NCBI GenBank assembly: GCA_902608115.1
Contig: CACLMT010000002.1
Coordinates: forward strand, 62,001 to 126,000
Source of the DNA: an uncultured SAR86 cluster bacterium
Lineage (GTDB): Bacteria; Pseudomonadota; Gammaproteobacteria; Magnimaribacterales; D2472
DNA length: 64,000 nucleotides
Direction: 5' to 3'
This document shows, in pieces, positions 1 through 64,000 of this stretch. Under the pieces are notes generated by a model that worked only from the letters and a program-made list of their open reading frames with translations, ran no database searches and was not told where the DNA came from. Each line of letters starts with the position of its first letter. Position 1 is the stretch's first letter. A program made the position numbers and the translations under genes.

Positions 1-791
1 GCGTTAGCAATTGCTGACAATAAATCATTTGCTGGATTTTTTCTTTTAGAATTTAGAATATCTCTACCATATTCAAACATCTCATCAACCATGTTATTAA
101 ACATGTTAATCATGTCAGTGTTAGGGGTTTTATTGGCTCGTAATTTTAGTTGTTCAATTTGCATGTATTGGGCTAACTCTAAAAACTCCATCCATGTTAC
201 TAGCTTTGGTCGATCTTCATCGGGGATGCCGAGTATTTCAGACAATGTAAAGATAGGTAGTTGTTGTGAAAACTCATGAACAAAATTAAATTCTTTTTTA
301 GTTTCCATAGCATCAAGGAGAATAGTAACTTTTGTTTGAACTTTAGTTCTTAAATCAGCGATATAATCTGGCTTAAAAAAAGGCATATGCTCTCGTCTTA
401 GATTTATATGTAAATCACCATCAAGGTTGAGCATGTGGTCAATTGATGATGGCCATAACTTTGGGTGGCGTCTTTCTTCACTTCCAAGAGTCATTAGAGT
501 TGCAGTACCAATTTGTGAAGAGAAAGTTTTAGGATCTGATGACACTTTTATAATATCTTTATAGCGTGTTAAAGACCAAAAACCTGGTTCCACATCAGCT
601 AAAAAAGCTGGGTGAAAATATATAGGCGCTAATTTACGCATTTTTTCAAAGTGTTCGTAAGGCGGACCTTTTGTAAAAATATTTAAATCTGAAAAATTTA
701 TTTCAGCTTTATAGTTATAAATAAGAGGGTACTTGTTTGGATTGAATTGAGTTTTGATAACCTCTTTGCTAATCGAAATTGGTTGATTCAT
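1..791 (-). CDS. Cytochrome P450, N-terminal part (runs off left edge)
   Basis: Reverse-strand reading from ATG at 791: MNQPISISKEVIKTQFNPNKYPLIYNYKAEINFSDLNIFTKGPPYEHFEKMRKLAPIYFHPA..GFWSLTRYKDIIKVSSDPKTFSSQ..LNLDGDLHINLRREHMPFFKP; P450-like N-terminal half. Absent from ORF track, probably because no stop lies inside the window. Confidence 0.85.
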   Translation of the reverse strand, partial: MNQPISISKEVIKTQFNPNKYPLIYNYKAEINFSDLNIFTKGPPYEHFEKMRKLAPIYFHPAFLADVEPGFWSLTRYKDIIKVSSDPKTFSSQIGTATLMTLGSEERRHPKLWPSSIDHMLNLDGDLHINLRREHMPFFKPDYIADLRTKVQTKVTILLDAMETKKEFNFVHEFSQQLPIFTLSEILGIPDEDRPKLVTWMEFLELAQYMQIEQLKLRANKTPNTDMINMFNNMVDEMFEYGRDILNSKRKNPANDLLSAIAN

Positions 792-3511
792 TATTTAATG
801 ATTACTATTTGTCCAAGATTTAGATTTCTAATTGGTTCTTCAATTTTTTCTAGGTCCCCAACAATCAACCAAGTCCATTGATTTGGTTTAATGTATTTTT
901 GTGCTTTGGCTTGAACTTGTTCTAATGTAGGCTTGTCTAGCAATTGAGGTAATTGATTTAAATAATTTAAATCTCTGTTGTAAATTACTATATCTGAAAC
1001 GCCACTTTTTAAGGCTCCTAAAGTCTCAAACCGACCAGGAAGTCTTAAGGTTTTTGAAGCTTTTCCTTTAGCTAACTCCTCATCCGTTACCATGTTTGTT
1101 GAAAGATATGCGTCATACTCTTTTATAATTTCAGATATTGATTCTGAAGTTTTATCTGTTTGAACAGGAGCTGTTACTAGCATAGCTCTTTGACCTTTAG
1201 CATCACTTAATCGAGTTCTTACGCCATACGACCAACTTTTATCTTCTCTAAGGTTCATATTCAGTCTAGCTGTAAAACTGCCTCCAATTGCATAATTCAT
1301 ATAATCCAGTTCAATTTCTTCATTTGTGGCTGTGGGAGGTAAAAGTTGGCCAGCCACAATATACGATTGTTGAGCATTTGGTTTGTCTATCAGATATACG
1401 ACCCTAGTTATTGGAAGAGGGACCTTTGATAAAGTTTTTAGAGGATTGCTTGAAATATCTGTCCAATCCCCAAATTTTTCTTCTAGCATTTCTACAATCT
1501 TATCTAGAGCAATATCACCAGCTACTACAAAAGTAAGGTTATTTGGATTGATAGCTCTTTTATGAATATCAACAATGTTATCTCGAACAATTGCTTCAAT
1601 TGTTGATGAGACACCACTTCCAGTTAAAGGTTTTCCATAAGGGTGATCCTCTCCATAAAGCAATTTACCTATATTTCTATAAGCTATTGAAACGGGTCTA
1701 TTTTCCTCTTGGATAATAGATGCAAGCGTTTGTTTCTTAATCCTATTTATTTCATCAACAGGGAAGGTTGGGTGGATTAAAGCTTCTTTAGCAAGATCTA
1801 AAGTTTTTGAAAGATTAGAGTTTAATGATGACAAGGAAACAAATGAAGTATCTAAGCCTGAACCAAAACTCAAATTTGAACCTAGCGAATCCAAGGCTTC
1901 ATCAAACTTGAGAGAAGAGTATTTTTTAGTACCTTCATTTAACATATCCATCATAAAGTTTGTATAACCAAGCTCTTTAGGATTTTCTTGTGCATATCCA
2001 AAGTTAAATTGAAAATTCATTTCTACTAACGGGACCCCAGAGCGTTGAGCTAAAACAACCTTTGCTCCATTGGAAAGCGTCGCTGTTTGGAGATCTGGAA
2101 ATTTAAATGAAACTTTATCTGATGGGTAGGGTATTCCTTTTGAGCGGTCTATATCTGTTGGATTAATATTATATTTATCAGAAGGTAATATTGTTAAGAC
2201 ATAAGGAGTATCATCAATCCACTTTGCAAATGTTGCCTTTATTTTAGATGTTGTTGCCTTATCAATAAAAGCAGCATTTTCTCTATAACAACCTGGATTC
2301 CCTGTAAATGTCTGACATGTGGCGAGTAGGTCTGATTTACCTCCAAAACCTCCAATACGCTGAATTCCTCTTATAAATCCTGCTAGAGCTTTAGTTTTTT
2401 CAGTTTTTAGTAATTTAGTATCAGGACCTTTTTTAATAAATGAGTTCATCACATCATCTAATGCATTCTCAACCATTAGAGGATCTTCACCAGACACTAC
2501 ATCTACAATAATAATAAAAAGTCCTGCAATTTCACGATCATAATAAAATGCAGTTACATTTGTGGCTATTTGGTTTTTATAAACTAGTTCTTTATATAAA
2601 GGTGAATTTTTCCCACCAGTTAAAACGCTTGAAGCTAGATCAAAGTGAGCAGCTGCTTCTGTATCTCTTTCAGGCACATTCCATATCTTATAAATTCTAG
2701 CTTGGGGGACATTATCAAACATTATTTCGCGCTTTTCTTCGGATCTTTTAGCTATCCATTTTTCTGGTTTTGTTAGAGGAGGACCCGCAGGGATATCACC
2801 AAAAAATTTGGTTACCTTTTCTTTTGCAGTCTCTAAATCTATATCACCAGCCAATGCTAAAACTGCATTATTTGGACCATAGTAAGTTTTAAACCAATCT
2901 TGCACATCTTCAAGAGAAGCCGCATCTAAATCTTCCATAGAACCAATAGTTGACCATGAATAAGGATGTCCTTTTGGAAAAGCCGATTCACTAATTTTAG
3001 AAAAAGCTCTTCCGTAAGGTTGATTTTCTCCTTGTCGCTTCTCATTCTGTACTACGCCTCTTTGTTCATCTAGTTTTTCTTGATCAACAACGCCAAGTAA
3101 ATGACCCATTCGATCAGATTCCATCCATAAAGCTAGGTCAAGAGCATTAGTGGGAACATTTTGAAAATAATTAGTTCTATCAGAATTTGTAGTTCCATTC
3201 TGATCAGTTGAACCTATTTTTTCAAAAGGTTCAAAATATTCACTATTGTAATTTTCAGTTCCATTAAACATTAAATGTTCAAATAAATGAGCAAAACCAG
3301 TTTTACCAAATTTTTCATTTTTTGATCCAACGTGATACCAAACGTTAATAGCGACCATAGGTACTTTATGATCTTCATGAACAACAACCGTTAGGCCATT
3401 ATTAAGGGTAAAACTCTCATATTTAATTTCAGGCAAATCATCCAATAATGAAGCTTGAGTTAAAACGGTTAAAGTAATATTTAATGTTAATAATTGAAAA
3501 AATTTTTTCAT
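791..3511 (-). CDS. M16 family zinc metallopeptidase (secreted)
   Basis: N-terminal signal peptide; HxxEH motif in HLFEHLMFNGTENY; two-repeat pitrilysin-like architecture. Confidence 0.93.
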   Translation of the reverse strand: MKKFFQLLTLNITLTVLTQASLLDDLPEIKYESFTLNNGLTVVVHEDHKVPMVAINVWYHVGSKNEKFGKTGFAHLFEHLMFNGTENYNSEYFEPFEKIGSTDQNGTTNSDRTNYFQNVPTNALDLALWMESDRMGHLLGVVDQEKLDEQRGVVQNEKRQGENQPYGRAFSKISESAFPKGHPYSWSTIGSMEDLDAASLEDVQDWFKTYYGPNNAVLALAGDIDLETAKEKVTKFFGDIPAGPPLTKPEKWIAKRSEEKREIMFDNVPQARIYKIWNVPERDTEAAAHFDLASSVLTGGKNSPLYKELVYKNQIATNVTAFYYDREIAGLFIIIVDVVSGEDPLMVENALDDVMNSFIKKGPDTKLLKTEKTKALAGFIRGIQRIGGFGGKSDLLATCQTFTGNPGCYRENAAFIDKATTSKIKATFAKWIDDTPYVLTILPSDKYNINPTDIDRSKGIPYPSDKVSFKFPDLQTATLSNGAKVVLAQRSGVPLVEMNFQFNFGYAQENPKELGYTNFMMDMLNEGTKKYSSLKFDEALDSLGSNLSFGSGLDTSFVSLSSLNSNLSKTLDLAKEALIHPTFPVDEINRIKKQTLASIIQEENRPVSIAYRNIGKLLYGEDHPYGKPLTGSGVSSTIEAIVRDNIVDIHKRAINPNNLTFVVAGDIALDKIVEMLEEKFGDWTDISSNPLKTLSKVPLPITRVVYLIDKPNAQQSYIVAGQLLPPTATNEEIELDYMNYAIGGSFTARLNMNLREDKSWSYGVRTRLSDAKGQRAMLVTAPVQTDKTSESISEIIKEYDAYLSTNMVTDEELAKGKASKTLRLPGRFETLGALKSGVSDIVIYNRDLNYLNQLPQLLDKPTLEQVQAKAQKYIKPNQWTWLIVGDLEKIEEPIRNLNLGQIVIIK

Positions 3512-3580
3512 GAATTTCTGCCCCTATGATTGTTGAATATATTTTATACTTTAGTTAGTAGAATATGTATATAGATATAA

Positions 3581-5242
3581 ATGAAATTAAATAGTTCAAA
3601 AAAATTTAATCAATTAACTTTAATATCTCTATCTTTGATCGTAGCTTTATTTATTACTAGTTGCTCAGATACTTTAAGTGATACAACTGATGGGAGATTA
3701 AGATATTGGATTTCAACTCTATCTTCGGATGAGTTTGAAGGTCGTGCGCCAGGAACACCTGGAGGACAATTAACAAAGAATTTTATTTCTCAATCTTTCC
3801 AAGATTTTGATCTTCAACCTATAACTAATGATTATTTTCTTGATGTTCCTACATCGGAAATTACTTTAAAAGATTCATCTTATTTAACTCTCTCATTTAG
3901 AGGTGATGATAGGAAAATGATAACCGGTGAGGAAGTTGTTTTTTGGACAAAACATGCAAGGGATTATAGAAAAATAAGAGATAGCGAAGTTGTATTTGTT
4001 GGGTATGGAATTGTTGCGCCCGAGTACGATTGGAATGATTACGAAGGAATAGATGTTACAGGAAAAACCGTTCTGATATTGGTAAATGATCCTGGTTTTG
4101 CTACTGGAAAATTAAGACTCTTCAACGGTAGATCAATGACTTATTATGGAAGATGGACTTATAAATTTGAAGAAGCTGCAAGACAAGGTGCTGCTGCAGC
4201 TATCATTGTTCATGAAGAAGAACCGGCAGCATATCCATGGAGTGTTGTTGAAAATAGTTGGCAAGGCCCTCAATTAGACTTACAAAGAGATGATTTAGGA
4301 GCTGAGCGAGTTATCTTAGAGAGCTGGATTAGAGACCATGTTTTGGACGATGTTTTAAAATTTACAGGATTTAACTATTTAGCTTTAAAAGAAATTGCTT
4401 TAGAAAAAACATTTTCACCTTTTCCTTTTAGGGGTTTGACTCTTAGTTCAGAAATATTTAATAAAGTTAGGTATTTACAATCACATAATATAGGCGCAAT
4501 TAAACATGGAAGAACTAAACCAAATGAATATATTTTATTTATGGCTCATTGGGATCATCTAGGAAAGGTTAAAGCTATTAAACCTGGTGATGATATTATT
4601 TTTAATGGTGCTGTGGATAATGCTACTGGGGTAGCATCTATACTGGAACTTGCAAAACGCTATTCAGAAATTGATACTGAACGATCTGTTATATTTTTAG
4701 CTGTAACATTGGAAGAATCTGGATTGCTTGGTTCAGAGTATTTTGCAAAATATCCACCAATAGATTTATCCCATGTTGTATCTGGGTTTAATTTTGATGC
4801 GATTCTTCCGACAGGCTTAACTAATGATATGGTTGTAGTTGGTTATGGAGCATCTGAACTCGAAGATCTATTAGAAGAAGAGCTTTCTAAAGAAGGTAGA
4901 TATGTAAATCCAGATCCAAATCCTGAAAAAGGGTATTTTTATCGATCTGATCATATTAGTTTTGCTAAACGAGGTGTTCCTATGTTGTATGCCGATGGGG
5001 GATTTGATCTTGTTAATGGTGGTAAGGCTGCTGGTTTTGTAATAGAAGATGGATACAGAGTTGATGCCTACCATGGCGTTGCTGATGAATATTCTGAGTC
5101 TTGGGACTTAACAGGCCTTAATCAATCAATTGATGTTATATATGCAATTAGCTTAGAACTTGCAAATAATTCACAATGGCCAAATTGGTATGACGGAAAT
5201 GAATTTAAAGCAATTAGAGATCAATCTAGACAATTTGAATGA
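3581..5242 (+). CDS. M28 family peptidase with PA domain, putative lipoprotein
   Basis: Lipobox-like LFITSCSD; MAHWDHLG, DNATGVASILELA and TLEESGLLGSEYF metal-site motifs. Confidence 0.9.
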   Translation: MKLNSSKKFNQLTLISLSLIVALFITSCSDTLSDTTDGRLRYWISTLSSDEFEGRAPGTPGGQLTKNFISQSFQDFDLQPITNDYFLDVPTSEITLKDSSYLTLSFRGDDRKMITGEEVVFWTKHARDYRKIRDSEVVFVGYGIVAPEYDWNDYEGIDVTGKTVLILVNDPGFATGKLRLFNGRSMTYYGRWTYKFEEAARQGAAAAIIVHEEEPAAYPWSVVENSWQGPQLDLQRDDLGAERVILESWIRDHVLDDVLKFTGFNYLALKEIALEKTFSPFPFRGLTLSSEIFNKVRYLQSHNIGAIKHGRTKPNEYILFMAHWDHLGKVKAIKPGDDIIFNGAVDNATGVASILELAKRYSEIDTERSVIFLAVTLEESGLLGSEYFAKYPPIDLSHVVSGFNFDAILPTGLTNDMVVVGYGASELEDLLEEELSKEGRYVNPDPNPEKGYFYRSDHISFAKRGVPMLYADGGFDLVNGGKAAGFVIEDGYRVDAYHGVADEYSESWDLTGLNQSIDVIYAISLELANNSQWPNWYDGNEFKAIRDQSRQFE

Positions 5243-6699
5243 ATCAAGTGATGCATAAGGACGTTATTGTTGTGGGTGCCGGTATATCAGGAATTGCTGC
5301 TGGACATAATTTACAAAAAAGCTGTCCATCTAAATCATTTGCTATTCTTGAAGGAAGAAATTCAATTGGCGGGACGTGGGACTTGTTCAAGTATCCAGGT
5401 ATAAGATCCGATTCCGATATGCATACGCTAGGATTTCGTTTTAAACCATGGATTCATAGAAAATCTATTGCAGACGCACCATCCATTATGGATTATTTAA
5501 ATGAAACCGTAGATGAATCTTCATTAAGAGATAAGATTATGTATAAGCATAAAGTTATTTCAGCGAATTGGATTTCTAAAAAATCAATTTGGGAGCTTGA
5601 AGTTTTAGATAATCTTCAGAATAAAAGAATAACGTGTAATTTTCTATTTTTATGTGGCGGTTATTATAGTTATGACAATGCATATCAGCCTCAATTTCAT
5701 GGCCAAAAAAATTTTCAAGGACCTATTATTCATCCACAATTTTGGGATGAAACATTAGATTATTCTAATAAACAAGTGGTGGTTATAGGCAGTGGAGCAA
5801 CTGCTGTAACTATTGTGCCAGCGTTAACCGATAAAGCTAAACATGTTGTTATGCTTCAACGCTCTCCTAGCTATCTTGTCTCTGCCCCAGCTGAAGATGC
5901 TTGGAGTAAGAGGCTGAATAAAATTCTTCCTATTAAATTAAGTTATTTTTTGGTTCGATGGAAAAATATTTTAGCAGTCAGTTTATTATTTTATTTATCC
6001 AGAAGATTTCCAAATAGAATAAAAGAAAAAATTATAAATTCAGTTCGAGAGGAACTGGGGGATGATTTTGATATAGAGAAGCATTTTACTCCTAAATATA
6101 ATCCATGGGATCAACGAATGTGTCTTGTTCCTGACAGCGATTTTTTTAACTCAATTAATAAAGGCACTGCCTCTGTTGTTACTGATGTAATAGACAAATT
6201 TACAGAAGATGGCATTTTATTAAAATCAGGAAAGACATTAAAAGCAGATATCATTGTTACTGCAACAGGGTTTGAGCTAATTGCTCTAAATGGTATAGCA
6301 GTATCACTGGATGGTATTAAAGTAGAAGCAAATAACAAGCTTTCATATAAGGGGATGATGTTAAGTGGTGTTCCTAATCTTGCATTTTCATTTGGATATG
6401 TAAATGCATCATGGACTCTTAGAGCTGATTTAACTTGTGAATATGTTTGCCGATTGTTAAATCAAATGGAAAAAGAGGGCGCTACTGCATGTTGTCCCGA
6501 AGAAGACCCCAAGGCTGAAGCTGACGATGAGTACATTGATTTTACTTCAGGATATGTCCAAAGAGGTCGTAACAGATTACCTAAACAAGGAATGAAGGCT
6601 CCATGGAGAAATTATCAAAATTATTTAATTGATATATTTTTAGTTAGAATGTTTTCTATCAAAGATTCTACCTTACGTTTTTATAATGCAAATGAATAA
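5239..6699 (+). CDS. Flavin-containing/Baeyer-Villiger-type monooxygenase
   Basis: GAGISGIAAG FAD motif, GGTWDLFKYPGIRSDSDMHTLGFRF, BVMO fingerprint FxGxxxHxxxW = FQGPIIHPQFW, second Rossmann VVVIGSGATAVT. Confidence 0.92.
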   Translation: MNQVMHKDVIVVGAGISGIAAGHNLQKSCPSKSFAILEGRNSIGGTWDLFKYPGIRSDSDMHTLGFRFKPWIHRKSIADAPSIMDYLNETVDESSLRDKIMYKHKVISANWISKKSIWELEVLDNLQNKRITCNFLFLCGGYYSYDNAYQPQFHGQKNFQGPIIHPQFWDETLDYSNKQVVVIGSGATAVTIVPALTDKAKHVVMLQRSPSYLVSAPAEDAWSKRLNKILPIKLSYFLVRWKNILAVSLLFYLSRRFPNRIKEKIINSVREELGDDFDIEKHFTPKYNPWDQRMCLVPDSDFFNSINKGTASVVTDVIDKFTEDGILLKSGKTLKADIIVTATGFELIALNGIAVSLDGIKVEANNKLSYKGMMLSGVPNLAFSFGYVNASWTLRADLTCEYVCRLLNQMEKEGATACCPEEDPKAEADDEYIDFTSGYVQRGRNRLPKQGMKAPWRNYQNYLIDIFLVRMFSIKDSTLRFYNANE

Positions 6700-8155
6700 T
6701 GATGCATTACCTTATTTGCGCAGTCTTCACAGTCTTTTATCGTCTATTTCAAGCTCACAGAATGATACTGAAGACGTATCTATGCGGATTGATCTATCAA
6801 AACGCTTAGTTGATCTTCTGATTGTTCAATTAGAGGCATCCCACTCTTTCAAAGATGATTGTATTGATAGGCTTTCTGAAATAGTTATTAGATTAGAAAA
6901 GCTATTACCACAATCAGATAAGAATAAATTACTTTTAATGGACTTACAAAAGATTTGTGATGCGAAGACTGTAAAGGCTTATGATCAATTTTTGGAAATT
7001 TCTAGTAAAATCCAGCGAGAACTTATACAGCTGAATACTACGAAAGCTCTAGAGTTATCCAAGTTACTTTTTGGTATCGAAAAAGACTACTGCCAACAAA
7101 TTTCTGATGCAATTTTTGCCCAAAATAATTTAAACAGTAACAGCAAAGAGTCAACTTCAGCACGAAATGCACGTAGTTTTAGTACTCATGACATGACTGC
7201 TTTTATTCGTGATCAATTTCCTGAAGAGACAGAAACCATTATCGCAAATGTCTCATTTGTTGCAGGCGGATATTCTAAATTCACAGCAGACATAAGTTTA
7301 GCGAAAACCACATCACTTCCAAAAAATATAATCTTACGTGGAGATTCAGATGATGCATTTGGAGGTATGTCAGTAGTTGATGAGTATCAATTAATAGAAA
7401 CCGTTTATGAGAATGGAGTTTGTGCACCCAAGCCATTGGCTATAGCAAAAAATGATGATGTATTTGGCTCTCCTTTTATGTTGATGGAGAAAATGTCTGG
7501 AACTTGTATAGGGCATATGTATGACATTCCACCTATTCGTTCTGATTCTTTGGTTCAAGATATTGCTAAGAAACTCTCTTCAATACATAGCATTCCTTTA
7601 AAAATGTTAAATAAAACAACCAATGGTGTAGATTGTCTTTCTAGCGATAAAGCTCTCAGCTGGATATCTTCATCAGAGACTTCATGGCTACCATTGAATC
7701 TTCCTTCACCAGCATTTTCTGCAGCTTTTGAATGGCTTCGGCATAATGTAAAACTATATGATAATGGGCCTCGATCTTTAGTTCATGGGGATTATGGTTT
7801 GAATAATTTATTGATTGAAGATGAGTGCGTAACTGGGATTCTTGACTGGGAACATTCGCATGTCGGTAATCCGTCATACGATCTTGGCTATTTTCATCCA
7901 ATGGCAGAGACATTAGCTTCATGGTCCTTATTTCTTGATGCTTATGCCAATACAGGCGCACCTATGCCGAATGAAGATCAAATTAATTATAGTGTTTTGC
8001 TTGGAGCCACTAGGGTGGGTGTAATGGTTTGCCAAGTAAGAAGTGCATTTCTTAATAATCAAGAAACTGGAATTGCTTCCTCTATAGGAATTGCAGGTGA
8101 TTATTATGATGTGGCCGTAATACGTATTTCAAATGCTTTAGAAAAGGTCCTTTGA
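6686..8155 (+). CDS. Phosphotransferase (APH-like kinase fold) with long N-terminal extension
   Basis: LVHGDYGLNNLLIEDECVTGILDWEHSHVGNPSYDLGY (HGDxxxxN and DWE motifs); ~180 aa mostly helical N-terminal region. Confidence 0.85.
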   Translation: MQMNNDALPYLRSLHSLLSSISSSQNDTEDVSMRIDLSKRLVDLLIVQLEASHSFKDDCIDRLSEIVIRLEKLLPQSDKNKLLLMDLQKICDAKTVKAYDQFLEISSKIQRELIQLNTTKALELSKLLFGIEKDYCQQISDAIFAQNNLNSNSKESTSARNARSFSTHDMTAFIRDQFPEETETIIANVSFVAGGYSKFTADISLAKTTSLPKNIILRGDSDDAFGGMSVVDEYQLIETVYENGVCAPKPLAIAKNDDVFGSPFMLMEKMSGTCIGHMYDIPPIRSDSLVQDIAKKLSSIHSIPLKMLNKTTNGVDCLSSDKALSWISSSETSWLPLNLPSPAFSAAFEWLRHNVKLYDNGPRSLVHGDYGLNNLLIEDECVTGILDWEHSHVGNPSYDLGYFHPMAETLASWSLFLDAYANTGAPMPNEDQINYSVLLGATRVGVMVCQVRSAFLNNQETGIASSIGIAGDYYDVAVIRISNALEKVL

Positions 8156-9213
8156 TGAATACTTATAAACGAGACAGAACTAGACTTGGAGCATATTTAT
8201 TACCTGGAAGAATTAAAAATCCAACTGATGTAATAGCTCAAGCAGCAAAAGGTGAAGAATTAGGTCTTGGAACTCTATGGCTTAGCGAAAGATGGGGAAA
8301 TAAAGATATTGGAGCAATATGTGGTGCTGTTAGTCAAGCCGCACCATCTACATATATTGCTGCAGGTACAACCCATTTTCTTACTAGACATCCTGCAGTT
8401 TTAGCATCAATGGCAATGACCTTGCAGTCATTGAGCGGAGGAAAGTTTTTACTTGGTATAGGTCGCGGTGTCCCAGAAATGTTTCGGGCTATAGGATTGC
8501 CCAATATTTCTTTTAAACACTTAATTGATAGTGTGGCTATTCATAAAAAACTTTGTAAAGGAGAGTTAGTAAACTATAAAGGTGTATTGGGTGAATATAA
8601 TGGTATGCAGTTAATTGATTTGCCAGATGTAAAACAACCTCCCATTATTTTAGGGGCAATTGGGCCAAAAGCATTGCAGGTAGCCGGGACTCACTTTGAT
8701 GGCGTAATACTTCATCCATTCTTAACTCCTGATGGGGTTAATCGATGTAGTAAGATTGTTAAGAATGCAGCCACCGCAGCAGGACGAGATCCTGATAATA
8801 TCAAAATTTATGCAACAGTTGTTCTTGCAGCGGACCTAACTCCTGACAAGGAAGAAGAAGTGGTTGGCGGGAGGGCAGTTAGTTATTTTCAAAATCAAAG
8901 TTATGCAGACATATTAGTGGGCTTTAATGGATGGGATAAAAATATTTTAAGGAAATTATGGGAGCATCCCCTTCTTAAAAATCTTAAAAGCAATGCAGAC
9001 CAAACTTTTACTAACGAAGAGCTAGCTGAAGTAAGCCGTGTTTTACCAAAAGAGTGGTTATTATCTGGAGGTGCTGTAGGTAGCAAGGAGCACTGTGCAT
9101 CTCGTCTCGATGATTATCTAGCTGTAGCTGACAATATCATTATTCATGGATCTACTCCAGATAAGCTTACTCCAACAATAAAAGTATTTACGAATAAAAC
9201 TTTATTAGATTAA
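8155..9213 (+). CDS. LLM-class F420-dependent oxidoreductase family protein
   Basis: Luciferase-like TIM barrel: LGAYLLPGRI..GLGTLWLSERWGNKDIGAICGAVSQ..GTTHFLTRHPAVLASMAMTLQSLSGGKFLLGIGRG. Track starts at TTG 8152; ATG at 8155 preferred. Confidence 0.88.
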   Translation: MNTYKRDRTRLGAYLLPGRIKNPTDVIAQAAKGEELGLGTLWLSERWGNKDIGAICGAVSQAAPSTYIAAGTTHFLTRHPAVLASMAMTLQSLSGGKFLLGIGRGVPEMFRAIGLPNISFKHLIDSVAIHKKLCKGELVNYKGVLGEYNGMQLIDLPDVKQPPIILGAIGPKALQVAGTHFDGVILHPFLTPDGVNRCSKIVKNAATAAGRDPDNIKIYATVVLAADLTPDKEEEVVGGRAVSYFQNQSYADILVGFNGWDKNILRKLWEHPLLKNLKSNADQTFTNEELAEVSRVLPKEWLLSGGAVGSKEHCASRLDDYLAVADNIIIHGSTPDKLTPTIKVFTNKTLLD

Positions 9214-9219
9214 GTAAGT

Positions 9220-9296
9220 TGGCGCACCCGGAGAGATTCGAACTCCCGACCCCTTGGTTCGTAGCCAAGTACTCTATCCAGCTGAGCTACGGGCGC
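9220..9296 (-). tRNA. tRNA-Arg (anticodon ACG), CCA encoded
   Basis: Reverse complement GCGCCCGTAGCTCAGCTGGATAGAGTACTTGGCTACGAACCAAGGGGTCGGGAGTTCGAATCTCTCCGGGTGCGCCA folds as cloverleaf; anticodon loop CTACGAA; T-loop GTTCGAAT. Confidence 0.96.
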
Positions 9297-9406
9297 ATAT
9301 AAACATGATTATATGTTTATTTAATTTTTTCTGCTTATCTAATTTGTGTATTAATTATAAAAAATAGTACTATCTATAGTTAATTATAAAAATAAACTAA
9401 TGAGCA

Positions 9407-10231
9407 ATGTTTGAACTTAAATTACTAAGTGGAGCTCTTGGAGCAGAGTTGTATGGAGTCAATCTTGCAAAAGATCTTTCAAATGATGTTTTAAAAGAAA
9501 TGAGAAGATTGCTTGTTGAGCATGAAGTTATTTTTTTTCGAGATCAAGATATTTCTCATGAACAGCATAAACAAATAGCTCATTTCTTTGGGCCCCTTCA
9601 GACTCATCCAGCATATGGAACGGTTCCAGATTTTCCTGAAATAACTATTTTAGAAAGCACAGCTGAAAAACCTACAAAAATTGAAAAATGGCACACTGAT
9701 ATGACATTCAGAGAACATCCGCCGATGGGTTCTATCTTAAGATCCAAAATTTGCCCGCCTAGTGGTGGAGATACATTATGGTCTAGTATGACCAGCGCGT
9801 ATGAAGCTTTATCTCAACCTATGAAAGATTTTTTAGATAATCTTAATGCTGAGCATGACTTTTCTCATGGCTTCAAAGAAAGTCTAGCTGAACCGGGAGG
9901 TCGAGAAAGACTAAAAGATGCGATTAAAGATAATCCCCCAGTTATTCATCCAGTAATTCAAACTCATCCAGAAAGTGGTAAAAAAGTAATTTTTGTAAAT
10001 ACACTTTTTACCACTAAAATCATTGAATTATCAGCAGATGAAAGTAATTCTATTTTAAATTTCTTATACGATTATATAAAAACTCCAGAATTTACTTGTA
10101 GATTTAGTTGGGAGCCAAACAGTATTGCATTTTGGGATAATAGGAGTACACAACACAAACCAGTTAATGACTATTTTCCTTCACATAGAATGCTTGAAAG
10201 AATAACCATAGATGGCAATAAACCATATTAA
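9407..10231 (+). CDS. TauD/TfdA family alpha-ketoglutarate-dependent dioxygenase
   Basis: LKLLSGALGAELYGVNLAKDLS, VIFFRDQDIS, WHTDMTF (HxD), FWDNRSTQHKPVNDY. Confidence 0.92.
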   Translation: MFELKLLSGALGAELYGVNLAKDLSNDVLKEMRRLLVEHEVIFFRDQDISHEQHKQIAHFFGPLQTHPAYGTVPDFPEITILESTAEKPTKIEKWHTDMTFREHPPMGSILRSKICPPSGGDTLWSSMTSAYEALSQPMKDFLDNLNAEHDFSHGFKESLAEPGGRERLKDAIKDNPPVIHPVIQTHPESGKKVIFVNTLFTTKIIELSADESNSILNFLYDYIKTPEFTCRFSWEPNSIAFWDNRSTQHKPVNDYFPSHRMLERITIDGNKPY

Positions 10232-10322
10232 TAATTAGGCCTCTTTAATAGTGTTACTTTCTTTACCGATATATAAAAAAACTTTATATTAAAACTATAT
10301 TAAATATACACATATTTGTTGA

Positions 10323-10793
10323 ATGCCAAACTTTGAAACCATCATTCTTATCCTGCAAACTTTAGGACCGTTTACTGTTCTTGTAACTGTTTATTTCTTA
10401 GTAACTGAGCTTAGGGAACAAAACAGAGTTGCTAGAGCAAATGCCCGTCAAAATATTGCTGACTCCCATCAAAAACTTGCATTGGCAGGTATGAAAACAA
10501 TTTTAGTACAAGCAAAACTTAAACTAAGAAATGACGAAGAACTCAATAAAGAAGAAAATGCTCAATATTTAACTTATTTTAGCTTAATGCTGAGGGCTAG
10601 AGAAAACCAACATTATCAATTTAAAATAGGCATGTTAGATGAAGGTGAATGGGAATCAATGTTGACTTCATTTAAAACTTTATTTAAAGAACCAAAACAC
10701 TTAGAAATTTGGGATTTTATTAAAATTACTTTTTCAGATGATTTTGTTGCTTTGGTTGATGAGCAAATTAATCAAACCAAGCTATATGGATAA
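10323..10793 (+). CDS. Conserved-type hypothetical protein with N-terminal TM helix
   Basis: Open frame with TM segment LGPFTVLVTVYFLV followed by a soluble helical region. Confidence 0.6.
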   Translation: MPNFETIILILQTLGPFTVLVTVYFLVTELREQNRVARANARQNIADSHQKLALAGMKTILVQAKLKLRNDEELNKEENAQYLTYFSLMLRARENQHYQFKIGMLDEGEWESMLTSFKTLFKEPKHLEIWDFIKITFSDDFVALVDEQINQTKLYG

Positions 10794-10795
10794 TT

Positions 10796-11890
10796 ATGCA
10801 TACTGACCAAGAGCTTAATTATTTAACTAAATCATTACTTCATCACCCAAGCCCATACATTATTTATGAGTTAGATGGATCAATTGCTTGGGCAAATATT
10901 GCAGCTAAATATATATTTAATTTATCTAAGTTAGATGAATTAGGCGTTGTTAAAATAGATGATCAGATTACAAAGAACTTTGGTGATCTAGGCTCAATAG
11001 CGCTTTATTACGATACACCTATAGAAATTTCATTGAGAGAGATAAATTTCTTTATGAGAACTAGGGTACATATGATTCCAGTTGATATTTCTAGCGGGAT
11101 TATGTTGATTGAACTTTTGTGTTCTTCTCGTTCTGGACTTGATGCATTAAGAAAAACAATTGATTGTATTGAGCACAATCGAATTGAATTGGCTTATCAA
11201 AAACAGGTTAATTTAGAAACCGATGAAGTGACTGGTGTTGAAGCGTTGCTAAGATTACAAGACGGAGAGGGAGGCTATTTAGCCAATGATGAAATTATTC
11301 CGCAGATTGAAGGGGAAAGTCTTTTTTCTTTGGTCGTTTTAGAGTCTCTTGTTCAACTGGAGAAATTTTTCGCTATAAAGCAAGAAATTGGTTTTGGTGA
11401 CGCTACTTTGTATCTTAATGTATCAGCTCACACAATTATGCATCCAGAATTTTGTAAAATTTTTACTGATTTTGTGGAGAAACATAGCCTCGCACCTAAT
11501 CAGTTTGGGTTAGAAGTTACTGAAACAGCTGAACTTGCGGATATGAACGTTGCATCTGCGTCCCTTAATGCTCTTAAAAAGAAAGGCATTAAAATTTCGT
11601 TAGATGATTTTGGAGCTGGATATGCATCATTGAAATATGTGCGCGATCTACCAATAGATGTTGTAAAGCTCGACAAACATTTTACTTTTAATGTTTCAGA
11701 TCCTTCTACTGCAAGGCTAATTAGTTTTGTAACAGAAGTATGCAATGATCTTGATTTAGAGATGATTGGAGAAGGCATTGAAACTGAAGAGGATAAGCAG
11801 GCAATGTTAGATCTGGGTTGCAAAATTGGACAAGGTTATCTAATGCATAGACCAGATTTTTTAGATTCATTTATTGATAAGGACAAGTAA
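10796..11890 (+). CDS. EAL-domain c-di-GMP phosphodiesterase with PAS-like N-terminus
   Basis: GVEALLRL, LNVSAHT, LEVTETAEL, ISLDDFGAGYASL, VVKLDKHF, GEGIET, GQGYL; EAL catalytic motifs appear intact. Confidence 0.92.
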   Translation: MHTDQELNYLTKSLLHHPSPYIIYELDGSIAWANIAAKYIFNLSKLDELGVVKIDDQITKNFGDLGSIALYYDTPIEISLREINFFMRTRVHMIPVDISSGIMLIELLCSSRSGLDALRKTIDCIEHNRIELAYQKQVNLETDEVTGVEALLRLQDGEGGYLANDEIIPQIEGESLFSLVVLESLVQLEKFFAIKQEIGFGDATLYLNVSAHTIMHPEFCKIFTDFVEKHSLAPNQFGLEVTETAELADMNVASASLNALKKKGIKISLDDFGAGYASLKYVRDLPIDVVKLDKHFTFNVSDPSTARLISFVTEVCNDLDLEMIGEGIETEEDKQAMLDLGCKIGQGYLMHRPDFLDSFIDKDK

Positions 11891-11894
11891 TAAC

Positions 11895-13379
11895 ATGGAT
11901 AAATTGAGACCCAAAGAATCATCAAAGGGCGCAGAAGAAATTGTCTTAACTCAAATAAAACAGGATTTTATTACACCTGCTAATGCAATATTTGATTATG
12001 TTGATATGGTTGAAAAGGCTCTTCACCAAAAAGATTTAATATTTAATGATGAAATAGATCAAATTAAATCATCATGCACCAAGCTAATTAATCAATATGA
12101 AGAAGCTTTTGTAGAGAATACTGGCGTCAATGCTGAATCCATTAAAAAATCTTCAGAAGAATATTCTGAGCTTAGACATAATTTACGTACTCCATTAAAT
12201 GCAATTATTGGTTACAGTGAAATTTTAATAGAAGATTTTGAAGATAGTTTAGAAAAGGGGACAATTGAAGATTTTGAACAAATTATTAATTTAGCTCGCG
12301 AAACTGAAAAGGCTATTGAAATATTTGTTGATTACATAAGAGGCGAATCAATTAATGCTAATAATGATGCATCATCCAATCAATTAGAAAGCGCAGAAGC
12401 ATTATTTAAATCCTTAGGGGATATTGAATATTCAATAATTCTAGACGACGACATTAAGCAATCAGATATATTAATAGTTGATGACAACAAAACGAATTGT
12501 GAAGTTTTACAAAGACGTCTCTCAATGCAAGGTTTGAGCTGCAGAACTTCTTATGATGGAAACTCAGCAATTGCAGAAGTCTTTAAGAAGACTCCTGATT
12601 TAATATTATTGGATGTAATTCTTCCAGATATAAATGGATTGGAACTTCTAAAAACATTTAGAAAGGAGCACAATTCAGAATCGCTTCCAGTGATAATGGT
12701 TTCAGCCTTTGATGATGTTGATAGCATTTCTAAATGTATTCAATTAGGCGCTCAGGATTACTTACCTAAACCAATAAATGGAACAATTTTATTAGCTAAA
12801 GTTGTTGCCGCTTTGGAAAGGAAGTTTTGGAGAGAGCGTGAAAAAAAGCTAGTAGACAAATTGCATATTCAAGCAACAACCGATCAATTAACAGGTATAT
12901 ATAATCGTCGTGTAATTTTTGAAGCTTTAGATGAGGCAATGGATAATTCCAAGAAATCTAAAGATAGGGATTTCTCAATTATTATTTTCGATATAGACTT
13001 CTTTAAAAAAGTTAATGATACATATGGTCATGCGGGTGGCGATGCTGTTTTGATATCTTTTGCTCAATTATTACAAACAGAAATATCTTCACCAAATATT
13101 GTTGGCAGGATTGGAGGTGAAGAGTTTTTAGCTATTCTCTATCTGAGTAAAGATCAAGCTGTTGAATTTTGTAAAAAATTGATTAAAAAAATTAATAAAA
13201 ATGTTGTTAATTTTGATGGAATTGATATAAAGATTACTTCTAGTGGAGGTGTTGCATTTTCAAACGAAACTGAAACATCAGCTGACTTGACGAACAAAGC
13301 AGATGAAAGGCTTTATGAAGCGAAAAAAGAAGGTAGGAATAGATTTAAATTAATTGATATAGAATTACTTGGAGACTAA
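11895..13379 (+). CDS. HisKA-like (no HATPase) - receiver - GGDEF diguanylate cyclase
   Basis: RHNLRTPLNAIIGYSEIL H-box; DILIVDDNKTNCEVL..LILLDVILPD..PKPI receiver; RIGGEEFLAIL GGEEF motif. ATG at 11895 preferred to the TTG at 11874. Confidence 0.9.
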   Translation: MDKLRPKESSKGAEEIVLTQIKQDFITPANAIFDYVDMVEKALHQKDLIFNDEIDQIKSSCTKLINQYEEAFVENTGVNAESIKKSSEEYSELRHNLRTPLNAIIGYSEILIEDFEDSLEKGTIEDFEQIINLARETEKAIEIFVDYIRGESINANNDASSNQLESAEALFKSLGDIEYSIILDDDIKQSDILIVDDNKTNCEVLQRRLSMQGLSCRTSYDGNSAIAEVFKKTPDLILLDVILPDINGLELLKTFRKEHNSESLPVIMVSAFDDVDSISKCIQLGAQDYLPKPINGTILLAKVVAALERKFWREREKKLVDKLHIQATTDQLTGIYNRRVIFEALDEAMDNSKKSKDRDFSIIIFDIDFFKKVNDTYGHAGGDAVLISFAQLLQTEISSPNIVGRIGGEEFLAILYLSKDQAVEFCKKLIKKINKNVVNFDGIDIKITSSGGVAFSNETETSADLTNKADERLYEAKKEGRNRFKLIDIELLGD

Positions 13380-13382
13380 ATA

Positions 13383-13748
13383 ATGGCTAAGATTTTATAC
13401 GTTGAAGATAATGAAATGAATCGTGATATGTTATCTCGTCGATTATCGAGAAGAGGTTATGAAGTTATTATGGCTGTTGATGGTCAAGCAGGAATAGATA
13501 TGATGAGAAGCGAAGCTCCAGATATAGTTCTTATGGACATGGGTTTACCAGTATTAGATGGTTGGGAGGCTACTGTTCAAGCAAAAGCAGATGATTCTAT
13601 TAATTCAATTCCAATTATTGCATTAACTGCTCATGCATTAGAATCTGATAAACAAAAAGCATTAGAGTGTGGCGCGGACGATTTTGATACTAAGCCAATT
13701 GACTTTAAGAGGTTATTAGAAAAGATTGAATCGCTTGTTGCTTCTTAA
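13383..13748 (+). CDS. Single-domain response regulator (DivK/CheY-like)
   Basis: KILYVEDNEMN, VLMDMGLPVLDGWE, ALTAHAL, TKPID; receiver domain only. Confidence 0.94.
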   Translation: MAKILYVEDNEMNRDMLSRRLSRRGYEVIMAVDGQAGIDMMRSEAPDIVLMDMGLPVLDGWEATVQAKADDSINSIPIIALTAHALESDKQKALECGADDFDTKPIDFKRLLEKIESLVAS

Positions 13749-16726
13749 TTGCCTTGAACAATTCCTTGAATCATTTTTGATAAGTTATCCATAGATACTT
13801 CATCTTTCTTAACTAGCCCAACAACTCTTTCTTTCAAGAGGTCCTCTTGAACGTCTGTTAAATCTTTTCCTGAAAACACAAGCACAGGCGCTCTTTTTTC
13901 TTCTGGCACATCTTTTATGTAGTTATCTAAAAATTCAAATCCATCCATCCTCGGCATTTCTAAATCTAGGATTATTAATGCAGGATTATCCTTGGTTCGT
14001 TCTAGACCTTCCTTTCCATCTCTAGCATCAATAGGTCTATATCCAGCATCTTTTAATAGTCGTGATAGTAACTCTCTTATATCTTTATCGTCATCAATTA
14101 CCAATACTTTTTGATTACTAGATTTAGTTCCCAAATATTTTTTAATAATATTGATAAAGAGGGTTCTGTCGATGGGTTTGGTTAAATAATCATTTGCTCC
14201 AAGGGATGCAGCAAGGTTTGATTGATTGAGCTGACTAATCATTATTACGGGTATATTTTTTAACTGAGAATCAGTTTTACATTCCTTAAGTAGAGACCAT
14301 CCATCTCTTCCGGGCATCAAGACATCTAAAAGAATTAGTTTTGGTTTAACTTCACGAATTAATTCCATGCCTTTTTCACTATTAGTAGCTCCTAAAAGAG
14401 TTAGATTAAGTTTTGAAATTGTTCTTTTAATTAAATCATGCATAGCAACATCATCATCTACAAGAACAACTAAATTATCCTGATCGTCGAGATTAATTAC
14501 ATTGCTATCAACATCATCTTCATTATATTCAGGACATTCACGAGGAACAGAGAGGGTAAAAGTAGACCCAGTTCCTTCAATGCTAGTTACCTTAACATCT
14601 CCTCCCATTATTTCTGCAAATTTTTTAGAAATAGGAAGGCCTAATCCTGTTCCTCCATAATTTGCTGCAGTAGATCTTTCAGCTTGAGTGTATTCTTCGA
14701 ACACTTTATCAACTCCTTCTTGACTCATTCCTGCTCCAGTATCTATAACTGCAAAATCTACAAATTCTACATCACCATCCATTCGAGATTTTACATCTAA
14801 TGTTACTGTGCCATTTTTTGTAAATTTAAAGCCATTACTAAGGAAGTTAGCTAGACATTGTCTCAGTTTAGTTTCATCCTGAGACATTGAACCCATAGCT
14901 CCATCAAGATTTATAACAAATCCATTATTATTTTTTGCAGCTAAAGGTTCTGAAACATCCTTAATTGTTTGAATCATATTTTCAATTTCAAAATTTGTTA
15001 TAAATAACTCCATTTTTCCAGCTTCAATTTTTGATAGATCAAGGATATTATTAATTAATGAAAGCAGATGAGTTCCAGCTGAAGTAATCTTTTTTAAATC
15101 TGGTAATAAGTCGTCATATCCTAAATCCTCGCAATCTTCATATAGCATTTCTCCATAACCCAAGATTGCATTTAAAGGTGTTCGCAATTCATGACTCATA
15201 TTTGCAAAGAATTTTGTTTTTTGATCACTGGCGCTTCTTGCTTCATCTCTTGCTAGTTCCATTTCACTAGTTCTTGCATCAATAAGACCATTTACTTCAT
15301 CTGACATTCTTGAGAATGCAACTAACATTAATTCGACAGAAGCTTCTTCACTGGAATTTCTATCTGAACTTTCTGCTAACTCATTCATCTTTTTAATATC
15401 ATTTAAAATAAGAGTTCTTGCATTCCCATCTAGTTGATCAGCTAAAGCTGTCATCTTTTCAATAATTACTTCATCTCTTTCATGGCGTCGATTAGCCTGT
15501 TCTTCACGGATGGATTCCATTTCTACTAAATGTGATTTATAGCTGTGGAGAGCTGTTGATAGTTGGCCAACTTCATCATTTTTTGAAGCTAGTATCCCTT
15601 TTCTTGCTGGCATTTCTTGGGAGTGATCACCTTTTGTTAAGCCCTCTAATACCTCAATTGCCTTAGTAATACCACCAAAAGTTCTAGTGGTAATAAAAGC
15701 TATTAGAGAAATAATTAAAATTACAAAAGCAAGAGCACCTATATAAGTTATATTAAGCACATTTGCAGCTCTAAGAATATTTTCTCTTTCATCTTTAAAA
15801 ATATATAGTTGAGCTTCATCAGCTGATAAGTATGAACTAAGAGGGAGAAGGGTTATTGAGGTTCCGAGATCGGTGTCTTTTGCAGAATATCTAGATCCGA
15901 AAGAATCTTTAAAAGTTCCAGCCTTATTTGTTAATTTATCAAAATTCTTCACATCAAAAAGATCATCATCTGTATTACCAAATTGTTGATAATAATCATT
16001 CAAAGAAATTAAACCCGATTCAGTATTAATTGCAGTACGAACTTCAAACTCATCTTCAAATACTTCCAAACCTTTTCTAATATCAACACCTAAAGCAATG
16101 ACTGCTAAGGTTTCACCTTCAATCTTTACTGGAAAACTTAATGCTTGATTTAGTGTTGAAGATTGCTCTTTATCTTTATCAATAATTTTAATAATTGATT
16201 GTCTTGGTCTTGTTGAAGCTTCATTTAAAAAGGAATCCAGATAACTAAAAAAATCAGGTCTTGCGTTTGGTGAGCAAGGATCAATTCCTAGAAGATCTAA
16301 TGCACTTCCACAATATATTCTTTCACCTGATGGGAAATACACCATTACATAACTTAAATTTCCATAATCTAACTCTTCTTCAAAAAATAGTTCAATCAGG
16401 TATTGAGCGTCTCCAATTCTTTTAGCGCTGATCGTATCTAAGAAAGGGTTTGTAAAATTATTACTGGGAGATACTTCATCCATGTATATCTCTGTATCAG
16501 GCTCCCAATAAGATGCATTTTCACCAGTTATAGGAAGCCACTTAGACATAACGTCAAATGATTTATTATAGGTTTGGTACCATGCTGACTCATACAGAGT
16601 TAGCAAAGATTCGTTAGATGAGTTTTCTTGAATATTTTCTCTATAGCCAAAAGAAAATATAAATATGGCAGCAACCAAGACATTACCAAGAACTCCAAAA
16701 AGTAACAATTGGAGTCTTATTGGCAT
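13745..16726 (-). CDS. Membrane hybrid sensor histidine kinase (periplasmic sensor, HAMP, HisKA, HATPase, two REC)
   Basis: FFANMSHELRTPLNAILGYGEML, NFLSNGFKF, GTGLGLPISKKFAEIMGG, then two receivers (VVLVDDDVAMHDL; VLVIDDDKDIREL). Confidence 0.95.
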   Translation of the reverse strand: MPIRLQLLLFGVLGNVLVAAIFIFSFGYRENIQENSSNESLLTLYESAWYQTYNKSFDVMSKWLPITGENASYWEPDTEIYMDEVSPSNNFTNPFLDTISAKRIGDAQYLIELFFEEELDYGNLSYVMVYFPSGERIYCGSALDLLGIDPCSPNARPDFFSYLDSFLNEASTRPRQSIIKIIDKDKEQSSTLNQALSFPVKIEGETLAVIALGVDIRKGLEVFEDEFEVRTAINTESGLISLNDYYQQFGNTDDDLFDVKNFDKLTNKAGTFKDSFGSRYSAKDTDLGTSITLLPLSSYLSADEAQLYIFKDERENILRAANVLNITYIGALAFVILIISLIAFITTRTFGGITKAIEVLEGLTKGDHSQEMPARKGILASKNDEVGQLSTALHSYKSHLVEMESIREEQANRRHERDEVIIEKMTALADQLDGNARTLILNDIKKMNELAESSDRNSSEEASVELMLVAFSRMSDEVNGLIDARTSEMELARDEARSASDQKTKFFANMSHELRTPLNAILGYGEMLYEDCEDLGYDDLLPDLKKITSAGTHLLSLINNILDLSKIEAGKMELFITNFEIENMIQTIKDVSEPLAAKNNNGFVINLDGAMGSMSQDETKLRQCLANFLSNGFKFTKNGTVTLDVKSRMDGDVEFVDFAVIDTGAGMSQEGVDKVFEEYTQAERSTAANYGGTGLGLPISKKFAEIMGGDVKVTSIEGTGSTFTLSVPRECPEYNEDDVDSNVINLDDQDNLVVLVDDDVAMHDLIKRTISKLNLTLLGATNSEKGMELIREVKPKLILLDVLMPGRDGWSLLKECKTDSQLKNIPVIMISQLNQSNLAASLGANDYLTKPIDRTLFINIIKKYLGTKSSNQKVLVIDDDKDIRELLSRLLKDAGYRPIDARDGKEGLERTKDNPALIILDLEMPRMDGFEFLDNYIKDVPEEKRAPVLVFSGKDLTDVQEDLLKERVVGLVKKDEVSMDNLSKMIQGIVQGN

Positions 16727-16750
16727 AAGTTATATTTTGTTAATGCAGCT

Positions 16751-17125
16751 CTAGTCAGCCAGTTGAAAAGTTAGATGAATTTGTACGTTATTAACTTTTA
16801 CTGATGTATTGTTATACATAGGTGGGTCGTAAAGAAATTTTCTTACAGCTTTAATAGCAGCTCTATCAAATACGCCTGCAGGGTTACTTTCCACAACATA
16901 AGGGTCTAATACTGAACCATCCGTATCAACATCAAATTCAAGTCGAACAGATCCTTCAACCCCAAGTCTAATAGCTCGTCTAGGATATGTTGGAACAGGA
17001 CTAGATATTCTAGTTACTTCAATTTCGATTCCATCATCTCCTACGTAACCCTTATCTCCAGCAAAAATTGGTTGGGCTAATACAAAAGTAAAAATTATGA
17101 TCAAAAAAGAATTAAATTTTTTCAT
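16751..17125 (-). CDS. TonB C-terminal-domain periplasmic protein
   Basis: Signal peptide; YPRRAIRLGVEGSVRLEFDVDTDGSVLDPYVVESNPAGVFDRAAIKAVRKFLYDPP. Confidence 0.85.
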   Translation of the reverse strand: MKKFNSFLIIIFTFVLAQPIFAGDKGYVGDDGIEIEVTRISSPVPTYPRRAIRLGVEGSVRLEFDVDTDGSVLDPYVVESNPAGVFDRAAIKAVRKFLYDPPMYNNTSVKVNNVQIHLTFQLAD

Positions 17126-17266
17126 AATATTATTAGTTAAACATTAGTTTAAGATATGCAATTATTTTAAACACATCCAATACCGCAATATAATACCAAG
17201 AAATGACTTATGGTGTTAATATCTTTTCACAATTGTCGTAAAAAAAAGATAGATATTTAAATATTT

Positions 17267-17668
17267 ATGAAAAAAGTTAAAGATCACTTAAATGAGCAAA
17301 GATACTGGGATATTTTTACAATATCAGAAGAATCTGATTTATTTGAAGCATCAAAGTTAATGCATAAAAATAAGATTGGAGCACTTATGATTGTAAAAGC
17401 TGATTCAATTGATCTTCTTTGCAAATCATCTGTTGTTGGCATATTAACAGAAAGAGATATTGTTTATGCGTTATCAGGTGGTAATAAAAGTCTTCAATCC
17501 AAAACAGTGTTTGATGTAATGACAAAAAAGCTTATTTATACCTGTCCAGAAACATCTAACTCGGAAGCCAAGCAATTGATGCTTGAAAATCAAATTCGAC
17601 ATCTTCCTGTTTTTTCAGACGAACATCTTGTGGGAATAATTTCTATGAGGGATGTATTTAGATCCTGA
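17267..17668 (+). CDS. CBS-domain-pair protein
   Basis: VVGILTERDIVYAL..VFDVMTKKLIYTCPETSNSEAKQLMLENQIRHLPVF..LVGIISMRDVFR. Confidence 0.9.
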   Translation: MKKVKDHLNEQRYWDIFTISEESDLFEASKLMHKNKIGALMIVKADSIDLLCKSSVVGILTERDIVYALSGGNKSLQSKTVFDVMTKKLIYTCPETSNSEAKQLMLENQIRHLPVFSDEHLVGIISMRDVFRS

Positions 17669-17682
17669 TTTAATTTTTTTAC

Positions 17683-19023
17683 ATGACATTTTTTCAACGT
17701 TTATCTTATGCTGCATTAAATTTTCCTACCTCAGCAGCAGGGATGCCTATTTTTATATTTATCCTTCCTTACTATGCAGGTGATTTAGGTCTTGGACTTT
17801 CTTTGGTTGGTATTATTTTTTTTCTTGGGAGAATAACAGACATATTTACAGATCCTATTATGGGTGTCTTGATTGATAAATTTCCTTCAAAATGGGGTAA
17901 ACATAAACATTGGATTTTTTTATCTGCTCCAGTTTTAATGCTGGCAACTTATTTAATTTTTTCCCCACCTGTTTCCTCAGCGTCAACTTATTATTTCTTT
18001 CTAGCTTTATTTTTACTTTATTCAGGATTTACTTTAAGTTCTATAACTCAGTTATCTTGGTCATCGTTTCTTGTGCCTGACTATGACGATAGGACTAGAT
18101 TATTAACTTTAAGAGAATTAATGGCATTAATTGGAATGTTATGTGTGATTGCAATCCCGGCAATTGTAGAATTATTTAATACGTCTCTTGAAGCTAAAGT
18201 ATTAGCAATTGGCATATTTGTTTTCTTTAGTATCCCAATAATGACAGTCAATGCGCTAAAACATGTCCCAGATTCGCAAAAAGCAAATGATCAATCTATC
18301 ACTGAAAATCCTTTTAGAATATTTTTTAGTTTATTTAAAAACTTAATGTTAAATAAGATTATTTTTGCTGCTTTTCTAATAGCTTTCTGTATGGGTTTAA
18401 ATGGAGCTCTTTATCTTATTTGGATGGAAGTTGTGATTGAATTACCAGAATATTCTTCAAGATTAATGCTTGCTTATTATTTAGTTAGCATATTAGGTTT
18501 ATGGGCTTGGAGACAATTAAGCATTAAAACAAATAAGCATTACGCTGCAGCAGCAGCATGTGTTTATGCAGTGGTTATATTAGTTATAGGTTTTATTGGT
18601 TATGGTTTTATTAGAGAATTAGATGACTTTACAAAATTAATATCAGTTGGCTTATTTATTATCCTGTATGGATTTTCATTTTCAGGACCATTCCCATTAA
18701 TTAATGCAATTATTGCTGATATTTCAGATAAGTTGTCATTAGACTATGATAAGAATATTTCAGGAACAGTTTTTTCATATCTTACTGCAATCATTAAGCT
18801 TGGTTTTGCCTTGGCAGCAATGGTCCCATATCTTGCTTTAGAGTTACTGTGGGGTTTCGATATTTCGTTGGGTATTGCAAATACCGAGTCTTCAAAAATG
18901 GCAATTTTTTATATTTGGATTTTTGTGCCAATATTAAGCTATGGAATAGCTGCGTTTATGTTATTTACTCATTCTCTTGGCAGGAATGAGCATAAACAAA
19001 TTAAAGAAAGTTTGAGACAATAA
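17683..19023 (+). CDS. MFS transporter, GPH sugar:cation symporter-like
   Basis: 12-TM profile; [30 protein letters not shown]. Confidence 0.85.
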
Positions 19024-19025
19024 AA

Positions 19026-19193
19026 ATGGAATATAGGAAATATGAATGTGTGATTTGTGGTCATATTTATGATGAAGAGTTTGGTGAGCCTGATGATGGA
19101 ATTTTACCAGGAACTAGATGGGAAGATATTCCTGATGATTGGGTTTGTCCAGACTGCGGGGTAAGTAAATTTGATTATGAATTAATGGAATAA
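19026..19193 (+). CDS. Rubredoxin (55 aa)
   Basis: [55 protein letters not shown]; two CxxCG knuckles. Absent from ORF track (too short). Confidence 0.96.
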
Positions 19194-19194
19194 A

Positions 19195-19668
19195 ATGATA
19201 ACTAGATTAGATGTTTATTTCCTAACTTTTATATTTTCTTTATGTACCCCAACTCAATCTGCTAATTTAAATATTGCTTTTGTTGGCGATATTCCAATCG
19301 AAGAGCTTTTAAAGAAAAAGCAAATATTTAAGCTAGAGTACGATAAATATGAAATAGATAATAAGATTGATTTAACAAGTATAAAAGATACTGAAGTATT
19401 TATTTTTTTTGGTATTTGGTGCCATGATAGCCAAAGAGAGGTACCACGCATGCTTAGAATTTTGCATGAATTAAATATCCCACCTCATCAAATTTCTTTA
19501 ATCGGCCTTACTTCTAAAAAAGACGAGCCAAAGAATCGTGCAAAAAAATTAAAAGTTATAAATACCCCAACATTCATTGTGTTTAAAAATAATATTGAAA
19601 TAGGGAGAATTATTGAACGACCCTCGATGAGTTTGGAAAAAGATCTATCGAATATTTTGAAATCTTAA
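19195..19668 (+). CDS. Thioredoxin-like periplasmic protein
   Basis: Signal-peptide-like N-terminus; VFIFFGIWCHDSQREVPRMLRIL; NTPTFIVFKNNIEIGRI cis-Pro region. Confidence 0.75.
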   Translation: MITRLDVYFLTFIFSLCTPTQSANLNIAFVGDIPIEELLKKKQIFKLEYDKYEIDNKIDLTSIKDTEVFIFFGIWCHDSQREVPRMLRILHELNIPPHQISLIGLTSKKDEPKNRAKKLKVINTPTFIVFKNNIEIGRIIERPSMSLEKDLSNILKS

Positions 19669-19683
19669 TTAAATTTATTTCTT

Positions 19684-20676
19684 TTATTTAAGATTCATCT
19701 CAGCAATACGTTTTGCCTCATCGTAGTCAGTATAAAAAGTTGCAAAATGTCTTCGAAATTTTGCAATTGGTCCATCCTTATCACATAGGACTGGTTTATA
19801 AGCATATTTTTTATTTTCCCAAACAGGTATATCTTCATTTACTTGTTTATTTATATCTGCAATTATGGCAGCGCCTACACCGCCTTTAGGAACTTTACCA
19901 TTTATTTTTTTTTGCAAAAATGAAAATCGGGTGATTACTTTTTCATTCTCTATAGGGGTAGTGGACCCTAGAAGGAGGGTATCACATATACCTTCAAATT
20001 TTGTTACATTATCTCCAGGACCATTAGAGAAGCCTGATATCTTTCCTTTAACGGTACCCTTAGGAGTTTCCATATTAGCTTCTTGAATAAAATATCTTTT
20101 TTGTTCGTCATAAGTAACTTCAAATTCAGGGTAGCTAACTACCCCATGAACATACATAAAATGGGCTGCATCTACGGCATTCTCAGCCATATCTTGAATG
20201 TGGCAATTGATTGTATATTCAAATTTTTCAAATTTATCAGCCCATTCGGGGTCGCTAATTTCTGGATATGATTCAACTTCATAATGTGGATTATTTCCAT
20301 TAGGATGATACCAAGCATAAATTAAGTTGTTTTTTTCAACTGTTGGGTATTTAAAAATTTGTGTTTCTTTTGCTTTAGGTGGAATTTTTTTGGCATATGG
20401 AATGTTATCTATTTTACCATCAGCACCCCATTGCCAAGCATGAAAAGGGCACTCGATGCATTCATCTTTTACTAGTCCACCATGGCCTAAGTGAGCTCCT
20501 AGGTGTGGGCAGTAGGCATCTAACATTGTTACTTCACCCGATTTGGTTCTAAAGAGTACCTGGTCTTGTGCAAAATATCTGACAGGTTTTACATCTCCAG
20601 GTTTTAAATCATCTGAATAATCAACAACATACCAACCAAAAGGTATTGGCATAGGGTATCTTTTTCTATTATTCAT
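19684..20676 (-). CDS. Rieske 2Fe-2S oxygenase, KshA-like
   Basis: Rieske motif CPHLGAHLGHGGLVKDECIECPFHAW; mononuclear iron site NAVDAAHFMYVHG. Confidence 0.9.
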   Translation of the reverse strand: MNNRKRYPMPIPFGWYVVDYSDDLKPGDVKPVRYFAQDQVLFRTKSGEVTMLDAYCPHLGAHLGHGGLVKDECIECPFHAWQWGADGKIDNIPYAKKIPPKAKETQIFKYPTVEKNNLIYAWYHPNGNNPHYEVESYPEISDPEWADKFEKFEYTINCHIQDMAENAVDAAHFMYVHGVVSYPEFEVTYDEQKRYFIQEANMETPKGTVKGKISGFSNGPGDNVTKFEGICDTLLLGSTTPIENEKVITRFSFLQKKINGKVPKGGVGAAIIADINKQVNEDIPVWENKKYAYKPVLCDKDGPIAKFRRHFATFYTDYDEAKRIAEMNLK

Positions 20677-20689
20677 ATTTTTAATTATT

Positions 20690-21556
20690 TTATAACTTTA
20701 GTAATTTTTTTGCATTTTCACCTAAGAACCTAGGCAATACTTCCTTTTTTAGAGGAATATGCTCTAGCTCAGTAAATATTTTTTTTAAAGATAAACCCAT
20801 TGGGTAATAACCAGCATACATAACTTTTTCTTTACCTCGAGTATTAGCAAAATGCAGAATATCTTCAGGATAATGTTTTGGAGAAAATGCGCTTGTAGAA
20901 TAATAAAGGTTCGGATATTTCAGCATTAACTTACATGCCAAGGCTGTCCAAGGCTCAGCTCCGTGCCTCATAACAAATTTAAGATCTGGGAAATACCAGC
21001 AGACTTCGTCAATTAATTCTACTTTTTGTGGAGCCATTGGGATTCTAGGGCCTGGAACTCCAACACAACAAAAGAATGGAATATCTAACTCAATACACAT
21101 TTTATAGATGGGATGCCATTTTTGATCATTGATTGGTATTTGTGGGTGCATCCCAGATGGAAATGCACTGACTGCTTTTATCCCGTAGGTTTCATATATT
21201 CTCTTAATATTTATTGCTTCATCTTTAATGTTTGGATTTATTGGTAAATCAAAGATAAATCTATCTGCATGATTTTTAGCTGCTTTAATTTTTATATCAG
21301 ATTTTTCATGGAAGCCAACCATAGCCATGTTGATAAAATATCTATCCATTTCATTAATTGTGAATTGAATAAAATCATCATGTGATCCAGTTTCAGGTAT
21401 TTCTTTAAACATATATTGAGCAGGCATTTTAAACATTGATCTAGATTCTTCATCTCTAAGAAGAGGTTCCATAAATTTATACCAATCAGATCTATCTTCC
21501 TGTTCAGGAATCCCAAGCATTAGATCAATTGTTAGTATGTCTTTATTAAATGCCAT
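20690..21556 (-). CDS. Amidohydrolase-2 family protein (decarboxylase/hydrolase type)
   Basis: INPNIKDEAINIKRIYETYGIKAVSAFPSGMHPQIPIND..FVMRHGAEPW..VMYAGYYPMGLSL; amidohydrolase-like. Confidence 0.75.
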   Translation of the reverse strand: MAFNKDILTIDLMLGIPEQEDRSDWYKFMEPLLRDEESRSMFKMPAQYMFKEIPETGSHDDFIQFTINEMDRYFINMAMVGFHEKSDIKIKAAKNHADRFIFDLPINPNIKDEAINIKRIYETYGIKAVSAFPSGMHPQIPINDQKWHPIYKMCIELDIPFFCCVGVPGPRIPMAPQKVELIDEVCWYFPDLKFVMRHGAEPWTALACKLMLKYPNLYYSTSAFSPKHYPEDILHFANTRGKEKVMYAGYYPMGLSLKKIFTELEHIPLKKEVLPRFLGENAKKLLKL

Positions 21557-21656
21557 GACTAAAGTTTAAACAATAATTTATCTTTAAGTTGATAGAAATC
21601 AAAAAAAGAGAGAATACTTAAAATATCCTTGACGAATAATATTTTAATGTTACTCA

Positions 21657-22433
21657 TTAAGACATAAATTCTCCACCGTTAACATCAAGGTTTGCACCCG
21701 TAATAACTTTAGCTAAATCTGAAATTAAAAATAATGCAGCATTTGCACAATCGCTATCGTCAGGAATAATTCCCAGAGGAATATCTTTAGTTACATTATC
21801 AATAATATCTTGAGGTTTTACTCCCATAGATTCAGCCGTAAAATTAATATACATTTCAACTGGAGGACCCCACATCCAACCCATAAATACTGAATTAACT
21901 CTAATACCTTTTGGACCGAGTTCTTTAGCAAGTATCTTTGTTGCGGTAGTCAATGCTCCTTTAGAAGCAGCGTAACCCCCCTGAGTAGGCAATGGTTTTT
22001 TTGTAATTAAGCTGTTAATCATAACAATTGCACCACTTTTATTTGGAGTCATCTCTTTTACAGCCGCCATGGTTAAGTTCATGGTTCCGAAAAAATTTGT
22101 ATTCATAGTTTCTTGCCAATCAGCAAAATCAGAATCCTCAATTTCTTTGAAGTCACCAGCCCGGTATGCGCTGTTAATCAATCCATCAAGTTTTCCATAT
22201 TGTTTTACTGTTTCTTGAACCAAATTTTTGCAATCTTTGGAGTTAGTAATATCACAGGGGATGGCTATAACATCTGATTTTTTTCCAATTTCTTCCTTTA
22301 GTTGATTTAATAGACCAGTGGATCTTGCTGCAATGGCTATTTTTGCACCCTCTCTAGCTGCGCCATATGCCAACTCTTGACCCAAACCAGGGCCAATACC
22401 AGAAATAATTACAACTTTATCTTTTAATAACAT
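21657..22433 (-). CDS. SDR family oxidoreductase
   Basis: VVIISGIGPGLGQELA, YAASKGALTTATK, C-terminal VNGGEFM. Confidence 0.92.
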   Translation of the reverse strand: MLLKDKVVIISGIGPGLGQELAYGAAREGAKIAIAARSTGLLNQLKEEIGKKSDVIAIPCDITNSKDCKNLVQETVKQYGKLDGLINSAYRAGDFKEIEDSDFADWQETMNTNFFGTMNLTMAAVKEMTPNKSGAIVMINSLITKKPLPTQGGYAASKGALTTATKILAKELGPKGIRVNSVFMGWMWGPPVEMYINFTAESMGVKPQDIIDNVTKDIPLGIIPDDSDCANAALFLISDLAKVITGANLDVNGGEFMS

Positions 22434-22441
22434 TTTAATTC

Positions 22442-23581
22442 CTATTTTATATATTGATTTATGTAGTCCTTGAAGTGATCGTCAATGAAAGAGCTTTCTA
22501 GACCAAATTCTTCAAGTGAATAATGATGAGCACCCATTTCATGTTTATTTTCTTCTTTCCAAGCTTTCATTGCATTTTCAGTTTGATTATTAAAATCTTC
22601 ATTTATAAAGTCATATACTGCCTTCATTTCAGTTAAAGGATCTTTGATCATTTTATTAAATTCAAGATTTAAGAAATGATTTGGATTAGCTTTACTAATA
22701 TTCATACAATGTTCTAAAACTTTAGCTAATTTATTAGCCCAGTGATTTCCAATCATATTTTTATCATATGTGTTAGTAAGAGGCTCAAAAAGGTTTGCAC
22801 ACATTGAACAAAAAGAGGGGACAGTTTTATGTGGATCACGGTGTGTTTGAATCACTTTAGAATCAGGAAAAACTTGGAGCAATTTATCTATAAAGCCTAA
22901 ATGGTGAGGTGATTTTAATATCCATCTTTTTTTCTCTCTTCCAGGATTTTGCCATTGTAAGTATTGCAATATAATCTTTAGCTGCTTGTAGGCATGGATA
23001 TGATCTTGTTTTTCTATCCATTTAGAGTAAGAAGGAAGTCGCATGAATGATTCAGGAACTGTACTAAAAAATGTATGTTCTAAAAGTAAAACTTCTTCAT
23101 CAGCTCCCTTGTAATCCCAAGGATGTATTTTTAAAGCATCTGGGGAAGCTGCTACGACTGTATCAACTTCGGCTTTACCAAGAGCCATTCTTTCTTCTGG
23201 ATTTCCTCTAATCTCATTTTTTAGCATTGCTGGATTTCTGCCTTCCCACCAGAGCATGGCAGTGTGATTTGGATCAGCTGCTAAAAGACGGTGGGTCATA
23301 GTGCTGCCAGTTCTTGGTAGGCCGACAATCACAACAGGGGAAATGATTTTTTCTTTTAAAATTTCATTATTTTTCTTTATTGCTTCATCTATAAGTAGAA
23401 GATTAGTTAGCAGTCCAGTCAAACGATGTTGTTGAGCCTGAATTCCAATTTCATTTAAATCAGCCTCTTCGTTAATTGATTTAATTAAGGTTTCAAAACC
23501 TTCAATAAATAGAGGGTTTCCAAGTGAACTTAAACCAGTTATTTTCTTAGCATTAGATAAAATTTGGTTTGAATTTAACAT
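22442..23581 (-). CDS. Sulfotransferase family protein
   Basis: PVVIVGLPRTGSTMTHRLLAADP PAPS-loop; RWILKSPHHLGFIDKLLQVFPDSKVIQTHRDP. Confidence 0.9.
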   Translation of the reverse strand: MLNSNQILSNAKKITGLSSLGNPLFIEGFETLIKSINEEADLNEIGIQAQQHRLTGLLTNLLLIDEAIKKNNEILKEKIISPVVIVGLPRTGSTMTHRLLAADPNHTAMLWWEGRNPAMLKNEIRGNPEERMALGKAEVDTVVAASPDALKIHPWDYKGADEEVLLLEHTFFSTVPESFMRLPSYSKWIEKQDHIHAYKQLKIILQYLQWQNPGREKKRWILKSPHHLGFIDKLLQVFPDSKVIQTHRDPHKTVPSFCSMCANLFEPLTNTYDKNMIGNHWANKLAKVLEHCMNISKANPNHFLNLEFNKMIKDPLTEMKAVYDFINEDFNNQTENAMKAWKEENKHEMGAHHYSLEEFGLESSFIDDHFKDYINQYIK

Positions 23582-24660
23582 TAGATACTCTCCAAAGTAT
23601 CTAATTTTTTAATTTTTACATCTGGGATGGGACATGAATCCGCACCAATCCATCTTAGTAACATAGCTCCATTTTTTCTTCCTTCTGTAATTAGATTATT
23701 TTTAATATTTATAGGATGATGAGTAACAATAATTTTTAAATCATGATTATCAATTGTTGCTGATTTAGAGTTTAGATGAATTGGGTAATGCCTATAATCT
23801 AAAGATTCCATCCAATAATTCTCTAATTGAAAATTCCAATAATCACAATCAGGGATAGGCGTATTAATTTCCATATATTCATCAGAGTTAAATTCATAAT
23901 AGCCATGTAAATAAAAAATTTTTGGATCACCGCCAGCAGCTTGAAAAAATGCTTGATCACCTAGTGGAAGTGAATTTTTATGATTTTTTTCGAAATCTTT
24001 TACCCAATTTAAAAAAGTATTTGCAGTACCCTTTACAAAAGCTATTGAGTTATCAAGGTGAAATTCTAGTTCTTGGATATTCAGAAGAGGTGGAATGTCA
24101 ATATTTCCTAATTTTTTGATATTCATAGAAGCATGTTTTTGATTAAATCGATCTGTATAAGTTTGTCTGACAATTATCATATTTGTGTCTTTTGGAAGAT
24201 TTAGATAATTTCTACTGTTGGAATTTGGACCTAAAACTAATTTAAAATTTCCAATTTCATCAATATCCATCTCTGACATATCTAGCTCACCAAGTGATCG
24301 CATTTTTCCATCTATACTGTATCTGTTTTCCTTTAAACCAAAACTTAAATATTCAACCTCGCCAATATTTCCTGCAATTTCATATGATTCAGAACCATTA
24401 ATATTTGCATTGAGGTAAATGTTATCAGGGTTATCTGCACCAATTTTTGCTGTTTCATGAGAGAGGTTGTAAAAAGATGGATGCATTGAATTTGAATGTT
24501 CAAAATTCATCTCTAGAGAAAGTCTTAGAAGTCTTAATAGATATCTATATCCTTCTGTTTTATCAGTTTCAGATAAATTAACTTGCTCTGAGATAATATC
24601 TCCAGCAGTTTTCAATTCATCACAAAAACTATCCCATTTTTGCTTTAATAAATCAGCCAT
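23581..24660 (-). CDS. DUF1214-like protein
   Basis: PDNIYLNANINGSESYEIAGN, C-terminal CDYWNFQLENYWMESLDYRHYPIHLNSKSATIDNHDLKIIVTHH. Confidence 0.65.
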   Translation of the reverse strand: MADLLKQKWDSFCDELKTAGDIISEQVNLSETDKTEGYRYLLRLLRLSLEMNFEHSNSMHPSFYNLSHETAKIGADNPDNIYLNANINGSESYEIAGNIGEVEYLSFGLKENRYSIDGKMRSLGELDMSEMDIDEIGNFKLVLGPNSNSRNYLNLPKDTNMIIVRQTYTDRFNQKHASMNIKKLGNIDIPPLLNIQELEFHLDNSIAFVKGTANTFLNWVKDFEKNHKNSLPLGDQAFFQAAGGDPKIFYLHGYYEFNSDEYMEINTPIPDCDYWNFQLENYWMESLDYRHYPIHLNSKSATIDNHDLKIIVTHHPINIKNNLITEGRKNGAMLLRWIGADSCPIPDVKIKKLDTLESI

Positions 24661-24723
24661 ATTTGTTCTTCTTTATTCAATAAATTTATATTATGGTTAT
24701 TAGTAAATCATATAAATTTTAAG

Positions 24724-25794
24724 ATGCCAAAGCCACAAGAAAGAAACCAAGAGGAAACTAAAGTAATTTTTCAATCATGGTTAGATAAAAAACTTGCTAA
24801 TGCTTCAAATATTAGTATAGAGATATTAGGCGGACCAGAAAATACTGGCTTTTCAAATGAAACTTTAAGTTTTAATGTTTCGTATTCTCATGATGGTCAG
24901 GATGTATCCCAAGGTATGGTTTTAAGGTTTTATCCAGAAGGCTTTTTTGTTTTCCCTGATTATGACATTTATAAACAGTTCTTAATTATGCAAAAACTTT
25001 CAACCTATAATATCAAGGTTCCGAATGTGTTGTGGTATGAGTCAAGCACTGAAGTTTTTGGTACTTCATTTTATGTTATGGAGATGGCTAAGGGTGAGGC
25101 GCCATCTGATAACCCGCCATTTCATCAAGAAGGATGGGTGGTAGATTCCTCTGAAGATGTAAGAAAAAAGATTTGGTGGGGGTGGGTAAATGAAATGTCA
25201 AAAATACATAAAGTTGATATCACAGGAGGCAATTTTAATTTTCTTAATAGACCTGAGATAGCTAATGATTATTTAGATCAAGAGCTTAATTATTATTTTA
25301 ATTTTCATGAATGGGCTATGAAGGGAGAAGCTCATCCAGTTGCTGATTTTGCCGCTAAGTGGTTAAAGGACAATAAACCAGTTCCCAGTCAATCTTCTAT
25401 TATTTGGGGAGATTGTAGGTGTGCAAATATTATGTATTTACCAAATGGTGAAATTTCAGCAGTCCTTGATTGGGAGATGGCATCACTTGGAGACCCATGT
25501 ATGGATTTAGCATGGGGAATTGCAATTGATGATTGTAATAGCAAAGGTTTGGGAGTTGAGAGGTTAAGTGGTTTTCCAGGAACAGATGTAACAATTGCTA
25601 AGTGGGAGGAATTAACTGGCTATAGCGCTGATAATTTTAATTATTATTACACACTTGCTTTATATAAATTTACAGTAATTATGGTTAGAGTTATACGTAA
25701 AGTAGAACATTATGAAATGATGCCTATGGGTCTTGATGCTCATATAAATAATCATGTAACTGCTATGTTAGATGCAAAATTAAAGGAGTTTTAA
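24724..25794 (+). CDS. Phosphotransferase family protein (APH-like)
   Basis: IIWGDCRCANIMYLPNGEISAVLDWEMASLGDPCMDLAW. Confidence 0.9.
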   Translation: MPKPQERNQEETKVIFQSWLDKKLANASNISIEILGGPENTGFSNETLSFNVSYSHDGQDVSQGMVLRFYPEGFFVFPDYDIYKQFLIMQKLSTYNIKVPNVLWYESSTEVFGTSFYVMEMAKGEAPSDNPPFHQEGWVVDSSEDVRKKIWWGWVNEMSKIHKVDITGGNFNFLNRPEIANDYLDQELNYYFNFHEWAMKGEAHPVADFAAKWLKDNKPVPSQSSIIWGDCRCANIMYLPNGEISAVLDWEMASLGDPCMDLAWGIAIDDCNSKGLGVERLSGFPGTDVTIAKWEELTGYSADNFNYYYTLALYKFTVIMVRVIRKVEHYEMMPMGLDAHINNHVTAMLDAKLKEF

Positions 25795-25796
25795 AT

Positions 25797-27323
25797 ATGG
25801 CAATTTTTTCAATTTCTCATTCTAATGATGGTCGCAAGCAACTATCTTTAAAAAGCCCTGTTGATTTATCGCACATAGGTACTTATGACTGCGCTAATAA
25901 AGATGAAATATCTAAAATAATGACTCAGGCTAAGGTTGCTCAGGCTAAATGGAAAACGAGCACCCTCAAAGATCGCGTTGAGTTAATGCATAAAGTTGCT
26001 GATGTGGTTATTGATCAACAAAATCAAATTATGGAAGTTGTTATGAGAGAAACCGGTAAACCCCAACAAGAGGCTATGTCAATGGAAGTTTTTTCATCAG
26101 TTGATTCATTAATTTTTTATGCTAATCGAGCTGAAAAATGGCTTTCAGATAAAAAAATAAAAATGCATGGTCCTATGAGATTTATAAAAAAAACATTTAT
26201 TACCTATAAACCTAGGGGGGTGGTTGTTGTTATTACTCCTTGGAATGGCCCATTTATTTTATCTATCAATCCTGTTATTCAGGCTTTGCTATGTGGAAAT
26301 AGCGCCATTATTAAGCCTTCAGAAATTACACCTATGTCTGGAGCTTTAGTTGAAGAAATATTTGCTTTAGCTGGAGCGCCAAAACACCTTGTACAAACAG
26401 TTATTGGTGATGGAGAGACTGGAGCTGAGTTAATTGATCAAGTTCCAGATAAAGTATCGTTTACAGGTAGTGTGTCTACTGGAAAAAAAATTGCTTCTAA
26501 ATGTGGAGAAATGCTAATTCCGTTTAGCCTAGAGCTAGGCGGTAAAGATGCCATGATTGTTTGCTCAGATGCTGATATAAAAGATGCAGCGAGTGGAGCT
26601 GTAGTTGGATCATGCATGAATGCAGGTCAATATTGTTGCGGAACAGAAAGAATTTATGTCATGGAGGATATTTATGATGAATTTGTTGCTGAAGTTGTTT
26701 CTATTACTAAATCTCTCGTTCAAAGCAATGATGGGAAAGGGGATATCGGTCCTACTTTTTGGGATAAGCAAATTGAAATAATTGAAGACCATGTTAAAGA
26801 TGCAATTGATAAAGGAGCTAAAGTATTAGTAGGCGGTAATCGAAATCCATCATTTAAAGGCTTATATTTTGAACCTACAGTTTTGGTAGAGGTTTCTCAT
26901 GAAATGAAGGTGATGAAAGATGAGACTTTTGGTCCAATTATCTCGATTATGAAAGTCTCTTCTGAAGAAGAAGCTTTGACTTTAGCGAATCAGTCACATT
27001 ATGGTCTTAATGGTAATGTTTGGACAAAAGATTTAGTTAAGGGTAAGAAAATTGCTAAATCAATTGAAACAGGCGCGTGTTCAGTGAACGATATGGCAAT
27101 GAGTTATGGTGTTAACGAAGTTCCATTTGGCGGAGTAAAAGAAAGTGGTTTAGGGGTGGTTAATGGGAAAGAAGGATTACTAGGGTATGCTCACGCTATG
27201 CCAATCATTGTTGGCAAAAAATCTGCATCAGCATATCCCTATACTGATAAATCATTAGATCAACTTAGAAGCGCTTTAAAGATTTTTTGGGGTAATAAAT
27301 TAGTTAGAAAAATATTTGGATAA
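25797..27323 (+). CDS. Aldehyde dehydrogenase family protein
   Basis: VITPWNGPFILSINPVIQALLCGNSAIIKPSE; FTGSVSTGKKIA; LELGGKDAMIVCSDAD; NAGQYCCGTERIYV. Confidence 0.95.
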   Translation: MAIFSISHSNDGRKQLSLKSPVDLSHIGTYDCANKDEISKIMTQAKVAQAKWKTSTLKDRVELMHKVADVVIDQQNQIMEVVMRETGKPQQEAMSMEVFSSVDSLIFYANRAEKWLSDKKIKMHGPMRFIKKTFITYKPRGVVVVITPWNGPFILSINPVIQALLCGNSAIIKPSEITPMSGALVEEIFALAGAPKHLVQTVIGDGETGAELIDQVPDKVSFTGSVSTGKKIASKCGEMLIPFSLELGGKDAMIVCSDADIKDAASGAVVGSCMNAGQYCCGTERIYVMEDIYDEFVAEVVSITKSLVQSNDGKGDIGPTFWDKQIEIIEDHVKDAIDKGAKVLVGGNRNPSFKGLYFEPTVLVEVSHEMKVMKDETFGPIISIMKVSSEEEALTLANQSHYGLNGNVWTKDLVKGKKIAKSIETGACSVNDMAMSYGVNEVPFGGVKESGLGVVNGKEGLLGYAHAMPIIVGKKSASAYPYTDKSLDQLRSALKIFWGNKLVRKIFG

Positions 27324-27325
27324 TA

Positions 27326-28096
27326 TTATTTTGGTTTAGCGACTTCTAAATATGAGGGGATTTCTCCACCGCCATGAACCTCTAAAGAGGAACCAGTTAC
27401 CCATTTTGCAAGATCTGAAGCAAAGAAAACGCATGCATCAGCTACATCTTGGGGTCGACCCATTCTTTTTAAAGGTATTTTTTTTGCTACTTTAGCGAGC
27501 TCTCTCTTACCTCCATAGTGAAGAATTGAATTTTCAGTCTCAATATAACCTACGATTATTGAATTTACTTTAATTTTTGGCGCCCATTCCACGGCAAGAG
27601 TTTTACTTAAATTTACTAACGCTCCTTTCGATGCGCCATAAGCTGCACTACCAGGAGTTGGCCTAGTTGCTGTAACACTAGAAATATTAATAATATTTGA
27701 AACAGTTTTTTGTTTAATCATAATTTTTGCAATTTTCTGACTAACATTTAATGGTGCTGTAAAATTTAAATCAATAATTGATTGATGGAATTTAGGAGAG
27801 GCAGTAATGGTTTTAGCCAATGGAGATCCTCCTGCATTATTAATTAATATATCTATTGATTTAAATTTAGATTTAATAATGCTTATTGCTCCATCTAATG
27901 ACTCTAAATCTTTAATATCACACTTTATAAATATTGCTTTATTGCCTTTTGCTTGAATTAATTTTTTTGGTCTATTTCGAGCTAGAACTATTACCTTTGC
28001 GTCTAATTTTAAGAAAGTTTTTGCTATATGGGCACCAATTCCTCTAGTTCCGCCAGTAATTACGACAGATTTATTTTTAAAATTTATATTTCTCAT
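27326..28096 (-). CDS. SDR family oxidoreductase
   Basis: VVITGGTRGIGAHIAK; NNAGG; YGASKGALVNLSKTLAVEW. Confidence 0.93.
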   Translation of the reverse strand: MRNINFKNKSVVITGGTRGIGAHIAKTFLKLDAKVIVLARNRPKKLIQAKGNKAIFIKCDIKDLESLDGAISIIKSKFKSIDILINNAGGSPLAKTITASPKFHQSIIDLNFTAPLNVSQKIAKIMIKQKTVSNIINISSVTATRPTPGSAAYGASKGALVNLSKTLAVEWAPKIKVNSIIVGYIETENSILHYGGKRELAKVAKKIPLKRMGRPQDVADACVFFASDLAKWVTGSSLEVHGGGEIPSYLEVAKPK

Positions 28097-28274
28097 AGAT
28101 TAAAATCTAGAATTAATGATTGATTTAATTATAACCATGTAACAACTATATTATAGTAATTCGGTCATAAAGCTTCTTAGTGAGAGTAAATTTTATGCAA
28201 TTGATATCCATTGATTCGTTAATAACTTTGTATAATCTGTATGTCTAAACAGAAAAATAATTTGGAGTAATTCT

Positions 28275-28907
28275 ATGAAAATTGCAATTCTTGGAGGAAC
28301 TGGAGCTTTAGGTAAAGGGCTGGCAACTAGATGGATCAAATCGAATCATGAAATTATTATTGGTAGCAGGAAATTTGATAAAGCTCAACACATAGCTCAA
28401 AGTTTAGGGTTGGATAAATCATCCGGCATGTTAAATATTGATGCTGCTAAAAAATGTGAAATTGCATGTTTAACAGTTCCTTATACTCATCAGGAAGATA
28501 TCTTGCGAAGTATTGAAGATTCGCTGAAGAAGAAAATCCTTATTGATGCCACTGTTCCGTTAATTCCACCAAAGATAATGAGAGTTCAATTGCCCCAAGA
28601 AGGGTCAGCTGCATTAAAAGCTCAATTGATACTTGGAGAATCTACAAAAGTCATATCTGCATTTCAAAATATTTCTGCTGAACTATTACAATCTACTCAA
28701 GAGGTTGATTGTGATGTTTTGGTAACTGGTAATAATTTTGAGGCAAGGTCTACAGTCATAAGTCTTGTTAATGATGCTGGACTAAAAGGTTGGCATGCAG
28801 GTCCATTATGTAATTCAGTTGCAGCAGAAGCATTAACTTCTGTATTAATTTCAATTAATAAGAACCATTCTATCGATCATTCTGGTATAAAAATTACCGG
28901 TATTTAA
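28275..28907 (+). CDS. npdG: NADPH-dependent F420 reductase
   Basis: MKIAILGGTGALGKGLATRWIKSNHEIIIGSRKFDKAQ; C-terminal GLKGWHAGPLCNSVAAEALTSVLISINK; next to cofEDC. Confidence 0.87.
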   Translation: MKIAILGGTGALGKGLATRWIKSNHEIIIGSRKFDKAQHIAQSLGLDKSSGMLNIDAAKKCEIACLTVPYTHQEDILRSIEDSLKKKILIDATVPLIPPKIMRVQLPQEGSAALKAQLILGESTKVISAFQNISAELLQSTQEVDCDVLVTGNNFEARSTVISLVNDAGLKGWHAGPLCNSVAAEALTSVLISINKNHSIDHSGIKITGI

Positions 28908-28917
28908 GAGAAATAAG

Positions 28918-29679
28918 ATTAACTCAATAAATTTAACTGCTATAGATAATATCCCCCTTATTGAGCCAGGGAATAATATTAGTGAAATTATTATTAAAGG
29001 CTTAGAAGATCAAGGGATTAAACTTGAAGATGGCGATATTATTGCAATTGCACAAAAAATTATTTCAAAATCAGAAAACAGATATCTTGATATCTCTTCA
29101 TTGATCCCTAGCAAAGAAGCAGAAAAACTCGCAAAAAAAATTCAAAAGGATCCTCAATTTATTCAAGCAGTCTTGAATGAATCCAAACAAGTGGTAAGAC
29201 ACAGAATGGATGTATTAATTGTCGAACATAAATTAGGTTTTATTCATGCAAATGCTGGAATTGATAGATCTAATATAGATCAATCTAAGAATAATGTTCT
29301 TTTGCTTCCAGAGAATCCAGATTTATCTGCTAAGAAAATTTGTAATTCAATTATGGAGTATTTTAATAAAGAAATTGGATTAATTATTACAGATACTATG
29401 GGAAGACCATTTAGAAATGGCATTGTAGGATTCGCAATTGGTAGTTTTAATATTCCATGTATCTTAGATGAAAGAGGTAAGAAGGATTTATACAATAATG
29501 AGCTTAAGCTTACACAAATTGGAGTAGCAGATGAGCTCGCAGCAGCAGCATCATTATTGATGGGCCAAGCTACACAAAAAAAACCAATTGTAGTTATCAA
29601 GGGTTGTAACTTAAATTTAAATACATCAAGTACCGCAAAAGATTTAATTAGAAGCGAAAATGAGGATTTGTTTCGATGA
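28918..29679 (+). CDS. cofE: Coenzyme F420-0:L-glutamate ligase
   Basis: Homology-type frame starts well upstream of the track ORF (TTG 29101): NSINLTAIDNIPLIEPGNNISEIIIKGLEDQGIKLEDGDIIAIAQKIISKSENRYLDISSLIPS..; GLIITDTMGRPFRNGIVGFAIGS; DELAAAASLLMGQA. Best start guess is ATT at 28918. Confidence 0.88.
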   Translation: MNSINLTAIDNIPLIEPGNNISEIIIKGLEDQGIKLEDGDIIAIAQKIISKSENRYLDISSLIPSKEAEKLAKKIQKDPQFIQAVLNESKQVVRHRMDVLIVEHKLGFIHANAGIDRSNIDQSKNNVLLLPENPDLSAKKICNSIMEYFNKEIGLIITDTMGRPFRNGIVGFAIGSFNIPCILDERGKKDLYNNELKLTQIGVADELAAAASLLMGQATQKKPIVVIKGCNLNLNTSSTAKDLIRSENEDLFR

Positions 29680-30605
29680 AGAATTATTTATTATTATGTG
29701 GAGGTGTTGGAGGAGCTAAATTAGCGCTTGGATTTTCAAAAGTATTAGAACCATCTAATATGACAATAGTTGTAAATACAGGAGATGATTTTGAATATTT
29801 AAATCTAAAAATCTGCCCAGATTTAGATACGGTTATTTACACACTAAGCGGTGAATCTGATTCGTTAAAGGGTTGGGGTAGGGCAGACGAATCATGGACA
29901 ATGCTAAAGACATTAGGTGATTTGGGTGGTGATACTTGGTTTCAATTAGGCGATAAAGATCTAGCAACCCATTTTTTAAGAACAGACTTAATAAAAAAAG
30001 GAGCTTCATTAAGCTTTGTTAGTCAAGAATTATGTAAACGATTTAATGTAGATCATTTTATTTTACCAATGACAGACGATTTAGTTGAAACTTATGTTCA
30101 AACTAAAAATAAACTTCTTTCATTTCAAGAATATTTTGTAAAACTTCGATGTGAGCCACCTGTATCTGATTTTGTTTTTAAAGGATTAGATAATGCAAAA
30201 TTTAATCCATTAATTAATTTAAGTTCTTTTAATGAGATAATTATCTGTCCCTCAAATCCATTCGTTAGCATTAATCCAATTATTCAATTGAGTGAGTTAA
30301 ATAAATTTTTAAAAGAAAACTCTAATCGAGTGAGCGTTATCAGCCCAATTGTTGAAGCTAAATCTTTAAAAGGTCCAACTTCAAAAATTATGAATGAATT
30401 AGGTTTGGATGTTTCTGTGAAGACAATAGCAAGTTTTTATCAAGAATTTGCTGATACTTTATTTATTGATAGAGCAGATAGCCATCAACGTAAAGATATA
30501 GAAAGTCTAGGCTTTAAGGTTTTTGAGAGTGATTTAATTATGAATAATTTAGAATCAAAAATTGCGCTTGCAAAATCTGTTATTAATTACTTAGAAAAGA
30601 ATTAA
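29676..30605 (+). CDS. cofD: 2-phospho-L-lactate (LPPG) transferase
   Basis: LLLCGGVGGAKLALGFSKVL; VVNTGDDFEYLNLKICPDLDTVIYTLSG; RADESWTMLKTLGDLGGDTWFQLGDKDLATHFLRT. Confidence 0.95.
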   Translation: MKNYLLLCGGVGGAKLALGFSKVLEPSNMTIVVNTGDDFEYLNLKICPDLDTVIYTLSGESDSLKGWGRADESWTMLKTLGDLGGDTWFQLGDKDLATHFLRTDLIKKGASLSFVSQELCKRFNVDHFILPMTDDLVETYVQTKNKLLSFQEYFVKLRCEPPVSDFVFKGLDNAKFNPLINLSSFNEIIICPSNPFVSINPIIQLSELNKFLKENSNRVSVISPIVEAKSLKGPTSKIMNELGLDVSVKTIASFYQEFADTLFIDRADSHQRKDIESLGFKVFESDLIMNNLESKIALAKSVINYLEKN

Positions 30606-30606
30606 A

Positions 30607-31182
30607 GTGAAAATTGCTGCCTTAATTCCGGTAAAAAAATATACTGAATCAAAAGTTCGACTTCAAAATATACTTTCTAAGGATAAGCGCACTTTAATTT
30701 CAAAATTAATGGCTGAGAGAACTGTTTCTGAATTAATAAAATCAAATATGTTTCACTCGATAACTATTGTTACAAATGATCCAGAATTAAATATTAATGG
30801 GACAAATTCTTTTAAAAGTTACTCTCCATTAAACAAAGCTCTTCAAGAGGCGATTGAAAATTTACCCCAAGTAGATAAGGTTATGATCATGCATTCAGAC
30901 CTTCCAATGATTAACTTTAAAGATATAAAAAATTTACTAAAATATGCTAAGTCAAATCAATTATTGATAGTTTCAGATTCACTTGAATTTGGAACCAATT
31001 GTTTAATCTATGATTCTAATTGTCATTTTAATCTATGTTTTGGATTAAATAGTTACCAATTATTTATTAATGAATTTCAAGATCAAGGTATTAAATTTAC
31101 TAAACATAATTGTAAAGCAATAGAACAAGACCTTGACTCGGAAGAAGATTACTTCAAACTAATTAGCTATCTTAAAAATTGA
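30607..31182 (+). CDS. cofC: 2-phospho-L-lactate guanylyltransferase-like
   Basis: GTG start; MKIAALIPVKKYTESKVRLQNILSKDKRTLISKLMAERTV nucleotidyltransferase; HSDLPMINFKDIKNLL; third gene of the cof operon. Confidence 0.9.
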   Translation: MKIAALIPVKKYTESKVRLQNILSKDKRTLISKLMAERTVSELIKSNMFHSITIVTNDPELNINGTNSFKSYSPLNKALQEAIENLPQVDKVMIMHSDLPMINFKDIKNLLKYAKSNQLLIVSDSLEFGTNCLIYDSNCHFNLCFGLNSYQLFINEFQDQGIKFTKHNCKAIEQDLDSEEDYFKLISYLKN

Positions 31183-31238
31183 CTAAATTTGAAATTAAAG
31201 ATCATCTAAATATTGAATTACGGAATTAAGGCGGGAAG

Positions 31239-32114
31239 ATGAATAAAAAAATATTACATTTATTAATTGTATTAATTGGATACGTTGGTTGTATATGTTC
31301 TATGTACTTAACATGGAATCTCTTTGAAAACTTCAATATATTTTTAAGGCTTTTGATTTGTCATGTTGAGGGAACTATTTTTATTTATGTGCTTAGCGTC
31401 CTGTTTAAAAATTCTAGTTGGTATGATGCATTTTGGTCTGTTATTCCTGTTGTTTTAGGTATTTTTTGTTGGAGTGATGTAAATGCTGCTGGAAATGGAT
31501 TAAGAGCATTATTGATGTTTACTTGTCTTTTATTTTGGGCGATAAGGCTTACTTATAATTGGATTAGATCATGGGATGGCTTTTCTCATGAAGACTGGCG
31601 TTATGTAATGATGAAAGGAAAAACAACTAATACATTCCAATATTTTATTAATGATTTCGGTGCTATTCATTTAATTCCAACTTTATGTGTATACATGGCT
31701 TTGCTTCCAATGAATTATGCTCTTTTTTATTTTGGCTCTGATGTTTCATGGTTAGATTGGGCGGCAAGCATCATAGGTATTTCGGCAGTTATTATTCAAA
31801 TTATTTCTGATCAGCAAATGTACAATTTTAGAAAATCGATACAAGAACCACAAACAAAAAATACCGGCCTATGGTATTACTCTCGACATCCTAATTATTT
31901 TGGAGAAATGCTTTTTTGGTTTAGTTTGTTTATTTTTGCTATTTCAGCGCATACGAATGCGCCATGGCTTTTTATAGGCACCATGATAATGTATGCTTTG
32001 ATAGCTAAAGGCTCAGTATCTATGATGGATAAAAGATCATTGTCTAAAAGACCAGATTTTAAACACTACATGGATTCAACACCTGCATTATTTTTGAACC
32101 CTTTTAAGAGGTAA
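31239..32114 (+). CDS. DUF1295 / steroid 5-alpha-reductase-like membrane protein
   Basis: Multi-TM; TKNTGLWYYSRHPNYFGEMLFWFSLFIFA. Confidence 0.85.
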   Translation: MNKKILHLLIVLIGYVGCICSMYLTWNLFENFNIFLRLLICHVEGTIFIYVLSVLFKNSSWYDAFWSVIPVVLGIFCWSDVNAAGNGLRALLMFTCLLFWAIRLTYNWIRSWDGFSHEDWRYVMMKGKTTNTFQYFINDFGAIHLIPTLCVYMALLPMNYALFYFGSDVSWLDWAASIIGISAVIIQIISDQQMYNFRKSIQEPQTKNTGLWYYSRHPNYFGEMLFWFSLFIFAISAHTNAPWLFIGTMIMYALIAKGSVSMMDKRSLSKRPDFKHYMDSTPALFLNPFKR

Positions 32115-32119
32115 GTTTA

Positions 32120-33421
32120 ATGAAATATTTATTAATTTCACTGTTTTCAATATTTACAATTTTTCCTATTTATTCAGGGGACCTAAGAGATCAGCTTGAA
32201 CGCGATCTTGATGGGGTCATGACTAAAGTTATAAATTGGAGACACTACTTTCATCAATATCCCGAATTATCTAATAGAGAATTTAAAACTCAAGAATCTA
32301 TAGTAACTGCTCTTACAAATATGGGCCTTGAAGCAAATACAAATTATGGTAAGACAGGTGTTATTGCTTTTATAAGAGGACAAAATTCAGGACCTCTAAT
32401 AGCTTTGCGAGCTGATATTGATGGTCTACCAGTAACGGAAAAACTAAATTTACCGTTTTCTTCTAAAGAAAGAACTACATACCAAGGAAATGATGTTGGA
32501 ATTATGCATGCTTGCGGTCATGATGCTCACATTGCAATTCTTCTTGGAGTAGCAAGTTTCCTTTCTCAAAACACAGATAAATTAAATGGAGATATACTTC
32601 TTATTTTTCAACCAGCAGAAGAAGGAGCACCCCAAGGAGAAGAGGGTGGGGCTGAGTTAATGTTAAAAGAAGGGCTTTTTGAAATTGAAAAACCGGATGC
32701 TATATTTGGTCTGCATGTTTCAAATGCTTTACATGGCGGAATAATGTTAAAACCTGGACCAGCTATGGCATCTGCTGAAGCTTTTCGAATTACTATTGAG
32801 GGTGAACAAACACATGGGTCTAGACCTTGGGAAGGAGCTGATCCAATTGTTGCTGCTTTTAATATAGGATCAGCACTTCAAACCATAATTAGTAGACGGT
32901 TAAATTTATTAGAAAGTCAGGCAGTAATTTCTGTTGGAATAATGAAAGCTGGAACTAGAAATAATATTATTCCTCAAACAGCAATGTTAGAGGGAACTAT
33001 TAGAACTTTTAAAGATTCATATATAACTCAAATTAGGGATGAAATTAAAACAATTGCCGAGAATGTTGCTAAAGCTCATCATACAAATGCAAATGTTGAA
33101 TTTAGAGTTTATGGAGGGTATCCGGTAACTTTTAATGATTTAGATCTATCAGCTAAATATGCAGATTCTTTATCTGAAGCTGCTGAAGGGAACTACTATG
33201 AATTGCTTGTTCCACGAACAGGGGCAGAAGATTTTTCTTTTTATGCGCAACAAGTGCCTGGATTATTTTTCTTCCTTGGGGTTAATGCTCCTGGTGTTGA
33301 AGATAGTCCAACAAATCATTCTCCTTATTTTTATGTAGATGATAAAGCGTTGGATACAGGCATTAAGGGATTTATAAATCTTGTTGAAGATTTTTCTGCA
33401 GACTTTAATCAAGTCAATTAA
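32120..33421 (+). CDS. M20 family amidohydrolase/peptidase, exported
   Basis: Signal peptide; WRHYFHQYPELSNREFKTQ; MHACGHDAHIAILLG; FQPAEEGA. Confidence 0.93.
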   Translation: MKYLLISLFSIFTIFPIYSGDLRDQLERDLDGVMTKVINWRHYFHQYPELSNREFKTQESIVTALTNMGLEANTNYGKTGVIAFIRGQNSGPLIALRADIDGLPVTEKLNLPFSSKERTTYQGNDVGIMHACGHDAHIAILLGVASFLSQNTDKLNGDILLIFQPAEEGAPQGEEGGAELMLKEGLFEIEKPDAIFGLHVSNALHGGIMLKPGPAMASAEAFRITIEGEQTHGSRPWEGADPIVAAFNIGSALQTIISRRLNLLESQAVISVGIMKAGTRNNIIPQTAMLEGTIRTFKDSYITQIRDEIKTIAENVAKAHHTNANVEFRVYGGYPVTFNDLDLSAKYADSLSEAAEGNYYELLVPRTGAEDFSFYAQQVPGLFFFLGVNAPGVEDSPTNHSPYFYVDDKALDTGIKGFINLVEDFSADFNQVN

Positions 33422-33436
33422 TTTATAGGAGAATAA

Positions 33437-33622
33437 TTAATTATTAAATATATATATTAAAAGGTAAATTATCCCACTAAAAATTAGGACTAATAGTATT
33501 GGTCTTTGTCCAAGTTTTATTGAGTATTTTTTAGGTAAGAGTATCAAAATAGCAATTACGGCTGAGGTAATTCCTACACCCCATAACAAGTCTTTAAGTT
33601 CTAAAAAGACTTCAGATATCAT
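33437..33622 (-). CDS. Small two-TM membrane protein
   Basis: 61 aa ORF filling the gap between neighbours; two hydrophobic segments. Confidence 0.5.
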   Translation of the reverse strand: MISEVFLELKDLLWGVGITSAVIAILILLPKKYSIKLGQRPILLVLIFSGIIYLLIYIFNN

Positions 33623-33633
33623 AATTTAATTCT

Positions 33634-34764
33634 TTATTCTTTTGGTAGCAAAGAATGTAATCTGTCAATTGAATCTAAATATTCATTGATTAGTCGATAC
33701 ATTACATCTTTAACTGTTTCTATTTGGTTGACTTGACCAATAACTTGACCAGCTGCATTAAACGAGACATCTTGAGTGTTTCCCGTACCAGCATACATTG
33801 AAGTTCTTCTCATAGCATCAAAAGTGATCATACCTTGTAAAGGCATAGGAAGAGGATCTGGATTATCAGGGTTCTCCCATGCTTCAGTCCACTTATTTTT
33901 TAACATTCTTGCTGGTTTACCTGTCCACGCTTTACTTCTTATAGTATCTTCACTTGTTGCATTTAAATATAATTCTTTTTCAGCTGGTTGAGCGGCAGCT
34001 TCTTCAACTGTCAACCATAGAGATCCACACCAAATACCTTGGGCTCCAGTAGACATTGCAGCAGCCATTTGTCTTCCATTTCCTATTCCTCCGGCAGCTA
34101 AAACTGGTAAATCCCCAACAGCATCAACTATTTGTGGCCAAAGAACTATACTTCCAATTTTACCTGTGTGTCCGCCGCCTTCACCGCCTTGAGCAATAAT
34201 AAAATCTAATCCTGCTTTTTTATGTGCAAGTGCCTGTTTAATTTTTCCACATAGCGCGCCTATCAAAACCCCTTTATTTTGTATCTTTTTTATCATACTT
34301 GCAGGAGGTGTTCCTAGCGCATTAGCTATAAGTTTTACTTTTGTATGTTTCAAAGCTTCTTCTATCTGAGGTTCAGCGGTTGCCTCTGTCCATCCTAATA
34401 AACCACCTTTAGGTCCGTTTGTTTCTGGTGCTTCAGGAACTCCATTTTCTGATAAGAGGGTATTTACAAATTTTCTATGTTCATCAGGAATCATTTTTTG
34501 AAGCTGTTCAAGTAATTGTTCAGGGTTTTTTTCATCCATTCCTTCATATTTTTGAGGTATTACAGTATCAACACCATATGGGTGATCTCCAATATGCTGG
34601 TCTATCCAATCTAATTCCTCTTTTAATTGCTCTGGGGTGTATCCAACAGCTCCAAGAACACCAATCCCTCCGGCTTTACTTACAGCAACTACAACATCTC
34701 TGCAATGTGTGAAGGCAAAAATAGGATATTCTATTCCAAGTTTTTTACAGATTTCTGTTTTCAT
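33634..34764 (-). CDS. Nitronate monooxygenase / 2-nitropropane dioxygenase family
   Basis: AVSKAGGIGVLGAVGYTPEQL; DFIIAQGGEGGGHTGKIGSIVLWPQIVDAVGDLPVLAAGGIGNGRQMAAAMSTGAQGIWCGS. Confidence 0.92.
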   Translation of the reverse strand: MKTEICKKLGIEYPIFAFTHCRDVVVAVSKAGGIGVLGAVGYTPEQLKEELDWIDQHIGDHPYGVDTVIPQKYEGMDEKNPEQLLEQLQKMIPDEHRKFVNTLLSENGVPEAPETNGPKGGLLGWTEATAEPQIEEALKHTKVKLIANALGTPPASMIKKIQNKGVLIGALCGKIKQALAHKKAGLDFIIAQGGEGGGHTGKIGSIVLWPQIVDAVGDLPVLAAGGIGNGRQMAAAMSTGAQGIWCGSLWLTVEEAAAQPAEKELYLNATSEDTIRSKAWTGKPARMLKNKWTEAWENPDNPDPLPMPLQGMITFDAMRRTSMYAGTGNTQDVSFNAAGQVIGQVNQIETVKDVMYRLINEYLDSIDRLHSLLPKE

Positions 34765-34933
34765 ATATTTAATTTGAATTTATTGTTTTATGGATTATAC
34801 AAACTTATTGTTGGTCCTAACCTTTTAAATTAATAAATTTTATCAATGTATGTAATAAAAAAATTCTTATTCTTTAAATAATTTCAATAGGTTATAGTTA
34901 AAAACTTAATCTTTTAATAACTTGTATAAAATT

Positions 34934-36643
34934 ATGAATTGGGATTATGAATATGATGTTGTGGTGGTGGGCTCAGGAAATGGTGCTCTAACTTCTGCTC
35001 TTTGCGCTCATGATGGTGGGGCAAAAACATTAGTAATCGAAAAAAGCGATCAATTTGGGGGGACATCTGCTACATCTGGAGGTGGAGTATGGATACCTAA
35101 CAATCGTTATGCTAAAGCTGAGAATGTTGATGATTCAGATCAAGATGCTAGAGATTACATAAATAGCGTATCTCCAAAAGGAAAAATTAATGAGGATTTA
35201 ATTGAAACTTATATTATTGAAGGTCCAAGAATGATTGATTATCTTCATGAGAATTCAATAGTTAAATATAGAAATCTTTCTTATTATCCAGATTATTTTC
35301 CAGATAACCCAGGAGGTAAAGGAGGAAATAGATCTATGGAACCAGAGCCTATTAGTGGAACTAAATTAGGGAATGATTTAGCCAAGTTAAGAGAACAACA
35401 TCCACAAACTGCTTTTACCATGGGACCAATTAATATGAATTTTACTCAAGTTGAAGGTCAACTTTTATTGGGCGCATTGCCTGGATGGAAATCTTTATTT
35501 GCAAAACTTATAACTAAATATATTTTTGATATTCCTATGCGATTTAAATGGGGATGGAAAGATAGGCGACTTACCATGGGCAATGCAGGTGTTGCTAGGT
35601 TAATTTTATCTTTAAAAGATAGAGATGTTGATTTATGGATAGATACAGGAATGACTGATCTTATAGAAAATAAAGGTAAGGTAATAGGAATCAAGGCAAA
35701 TAAATATGGAAGTGAAATTAATATCAAAGCAAATAAAGGAGTTATTTTAGCTTCTGGAGGATTCGAGAAAGATCAAAATTTACGCGAACAATATCTTCCT
35801 CAACCAACTAATTCAGATTGGAGTGCTGGTAATATTTATAATACTGGGGATGCTTTAAAGGTAGCATTAAAGCTTGGCGCTGATACACATCAAATGGATA
35901 CAGGGTGGTGGTCAACAGTTATGAAGGTACCAAATCAAGAAAAGGGTTGGTTGTCCATGGTCGATAAATCTATGCCAGGAAACTATACCGTTAATAAAAA
36001 TGGTGAACGATTCTCAAATGAATCACAAAACTATGTAAGTTTTGTTGATGATATGTTTAAACAGTATGCTGAAGGAAATCCTTGTGCTCCATGTTATATG
36101 ATATTTGATAGCAATTTTAGAAAAAATAGACCTTGTGGGCCCTTATTACAAGGAACAATGCAACCAGATTCTTCTGTACCGAAAGAGTGGTGGACTCCAT
36201 CATTTCTTTCAAAAGCAGATACTTTAGAAAAATTAGCCGAGATAGTAGGTATAGACCCCCGAGGGTTACTTAAAACTCAGGCTAAAGTAAATAAATTTTC
36301 TAAAACTGGAAAAGATTTAGATTTAAAAAGAGGTGATAGTGTCTATGATCGTTATTATGGCGATCCTTCAGTAACTCCAAACCCTTGTCTTGCTAGTTTA
36401 GACAAAGGTCCATTTTATTGTATGGTCCTATATCCAGGTGAAATGGGAACAGCAGGCGGTTTAGTTATTGATGTTAATGCAAGAGTCTTAAAAGCTGATG
36501 GAGTTGCCATTCCAGGATTATATGCATGTGGAAATTGTACAACCGCTCTTTTACCAAAATATCCAGGCCCTGGTTCAACCTTAGGTCCAGCAATGACATT
36601 TGGATATTTAGCTGCAAAACATATAACTGGTACAAATTTCTAA
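34934..36643 (+). CDS. KstD-like FAD-dependent dehydrogenase (FAD_binding_2)
   Basis: DVVVVGSGNGALTSALCAHDGGAKTLVIEKSDQFGGTSATSGGGVWIPNN; C-terminal GLYACGNCTTALLPKYPGPGSTLGPAMTFGYLAAKHI. ATG 34934 preferred to TTG 34922. Confidence 0.87.
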   Translation: MNWDYEYDVVVVGSGNGALTSALCAHDGGAKTLVIEKSDQFGGTSATSGGGVWIPNNRYAKAENVDDSDQDARDYINSVSPKGKINEDLIETYIIEGPRMIDYLHENSIVKYRNLSYYPDYFPDNPGGKGGNRSMEPEPISGTKLGNDLAKLREQHPQTAFTMGPINMNFTQVEGQLLLGALPGWKSLFAKLITKYIFDIPMRFKWGWKDRRLTMGNAGVARLILSLKDRDVDLWIDTGMTDLIENKGKVIGIKANKYGSEINIKANKGVILASGGFEKDQNLREQYLPQPTNSDWSAGNIYNTGDALKVALKLGADTHQMDTGWWSTVMKVPNQEKGWLSMVDKSMPGNYTVNKNGERFSNESQNYVSFVDDMFKQYAEGNPCAPCYMIFDSNFRKNRPCGPLLQGTMQPDSSVPKEWWTPSFLSKADTLEKLAEIVGIDPRGLLKTQAKVNKFSKTGKDLDLKRGDSVYDRYYGDPSVTPNPCLASLDKGPFYCMVLYPGEMGTAGGLVIDVNARVLKADGVAIPGLYACGNCTTALLPKYPGPGSTLGPAMTFGYLAAKHITGTNF

Positions 36644-37395
36644 TGGATTTTTCTAACAAGACAGCTTTGGTCACCGGTGCTGGTCAGGGAGTTGGTGAGG
36701 GTATTGCTGAAGCTATAGCTTCATATGGAGCTAATCTAGCGCTTGCAGGAAGAACATACTCAAAGGTTGAAAAGGTTGCGAATAGAATCATATCTCAAGG
36801 AGGTTCTGCTATTGCAATTGAATGTGATGTTAAAAATTTAAATTCTATACAAAACGCCATTGATTTAACTATTTCAAAATTTTCTAATATTAATTTTCTA
36901 ATTAATAATGCGCAAGAAGTTCCACTGGGAAATATTCTAGATGTTTCTGAAGAGTCATTTATTAATGGATGGAACTCTGGTCCATTAGCAACATTTCGTT
37001 TTATGAGACTTTGTTACCCCTATTTAAAAGGAGATGGAAAAATTATTAATTTAGCTAGCTCATCTGCCTTAAGACCAGATTCAGCAGGGTATGGGGCTTA
37101 TGCAGCTGTCAAAGAGGCTATTAGATCTTTATCTAGAACTGCGGCTGTTGAGTGGGGCCACGATAATATTTTAGTAAACTGTATCATGCCATTAGCTAAA
37201 TCAACTGGAATGGAATGGTGGATGAATGAATATCCTGATGAAGCCAGTGAATTTATTAAATCGATACCCCTTGAAAAAGTTGGTGATTGCAAAGAAGATA
37301 TAGGAGAGGCTGTTTGTCACTTATTAAGCGATGGAATGTCTTATATTACAGGTTCAACTATTATGTTAGATGGTGGACAAGCATATTTAAAATAG
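36643..37395 (+). CDS. SDR family oxidoreductase
   Basis: MDFSNKTALVTGAGQGVGEGIAEAI; YGAYAAVKEAIRSLSRTAAVEWG; stop/start overlap TAATG with upstream gene, so the track start 36526 is too early. Confidence 0.93.
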   Translation: MDFSNKTALVTGAGQGVGEGIAEAIASYGANLALAGRTYSKVEKVANRIISQGGSAIAIECDVKNLNSIQNAIDLTISKFSNINFLINNAQEVPLGNILDVSEESFINGWNSGPLATFRFMRLCYPYLKGDGKIINLASSSALRPDSAGYGAYAAVKEAIRSLSRTAAVEWGHDNILVNCIMPLAKSTGMEWWMNEYPDEASEFIKSIPLEKVGDCKEDIGEAVCHLLSDGMSYITGSTIMLDGGQAYLK

Positions 37396-37402
37396 ATAAC
37401 TT

Positions 37403-37894
37403 ATGGATAAATTACAAGAATTACTTGATATAGAAGAGATTAAAAATTTAAAACATCGATATTTTAGAGCTATAGATATGGCAGATTTTGATCTTTTAGA
37501 AGATATATTTGCGGAAGATATATCTGTTGATTACAGAGGTGGGTCATATAGATGGCAAGCATCTGGAAAAGAAGAAATTATTACCAATCTCAGATATTCA
37601 TTTCATAGCAAGGCTTGCGGTATGCATAATGGCCATCATCCAGAAATAATTATTAATAGCCAAACAAAAGCAACTGGTAAATGGTATCTTCATGATATTT
37701 TTTATAATTTTGACGAGAATATAGTAACTATGGGTTCTGCTTTATATGATGATAAGTATCAAAAAATTGACGGTAAGTGGAGAATAGGCTTTTCTGAATA
37801 TGATCGAATTTGGGAAGAGGTATCACCAATAAATCCAGAAACTAAATTTACTAAGGTATTATTGTCTGAGAAAGGAGATAAAATTAAAAAATGA
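37403..37894 (+). CDS. SnoaL/NTF2-like protein
   Basis: LLDIEEIKNLKHRYFRAIDMADFDLLEDIFAEDISVDYRGG. Confidence 0.85.
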   Translation: MDKLQELLDIEEIKNLKHRYFRAIDMADFDLLEDIFAEDISVDYRGGSYRWQASGKEEIITNLRYSFHSKACGMHNGHHPEIIINSQTKATGKWYLHDIFYNFDENIVTMGSALYDDKYQKIDGKWRIGFSEYDRIWEEVSPINPETKFTKVLLSEKGDKIKK

Positions 37895-38325
37895 GTATGA
37901 AAGATAAAGTTTATAATGCAGTTAAAAAATATACTGAAGCATATAAAAATGATGACAAGGAACTGTTTTTAAGTATTTGGGATAAAGATGCAATATTTGA
38001 AGATCCAGTTGGATCAGAACCGTGTAAAGGAATAGATGCTATTTCAGCATTTTGGGATTTTGCTCACCCAGAGGGTCAGTCAATTAATCCTAATGATATA
38101 AAAATCACGGTATGCGCTAATGAGGCTATTCTACAAGCAACAATGAAAGTAAGAAATTCATCTAATAATACCGGAATGGATATTCAAATAGTTGATCATT
38201 TTGTAGTAAATAAAGAAGGAAAAATTTTAAGTGGTAGAGCTTTTTGGGATGAGTCAACTATGACAATACCTGATGATCTAGAATCTTTTGATATCAATAT
38301 TAATGATTTTAAAGATCGCGGTTAG
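37891..38325 (+). CDS. SnoaL/ketosteroid-isomerase-like NTF2 protein
   Basis: VKKYTEAYKNDDKELFLSIWDKDAIFEDPVGSEPCKGIDAISAFWDFA. Confidence 0.83.
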   Translation: MSMKDKVYNAVKKYTEAYKNDDKELFLSIWDKDAIFEDPVGSEPCKGIDAISAFWDFAHPEGQSINPNDIKITVCANEAILQATMKVRNSSNNTGMDIQIVDHFVVNKEGKILSGRAFWDESTMTIPDDLESFDININDFKDRG

Positions 38326-38339
38326 TATCACAATCATCA

Positions 38340-39086
38340 ATGAGACTCAGTGTCAATTTAAATAAGATTGCTTTACTTAGAAATGCTAGAGGGAATAATT
38401 ACCCGTCTGTGGAGGATTTTGCATATGAGGCAATATCACTTGGCGTTCATGGATTAACTCTTCATCCACGTCAAGATTCTCGTCATGCAACTTGTAATGA
38501 CGCGATAGAAATATCTTCTATATGTAAAAAAAATTCACTTGAATTTAATCTTGAAGGAAACCCGTTTTCATTACCTAAAGATGATTTTATTGGATTTTAT
38601 GAATTATGTGATATTACAAAACCAGAACAAATAACTCTTGTACCTGATTCAATAGATCAAATCACCTCTGATTGTGGATGGTCTCCAAATTATAAAGAAA
38701 ATAAATTAAAAAACTTTCTTACAAAAATAAAACATCTTGATTCAAGGATTAGTTTGTTTATTAACCCTGAAATAGAATCTGTTGAATTTGCCGCTAATCT
38801 TGGGCTTGATAGAATTGAAATCTATACAGGACCATTCGCTAATTCAATACAAAGCATAAATATCAAGGAAATTAAAACAACCATTTCATTAATTATTACT
38901 CGTGCACGAGAACTTGGACTAGGAGTTAATGCGGGGCATGATTTAAATTTACAAAATTTACCTCATCTAATTGATTGTGGTGAAATTGATGAAGTTTCAA
39001 TAGGTCATGCAATTATTATAGATGCATTGAAATATGGCTTTCATGACACCATAATAAAATATATAAATACTATCACTACAAATTAA
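38340..39086 (+). CDS. pdxJ: Pyridoxine 5'-phosphate synthase
   Basis: LSVNLNKIALLRNARGNNYPSVEDFA; GVHGLTLHPRQDSRHA; GLGVNAGHDLNLQNL; EVSIGHAII. Confidence 0.97.
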   Translation: MRLSVNLNKIALLRNARGNNYPSVEDFAYEAISLGVHGLTLHPRQDSRHATCNDAIEISSICKKNSLEFNLEGNPFSLPKDDFIGFYELCDITKPEQITLVPDSIDQITSDCGWSPNYKENKLKNFLTKIKHLDSRISLFINPEIESVEFAANLGLDRIEIYTGPFANSIQSINIKEIKTTISLIITRARELGLGVNAGHDLNLQNLPHLIDCGEIDEVSIGHAIIIDALKYGFHDTIIKYINTITTN

Positions 39087-39400
39087 TGACCATAGAAGAA
39101 AAAATTAAAGAACAAATTAAAGAAAACTCTATTTTAATATATATGAAAGGTTCCCCGTATGAACCAAGATGTGGTTTTTCAGCTAAAACAGTACAAGCTT
39201 TAATTGATTGTGGAGCTAAATTTTCATATGTTGATATCTTGGAGAATCAAGAAATTAGACAAACATTACCAGAAGTTTCTGATTGGCCAACTTTTCCGCA
39301 GCTTTTTGTAAATGGTGAGTTAATCGGTGGTTGTGATATTGTTTCTGAGTTGCACGAAGCGGGGGATCTACAAAGCATTATTGATAAAGCAAGTCCATAG
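39086..39400 (+). CDS. grxD: Monothiol CGFS glutaredoxin
   Basis: ILIYMKGSPYEPRCGFSAKTVQAL; WPTFPQLFVNGELIGGCDIV. Confidence 0.96.
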   Translation: MTIEEKIKEQIKENSILIYMKGSPYEPRCGFSAKTVQALIDCGAKFSYVDILENQEIRQTLPEVSDWPTFPQLFVNGELIGGCDIVSELHEAGDLQSIIDKASP

Positions 39401-39413
39401 ATTTTTAATCAAT

Positions 39414-39863
39414 TTAGCCAAAATCTTTTAACATTGCTTTTAGCTCAAGAGAATGTTGCTCTTCTTCTCCAATCATAGTTCTAGCATATTCTTCTAAATA
39501 AACTGAAGCATCAGTTACACTCCCAAGTAATTTTTTATAAAGACTTAAAGCTGTTAATTCATGTTCTAATCCTTCCTCTAAAATATCTTTGATTGAATGC
39601 CTATGAGTTTCTTGAATTTTTGCAGTTTTTAGACTTGGGTGTCCGTCTAATCCAACTATCAATTCACCAGCTTGTTGTGCATGCTTCAAAGATTCACTAG
39701 CTTGTTCTTTTAAGAAAGTAACAATAGGTATTCTATAAGGGCCGCTAACCATTAAAGATGAATGTGTGTATCTAACAACTCCAGCAAGCTCATATTCCAT
39801 TATTTCATTAAGAATATCGCATACTAAACTTACATTAATTTCTTTTATTTCCATATAATTCAC
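39414..39863 (-). CDS. Bacterioferritin-like ferritin-family protein
   Basis: LNEIMEYELAGVVRYTHSSLM..EQASESLKHAQQAGELIVGLDGHPSL..EEGLEHELTALSLYKKLL..YARTMIGEEEQHSLELK; di-iron ligand pattern. Confidence 0.87.
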   Translation of the reverse strand: MNYMEIKEINVSLVCDILNEIMEYELAGVVRYTHSSLMVSGPYRIPIVTFLKEQASESLKHAQQAGELIVGLDGHPSLKTAKIQETHRHSIKDILEEGLEHELTALSLYKKLLGSVTDASVYLEEYARTMIGEEEQHSLELKAMLKDFG

Positions 39864-39941
39864 AATTTTTATATTTATGATAAATACAATATAAGTTAAT
39901 TTGAAGTAAGTGTAAACTATTGATTTAAGGTATTTATTTAT

Positions 39942-39956
39942 TGATAATCATTCTTA
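39942..39956. promoter_or_regulatory. Possible Fur-box-like sequence
   Basis: TGATAATCATTCTTA versus 7-1-7 consensus TGATAATnATTATCA (two mismatches); upstream of the ferritin-like gene. Confidence 0.4.
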
Positions 39957-39969
39957 TTATGGTATTTAT

Positions 39970-39988
39970 TATCATTTATGAAATGATA
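39970..39988. promoter_or_regulatory. Perfect 8-bp inverted repeat (possible operator)
   Basis: TATCATTT-ATG-AAATGATA immediately upstream of the 39994 start codon in a divergent intergenic region. Confidence 0.5.
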
Positions 39989-39993
39989 TATAA

Positions 39994-40719
39994 ATGCAGA
40001 TAATAAGAGGCGATAGTTATCAGTCTTGGATTTACTCAAATCGTTCAGATTTAGTAGTTGTTGATCCATGGCTGACAGATAAACAAGTTTTCCCGGGATT
40101 AAATTGGCTTCTTTATAGGGAAGCGAATGAAGAACCTCATATTTTGAAACACAACTTAATATCTCAAGTTAGTCATATTATTATTACTGCACATTTCTCA
40201 GATCATTTAGACTTGCCATCACTGAAATTATTTCCAAAAAATATACCTATATTTACAACTATAAAATCTTTTAACCTTTTAAGTAAAAACGGCTTTTTAA
40301 ATATTACAGTAGTTCAACCTGGTAATTCTTATAAAGTCGGTTCATTTTCACTTGAGGTTTTAAAAGCAGGAAAACCTTATGAAACAACAACATTTGCATA
40401 TTTATTAAGCGAAAAAAACTCTAAAGTATTCCATGAGCCACATATGTTTAATAGTGATATGAAATTTAATAATATTGACGCTTGTATTTTAACCCTTGAT
40501 AAAGTTAAGGTTCTGAACTTGGTCCAAGTCTCTATGGATATCAACCAGTCATCAAAAGCATTAACTAAATTAAGTGCTTCTTACATATTACCTACTGGAA
40601 TAGCTCCCAAAAAAACTCATGGACTTATTAGTTATTTATTAGCTATTAAAGAAAATTATAATTTATCTGATCATCTGCCATGTGCCTGTAAAAATGTTGG
40701 TGACAGCTTGATATTATAA
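39994..40719 (+). CDS. Metallo-beta-lactamase-fold hydrolase
   Basis: SDLVVVDPWLTD; HIIITAHFSDHLDLPSLKLF resembling the HxxDH metal site. Confidence 0.8.
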   Translation: MQIIRGDSYQSWIYSNRSDLVVVDPWLTDKQVFPGLNWLLYREANEEPHILKHNLISQVSHIIITAHFSDHLDLPSLKLFPKNIPIFTTIKSFNLLSKNGFLNITVVQPGNSYKVGSFSLEVLKAGKPYETTTFAYLLSEKNSKVFHEPHMFNSDMKFNNIDACILTLDKVKVLNLVQVSMDINQSSKALTKLSASYILPTGIAPKKTHGLISYLLAIKENYNLSDHLPCACKNVGDSLIL

Positions 40720-40727
40720 AACTATTT

Positions 40728-41312
40728 TTATGAATCATATTGATTAAAAATTTTACAAAAAACTTGAGCAGTAACATTTGCATCATATCTAGCACTATGA
40801 GCCTCATTGTCATCATATGGGATATTCAATTCTTTACAAATTCTAGCTAAAACAGTTTGTCGAGTAGCTAAAACGCCTAAACTAACAGTGTCTATTAAAG
40901 AAAAGGGGTGAAAAGGAGATTTTTTAATATTGTTTCTTTTGCATGCTTCGAAAAGAAAGTTATGATCAAAAAATGCATTATGTCCTACTAATATAGCTCT
41001 AGTACATTCATATTTTTTCTTTTGTTTGTTAATAAATTTAAATAGTTCCTTGAGTGCAAATCCTTCGTTAACAGGCATTCTTAAAGGGTTATTTAAATCA
41101 AGTTTTAAGAAATCCAAGGATTCTTGTTCAACTAGGAGGTCTGATGATGGTTGAATATGATATCTCAAAGAATCACCAAGAATCAGTTTATCGTTTTTAA
41201 AGTCTATTAATTGGATAGCAATTTCTAAAATTGCATTTTTTTTTGAGTTAAAACCACCAGTTTCAAGGTCAACAACAACTGGTAAAAATTTTCTAAATCT
41301 ATCTTTTAACAT
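40728..41312 (-). CDS. rnt: Ribonuclease T-like 3'-5' exonuclease (DEDD)
   Basis: FLPVVVDLETGGFNSKKNAILEIAIQLIDF; LVGHNAFFDHNFL; NEAHSARYDANVTAQVF. Confidence 0.9.
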   Translation of the reverse strand: MLKDRFRKFLPVVVDLETGGFNSKKNAILEIAIQLIDFKNDKLILGDSLRYHIQPSSDLLVEQESLDFLKLDLNNPLRMPVNEGFALKELFKFINKQKKKYECTRAILVGHNAFFDHNFLFEACKRNNIKKSPFHPFSLIDTVSLGVLATRQTVLARICKELNIPYDDNEAHSARYDANVTAQVFCKIFNQYDS

Positions 41313-41360
41313 TTAACAGACCTATTATGCACTTATAATATCAAGGAAAAATCATTAATT

Positions 41361-42386
41361 ATGATATATAAAGATATTACCCATACAATTTTTTCTGATA
41401 TTGAAACCTCATCTCATTCAGATTTTAATCACGAGAAAGTTTTTTATTATGAGGATGCTAAAGTAGGATTAAAATCATTAATTGCTGTTCACGATACAAC
41501 CAAAGGTCCTGGGATTGGGGGTTGTCGATATAAAGCCTATAGATCTTATGTAGAAGGCCTAACAGATGTTTTAAGACTCTCTAAAGGCATGACAGAAAAA
41601 AATATTGCTGCAAATATTCCATTTGGAGGTGGTAAAGCAATTATTTTTTTAGAAAACCGTAAATCTAAAAAGATGTTAGAGTCGTTTGCAAATTTTTTAA
41701 ATTTACTTGATGGAATGTATATCTCAGCCCAAGATATCGGCATCTCCCATGAAGATACAAAATTTATTAGAAAATTTACACCATATATTTTTGATAATGT
41801 TGATCCAGGTCCATATACAGCCAAAGGAATTTTTTATTCTATTGAAGCAGCAATAAAATTTTACTATCAAAGTGATTTAGTTGGCAGAAAAATTTCTATA
41901 CAGGGAGCCGGTAGTGTTGGTCTTAAGCTTGCTTATCATTTATCTAATTCAGGTGCCATTGTTTATATTCAAGACATTGATACAAAAAAAGTTCAATCAA
42001 TTACTTCTAAAAATATTATCCCAGTTAAAAATGCCTTAATTCAAGAGTGCGATCTATTTGCACCATGTGCAGTAGGCGGGATTCTAAATGACACTTCTAT
42101 TAATGAGCTAAAATGCAAAATTATTGCTGGTGGTGCGAACAATCAACTTTCAAATAAAACTATTGATACAAAACTATATCAATTAGGGATAAATTACATT
42201 CCAGATGTTTTAATAAACTCTGGAGGAGTGATAGGGCTGACCCAGGATTATCTTAATAAAAACGATTTAGAAATTGAGAGCGATCTTGTTGCCATAGCTG
42301 ATAGAGCTTTAGAATATATGAAAATTGCTAAAAAAGAATCTAAAACTGTTCTAGACGCTATGGGAGGATTATTTTTTAAGGGTTGA
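41361..42386 (+). CDS. Glu/Leu/Phe/Val dehydrogenase (leucine-dehydrogenase-like)
   Basis: TKGPGIGGCRYKAY; RLSKGMTEKNIAANIPFGGGKAII; ISIQGAGSVGLKLAYHL. Confidence 0.92.
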   Translation: MIYKDITHTIFSDIETSSHSDFNHEKVFYYEDAKVGLKSLIAVHDTTKGPGIGGCRYKAYRSYVEGLTDVLRLSKGMTEKNIAANIPFGGGKAIIFLENRKSKKMLESFANFLNLLDGMYISAQDIGISHEDTKFIRKFTPYIFDNVDPGPYTAKGIFYSIEAAIKFYYQSDLVGRKISIQGAGSVGLKLAYHLSNSGAIVYIQDIDTKKVQSITSKNIIPVKNALIQECDLFAPCAVGGILNDTSINELKCKIIAGGANNQLSNKTIDTKLYQLGINYIPDVLINSGGVIGLTQDYLNKNDLEIESDLVAIADRALEYMKIAKKESKTVLDAMGGLFFKG

Positions 42387-43046
42387 GATTAATTTATCAA
42401 TATCTTTTGAATTAACGTATTTCTCATTTTTATTTGCTTGAAGTAATCCAATTTGCATTTTTTTAAGAGCCTTGTTTTTATTAAGTGATCTTTTATTAAT
42501 TTTGGCATTGATTTGCATTGAAAGCTCAGTATTAAGATGAATATTTTTATTTAACTGTTTTCTTTTGGTTTTTCCATCTTGTATAAAATTTTTAAGAATA
42601 AAAAATTTTTCAGACTTTTTTCTAATTTCACTTGATCTTTCATTGGTTATTGGTAAGAGTTCAATACAATCGACGGGACAAGGCTCAATGCATAATTCAC
42701 ATCCGGTACATAAATCTTCAATAATTGTATGCATAAGGTTTGCAGAACCAATAATTGCATCAACAGGACATGCATCAATACATTTTTTACACCCTATACA
42801 ATCATCTTCAATTACTTTAGCAACTTGATGATTTAAAGGTGGCCCATAATTCTCATTGAGAACCGATCTTTTTTGACCTAGGATTTTTGTAATCTTATCT
42901 AAAGTTTCTTGACCACCTGGAACACATCTATTAGGAGGGGTTCCATTAGCAATTTCAGTTGCATAAGGTTTACATCCTGGGGTGTCACATCTCCCACACT
43001 GATATTGAGGTAATTCAACATTAATAGATTCAATAAGATCGTTCAT
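42369..43046 (-). CDS. RnfB-like ferredoxin without membrane anchor
   Basis: LPQYQCGRCDTPGCKPYATEIANGTPPNRCVPGG; two 4Fe-4S motifs CIGCKKCIDACPVDA and CTGCELCIEPCPVDC; no N-terminal TM. Confidence 0.88.
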   Translation of the reverse strand: MNDLIESINVELPQYQCGRCDTPGCKPYATEIANGTPPNRCVPGGQETLDKITKILGQKRSVLNENYGPPLNHQVAKVIEDDCIGCKKCIDACPVDAIIGSANLMHTIIEDLCTGCELCIEPCPVDCIELLPITNERSSEIRKKSEKFFILKNFIQDGKTKRKQLNKNIHLNTELSMQINAKINKRSLNKNKALKKMQIGLLQANKNEKYVNSKDIDKLISTLKK

Positions 43047-43051
43047 GTGAA

Positions 43052-44095
43052 TTATTTGCCTACACCTAATTTCTTTTGAAGCTTTTTATTTGATGTTGTA
43101 TAACCAAATGGCACTCTCTCACCAGGATGAATTCTTTGATATGCCTTTTGAACTGCTAAAGTAGTTTCATGATAACCACATAATATTAGATCAAGCTTCC
43201 CAGGATAATCGTTAATATCGCCTACAGCAAAAATACCATTTTTATTTGTTTGAAAATTTTCAGTATTAACTGAAATTTTATTTTGAGATAACGTTAAGTC
43301 CCATTGCAGAATGGGTCCTAATTTTTTATTTAAACCAAACAGAAAGAGCAATTCATCTGCAGAATGGTTCACAATTTCCTTGGTATCAAAATTTTTTAAT
43401 GTTACCGCTTCAACTTTATTTTTTCCTTTAATTGATTCAATTTGAAAGGGAGTTAAGAGGTTAATATCACCAGACTCTACTAAAGATCTCATTAGTTCCT
43501 CAGTATGTTGAGATCCTCTAAATGCATCTCTTCTATGCACTAAATTTGTAGATTTTGCTATTTTAGATAATTCAACAGTCCAATCTAATGCAGAATCCCC
43601 ACCACCAAAAATAAATAAGTTTTTATCTTTGAATCGATCAATAGATTTAACATTATAGCTAACACCTTTATTTAAATATTGATCAGGATTTTCAATATTG
43701 GGAGGTCTTCTTGGCTCAAAAGATCCAGCTCCTGCTGCAATAAATATATTTTTTGATATGCATTCAAGACCTTTATTAGTTTTAATATTCCAAGTTGTAA
43801 TATTATCTATGGTTTCTATTTCTGTAATGGTTTCAACTCTTTGAGAGAGATGTAAATTATATTTAAATGGTTCAATTTGTTTGACTAATGCATCAACATG
43901 TTGTTCTGCAGTTTGAACGGGCACCCCTGGTATATCGTAAATAGGTTTATCAGGGTATAGCTCAGAGCATTGACCGCCTACTTTGTCTAGATTGTCAATT
44001 AATGTACATTTTAATCCTAATAAACCAGCCTCAAATACTGTAAATAATCCTACTGGACCTGCTCCAATTATTAATATATCGGTCTCTACTTTCAC
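43052..44095 (-). CDS. Ferredoxin-NADP+ reductase, thioredoxin-reductase-like type
   Basis: [67 protein letters not shown]; no CxxC redox pair in the position expected for TrxB. Confidence 0.9.
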
Positions 44096-44439
44096 TTAAT
44101 TCTTTGTCCTGGTTGAGCACCATCGTCTGGTGAGATTAAAAAGATTCCTCCATCAGAATCACTTGATGCAAGAATCATGCCTTCTGAGGTACCAAATTTC
44201 ATTTTGCGTGGCGCTAAGTTATAGACCATTACAGCAAGCTTTCCAACTAATTTATCAGGCTCATAAACCGATTTAATGCCTGCAAAAACATTTTTTTCTC
44301 CTAAATGCCCTAGATCGAGTTTTAAAGATAATAATTTATCTGCGCCTTCAATATGAGAAGCTTCGATAATTTTTCCTACCCTTAAATCAATTTTAATAAA
44401 ATCATCAATATTTATGATGCTATCGTTCTCATCCTTCAT
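44092..44439 (-). CDS. tRNA-binding (EMAPII/MetRS C-terminal) domain as a separate ORF
   Basis: [55 protein letters not shown]; matches the C-terminal domain of bacterial MetG. Confidence 0.92.
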
Positions 44440-44443
44440 GACA

Positions 44444-46078
44444 TTATTCCACTATAAATTGCTGAATATTTAGAGATTTTATATTAGAAATGACAGGATT
44501 AAACTCATTTATTTCTATGTTTAGCATTTTGTTATTAATTTGGTTATGTTCATATGATTTAATTCTCAGCATTTTTAACATTTTAGAACAAATATTAGGA
44601 ATTATCGGATGTAAAAGGATGCATAAATTTTTAAAAATATTAATTGCGGTTGTTGCAATAATAACAGCTTCTTTGTTATCTAATTTCCATGGTTTTTTTT
44701 CATTTATATATTTATTTGTATTATCTGCTATTTCCATAATCAATTTTAATGCTTTAGAAAATTCCTTAATTTCAACTAATTTGAGAACCTCAGAAGCTTT
44801 AATAATTGATTTATTAAAAATTTGATTATCTAGATTTTCACCAAGAAAATTTTTATTTTTTGATATAAATGGAGCCGATCTGCTAAAAATATTTGAAAAT
44901 TTTCCAACTAAATCAGAATTAATTTTTTTTGATAAATCATCTAAATTTAGATCAATGTCTTCAATTTTTGAATTTAATTTACTGGCATAGTAATAACGGA
45001 GTAATTCTGGATCGCAAACCTTTGCAAATTGATCTGCGGTAATGAACGTTCCTTTTGATTTTGACATTTTTTGTCCATTTACAGTAATAAAGCCATGAAC
45101 ATGAATGCTATCAGGGAGTTTGTATTGGCTTGTATTTAAAAGAGCAGGCCAAAATAAACCATGAAAATATGTTATATCTTTTCCAATGAAATGATGTATT
45201 TCATATTCAGAGTTTTTTCCCCACAGGGTTTTAATATCAATATTGTTTTTAGAAGCCCAGTTTTTAGCTGAAGCAAGGTAGCCTATTGGTGCGTCTACCC
45301 AAACATAGAAGAATTTATCTTTTTCATCAGGTATAGAAAAACCAAAATAAGGTGCATCTCTAGAAATATTCCAACTTTTTAATTCACCGTCTACCCATTC
45401 AGAAAGTTTAGAGACTATTGGTTTTTGAATTGAAGCAGATTTAAGGAATGATTTTAATTTATCTTTTGCTTTATTAAGATCAAAAAATATATGTTCTGAA
45501 ACTTTAAGACTTGGCGTGGTATTTGTTAAGGATGATATCGGATTGATTAATTCTGTTGCAGAATATGTTGATCCACATGAATCGCAACCATCACCATACT
45601 GATTTAATGCAGAACATTTTGGACATTCGCCACTAATATACCTGTCCGCTAAAAACATTCCTTTTTTTTCATCAAAGCATTGTTTTATTTCTTTTTTATA
45701 AATAAACCCTTTATCTTTTGCGGCTTTATAGATTTCAATAGAAAGTTTCTTATTTTCTTCTGCATGGGTTGAGTGATAATTGGTGTAATGAATCCCAAAT
45801 TTTTTGAATGAAGCTATATGATCTAGTCTTACCTTATCTATTAATTCGATTGGTTTTATACCCATTTCTTCTGCTTTCATCATCACGGGAGCTCCATGGG
45901 CATCATCAGCACAAAAACTTAATACCTCATGATTCGATGACCTGAGATGCCTAACCCAGATATCTGTTTGAATATGTTCAAGCAAATGGCCCACATGCAC
46001 ATCACCATTAGCATATGGTAGGGCGCTTGTTACGATAAATTTTTTAATTTTTTTAATTTTTTTAATTTTAGAGACCAT
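44444..46078 (-). CDS. metG: Methionyl-tRNA synthetase, catalytic and anticodon-binding part
   Basis: [31 protein letters not shown]; zinc knuckles [26 protein letters not shown]. Confidence 0.97.
46040..46069. repeat. 9-nt tandem repeat (about 3 copies) in the 5' end of metG
   Basis: Run of TTTTTTAAT units on + strand, encoding [10 protein letters not shown] on minus strand. Confidence 0.75.
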
Positions 46079-46121
46079 ATATATCTTGTAATCGAGTATT
46101 ATAAGTCAAAAAATATTATCC

Positions 46122-46838
46122 ATGGGTATCAAAAGAATTATTGCTATAGCATCTGCAAAAGGCGGCGTGGGCAAATCAACAATTTGCGCAAATTTAGCAA
46201 ATAGATTTTCTAAAGAATTTAATGTTGGTATTTTGGATGCTGATATTTATGGACCAAATCAGCACATAATATTTAAATTAGAAGATCAAAAGCCTGAAGT
46301 TAAAATGATAGGAGAGAAAAAAAATTTTCTACCTATCATATCTAACGATATTAAGATTAATGGCATGGGATTTATCTTGGAACCAGATAAAGCTGCCATG
46401 TGGAGAGGGCCAATGCTTAGTGGCGCTATAAAACAACTAGTTGATTTAACTGAATGGGGCGATTTAGATTATTTATTTATTGATATGCCTCCTGGTACAG
46501 GCGACGCTTATCTAACTGTAGCAAAAGATATAAAACCAGATTCAGTTATTCTTGTTACATCTTCTAGTCCATTATCCATACAAGATACTATTAAATCTAA
46601 AATTTTATTTAACCACTTAAAAATACCTATAATTGGATATATCAATAATATGTCGTATTCGCTTTGTCCCAAATGTGGAGAAAAAATGGCTGATTATGAT
46701 GAACTTAACATTTCAGAAAAACTTGATCTTATTGAATTAGGTTTATTGCCAAGGTGTAACGAACTAGCTAATAATGATTTTATAGGTTCTTCTATCTACT
46801 TTGATCCAATCTATAATGAATTATTGAAATTTGTATGA
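46122..46838 (+). CDS. apbC: Mrp/NBP35-family Fe-S carrier ATPase
   Basis: IASAKGGVGKSTICANLA; DADIYGPNQH; DMPPGTGDAYLT; CPKCGEKMADY. Confidence 0.93.
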   Translation: MGIKRIIAIASAKGGVGKSTICANLANRFSKEFNVGILDADIYGPNQHIIFKLEDQKPEVKMIGEKKNFLPIISNDIKINGMGFILEPDKAAMWRGPMLSGAIKQLVDLTEWGDLDYLFIDMPPGTGDAYLTVAKDIKPDSVILVTSSSPLSIQDTIKSKILFNHLKIPIIGYINNMSYSLCPKCGEKMADYDELNISEKLDLIELGLLPRCNELANNDFIGSSIYFDPIYNELLKFV

Positions 46839-47548
46839 AATTATTAAATAAAAAAAATTTATTATTATTAACTTTATTTATTAGCTTTCATTCCATTGCT
46901 AGCAATCACGATCCTTTTGAAGATTTCAATAGAACAATTTGGGCCTTTAATGAATTTCTTGATGATAATATTGCAAAACCAACAGCTGAAATCTATACAT
47001 CAATCACACCTCAATTTATTGAACATGGCGTGACTAATTTTTTTAGAAATTTAAATGAATTAGATAATACTGCCAACCAATTATTACAAGGAAAGCCAAT
47101 GCTTGCCTTAAATGATTTTTCTAGATTTATAGTCAACTCTACAATTGGTATTGCTGGATTTATAGATGTAGGATCAAACATTGGTTTGGAGAGACACGAT
47201 GAAGACTTTGGTCAAACTCTTGGATATTGGGGAGTTTCAACCGGTCCATTTTTAATGTTGCCTATCTTGGGACCATCAACTCCTAGAGATTTAGCAGGAC
47301 AAAGCGTCAGCTCTGTATTAGGTGGTACATTTGCAATAGAGGAAACTGAAGCTCGACTTGCTTTAACTGCTCTAGATGCTTTAGAAACAAGAGCTAGATA
47401 TTTAGATGTAGAGACTTTAATTATTGGTGATCGTTATTCATTTATTAGAGATTCATACATGCAATACCAAGAATTTGAAACATTAAATGGTGAAGATCAA
47501 GTCGATGATTTTGTAGATGACATGGACGATTTTTTATTAGATGAATAA
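46835..47548 (+). CDS. mlaA: MlaA/VacJ family outer-membrane protein
   Basis: DPFEDFNRTIWAFNEFLDDNIAKPTAEIY; NNELDNTANQLLQGK-type region; GVSTGPFLMLPILGPSTPRDLAG. Confidence 0.92.
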   Translation: MKLLNKKNLLLLTLFISFHSIASNHDPFEDFNRTIWAFNEFLDDNIAKPTAEIYTSITPQFIEHGVTNFFRNLNELDNTANQLLQGKPMLALNDFSRFIVNSTIGIAGFIDVGSNIGLERHDEDFGQTLGYWGVSTGPFLMLPILGPSTPRDLAGQSVSSVLGGTFAIEETEARLALTALDALETRARYLDVETLIIGDRYSFIRDSYMQYQEFETLNGEDQVDDFVDDMDDFLLDE

Positions 47549-47550
47549 TT

Positions 47551-48516
47551 TCATACCATTGAAATTAGATTATCAATATTATTTTTTAAATTATTTGTTT
47601 GAATAGTATCTAATAATAATCTGCGATATTTCTTAGCATTGTTCATCCCTTTATTCATACCAAAAATATGTTTGAGAGTTTTTGAAAAAGGATGACCATT
47701 TTCATTTTGTTGTAAGCAATACTCTAAATAAATTTTCAGTATTTCTTTGCGACTACGAAAAGAATCATTTGCATTAAATAATATAGAGTCAACATTTGAT
47801 GTAATCATGGGATTATCATATGCTGCTCTTCCTAACATGACGCCATCCACTTCTTTTAGATGGTTTAAACACTCATTTAAATTTCGTATTCCTCCATTAA
47901 TTACTACTTCTAGATCAGGGAATGAGTTTTTTAATTTATAAACATTTTCATATTTTAATGGTGGAATTTGTCTATTTTGTCTTGGAGATAAACCATTTAA
48001 AATAGCAACCCTTGCGTGGATAATAAGAGTCGTCATTTTGTCATTAATAATTTTATTAACAAAATTTTCTAAATATTCGTATTTGTCTTCATTATTTATT
48101 CCTATTCTGCATTTTACTGTGACAGGAAGCATTGTTGATTCTTGCATAGCCAAAATACATTCTGATAATAACTGAGGGTCTTGCATTAAACATGCTCCAA
48201 ATAATCCTTTTTGAACTCTATTTGATGGACAACCTACATTTAGATTGATTTCGTCATAACCCATGTCACTACAGATTTTTGTACATCTTGATAATTCTTC
48301 AGGATTAGAACCACCTAGTTGAATGGCTACAGGATGCTCTACAGAGGAATTAAATTTTAATTGTTTTATACAATCACCATGGAGAATGGCTCCAGTTGTT
48401 ATCATTTCAGTATATAAAACTGCTTTTTTTGTAATTAATCTGAACAAAAATCTATCATGGATATCTGTGCATTGCATCATTGGTGCAATGCAGAACCGAT
48501 GATTAAGTTTATCCAC
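47551..48516 (-). CDS. dusA: tRNA-dihydrouridine synthase A
   Basis: FCIAPMMQCTDIHDRFLFRLI; NVGCPSNRVQKGLFGACLM; TVKCRIGI; HARVAILNGLSPRQNRQIPPL. Confidence 0.95.
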   Translation of the reverse strand: MDKLNHRFCIAPMMQCTDIHDRFLFRLITKKAVLYTEMITTGAILHGDCIKQLKFNSSVEHPVAIQLGGSNPEELSRCTKICSDMGYDEINLNVGCPSNRVQKGLFGACLMQDPQLLSECILAMQESTMLPVTVKCRIGINNEDKYEYLENFVNKIINDKMTTLIIHARVAILNGLSPRQNRQIPPLKYENVYKLKNSFPDLEVVINGGIRNLNECLNHLKEVDGVMLGRAAYDNPMITSNVDSILFNANDSFRSRKEILKIYLEYCLQQNENGHPFSKTLKHIFGMNKGMNNAKKYRRLLLDTIQTNNLKNNIDNLISMV

Positions 48517-48519
48517 TTA

Positions 48520-50031
48520 TTATAAGAAATTTACTACAGATAAATAGCCCACAATACTTAAAACTATCGTATAGGGAAGGGCCATAAGAACCATTCTAAT
48601 ATATGATAAATTTATTAAAGGCGCTAAAGATGAGGTTAGAAGAAATAAAAAAGCAGCTTGTCCATTAGGTGTTGCAATACTAGGAATGTTTGTTCCTGTA
48701 TTAATGGCTATTGCAAGATTATCGAATTGAGATCTTGTTATTTTATTCATATCTAGAGCTTCTTTAATTTCATTAATATAAACAGTAGCTACAAAAACAT
48801 TATCACTTATTGCAGATAAAATTCCATTTGCTAAAAAGAAAATTTGAGGTTGAATATCAGTACTTTTACTAAGAACATAATTAATGATTGGAGCAAACAA
48901 TTCTTGATCAGCAATCACGCTTACCACACCAAAAAAGACCACTAGCAGAGCAGTAAATGGCAGAGCTTCTTTAAAAGCATCTCCCAGATCATGTTCCTTT
49001 GTAATGCCTTTGAATGCAGTTAATAAAATTATGACACCCAATCCAACTATTCCTACAGCAGCAAGATGTAATGCGAGAGCTATAATTAATAAAATACCAA
49101 CAAACATTTCTATAAAAAGCTCTAATTTTAAAATGTCAGTACGTTGGTTTACATCATATGTATTATATTCATGAAAAATTTTCTTGATTCTAAGAGGTAG
49201 ATGAGTTCCAAACCCTGCTATATGAAGTTTTTCTACAGTAAAACATGTAATCATGCCCGCAACGAAAACCGGAAAGGTAATTGGTGCCATTTTTAAAAAG
49301 AATTCAATAAATTCCCACCCAGCAACATTAGCAATTAATAGATTTTGAGGTTCACCCACAATAGTACAGACGCCACCTAATGCAGTACCAACAATTCCAT
49401 GCATAACAAGATCTCTTAAAAAAGATTTAAAATTTTCTATATCATCTTTACCATCAGATGATAAGGTACTGTCGTCATATATATTGTGATCAGTTGTTGA
49501 ATAGCTTAATCCAGAATTTGCAATATGAAAGATTCTATAAAAACCTATTGTCACTGCTATCAATACAGCAGTGACAGTCAGAGCGTCTAAAAAGGCTGAC
49601 AAGAATGCTGCGACAAAACAAAACAAAAGCGAGAGTTTTGTTTTGGAATGAATTTTAAGTAATAACTTTGTAAAAATTGTTAACATTAAATTTTTCATAA
49701 AATAAATGCCTGCAACCATAAATACTAAAAGCAGAATAACCTCTAAATTATTTTCTATTTCATGCAGCAATGAATATGGATTTGTTAAATTAATAAGGAT
49801 CGCTTGAATTGTTAAAAGACCTCCTGGTTGCAAGGGGTAACATTTTAAAGCTAACGCAAGGGTAAAAATAAACTCAAGTAGGATAAACCAACCTATAATA
49901 AATCCTCCATTGAAATTTAGTTGATTCAATAGAAAGAAACAAATGGGATTAAATATTAAAAACGCTATGATGGTATTTTTATACCAATTAGGTGAAGAAC
50001 CTAAAAACAAACTATATAAATTTCCAATCAT
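48520..50031 (-). CDS. nhaB: Na+/H+ antiporter NhaB
   Basis: [75 protein letters not shown]. Confidence 0.95.
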
Positions 50032-50049
50032 ATTAAAAACCTAAGTTAT

Positions 50050-50877
50050 ATGGAATTAATTAGAAAACTTCATGACTCATTAAAACCCAAATCAAAATTG
50101 ATTATTTTTTGTGATGGTAAGATTTTATACGATCATACACAAAATGATTACTCTTTTGATATAAATGATCTAAATCCACTAGATAATTATTCACCATATT
50201 TATCCATAGCCAATGATAAATCTGTATATATCTATGTTATTGAGGTGTCAAAATTAGATCAAGTTCTTGGTTTATTTATGGATCCTAGAAATATTGAATT
50301 TGTAGATTTTAGACATATGCTTGGGTTTTTAGAACCAAGAAAATTTCAATTAGCTGCAAGAGCCTTAATATTAAATAATTGGAAAAAATATAATAAATTT
50401 TGTGCTGTTTGCGGTATAAAAAATAAATTTAATCATAGTGAAGGAGCATTTGATTGTAATTGCAGTTCACAGTTAATTTATCCCTCGATCTCACCTTGTG
50501 TTATTACATTAATTCACAATGATAATCAAATATTATTAGGTAGAAGTAAATTTTTCCCAACTAATATGTATAGCACCTTGGCAGGATTTATAGAGGCTGG
50601 AGAAAGTGCTGAGGAAGCTTTACTTCGAGAGATTAAAGAAGAAGTAAACATAACTGTTACAGATATAAAGTATTTTCAATCACAATCATGGCCATTCCCT
50701 TCACAGTTAATGCTTGGATATTTTTGTAAATATACACAAGGAGAAATAAAATTAAATGATGGTGAACTTGAGGATGCTAACTGGTTTGAATTAAATGATT
50801 TACCTATAATTCCACCTGAAACTTCAATCTCCGGACAGCTTATTCGTTCTTATATCTTGGATCATTCAAAGCTCTAG
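50050..50877 (+). CDS. nudC: NADH pyrophosphatase (Nudix)
   Basis: CAVCGIKNKFNHSEGAFDCNCSSQLIYPSISPCVI; Nudix box GFIEAGESAEEALLREIKEEVNI; SQSWPFPSQLMLGY. Confidence 0.95.
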   Translation: MELIRKLHDSLKPKSKLIIFCDGKILYDHTQNDYSFDINDLNPLDNYSPYLSIANDKSVYIYVIEVSKLDQVLGLFMDPRNIEFVDFRHMLGFLEPRKFQLAARALILNNWKKYNKFCAVCGIKNKFNHSEGAFDCNCSSQLIYPSISPCVITLIHNDNQILLGRSKFFPTNMYSTLAGFIEAGESAEEALLREIKEEVNITVTDIKYFQSQSWPFPSQLMLGYFCKYTQGEIKLNDGELEDANWFELNDLPIIPPETSISGQLIRSYILDHSKL

Positions 50878-52858
50878 TTGGTTTTGGTGCAGAAGTTGAT
50901 ATTGACTTAGATTCAGCTTCTTTATTTGCTGATGACTCTATCTTAGATTCTTGATCTTTAACAACAGAAGACTTAAATTTAGATTTCTTTTTATTAAATT
51001 CATTAGTAACTTTTTCTTTGTTTGGCGATTGAGGTTTTTTATTAGTAGATTTATTTTTAGGTTTTGGAGATGGTTTTGATGGTTTATGAGTTTTTAAATT
51101 TTGTGCTTTATTATTTTGAGATTTTTTTGTATGTTTTGATTTATCATTTACATTTTTTTGATATTTTTTTATTGATGATTTTTTGTATTTATTTCTTTTG
51201 TTATTTTTTGTACTCATCTTTTTTTTATGCGAAACCGAGAATATTGATTTTAAGAAACTAATTATTCCTAATGATTTACCTCTTTTTGGTTTTTTAGGTG
51301 GAACACCAACCTTAACTAAAGGTTTAAGATTTTTTTGAGGATTATTAGAATCTTTCCATTCTAAAGAAGGTTCAGGACTACTGGGCGTCATTTCGTGTGA
51401 AAATATTTTTTTATTTGCAGGAGCTTTTATTCGGGCAACTTTATAATATGGGCGCAATTTATACGGATCTGCAATGATAATAATATTAACTTCGTATGTA
51501 TTTTCTATATTAACAATATCTCTACGCTTTTCATTTAGTAGATAGCTTGAAACATCTGTAGGAACATATACATGAATTTCTCCAGTATTTTCTTTGGCAG
51601 CATCTTCACTAATAATGCGCATAATAGATTGTCCTAATGATCTGGTACCTCTTATTTGTTTATGCTCAATGTCATAAGTCTCATCAAGAGAAGGTCTTAA
51701 TCTTTGTCTAGATAGTTCCAATAAACCAAATCTAGAAATATTTGCTATCTGAACTCTTGCTCTATCTGATTGAACAGCAGATCTGAAGGCATTTTCAACT
51801 TTTTGTTGGTGCTTTTCTTCTTGCATATCAATAAAATCAATAACAATCAGTCCACCTAAATCCCTTAGTCTTAATTGTCTAGCAATTTCTTTTGCAGCTT
51901 CCATGTTGGTGGCAAAAGCCGTTGATTCGATATCTTTACCTTTAGTTGAGCGGGCTGAATTTACATCAATAGACACCATTGCTTCTGTTGGGTCAATTAT
52001 AATTGATCCTCCTGATGGCAAAGAGACCTCTCTTTTAAATGCAAGCTCTATTTGGCTTTCGATCTGATATCTATTAAACAAAGGAATATCTTCATCGTAA
52101 AAAATAACTTTATCTACATGATTTGGTATAACTGACGTTGCAAACTCTATGGCTTCGTTATATACATCTTTATCATCAATTAATATTTCTCCAATATTAT
52201 CTCGAAAATAATCTCTAAAAACTCTTAAGATTAATTTATCATCTTTATAAATTAAACTTGGACTTAAGGCGTTTGGTGCAGTTTCTTGAATTTGATTCCA
52301 AAGGTTCATGAGATAATCAACGTCCCATTTAAGTTCTTCTATTGACCTTCCTAGGCCCGCAGTTCTTACAATTACGCTCATTCCTTCGGGGATATTAAGC
52401 TTGTTAATTATGTTTTTAATATCATTTCTTTCATCTCCAGATATACGCCTAGAAACACCACCCGATTTTTCAGAATTTGGAATAAGCACAACAAACCTTC
52501 CTGCCAAAGAAATCTGATTTGTTAATGCAGCTCCTTTGGTGCTCCTTTCTTCTTTTACAACTTGCACTAGAATTTCATCATTTTCTTTTATAAAGGGTTT
52601 TTTATTACTATCTTTTTTAGATGTAAAATTTTGACTTGATAATTCTTTTAAAGGTAAAAATCCATGACGCTCAGATCCAAAATTTACAAATGCAGCATCT
52701 AAACTTGTTTCTACTCTAGAAACCTTAGCTTTAAAGATACTACCCTTGAGAATTGATTGAGCATCAGACTCATTTTCTAAATCAAATAATTTTGCTCCAT
52801 CTACTAATGCAACTCTTAACTCATCTGAAAATGAGCGATTTATTAAAATTCTTTTCAT
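50840..52858 (-). CDS. rne: Ribonuclease E/G
   Basis: MKRILINRSFSDELRVALVDGAKLFDLE; S1 domain; SIDVNSARSTKG and LGGLIVIDFIDM catalytic Asp motifs; Lys-rich tail. Second ATG (52858) with GGAG upstream preferred to 52870. Confidence 0.94.
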   Translation of the reverse strand: MKRILINRSFSDELRVALVDGAKLFDLENESDAQSILKGSIFKAKVSRVETSLDAAFVNFGSERHGFLPLKELSSQNFTSKKDSNKKPFIKENDEILVQVVKEERSTKGAALTNQISLAGRFVVLIPNSEKSGGVSRRISGDERNDIKNIINKLNIPEGMSVIVRTAGLGRSIEELKWDVDYLMNLWNQIQETAPNALSPSLIYKDDKLILRVFRDYFRDNIGEILIDDKDVYNEAIEFATSVIPNHVDKVIFYDEDIPLFNRYQIESQIELAFKREVSLPSGGSIIIDPTEAMVSIDVNSARSTKGKDIESTAFATNMEAAKEIARQLRLRDLGGLIVIDFIDMQEEKHQQKVENAFRSAVQSDRARVQIANISRFGLLELSRQRLRPSLDETYDIEHKQIRGTRSLGQSIMRIISEDAAKENTGEIHVYVPTDVSSYLLNEKRRDIVNIENTYEVNIIIIADPYKLRPYYKVARIKAPANKKIFSHEMTPSSPEPSLEWKDSNNPQKNLKPLVKVGVPPKKPKRGKSLGIISFLKSIFSVSHKKKMSTKNNKRNKYKKSSIKKYQKNVNDKSKHTKKSQNNKAQNLKTHKPSKPSPKPKNKSTNKKPQSPNKEKVTNEFNKKKSKFKSSVVKDQESKIESSANKEAESKSISTSAPKPTRALNDPRYKNE

Positions 52859-52861
52859 TTT

Positions 52862-52960
52862 TTTCTCCATATAGAGAAAGAGAAGAGCAGAAATGCATCT
52901 TTTGAGTTTGAAGAGTCTTACCCGATCAGTGCTCTTAAACGTGCCTCATTAAATGAAGCA
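52862..52960 (-). promoter_or_regulatory. Structured rne 5' leader (three potential hairpins)
   Basis: TGCCTCAT-TAA-ATGAAGCA (52942-52960, one G-U), GTTTGAAGAG...CTCTTAAAC (52906-52940, one bulge), TTTCTC-CATATA-GAGAAA (52862-52879, overlaps the SD). Confidence 0.55.
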
Positions 52961-53142
52961 TTATATTAAACTGTATTTTTATCTTAGTTGCGACTATTCG
53001 CTTATCTAAACTCTAAACTGTCTCTTTAATTACTATATATTGAGTAATTTTTAATATTTATCTAATTATTAATTAAACTAAAGTATCTTCGTTTTAGTTT
53101 TTATGATTAATAATAATAATTAATTTCAAGTATTCTACATCA

Positions 53143-54084
53143 ATGAACAGTAAAAACCTAAAAATTGATAATGACAATAGTGAAAGACGACTAGATAATT
53201 ATTTATTTTCAATATATAAGTCATTACCAAAATCTAAAATTTATAGCATGATCAGAAAAGGCGAGGTAAGGGTTAATTCAAAACGTATCAAACCTTCATA
53301 TAAACTTAAATCTGAAGATGAAATTAGAATTCCACCATATTTAATAAATTACAGGGAGCATTTAAAACAAGTAAAAATTCCACAAAAAAGAATTGATATA
53401 TATAAAAAATCTGTATTATTTGAAAACCATAACTATGTAGTTATCAATAAAGAAGCAGAATTACCTGTCCATTCAGGATCAAAAAATTCATTTGGTTTAA
53501 TTGATATTGTAAGAGTTATTAATCCAAATCTAGATATAGATTTATGTCATCGTATTGATAAATCAACATCTGGTTGTATTGTTTTATCTAAAAATAAAAA
53601 ATTTTTAATAAATTTTCATATGCAATTAAAAAATAACTCTGTTAAGAAAACCTATAAAGCTATTTTAGCTGGATCATTTGAAGGTAAAATTAACACAAAA
53701 TCCAATATCAAAATATCAACCCAGCCTGATCAACATAAAGTTGAAATATCCTCTTCTGGTAAGAAATCAATAACTGAATTTTTGTTAATAAAAAAATTAG
53801 GAAATTTTTCATATACTGAAATTAAGATTTTAACTGGGAGAAAGCACCAAATTAGAGTTCAAAGTGCTAATTTAGGTTTACCAGTAGTTAATGATAAAAA
53901 ATATGGGGATATTTATCTTAATAAATCAATAAGAAAGCAGACGGGTATTAGTAGATTAGCTCTTCATTCTGCATCAATAAGTTTTTTAAATAGAAATGGT
54001 AAAATAGTTATATATGAAGCGCCAATTAACAAAGATTTTGAAATACTTTTGAATAACCTACATAAGTTAACTATTCAAAGTTAG
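53143..54084 (+). CDS. rluC: RluA-family 23S rRNA pseudouridine synthase (RluC-like)
   Basis: S4-like N-terminus; LCHRIDKSTSGCIVLSKN; LTGRKHQIRVQSANLGLPVVNDKKYG; divergent from rne as in E. coli. Confidence 0.93.
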   Translation: MNSKNLKIDNDNSERRLDNYLFSIYKSLPKSKIYSMIRKGEVRVNSKRIKPSYKLKSEDEIRIPPYLINYREHLKQVKIPQKRIDIYKKSVLFENHNYVVINKEAELPVHSGSKNSFGLIDIVRVINPNLDIDLCHRIDKSTSGCIVLSKNKKFLINFHMQLKNNSVKKTYKAILAGSFEGKINTKSNIKISTQPDQHKVEISSSGKKSITEFLLIKKLGNFSYTEIKILTGRKHQIRVQSANLGLPVVNDKKYGDIYLNKSIRKQTGISRLALHSASISFLNRNGKIVIYEAPINKDFEILLNNLHKLTIQS

Positions 54085-54117
54085 TCTAATCTGATAGGAT
54101 GCATTTTTTATAAAATT

Positions 54118-54330
54118 ATGGCAGTACAAAAGAGCAAAAAAACGAGGTCAAAAACAGGGATGGTTCGTTCCCACGACCATCTATCTAAACCTACCATATC
54201 TACTGATCCAGTATCTGGTGAAAGACATTTGCGGCATCAAATGACCTTAGATGGGTTTTATAAAGGTAGATTAATTAAGGACTTAAGAAAACCTGAAAAG
54301 CCAATAGAGGATAACGAACCTCAAGACTAA
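54118..54330 (+). CDS. rpmF: 50S ribosomal protein L32
   Basis: [51 protein letters not shown]. Confidence 0.96.
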
Positions 54331-54332
54331 CT

Positions 54333-55283
54333 ATGTCTTGTTCTGCTATTTTTGTTTTCCCAGGTCAGGGATCTCAACATCTTAATATGTTATCTAAAGG
54401 TAGAATCTATGATTCTGCATTGAGTTCTGATCATTCTGATGTAGTTAATTATTGTAGCGATCTAATAGAAAATGATGTTATTAAATTAATAGAAGAGGGA
54501 CCCAAAGAACTTCTAGATCAAACCTCAATTACTCAACCAGTTTTGTTATTATGCTCTTATCTTCATTACCATAAAATAAAACAAAAACTTAATTTAAATC
54601 CTCGCTGTATGGCTGGTCATTCACTTGGTGAATATACTGCTTTAGTTGCAGCCAATTCATTATCAATAATTTCAGCTTTAAAATTAGTTCATAAAAGAGG
54701 AGTATTAATGGAAACATCTCCTTCTGGTTCTATGGCGGCTATTCTTGGAATGAATGCTGATTTAATTGATGAAATTTGCAAAACAGTATCAATGAAGGAT
54801 AACTTAGATGTGCAATGTGCTAATTTAAATTCACCACTTCAAACAGTTATTTCAGGCAACAATGAAGCTGTAGAGGAAGTTCAAACACTATGTCTAGACA
54901 ATGGAGCTAAACGAGCTATTAAGCTTAAGGTTAGCATTGCATCTCATAGCTCCTTAATGAAACCCATCACTAATGAATTCTCTAAATACTTGAATGAAAT
55001 AAATTTTTCATTACCTGAAGTTCCTCTATATCACAATACAACTTGTAGGACTGCACAATCTGTGGATGAACTTAAAGATTCTTTAGCTCAACAGCTTCAC
55101 TTACCAGTTAGGTGGGTAGATACATGTAATAAAATTTTGTTACATGATCATAAGTATCCAATTATTGAGTGTGGTCCAGGTAAAGTTCTAACAGGTCTTT
55201 GTAAAGCCAACAATCTCCCACATACTTATCTTTCTTCATCTGATGTAGATTTTTATGAGAAAATGAATAAATATGAAAAATAA
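54333..55283 (+). CDS. fabD: Malonyl-CoA:ACP transacylase
   Basis: FVFPGQGSQHLNML; MAGHSLGEYTALVAA; GPGKVLTGL. Confidence 0.97.
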   Translation: MSCSAIFVFPGQGSQHLNMLSKGRIYDSALSSDHSDVVNYCSDLIENDVIKLIEEGPKELLDQTSITQPVLLLCSYLHYHKIKQKLNLNPRCMAGHSLGEYTALVAANSLSIISALKLVHKRGVLMETSPSGSMAAILGMNADLIDEICKTVSMKDNLDVQCANLNSPLQTVISGNNEAVEEVQTLCLDNGAKRAIKLKVSIASHSSLMKPITNEFSKYLNEINFSLPEVPLYHNTTCRTAQSVDELKDSLAQQLHLPVRWVDTCNKILLHDHKYPIIECGPGKVLTGLCKANNLPHTYLSSSDVDFYEKMNKYEK

Positions 55284-55995
55284 AATTGCTTTTATCACAG
55301 GCACATCTAAAGGCATAGGTCTTGAGATAGCAAAACTATTTGTAGAAAATAATTATTTTGTAATCGGAACTTCTAGGAGTGACTTTGACCTTCGTGCTGC
55401 AATTGGTAATGAAAATTGCCTGCATTTAAAACTTGATGCAACCAATCGTAATGCTGTTAAAGAATCTCATAAAGTATTAACTAAAAAAAATTTAATTCCA
55501 TCCGTTTTGATTAATAATGCCGGCATTACAAGAGATCAATTGTTTTTAAGAATGAAAGATGATGAATGGGATAAAGTTATTGATAACAATCTAACAAGTG
55601 TTTTTAATATCTCAAGAATATTTATTAAATCTATGGTGAAAGCAAAACTAGGTAGGATTATTAATATTTCAAGTGTTGCAGGATTAATGGGAAATGCGGG
55701 TCAGGTTAATTATTCTGCTAGTAAAGCGGGTATTGGAGGTTTTACTAGATCGTTAGCAAAAGAAGTCGCTTCAAGGAATATAACAGTAAACTGTATAGCA
55801 CCTGGTTTTATTTCTAGCTCTATGACTGAAGGTTTGGACGATTCAATGAAAAATAAAATTTTAGATGAAATTCCGGCACAGAAATTTGGGAATCCTAATG
55901 ATATAGCTTTCCTAGCATTATTTTTAGCTTCAAATGAGGCTTCGTATATAAATGGCCAAACCATTTCTGTTGATGGCGGCTTATTTATGAACTAA
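55273..55995 (+). CDS. fabG: 3-oxoacyl-ACP reductase
   Basis: AFITGTSKGIGLEIA; LINNAGITRDQLFLRM; YSASKAGIGGFTRSLAKEVASRNITVNCIAPGFI. Confidence 0.97.
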   Translation: MKNKIAFITGTSKGIGLEIAKLFVENNYFVIGTSRSDFDLRAAIGNENCLHLKLDATNRNAVKESHKVLTKKNLIPSVLINNAGITRDQLFLRMKDDEWDKVIDNNLTSVFNISRIFIKSMVKAKLGRIINISSVAGLMGNAGQVNYSASKAGIGGFTRSLAKEVASRNITVNCIAPGFISSSMTEGLDDSMKNKILDEIPAQKFGNPNDIAFLALFLASNEASYINGQTISVDGGLFMN

Positions 55996-56054
55996 TGATT
56001 TACTTTTTTTAATATAAATGTTGTAGAATACATTTTTTAACACGGAGGAGACCT

Positions 56055-56285
56055 GTGAGTGTCGAAGATAGAGTAAGAAAAATTGTTTGCGAACAACTTG
56101 GAGTGTCTAATGATGAGGTGAATAAAGATTCATCTTTTGTTGATGATTTAGGTGCTGATTCACTTGATACCGTAGAGCTTGTAATGGCTCTAGAAGAAGA
56201 GTTTGATCTTGAAATAGCGGATGAAGAAGCTGAAAAAATTTCAACCGTTGACGAAGCCGTAAACTATATAAATACAAATAGCTAA
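56055..56285 (+). CDS. acpP: Acyl carrier protein
   Basis: GTG start; [44 protein letters not shown]. Confidence 0.98.
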
Positions 56286-56296
56286 CTAATATTTAA

Positions 56297-57532
56297 ATGA
56301 ACCAACTACACAAACGAGTTGTAGTTACTGGTCTAGGAATTTTATCTCCAATTGGAAATACTGTGCAGGATGCTTGGTCATCATGCATAAATGGTGAATC
56401 AGGAATTACTACAGTCGATATAGATTTAAAAAAATGTCCAATATCTGTTGGTGGTCGTTTAAAAGATTTTAATCCAGAACAATATCTTGATCCTAAAGAA
56501 GTTCGAAGAATTGATCCTTTTATACAATATGGTGTTATTGCAGCAAATCAATCAATTAATGATTCAGGGATTTTAGAATTTACTGGCTTAGATCATTCTC
56601 GCGTAGGTGTAAATTTTGGGGCAGGAATTGGCGGAATTGACACTATAGAAAAGAATAAGATATTACTTGAATTAAAAAGTTTTAAAAAAGTATCTCCATT
56701 TTTTGTTCCTGGTTCAATTATAAATATGATTTCAGGACTTGTGTCTATAAAACATGGATTTATGGGTCCCAATATTTCAGCAGTAACTGCTTGCTCTACA
56801 GGAAATCATTGTATTGGAAATGCAGCACGATTTATTTCTTATGGAGATGCAGATGTAATGATTGCTGGAGGTGCTGAAATGGCATCAACACCTCTTTCTA
56901 TTGCGGGATTCCTTGCTGCAAGAGCACTTACAAAAAACCAAGATCCTAAAACTGCAAGTAGACCTTGGGATTTAAATAGAGATGGATTTGTATTATCAGA
57001 TGGAGCAGGCTCTTTGGTTTTAGAAGAATACGATCATGCTAAAAAAAGAAATGCTAATATTTATGCTGAAATAATTGGTTTTGGAATGAGTTCTGATGCT
57101 TATCATATGACTGCTCCACCTGAGGATGGAAGAGGTGCTGAATTATGTATGCTTAATGCATTAGATGATGCAAAAATTAATAGTGAGGATGTTAATTATA
57201 TAAATGCGCATGGCACCTCAACACTTTTAGGAGATCTAGCAGAAACAATAGCTTTAAAGAAGGTATTTAGTTCTTCGGTTCCAAGCATCAGTTCAACAAA
57301 ATCTATGACAGGACATACACTTGGGGCAGCAGGCGCAATTGAATCAATATTTTCGATTAAATCAATTAACGATGGAATAATTCCCCCAACAATAAATTTA
57401 TTAATGCCTGATCCAAAATGTAATTTAGATTACACTCCAATTAATGCAGTTGAAAAAAATGTATCAATTGCAATAAATAATTCTTTTGGTTTTGGAGGGA
57501 CTAATTCAACACTTGTTTTTCAAAAAATATAA
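56297..57532 (+). CDS. fabF: 3-oxoacyl-ACP synthase II
   Basis: RVVVTGLGILSPIGN; SAVTACSTGNHCIGNAARFI; NAHGTSTLLGD; GHTLGAAGAIESIFS; NNSFGFGGTNSTLVF. Confidence 0.97.
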   Translation: MNQLHKRVVVTGLGILSPIGNTVQDAWSSCINGESGITTVDIDLKKCPISVGGRLKDFNPEQYLDPKEVRRIDPFIQYGVIAANQSINDSGILEFTGLDHSRVGVNFGAGIGGIDTIEKNKILLELKSFKKVSPFFVPGSIINMISGLVSIKHGFMGPNISAVTACSTGNHCIGNAARFISYGDADVMIAGGAEMASTPLSIAGFLAARALTKNQDPKTASRPWDLNRDGFVLSDGAGSLVLEEYDHAKKRNANIYAEIIGFGMSSDAYHMTAPPEDGRGAELCMLNALDDAKINSEDVNYINAHGTSTLLGDLAETIALKKVFSSSVPSISSTKSMTGHTLGAAGAIESIFSIKSINDGIIPPTINLLMPDPKCNLDYTPINAVEKNVSIAINNSFGFGGTNSTLVFQKI

Positions 57533-58481
57533 TTTATTTATTTCTCTTTTTCTTGTATTTATATTTCTAATAATTTTATATGGTTCTGTTGAATCCTATA
57601 GTTACTCAAGAGTAACAAAAGATCATGACACCTACACAATAAATCAAGGGGACACTATTAATAAAATTTTTGATGATGTTGGTTTAAATTTTGTTGAGAA
57701 AGTTATGATTAAACTGTATTTAAAGTTTAATAATATAAATATCATTCAAGCAGGTCATTATGATTTAGTTAATAAAAATTGGAGAACTTTTATTGATAAT
57801 CTATCGAATGGATTTATAAAAGAATTTTTACTTCAGATACCTGAGGGTAGTAATTTATATGATATTAAAAATATAATTGAAAACTCTTATTTAGAATTAG
57901 ATTGTCCTAATTTTATTTGCCTTGATAAGCAATTTGGTTTTTATGAAGGTACTTTAATGCCAGATACCTACTTTTATAAATTTCAATCTTCTTTAGCATC
58001 AATTTTAGTTCAATCACAGAATGATTTTTTTATTTATACAAGAAATCTTTGGATAAACAGAAATTTAAAAAACCCATTAAAAAACCTTTCACAAGCAATT
58101 ATCCTTGCATCGATTGTGGAAAAAGAAGCAGGCAATGATCTTGAAAAGCCTATCATCGCTGGAGTCTTCCTTCATAGAATAAATTTAAACATGAAGTTAC
58201 AAGCAGACCCAACAATAATCTATGGATTGATGCCAGATTTTAATGGGAATATAACCAAAGCGAATATTAATGATAAAAATAACCCATATAACACTTATCA
58301 AATAATGGGCTTGCCACCGACTCCTATTTCAACTATTAGCAAAACTTCTTTAGAGGCAGTAATATTAGGTCAAGCTAATGAATATTTATATTTTGTAGCT
58401 AAAGGTGATGGAACTCATTATTTTTCTAAGGATTATAATGAGCATCTTAATTCAGTAAAAAAATATCAATTAAATAAATAA
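57513..58481 (+). CDS. mltG: Endolytic murein transglycosylase
   Basis: Single TM; LASIVEKEAGNDLEKPIIAGVFLHRI..LQADPTIIYG; NPYNTYQIMGLPPTPIS. Start guessed at TTG 57513 (track has 57486); either overlaps fabF. Confidence 0.92.
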   Translation: MFFKKYNLFISLFLVFIFLIILYGSVESYSYSRVTKDHDTYTINQGDTINKIFDDVGLNFVEKVMIKLYLKFNNINIIQAGHYDLVNKNWRTFIDNLSNGFIKEFLLQIPEGSNLYDIKNIIENSYLELDCPNFICLDKQFGFYEGTLMPDTYFYKFQSSLASILVQSQNDFFIYTRNLWINRNLKNPLKNLSQAIILASIVEKEAGNDLEKPIIAGVFLHRINLNMKLQADPTIIYGLMPDFNGNITKANINDKNNPYNTYQIMGLPPTPISTISKTSLEAVILGQANEYLYFVAKGDGTHYFSKDYNEHLNSVKKYQLNK

Positions 58482-59080
58482 TGAAATTAATTACTTTTGA
58501 AGGTATTGAAGGAGTAGGAAAATCAACTCAAATTAATCTATTAAACGAATGGTTAATTTCATTAGGATATTCAGTAAAACTTTTAAGAGAACCTGGGTCA
58601 ACTAATTTTGGTGAGAAAATAAGATCTTTGCTCCTATCCAAGGAATCAAAGATTACCTATGAAACAGAATTATTATTAATGTTTGCTGCTCGATCGGAAA
58701 TGATTAAGAATCATTTAACACAAGCAAAAGAAGACTTTATCTTATGTGATCGTTTTTATCATGCTTCTATTGCTTATCAAGGCTACGGAAGAGGGTTATC
58801 ACTTGAATTTATTGATAGCTTGGTTGATTTAATTAAATGTCCAATTCCAGAATTAACTATTATTTATGATTTAACTGTAGAAAAGGGATTTCAACGTAAA
58901 ACACAAGATACCATTGATCGTATAGAATCATCTGGAGAAAGTTTTTTTAAAAAAGTTAGAACCGGTTATATAGACTTAGCCACAAAACGAAATGAAGTTC
59001 ATTTGATTGATGCAAATAAATCTCAAGATATGATCCACGAAGAAACAAAAAATTTAGTAACAATCTTGATCAACAAATGA
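58481..59080 (+). CDS. tmk: Thymidylate kinase
   Basis: MKLITFEGIEGVGKSTQINLL; LREPGSTNFGEKIRSLLL; DRFYHASIAYQGYGRGL. Confidence 0.97.
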   Translation: MKLITFEGIEGVGKSTQINLLNEWLISLGYSVKLLREPGSTNFGEKIRSLLLSKESKITYETELLLMFAARSEMIKNHLTQAKEDFILCDRFYHASIAYQGYGRGLSLEFIDSLVDLIKCPIPELTIIYDLTVEKGFQRKTQDTIDRIESSGESFFKKVRTGYIDLATKRNEVHLIDANKSQDMIHEETKNLVTILINK

Positions 59081-60069
59081 TCATAGATAAATATCCTTGG
59101 TTAGAAGATTGTATTAATCAAAATTCAATTAATAATTTTCCACCAGCCTCTGTCATAGAAGGAGAAGTAGGTCTCGCTAAATTACAACTTGCTTTATATT
59201 TTGCAAAACAATTGCTTTGTTTGAAATCTTCTAAACCATGTTCTGGTTGTAATTCATGTTCTTATTTTGAAGCTCAATCACATCCTGATTATTGTTACTT
59301 AACTTCAAATTCAGCTTCAAACAATATTTTAGCTAGCTCTTCTACAAAAAAAGAGAAACTAAATACAACGAGCGTTCATGGTATAAGATCGTTTAATCAA
59401 TTTATGTCGAGGACTAATTCGGTTTCACTCAAAAGAGTAGGTATTATTTTCGATGGTGAAAAAATGAATTTACATAGTCAAAATGCCTTACTCAAAATAT
59501 TAGAAGAATCATCTAAAAATAAATTTATAATTATTGTTTCAAGTAAAAGAAAATTCTTCCTTCCAACGATATATAGTAGGGCATCTTTAATTTCGATAAA
59601 AAATCCTAACTCTTCTCAAATTGATACATGGATAAAAGATCAAGGATATATAGATTATTCAACTTTAAATTTTTCGCCTGATACAACTCCTTTAAATATT
59701 GAAAATCTTATCAATGAAAATAGAGTTGATTATTATCAAAATATAACCTCTAAGTTAAATTTATTTTGTATAAATGAAATCGACATAATTGATTTGATTA
59801 AATTCTTTAAAGATCTGAATATTTCTTATGAATTAAAAATTAATTCAATAATTACTTACTTAAAAATTTGTCTAGGAATTTTGACTAAATTTTATAATGA
59901 ACACCCTTTAATAACGTCTATAAAGAAAAAAGATGTTGATATTGAATTACTAAATGATTTGGTAGAAGAATTAGTTAATTATAAAGTTTCACTTAATGAA
60001 GTACCCACTTTAAATGAACAAATTGGGTTAAATTATTTTTTCTCTCAGTTTAAATGTGTATTTAAATAA
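59077..60069 (+). CDS. holB: DNA polymerase III delta' subunit
   Basis: KPCSGCNSCSYFEAQSHPDYCYL zinc module; VGIIFDGEKMNLHSQNALLKILEESS; after tmk. Confidence 0.93.
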   Translation: MIIDKYPWLEDCINQNSINNFPPASVIEGEVGLAKLQLALYFAKQLLCLKSSKPCSGCNSCSYFEAQSHPDYCYLTSNSASNNILASSSTKKEKLNTTSVHGIRSFNQFMSRTNSVSLKRVGIIFDGEKMNLHSQNALLKILEESSKNKFIIIVSSKRKFFLPTIYSRASLISIKNPNSSQIDTWIKDQGYIDYSTLNFSPDTTPLNIENLINENRVDYYQNITSKLNLFCINEIDIIDLIKFFKDLNISYELKINSIITYLKICLGILTKFYNEHPLITSIKKKDVDIELLNDLVEELVNYKVSLNEVPTLNEQIGLNYFFSQFKCVFK

Positions 60070-60075
60070 TCAAAA

Positions 60076-60843
60076 CTAAACTATCGTCATACCGCCATCT
60101 ACGACTAGAGTTTGACCATTTATATAAGAGCCTGCTTCTGAAGCAAGCATCAATGCTATCCCTGCTATCTCATTAGGCATGCCTATTCTCCGCATGGGAA
60201 CGGTGCTAGTCACTCTCTTTAAAATCTCAGGATTTTCCCAAAGAGCTTTAGCAAAATCTGTTTTTATTAAGCCAGGCGCTATCGCATTTGCTCGAATATT
60301 AAATTGACCATATTCCGACGCTAAGTTTTTAACCATCATAATATCTGCTGCTTTGCTCATGTTATAAGCTCCAAGTATGGAGCTTCCTTTTAGACCACCA
60401 ACACTAGAAACAATAATAATAACTCCATCATTTCTTTCCTTCATTTGTGGCAACACTAAGTTTGTCAGAATATGATTAGATTTCACATTATTGTGCATAA
60501 TTTTATCAAATGCTTCTGAAGGTATATCTTCCATTGATCCCATAAATGGATTGGTAGCAGCATTACAAACTAAAACATCAATTTTGCCTAATATCTTATT
60601 TGTTTCAGATACTAAATTTTTTAATTGAGATTCATCTCCTATGTTTGCTGTAATTGGAAATGCAACTTCTGTACCAACATGCTCGTTTATTTCATTTACT
60701 GTTTTATTACAAATATCGATCTTTCTGCTAGATATAATTACTTTTGCTCCTGCTTTAGCAGCTTCAAAAGCTATAGCTTTTCCAATGCCCTTAGATGAAC
60801 CAGTAATTAAAAATGATTTATTTTTTAAATTAAATAATGACAT
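60076..60843 (-). CDS. SDR family oxidoreductase
   Basis: FLITGSSKGIGKAIAFEAAKAGAKVIISSR; YNMSKAADIMMVKNLASEYG; INGQTLVVDGG. Confidence 0.94.
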   Translation of the reverse strand: MSLFNLKNKSFLITGSSKGIGKAIAFEAAKAGAKVIISSRKIDICNKTVNEINEHVGTEVAFPITANIGDESQLKNLVSETNKILGKIDVLVCNAATNPFMGSMEDIPSEAFDKIMHNNVKSNHILTNLVLPQMKERNDGVIIIVSSVGGLKGSSILGAYNMSKAADIMMVKNLASEYGQFNIRANAIAPGLIKTDFAKALWENPEILKRVTSTVPMRRIGMPNEIAGIALMLASEAGSYINGQTLVVDGGMTIV

Positions 60844-60861
60844 TTGCCTTATAATCTTTGA

Positions 60862-61092
60862 ATGTTTACTAATGTAGAAATATATTCTAAATCAAATTGT
60901 GTGTTTTGTGATAAAGCAAAAAATTACTTTAATCAAAATAATATTCCATTTACGGAGCATAACGTAGAAATTCAAGAGATTTTTGATTCCTTAATGCAAA
61001 GAAATCCAAATGCCAGAACTATGCCTCAAATTTTTATAGACAATGAATTGATAGGCGGATATACCGATTTAGTTGAGTGGTTAAAAAGTTAA
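60862..61092 (+). CDS. grxC: Glutaredoxin (GrxC-like, CVFC active site)
   Basis: VEIYSKSNCVFCDKAKNYFNQNNIPF; RTMPQIFIDNELIGGYTDL. Confidence 0.94.
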   Translation: MFTNVEIYSKSNCVFCDKAKNYFNQNNIPFTEHNVEIQEIFDSLMQRNPNARTMPQIFIDNELIGGYTDLVEWLKS

Positions 61093-61128
61093 TATAGGGA
61101 CTAATTATGTATACGATTTTTATTTAGC

Positions 61129-62826
61129 ATGAAAGCTTTTAGCGATTTTTTATTGGTTTTGGATGCAAACCTTAGTGGCTCATGGTGGTTTCCTGCTTTG
61201 TTAATCGGTACAGGTGTTTATTTCACTATTTACTTAGGCTTTCCGCAATTTAAATTTTTTACTCATGGTTATAGAATTGTCACTGGAAAATATAAAAAAG
61301 AAGAGGCCAAAGGCGAGACAAGTCCTTTTGAGGCATTAACAACAGCCATGTCTGGAGCTGTAGGTACCGGTAATATTGGTGGAGTAGCTTTGGCAATTTG
61401 GGTTGGAGGTCCAGCAGCTATATTTTGGATGTGGATCACTGCAATTTTTGGAATGACAACTAAATTTGTTGAAGTGACTTTGGCTCATAAATATAGGACA
61501 ACGCTAAATGATGGATCTATATCAGGTGGTCCCATGTACTACATTGAAAAAAGTTTTAATAAGAGATGGGCAGGAATCTTATTTGCTGCATTAATGATGA
61601 TCTGTGCTATTGGCTCAGGAAATATGCCTCAAATAAATAATATAGCTCAAGTACTTGATGACACATTTAGTATTGATAAATTAAATACTGGATTGATCCT
61701 GGGTGCTTTGTTGTGGTTAATTATTGTTGGTGGAATAACAAGAATTGCTAAGGTTGCCAGTAAATTAGTGCCAATTATGGGAATCATATATTTCGGTGGA
61801 GCTATAGTCGTTGTGGGAGAAAATTATCAAAATATTCCAGCATCCTTTTATCAAATTTTTTCACAAGTTTTCTCTGGTTCAGCAGCAGCAGGTGGCTTCC
61901 TAGGTGCAAGTTTTGCCATGAGTCTGAAATTAGGTTTAGCGAGAGGACTTTATTCGAATGAGGCCGGTCAAGGATCTTCACCCATTGCTCATGCTTCTGC
62001 TAAAACTAAACATTCCGTGGAACAGGGAATGGTTTCTATATTAGAACCATTTATTGACACGATTGTTGTTTGTAGTGTTACAGCACTTGTTATTTTATCA
62101 AGCAATGTTTGGACTGAAAAATTTGAAAATGAATTTGAGAGATCATCATTATTTTTTATATCTGGATCATACGAAGACTCAAATGCTAACGATCAGAAGG
62201 AGTTAGCAAAATTTGTTTCTGATAAGAGAAAATTTACCAAAGATTCCTCAAAAGTTAAAAACTTCAGCGGTAATTTAACTATTTTAGACGGCAACCTAGA
62301 GAATAATGATTTAACTATCTTTCATAATAATTCAATTGCAGAGAATGTACTTTTTTATATTCCTCTGGATGATGAAGATGAAATTCTTCGATTTAATGGT
62401 CAAATTGAGGTAAATGCTAATGGAGAGATTATAGATAATGTCTCAAGCAAAGGTCTTAAAATTCGAGGTGAGTCATTGGTGCACTCCGCTACTTTAACTT
62501 CAAAAGCATTTGGTTCAGGTGTGCTTGGTAAGTACGGAGAATATATTGTAGCCATTGGGTTGTTATTATTTGCTTTCTCTACAGCTATTGCTTGGTGTTA
62601 CTATGGTGATAGATCAACAGCTTATATTTTTGGTGAGCGTGCCGTTCCAATATATAGATTGTTTTATGTTTTTTGTTTCATTCTTGCTGCAGTTATAGAT
62701 ACCACAATCGTTTGGAGAATTGCTTATGTTGTTGTTGCATTGGTCTCAATACCAAATCTAATAGCTTTATTTATTCTCCGAAAAGAAATGAAAGAGCAAG
62801 TAACAAGCTACATAATCAATAAATAA
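61129..62826 (+). CDS. Sodium:alanine symporter (AGCS) family transporter
   Basis: GYRIVTGKYKKEEAKGETSPFEALTTAMSGAVGTGNIGGVALAIWVGGPAAIFWMW; LARGLYSNEAGQGSSPIAHA. Confidence 0.95.
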   Translation: MKAFSDFLLVLDANLSGSWWFPALLIGTGVYFTIYLGFPQFKFFTHGYRIVTGKYKKEEAKGETSPFEALTTAMSGAVGTGNIGGVALAIWVGGPAAIFWMWITAIFGMTTKFVEVTLAHKYRTTLNDGSISGGPMYYIEKSFNKRWAGILFAALMMICAIGSGNMPQINNIAQVLDDTFSIDKLNTGLILGALLWLIIVGGITRIAKVASKLVPIMGIIYFGGAIVVVGENYQNIPASFYQIFSQVFSGSAAAGGFLGASFAMSLKLGLARGLYSNEAGQGSSPIAHASAKTKHSVEQGMVSILEPFIDTIVVCSVTALVILSSNVWTEKFENEFERSSLFFISGSYEDSNANDQKELAKFVSDKRKFTKDSSKVKNFSGNLTILDGNLENNDLTIFHNNSIAENVLFYIPLDDEDEILRFNGQIEVNANGEIIDNVSSKGLKIRGESLVHSATLTSKAFGSGVLGKYGEYIVAIGLLLFAFSTAIAWCYYGDRSTAYIFGERAVPIYRLFYVFCFILAAVIDTTIVWRIAYVVVALVSIPNLIALFILRKEMKEQVTSYIINK

Positions 62827-62834
62827 TCTTTTTA

Positions 62835-63719
62835 TTGAATAATTTAAAAAAGAAATACTTATTTGTAGGATTAGGGACCATGGGATTTCCCATGGCAGGA
62901 CATCTATCAAAATTAAAAAATATAGATTTATATGTTCATAACAGAACTCTTTCAGTTCTTAATAAATGGTTAAAAAAATATTCGGCTACTAAAATTGGAT
63001 CATTAGAAACTAATCAAATTAAATTTGATGGTTTAATTATTTGTTTGAAAGATGATTTGGTAATTGAATCTGTTTTATTAAAAGATAAATTAATTAAATC
63101 TATTAAGAACAATGGTTTTATAATAGATCATTCAACTACCTCTCTAGATCTTATTAAAAAAATTACTACCAATAAATTATTTAAATCTCAAAAAAATTTA
63201 TATTTTGATGCTCCAGTTACTGGGGGGCAATTAGGAGCAATTAATGGAAGATTATCTATCATGGTTGGTGGATCCAAGTCTAAATTTCCTAAAATTAAAC
63301 CACTAATTAATAGTTACTCTAATACAGTTACCTATATAGGACCTAACGGTCATGGGCAATTAACAAAAATGGTTAATCAATTGTGTATAGCAGGTCTTTT
63401 ACAAGGTCTATCAGAAGGAATAGCTCTTGGAAGTAAATCAAATTTAGAAATGGATAAAGTTTTTAAAGCCATTTCAGATGGTGCTGCTCAATCTTGGCAA
63501 ATGGATAATAGATTTCATTCAATGATTGATAAGAAATTTAATTTTGGATTTGCGGTAGATCTTATGATTAAAGATTTAAAAATCTCATTAAAACATGCGA
63601 ACTCAATGAACTTAAACCTTAATATTAGTAAATTAATCTTAAAAAAGTATAAAAGCTTATCTAAATTAGGTTACGGAGATTTTGATACATCTAGTTTAAT
63701 TAAGTTGCTACAGAAATAA
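62835..63719 (+). CDS. NAD(P)-dependent oxidoreductase, 3-hydroxyisobutyrate dehydrogenase family
   Basis: TTG start; YLFVGLGTMGFPMAGHLSK; FDAPVTGGQLGAINGRLSIMVGG; GHGQLTKMVNQL. Confidence 0.92.
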   Translation: MNNLKKKYLFVGLGTMGFPMAGHLSKLKNIDLYVHNRTLSVLNKWLKKYSATKIGSLETNQIKFDGLIICLKDDLVIESVLLKDKLIKSIKNNGFIIDHSTTSLDLIKKITTNKLFKSQKNLYFDAPVTGGQLGAINGRLSIMVGGSKSKFPKIKPLINSYSNTVTYIGPNGHGQLTKMVNQLCIAGLLQGLSEGIALGSKSNLEMDKVFKAISDGAAQSWQMDNRFHSMIDKKFNFGFAVDLMIKDLKISLKHANSMNLNLNISKLILKKYKSLSKLGYGDFDTSSLIKLLQK

Positions 63720-63720
63720 A

Positions 63721-63743
63721 AAACTTTGCCATATAGCAAGTTT
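63721..63743. terminator. Weak stem-loop between convergent genes
   Basis: AAACTTTGC-CATATA-GCAAGTTT, one bulged base; followed by short T run. Confidence 0.35.
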
Positions 63744-63805
63744 TACACTTACTATTTTCTAATCCACATATGCAATGCTTATATTATCAATAATGATTGA
63801 GGTAA

Positions 63806-64000
63806 TTATTCTGGTTCGAAAAAATAACTTATATATGAATTACCTTCTTTATCTTTTCTTCCAAGGGCATCTTTAAAAATAACTTTAACTTTCATATCAA
63901 ATTTAATTTTATCTGGATCTGGTTTAATATTTATTAGATTACCTTTGATCGTTCCGCCTTCATCTAAGTCAACAATTGCGGATATGTAGGGAACATCAAT
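63806..64000 (-). CDS. OB-fold (DUF35-like, acyl-CoA-associated) protein, C-terminal part (runs off right edge)
   Basis: Reverse-strand frame: IDVPYISAIVDLDEGGTIKGNLINIKPDPDKIKFDMKVKVIFKDALGRKDKEGNSYISYFFEPE*. Absent from ORF track. Confidence 0.75.
   Translation of the reverse strand: MDVPYISAIVDLDEGGTIKGNLINIKPDPDKIKFDMKVKVIFKDALGRKDKEGNSYISYFFEPE

Follow-up and report, generated by a model that had tools for sequence, protein, structure and literature searches.

The window analyzed here, a stretch of 64,000 nucleotides, corresponds to positions 62001–126000 of contig C2 in an assembly (G000) that comprises 1,248,161 bases (1.25 Mb) in 37 contigs and is 78% complete. The nearest named relatives of this genome, which is that of a SAR86-type gammaproteobacterium, are the SAR86 cluster bacteria FRAM18_bin297, UBA3413, SAR86E, and AG-447 genomes. 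SAR86 is a widespread lineage of the surface ocean.

Four consecutive genes on the forward strand, npdG, cofE, cofD, and cofC, occupy positions 28275–31182 of the window (Table 1), as a preliminary description of this DNA had proposed. Family assignments were made with NCBIfam equivalog models and their curated cutoffs, with Pfam as a second source. All four products exceed the cutoffs: NpdG scores 193 bits (cutoff 149.8) over residues 1–207 of 210, essentially the full length expected of an NADPH:F420 reductase (NpdG/Fno), CofE 229 bits (cutoff 181), CofD 284 bits (cutoff 257), and CofC 107 bits (cutoff 105). The set of CofC, CofD, and CofE that defines a coenzyme F420 maturation module is thus present, and Pfam agrees for all four proteins (F420_oxidored, F420_ligase, CofD, and CofC). 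CofE matches the solved CofE structures 7uld, 2g9i, and 2phn over its full length from residue 6 onward, and CofD has profile matches to 3c3d and 6uvx, aligning over nearly its whole length with solved 2-phospho-L-lactate transferases. The reported 4-nt overlap of cofE and cofD is also there, with the cofE stop at 29679 and the cofD start at 29676. From these family assignments we infer the enzyme activities, and the genes appear to form a real module of F420 maturation and use.

Table 1. Coordinates of the features discussed in the text, numbered from the first position of the window
Feature	Positions	Strand	Basis
LLM-class F420-dependent oxidoreductase, likely cofactor user	8152..9213	+	TIGR03857
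npdG, NADPH-dependent F420 reductase, 210 aa	28275..28907	+	TIGR01915; operon position as in relatives
AAGAGA, Shine-Dalgarno-like, 6 nt ahead of the cofE ATT	28906..28911	+	read directly
cofE, F420-0:gamma-glutamyl ligase, 253 aa, non-canonical ATT start	28918..29679	+	TIGR01916
cofD, FO 2-phospho-L-lactate transferase, 309 aa	29676..30605	+	TIGR01819
cofC, guanylyltransferase, 191 aa, GTG start	30607..31182	+	TIGR03552; alignment to 6bwg, 7p97
fbiC 5'-end relic, TTG-started 16-codon frame, (M)TKFEIKDHLNIELRN-stop	31179..31229	+	relatives' FbiC N-termini
GGCGGGAAG, ribosome-binding-like spacer directly 5' of the DUF1295 gene	31230..31238	+	read directly
DUF1295 membrane protein, right border of deletion	31239..32114	+	PF06966; synteny

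Genes for F420, a rare redox cofactor, are uncommon in Gammaproteobacteria, though their occurrence there is already known. Of 387 genomes drawn from the whole class, 15 have cofD; the count is 36 of 204 for the SAR86 order and 24 of 27 for the window's genus, the window's own genome included. The emphasis moves to the absence of the synthase for FO, the core of the cofactor. In a CofD tree, the window falls within the SAR86 set among other proteobacterial sequences, which gives no support to a recent transfer from actinobacteria.

Start codon of cofE

The identity of cofE stood, but its placement at the first canonical start codon, TTG at 29101 (192 aa), did not. The N-terminus conserved in the CofE family extends about 61 codons upstream of this TTG, to an ATT at 28918, and the window contains no ATG, GTG, or TTG ahead of the conserved N-terminus. 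Differences over codons 2–61 amount to 0.28, 0.11, and 0.51 at the three codon positions, a coding-type pattern of change from which we conclude that the stretch is translated.

The start column contains ATT or ATC in all 15 aligned genomes of the window's genus (g1), as seen at window positions 28906–28920 and at loci L064–L077, L034, L036, L037, and L047. A Shine-Dalgarno-like motif lies upstream of the start in most genomes of the genus that were checked; AAGAGA recurs at this position in many relatives, with GGAG instead in g8, g10, and locus L119. Downstream of this GGAG, ATT or ATA occupies the start column or adjoins it in members of g8 and g10, and in L119 an ATA precedes the column by a few codons. 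In family f2 the column reads ATG or TTG.

A truncated gene or pseudogene was ruled out by the 61 family-conserved in-frame codons, their coding-type change, and the genus-wide ATT or ATC, and a fusion of npdG and cofE through frameshift or readthrough was rejected because the frame relation of the two genes varies between genomes. Judged from these alignments, ATT or ATC looks like a conserved non-canonical start of cofE. A non-canonical start is known for infC in Escherichia coli. Here it would lead gene callers to report CofE about 61 residues short.

Probable deletion of fbiC from its operon

In related SAR86 genomes, the operon has the order npdG-cofE-cofD-cofC-fbiC-DUF1295-M20 peptidase, where fbiC, about 810 codons long, fuses CofG with CofH and in most relatives directly precedes the DUF1295 gene. 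The window has the same flanks and the same order with fbiC alone absent: cofC ends at 31182 and the DUF1295 gene starts at 31239. The gap retains a short frame (TTG ACT AAA TTT GAA ATT AAA GAT CAT CTA AAT ATT GAA TTA CGG AAT TAA) that overlaps the cofC stop and aligns at the same site with the FbiC N-termini of G019 (TMDIKDHSNLSLRKLI), G010 (NRLEIQEHSNNSLKKL), and also G024. Summed over alignments with six FbiC N-termini, its ungapped score was 156 compared to a mean of 48 and a maximum of 147 in shuffled sequences (n = 3000), and the score was reached by none of the 3000 shuffles and by none of 3000 random stop-free 15-mers from the window. This likeness indicates that fbiC formerly stood here and that about 2.4 kb has since been removed, with the deletion junction in or near the spacer at 31230–31238, where relatives have the ~2.4 kb fbiC. 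Beyond the absence of an FO synthase from the window, noted from the start, fbiC was evidently lost from its conserved operon slot by a local deletion that left a relic, as read from one assembled genome.

A search of the 78% complete assembly found no match to cofG, and nothing matching CofH rose above the radical-SAM background. The sole CofH match (17.5 bits, C1:16801–17046) lies in a stretch found in relatives with and without fbiC and is probably background radical-SAM similarity. A complete de novo F420 pathway, with FbiC or with CofG and CofH, was accordingly not found, and at 78% completeness its absence is not final. Of the two options raised in the preliminary description, an FO synthase encoded elsewhere found no support in this assembly, and salvage of FO is favored.

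With 22% of the genome unassembled, a relocated fbiC could have escaped the search: the gene (or separate cofG and cofH) may have moved into that part, leaving an ordinary, complete pathway. Outside SAR86, fbiC is often away from cofD; of 29 genomes that lack fbiC near cofD, 23 carry cofH at another site. Within SAR86, however, fbiC lies no more than ~5 kb from cofD wherever both share a contig, the relic remains at the old site, and a second genome without FbiC (G076, below) is 93% complete. We consider relocation unlikely.

A second alternative holds that the organism does carry fbiC in its operon and that the deletion arose during assembly or amplification or belongs to a minor strain; it draws on the fact that a single incomplete, multi-contig assembly is involved. 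Chimeric joins do arise in amplified single cells and strain mixtures. Yet all neighbors are intact, the join falls neatly between the fbiC start and the DUF1295 start and brings an in-frame stop, collinearity of the flanks with a related genome (G007) extends over ~18 kb, and an independent excision occurred in G076; this explanation seems to us more doubtful than relocation.

A second loss in SAR86

Among SAR86-order genomes with cofD, 33 of 36 have cofH; those without it are the window's genome, G013, and G076. The contig of G013 ends inside fbiC. G076 belongs to another SAR86 family, and no CofG or CofH domain was found in this 93% complete genome. Only a short spacer separates the 315-aa gene after cofC from a 407-aa gene in G076, and in two genomes of its own genus (G094 and G175) fbiC occupies this very slot. 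The G076 junction lies at ~2980–3040 on the reverse strand of L163 (L042/L163, G076:C10), in a spacer without a recognizable fbiC relic. The G076 contig starts inside cofE, so that npdG is outside its view. From these two cases we conclude that the FO synthase was lost at least twice with cofC, cofD, and cofE kept.

Other candidates were set aside. G013 and G047 do not qualify as partial losses, as their contigs end inside the operon, and G005, which has no cofD, is uninformative because its contig ends just past the ALDH gene. In G094 the fbiC gene (L043:3053–5331, reverse-complemented) is split into two frames with a break near codons 150–180 of the CofG part, which could be a sequencing error or a young pseudogene. 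Outside SAR86, six bins (G213, G215, G219, G222, G224, and G227; loci L095, L102, L123, L130, L132, and L139) have cofD and no CofH match at E 1e-20; these may be incomplete bins or further losses of the FO synthase.

F420-dependent enzymes and constraint on the retained genes

The LLM-class, F420-type oxidoreductase that had been placed about 20 kb from the module was recovered ~19 kb upstream of it, with a score of 402 bits on TIGR03857 (cutoff 218), a family of F420-dependent LLM enzymes. Real use of the cofactor, suggested on that basis, is further supported by the genome as a whole, which encodes eight LLM-class proteins (PF00296), seven of them above the cutoffs of F420-dependent subfamilies (TIGR03617 twice, TIGR03619 four times, and TIGR03857 once). 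G076 has ten such proteins and other F420-positive or same-genus genomes tested have 4–10; none was found in any of the eight F420-negative SAR86 genomes tested (91–96% complete). In G180 (L165:7988–8890) and G061 (L044:4870–5760), an LLM-class gene lies in opposite orientation between cofC and fbiC (coordinates of the reverse-complemented locus, minus strand there), and its position inside the F420 operon ties LLM enzymes to the cofactor. PNPOx/FDOR-type enzymes were uninformative as markers of F420 use because SAR86 genomes have PdxH-like matches whether they are F420-positive or F420-negative.

The module might also be decaying, with fbiC the first gene to go, cofC, cofD, cofE, and npdG remaining as passengers, and the LLM proteins now working with FMN or free FO. 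The LLM superfamily includes FMN enzymes too, and CofC is barely above its cutoff (107 versus 105 bits). Against this, cofC varies more than any other gene of the operon across the genus, the LLM proteins belong to F420-specific subfamilies, and all four frames are intact and change no faster than those of relatives. Root-to-tip lengths relative to the mean of relatives are 0.45 for npdG, 0.93 for cofE, 0.88 for cofD, and 0.51 for cofC and therefore give no sign of relaxed constraint, although this is a weak test for a deletion of uncertain age. We regard decay as highly improbable.

Predicted substrate of CofC and domains of CofE

Position 162 of CofC (Mrhiz numbering) is Ser in 3PG enzymes and Gly in PEP/2-PL enzymes (PMC8764529). 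In the window CofC this position is Gly146, which the alignment places opposite the Gly of FbiD (6bwg) and the Ser of 7p97, and Gly is found here in 14 of 14 aligned CofC sequences. PEP or 2-phospholactate is therefore the expected substrate, and 3PG-F420 of the Mycetohabitans type is not predicted. CofE ends at 253 aa and has no FbiB-type C-terminal nitroreductase-like domain (~200 aa); the 449-position model of bifunctional FbiB matches it over positions 71–243 only. Use of PEP would require a stand-alone dehydro-F420 reductase, as CofE does not have the FbiB C-terminal domain.

FO salvage as a possible source of F420

The genome keeps the late genes and the F420 enzymes and has lost the FO synthase, the gene content of an FO-salvaging F420 user, subject to the 78% completeness of the assembly. 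These results lead us to propose that this streamlined SAR86 bacterium is probably an FO auxotroph that builds F420 from diffusible FO taken into the cell; the uptake and the source of FO, like the enzyme activities, we infer from gene content. Uncharged, membrane-permeant FO shed by other plankton would enter the SAR86 cell, where CofC, using GTP and PEP or 2-phospholactate, and then CofD would turn it into (dehydro-)F420-0. CofE would add the glutamate tail, trapping the charged product in the cell, and NpdG would use NADPH to reduce F420 to F420H2, to be consumed by about eight LLM oxidoreductases.

This notion is consistent with several earlier findings. FO is uncharged and crosses membranes by diffusion, whereas F420-0 is charged and retained in the cell (PMC8498797), and FO has been found in the supernatant of Mycetohabitans rhizoxinica (PMC11104420). 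When FO is present in the medium, yeast equipped with CofC, CofD, and FbiB but no functional FO synthase converts it to F420 (PMC10949242). Synechococcus elongatus and similar cyanobacteria have cofG and cofH for photolyase antennae (PMC9178010). The release and the feeding of FO were shown separately in these papers, and natural FO auxotrophy is not what they show. Two points count against salvage: no FO uptake protein was identified for this genome, and no FO measurements from these waters were found in the literature. A literature search by title and abstract, with most subscription journals outside its coverage, returned no paper that treats F420 in SAR86 or FO auxotrophy in nature.

More speculatively, FO could be a traded, vitamin-like metabolite of the sunlit ocean, and some SAR86 lineages that independently dropped the FO synthase could be obligate scavengers retaining their 8–10 LLM enzymes; the feeders would be neighbors bearing fbiC or cofG/H (other SAR86, cyanobacteria, picoalgae, and archaea). 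We see the case for this broader reading as evenly poised. If FO is shared, F420 would join B12 and thiamin among the cofactors whose precursors are salvaged, cofC, cofD, and cofE alone would no longer imply de novo synthesis, and absence of fbiC would not exclude F420 use. The finding also allows a clean test, at the genome level, of whether FO leakage from F420 producers suffices to support their neighbors.

Comparison with known systems

The full operons of SAR86E (AMWX01000001, L071) and FRAM18_bin297 (L065) share with the window the gene order, the non-ATG start of cofE, and the neighbors, with ALDH and SDR upstream and DUF1295 and M20 peptidase downstream. Both carry fbiC (~810 aa, CofG-CofH fusion), whereas the window has just the 16-codon relic.

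In mycobacteria, Thermomicrobium, and Mycetohabitans (PMC8498797, PMC8764529), homologous CofC, CofD, and CofE (FbiD, FbiA, and FbiB-N) chemistry is found. These organisms make their own FO, whereas no FO synthase was found in the window's genome; in addition, the window CofE differs from FbiB in having no reductase domain, and its CofC has Gly rather than Ser at the 3PG-diagnostic site. The engineered Saccharomyces cerevisiae strain Sc-F420 (PMC10949242) resembles the window in combining CofC, CofD, and a glutamyl ligase without an FO synthase. Unlike the window, it receives chemically added FO, and its ligase, FbiB, has a dehydro-F420 reductase domain.

Streamlined marine bacteria such as SAR11 are auxotrophic for several B vitamins, according to work cited in PMC13374868. 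The shared compound here would be FO, a deazaflavin, and no account of such a dependence for F420 was found in the literature search; the auxotrophies resemble the situation in the window in that a costly step is lost and the dependent enzymes are retained.
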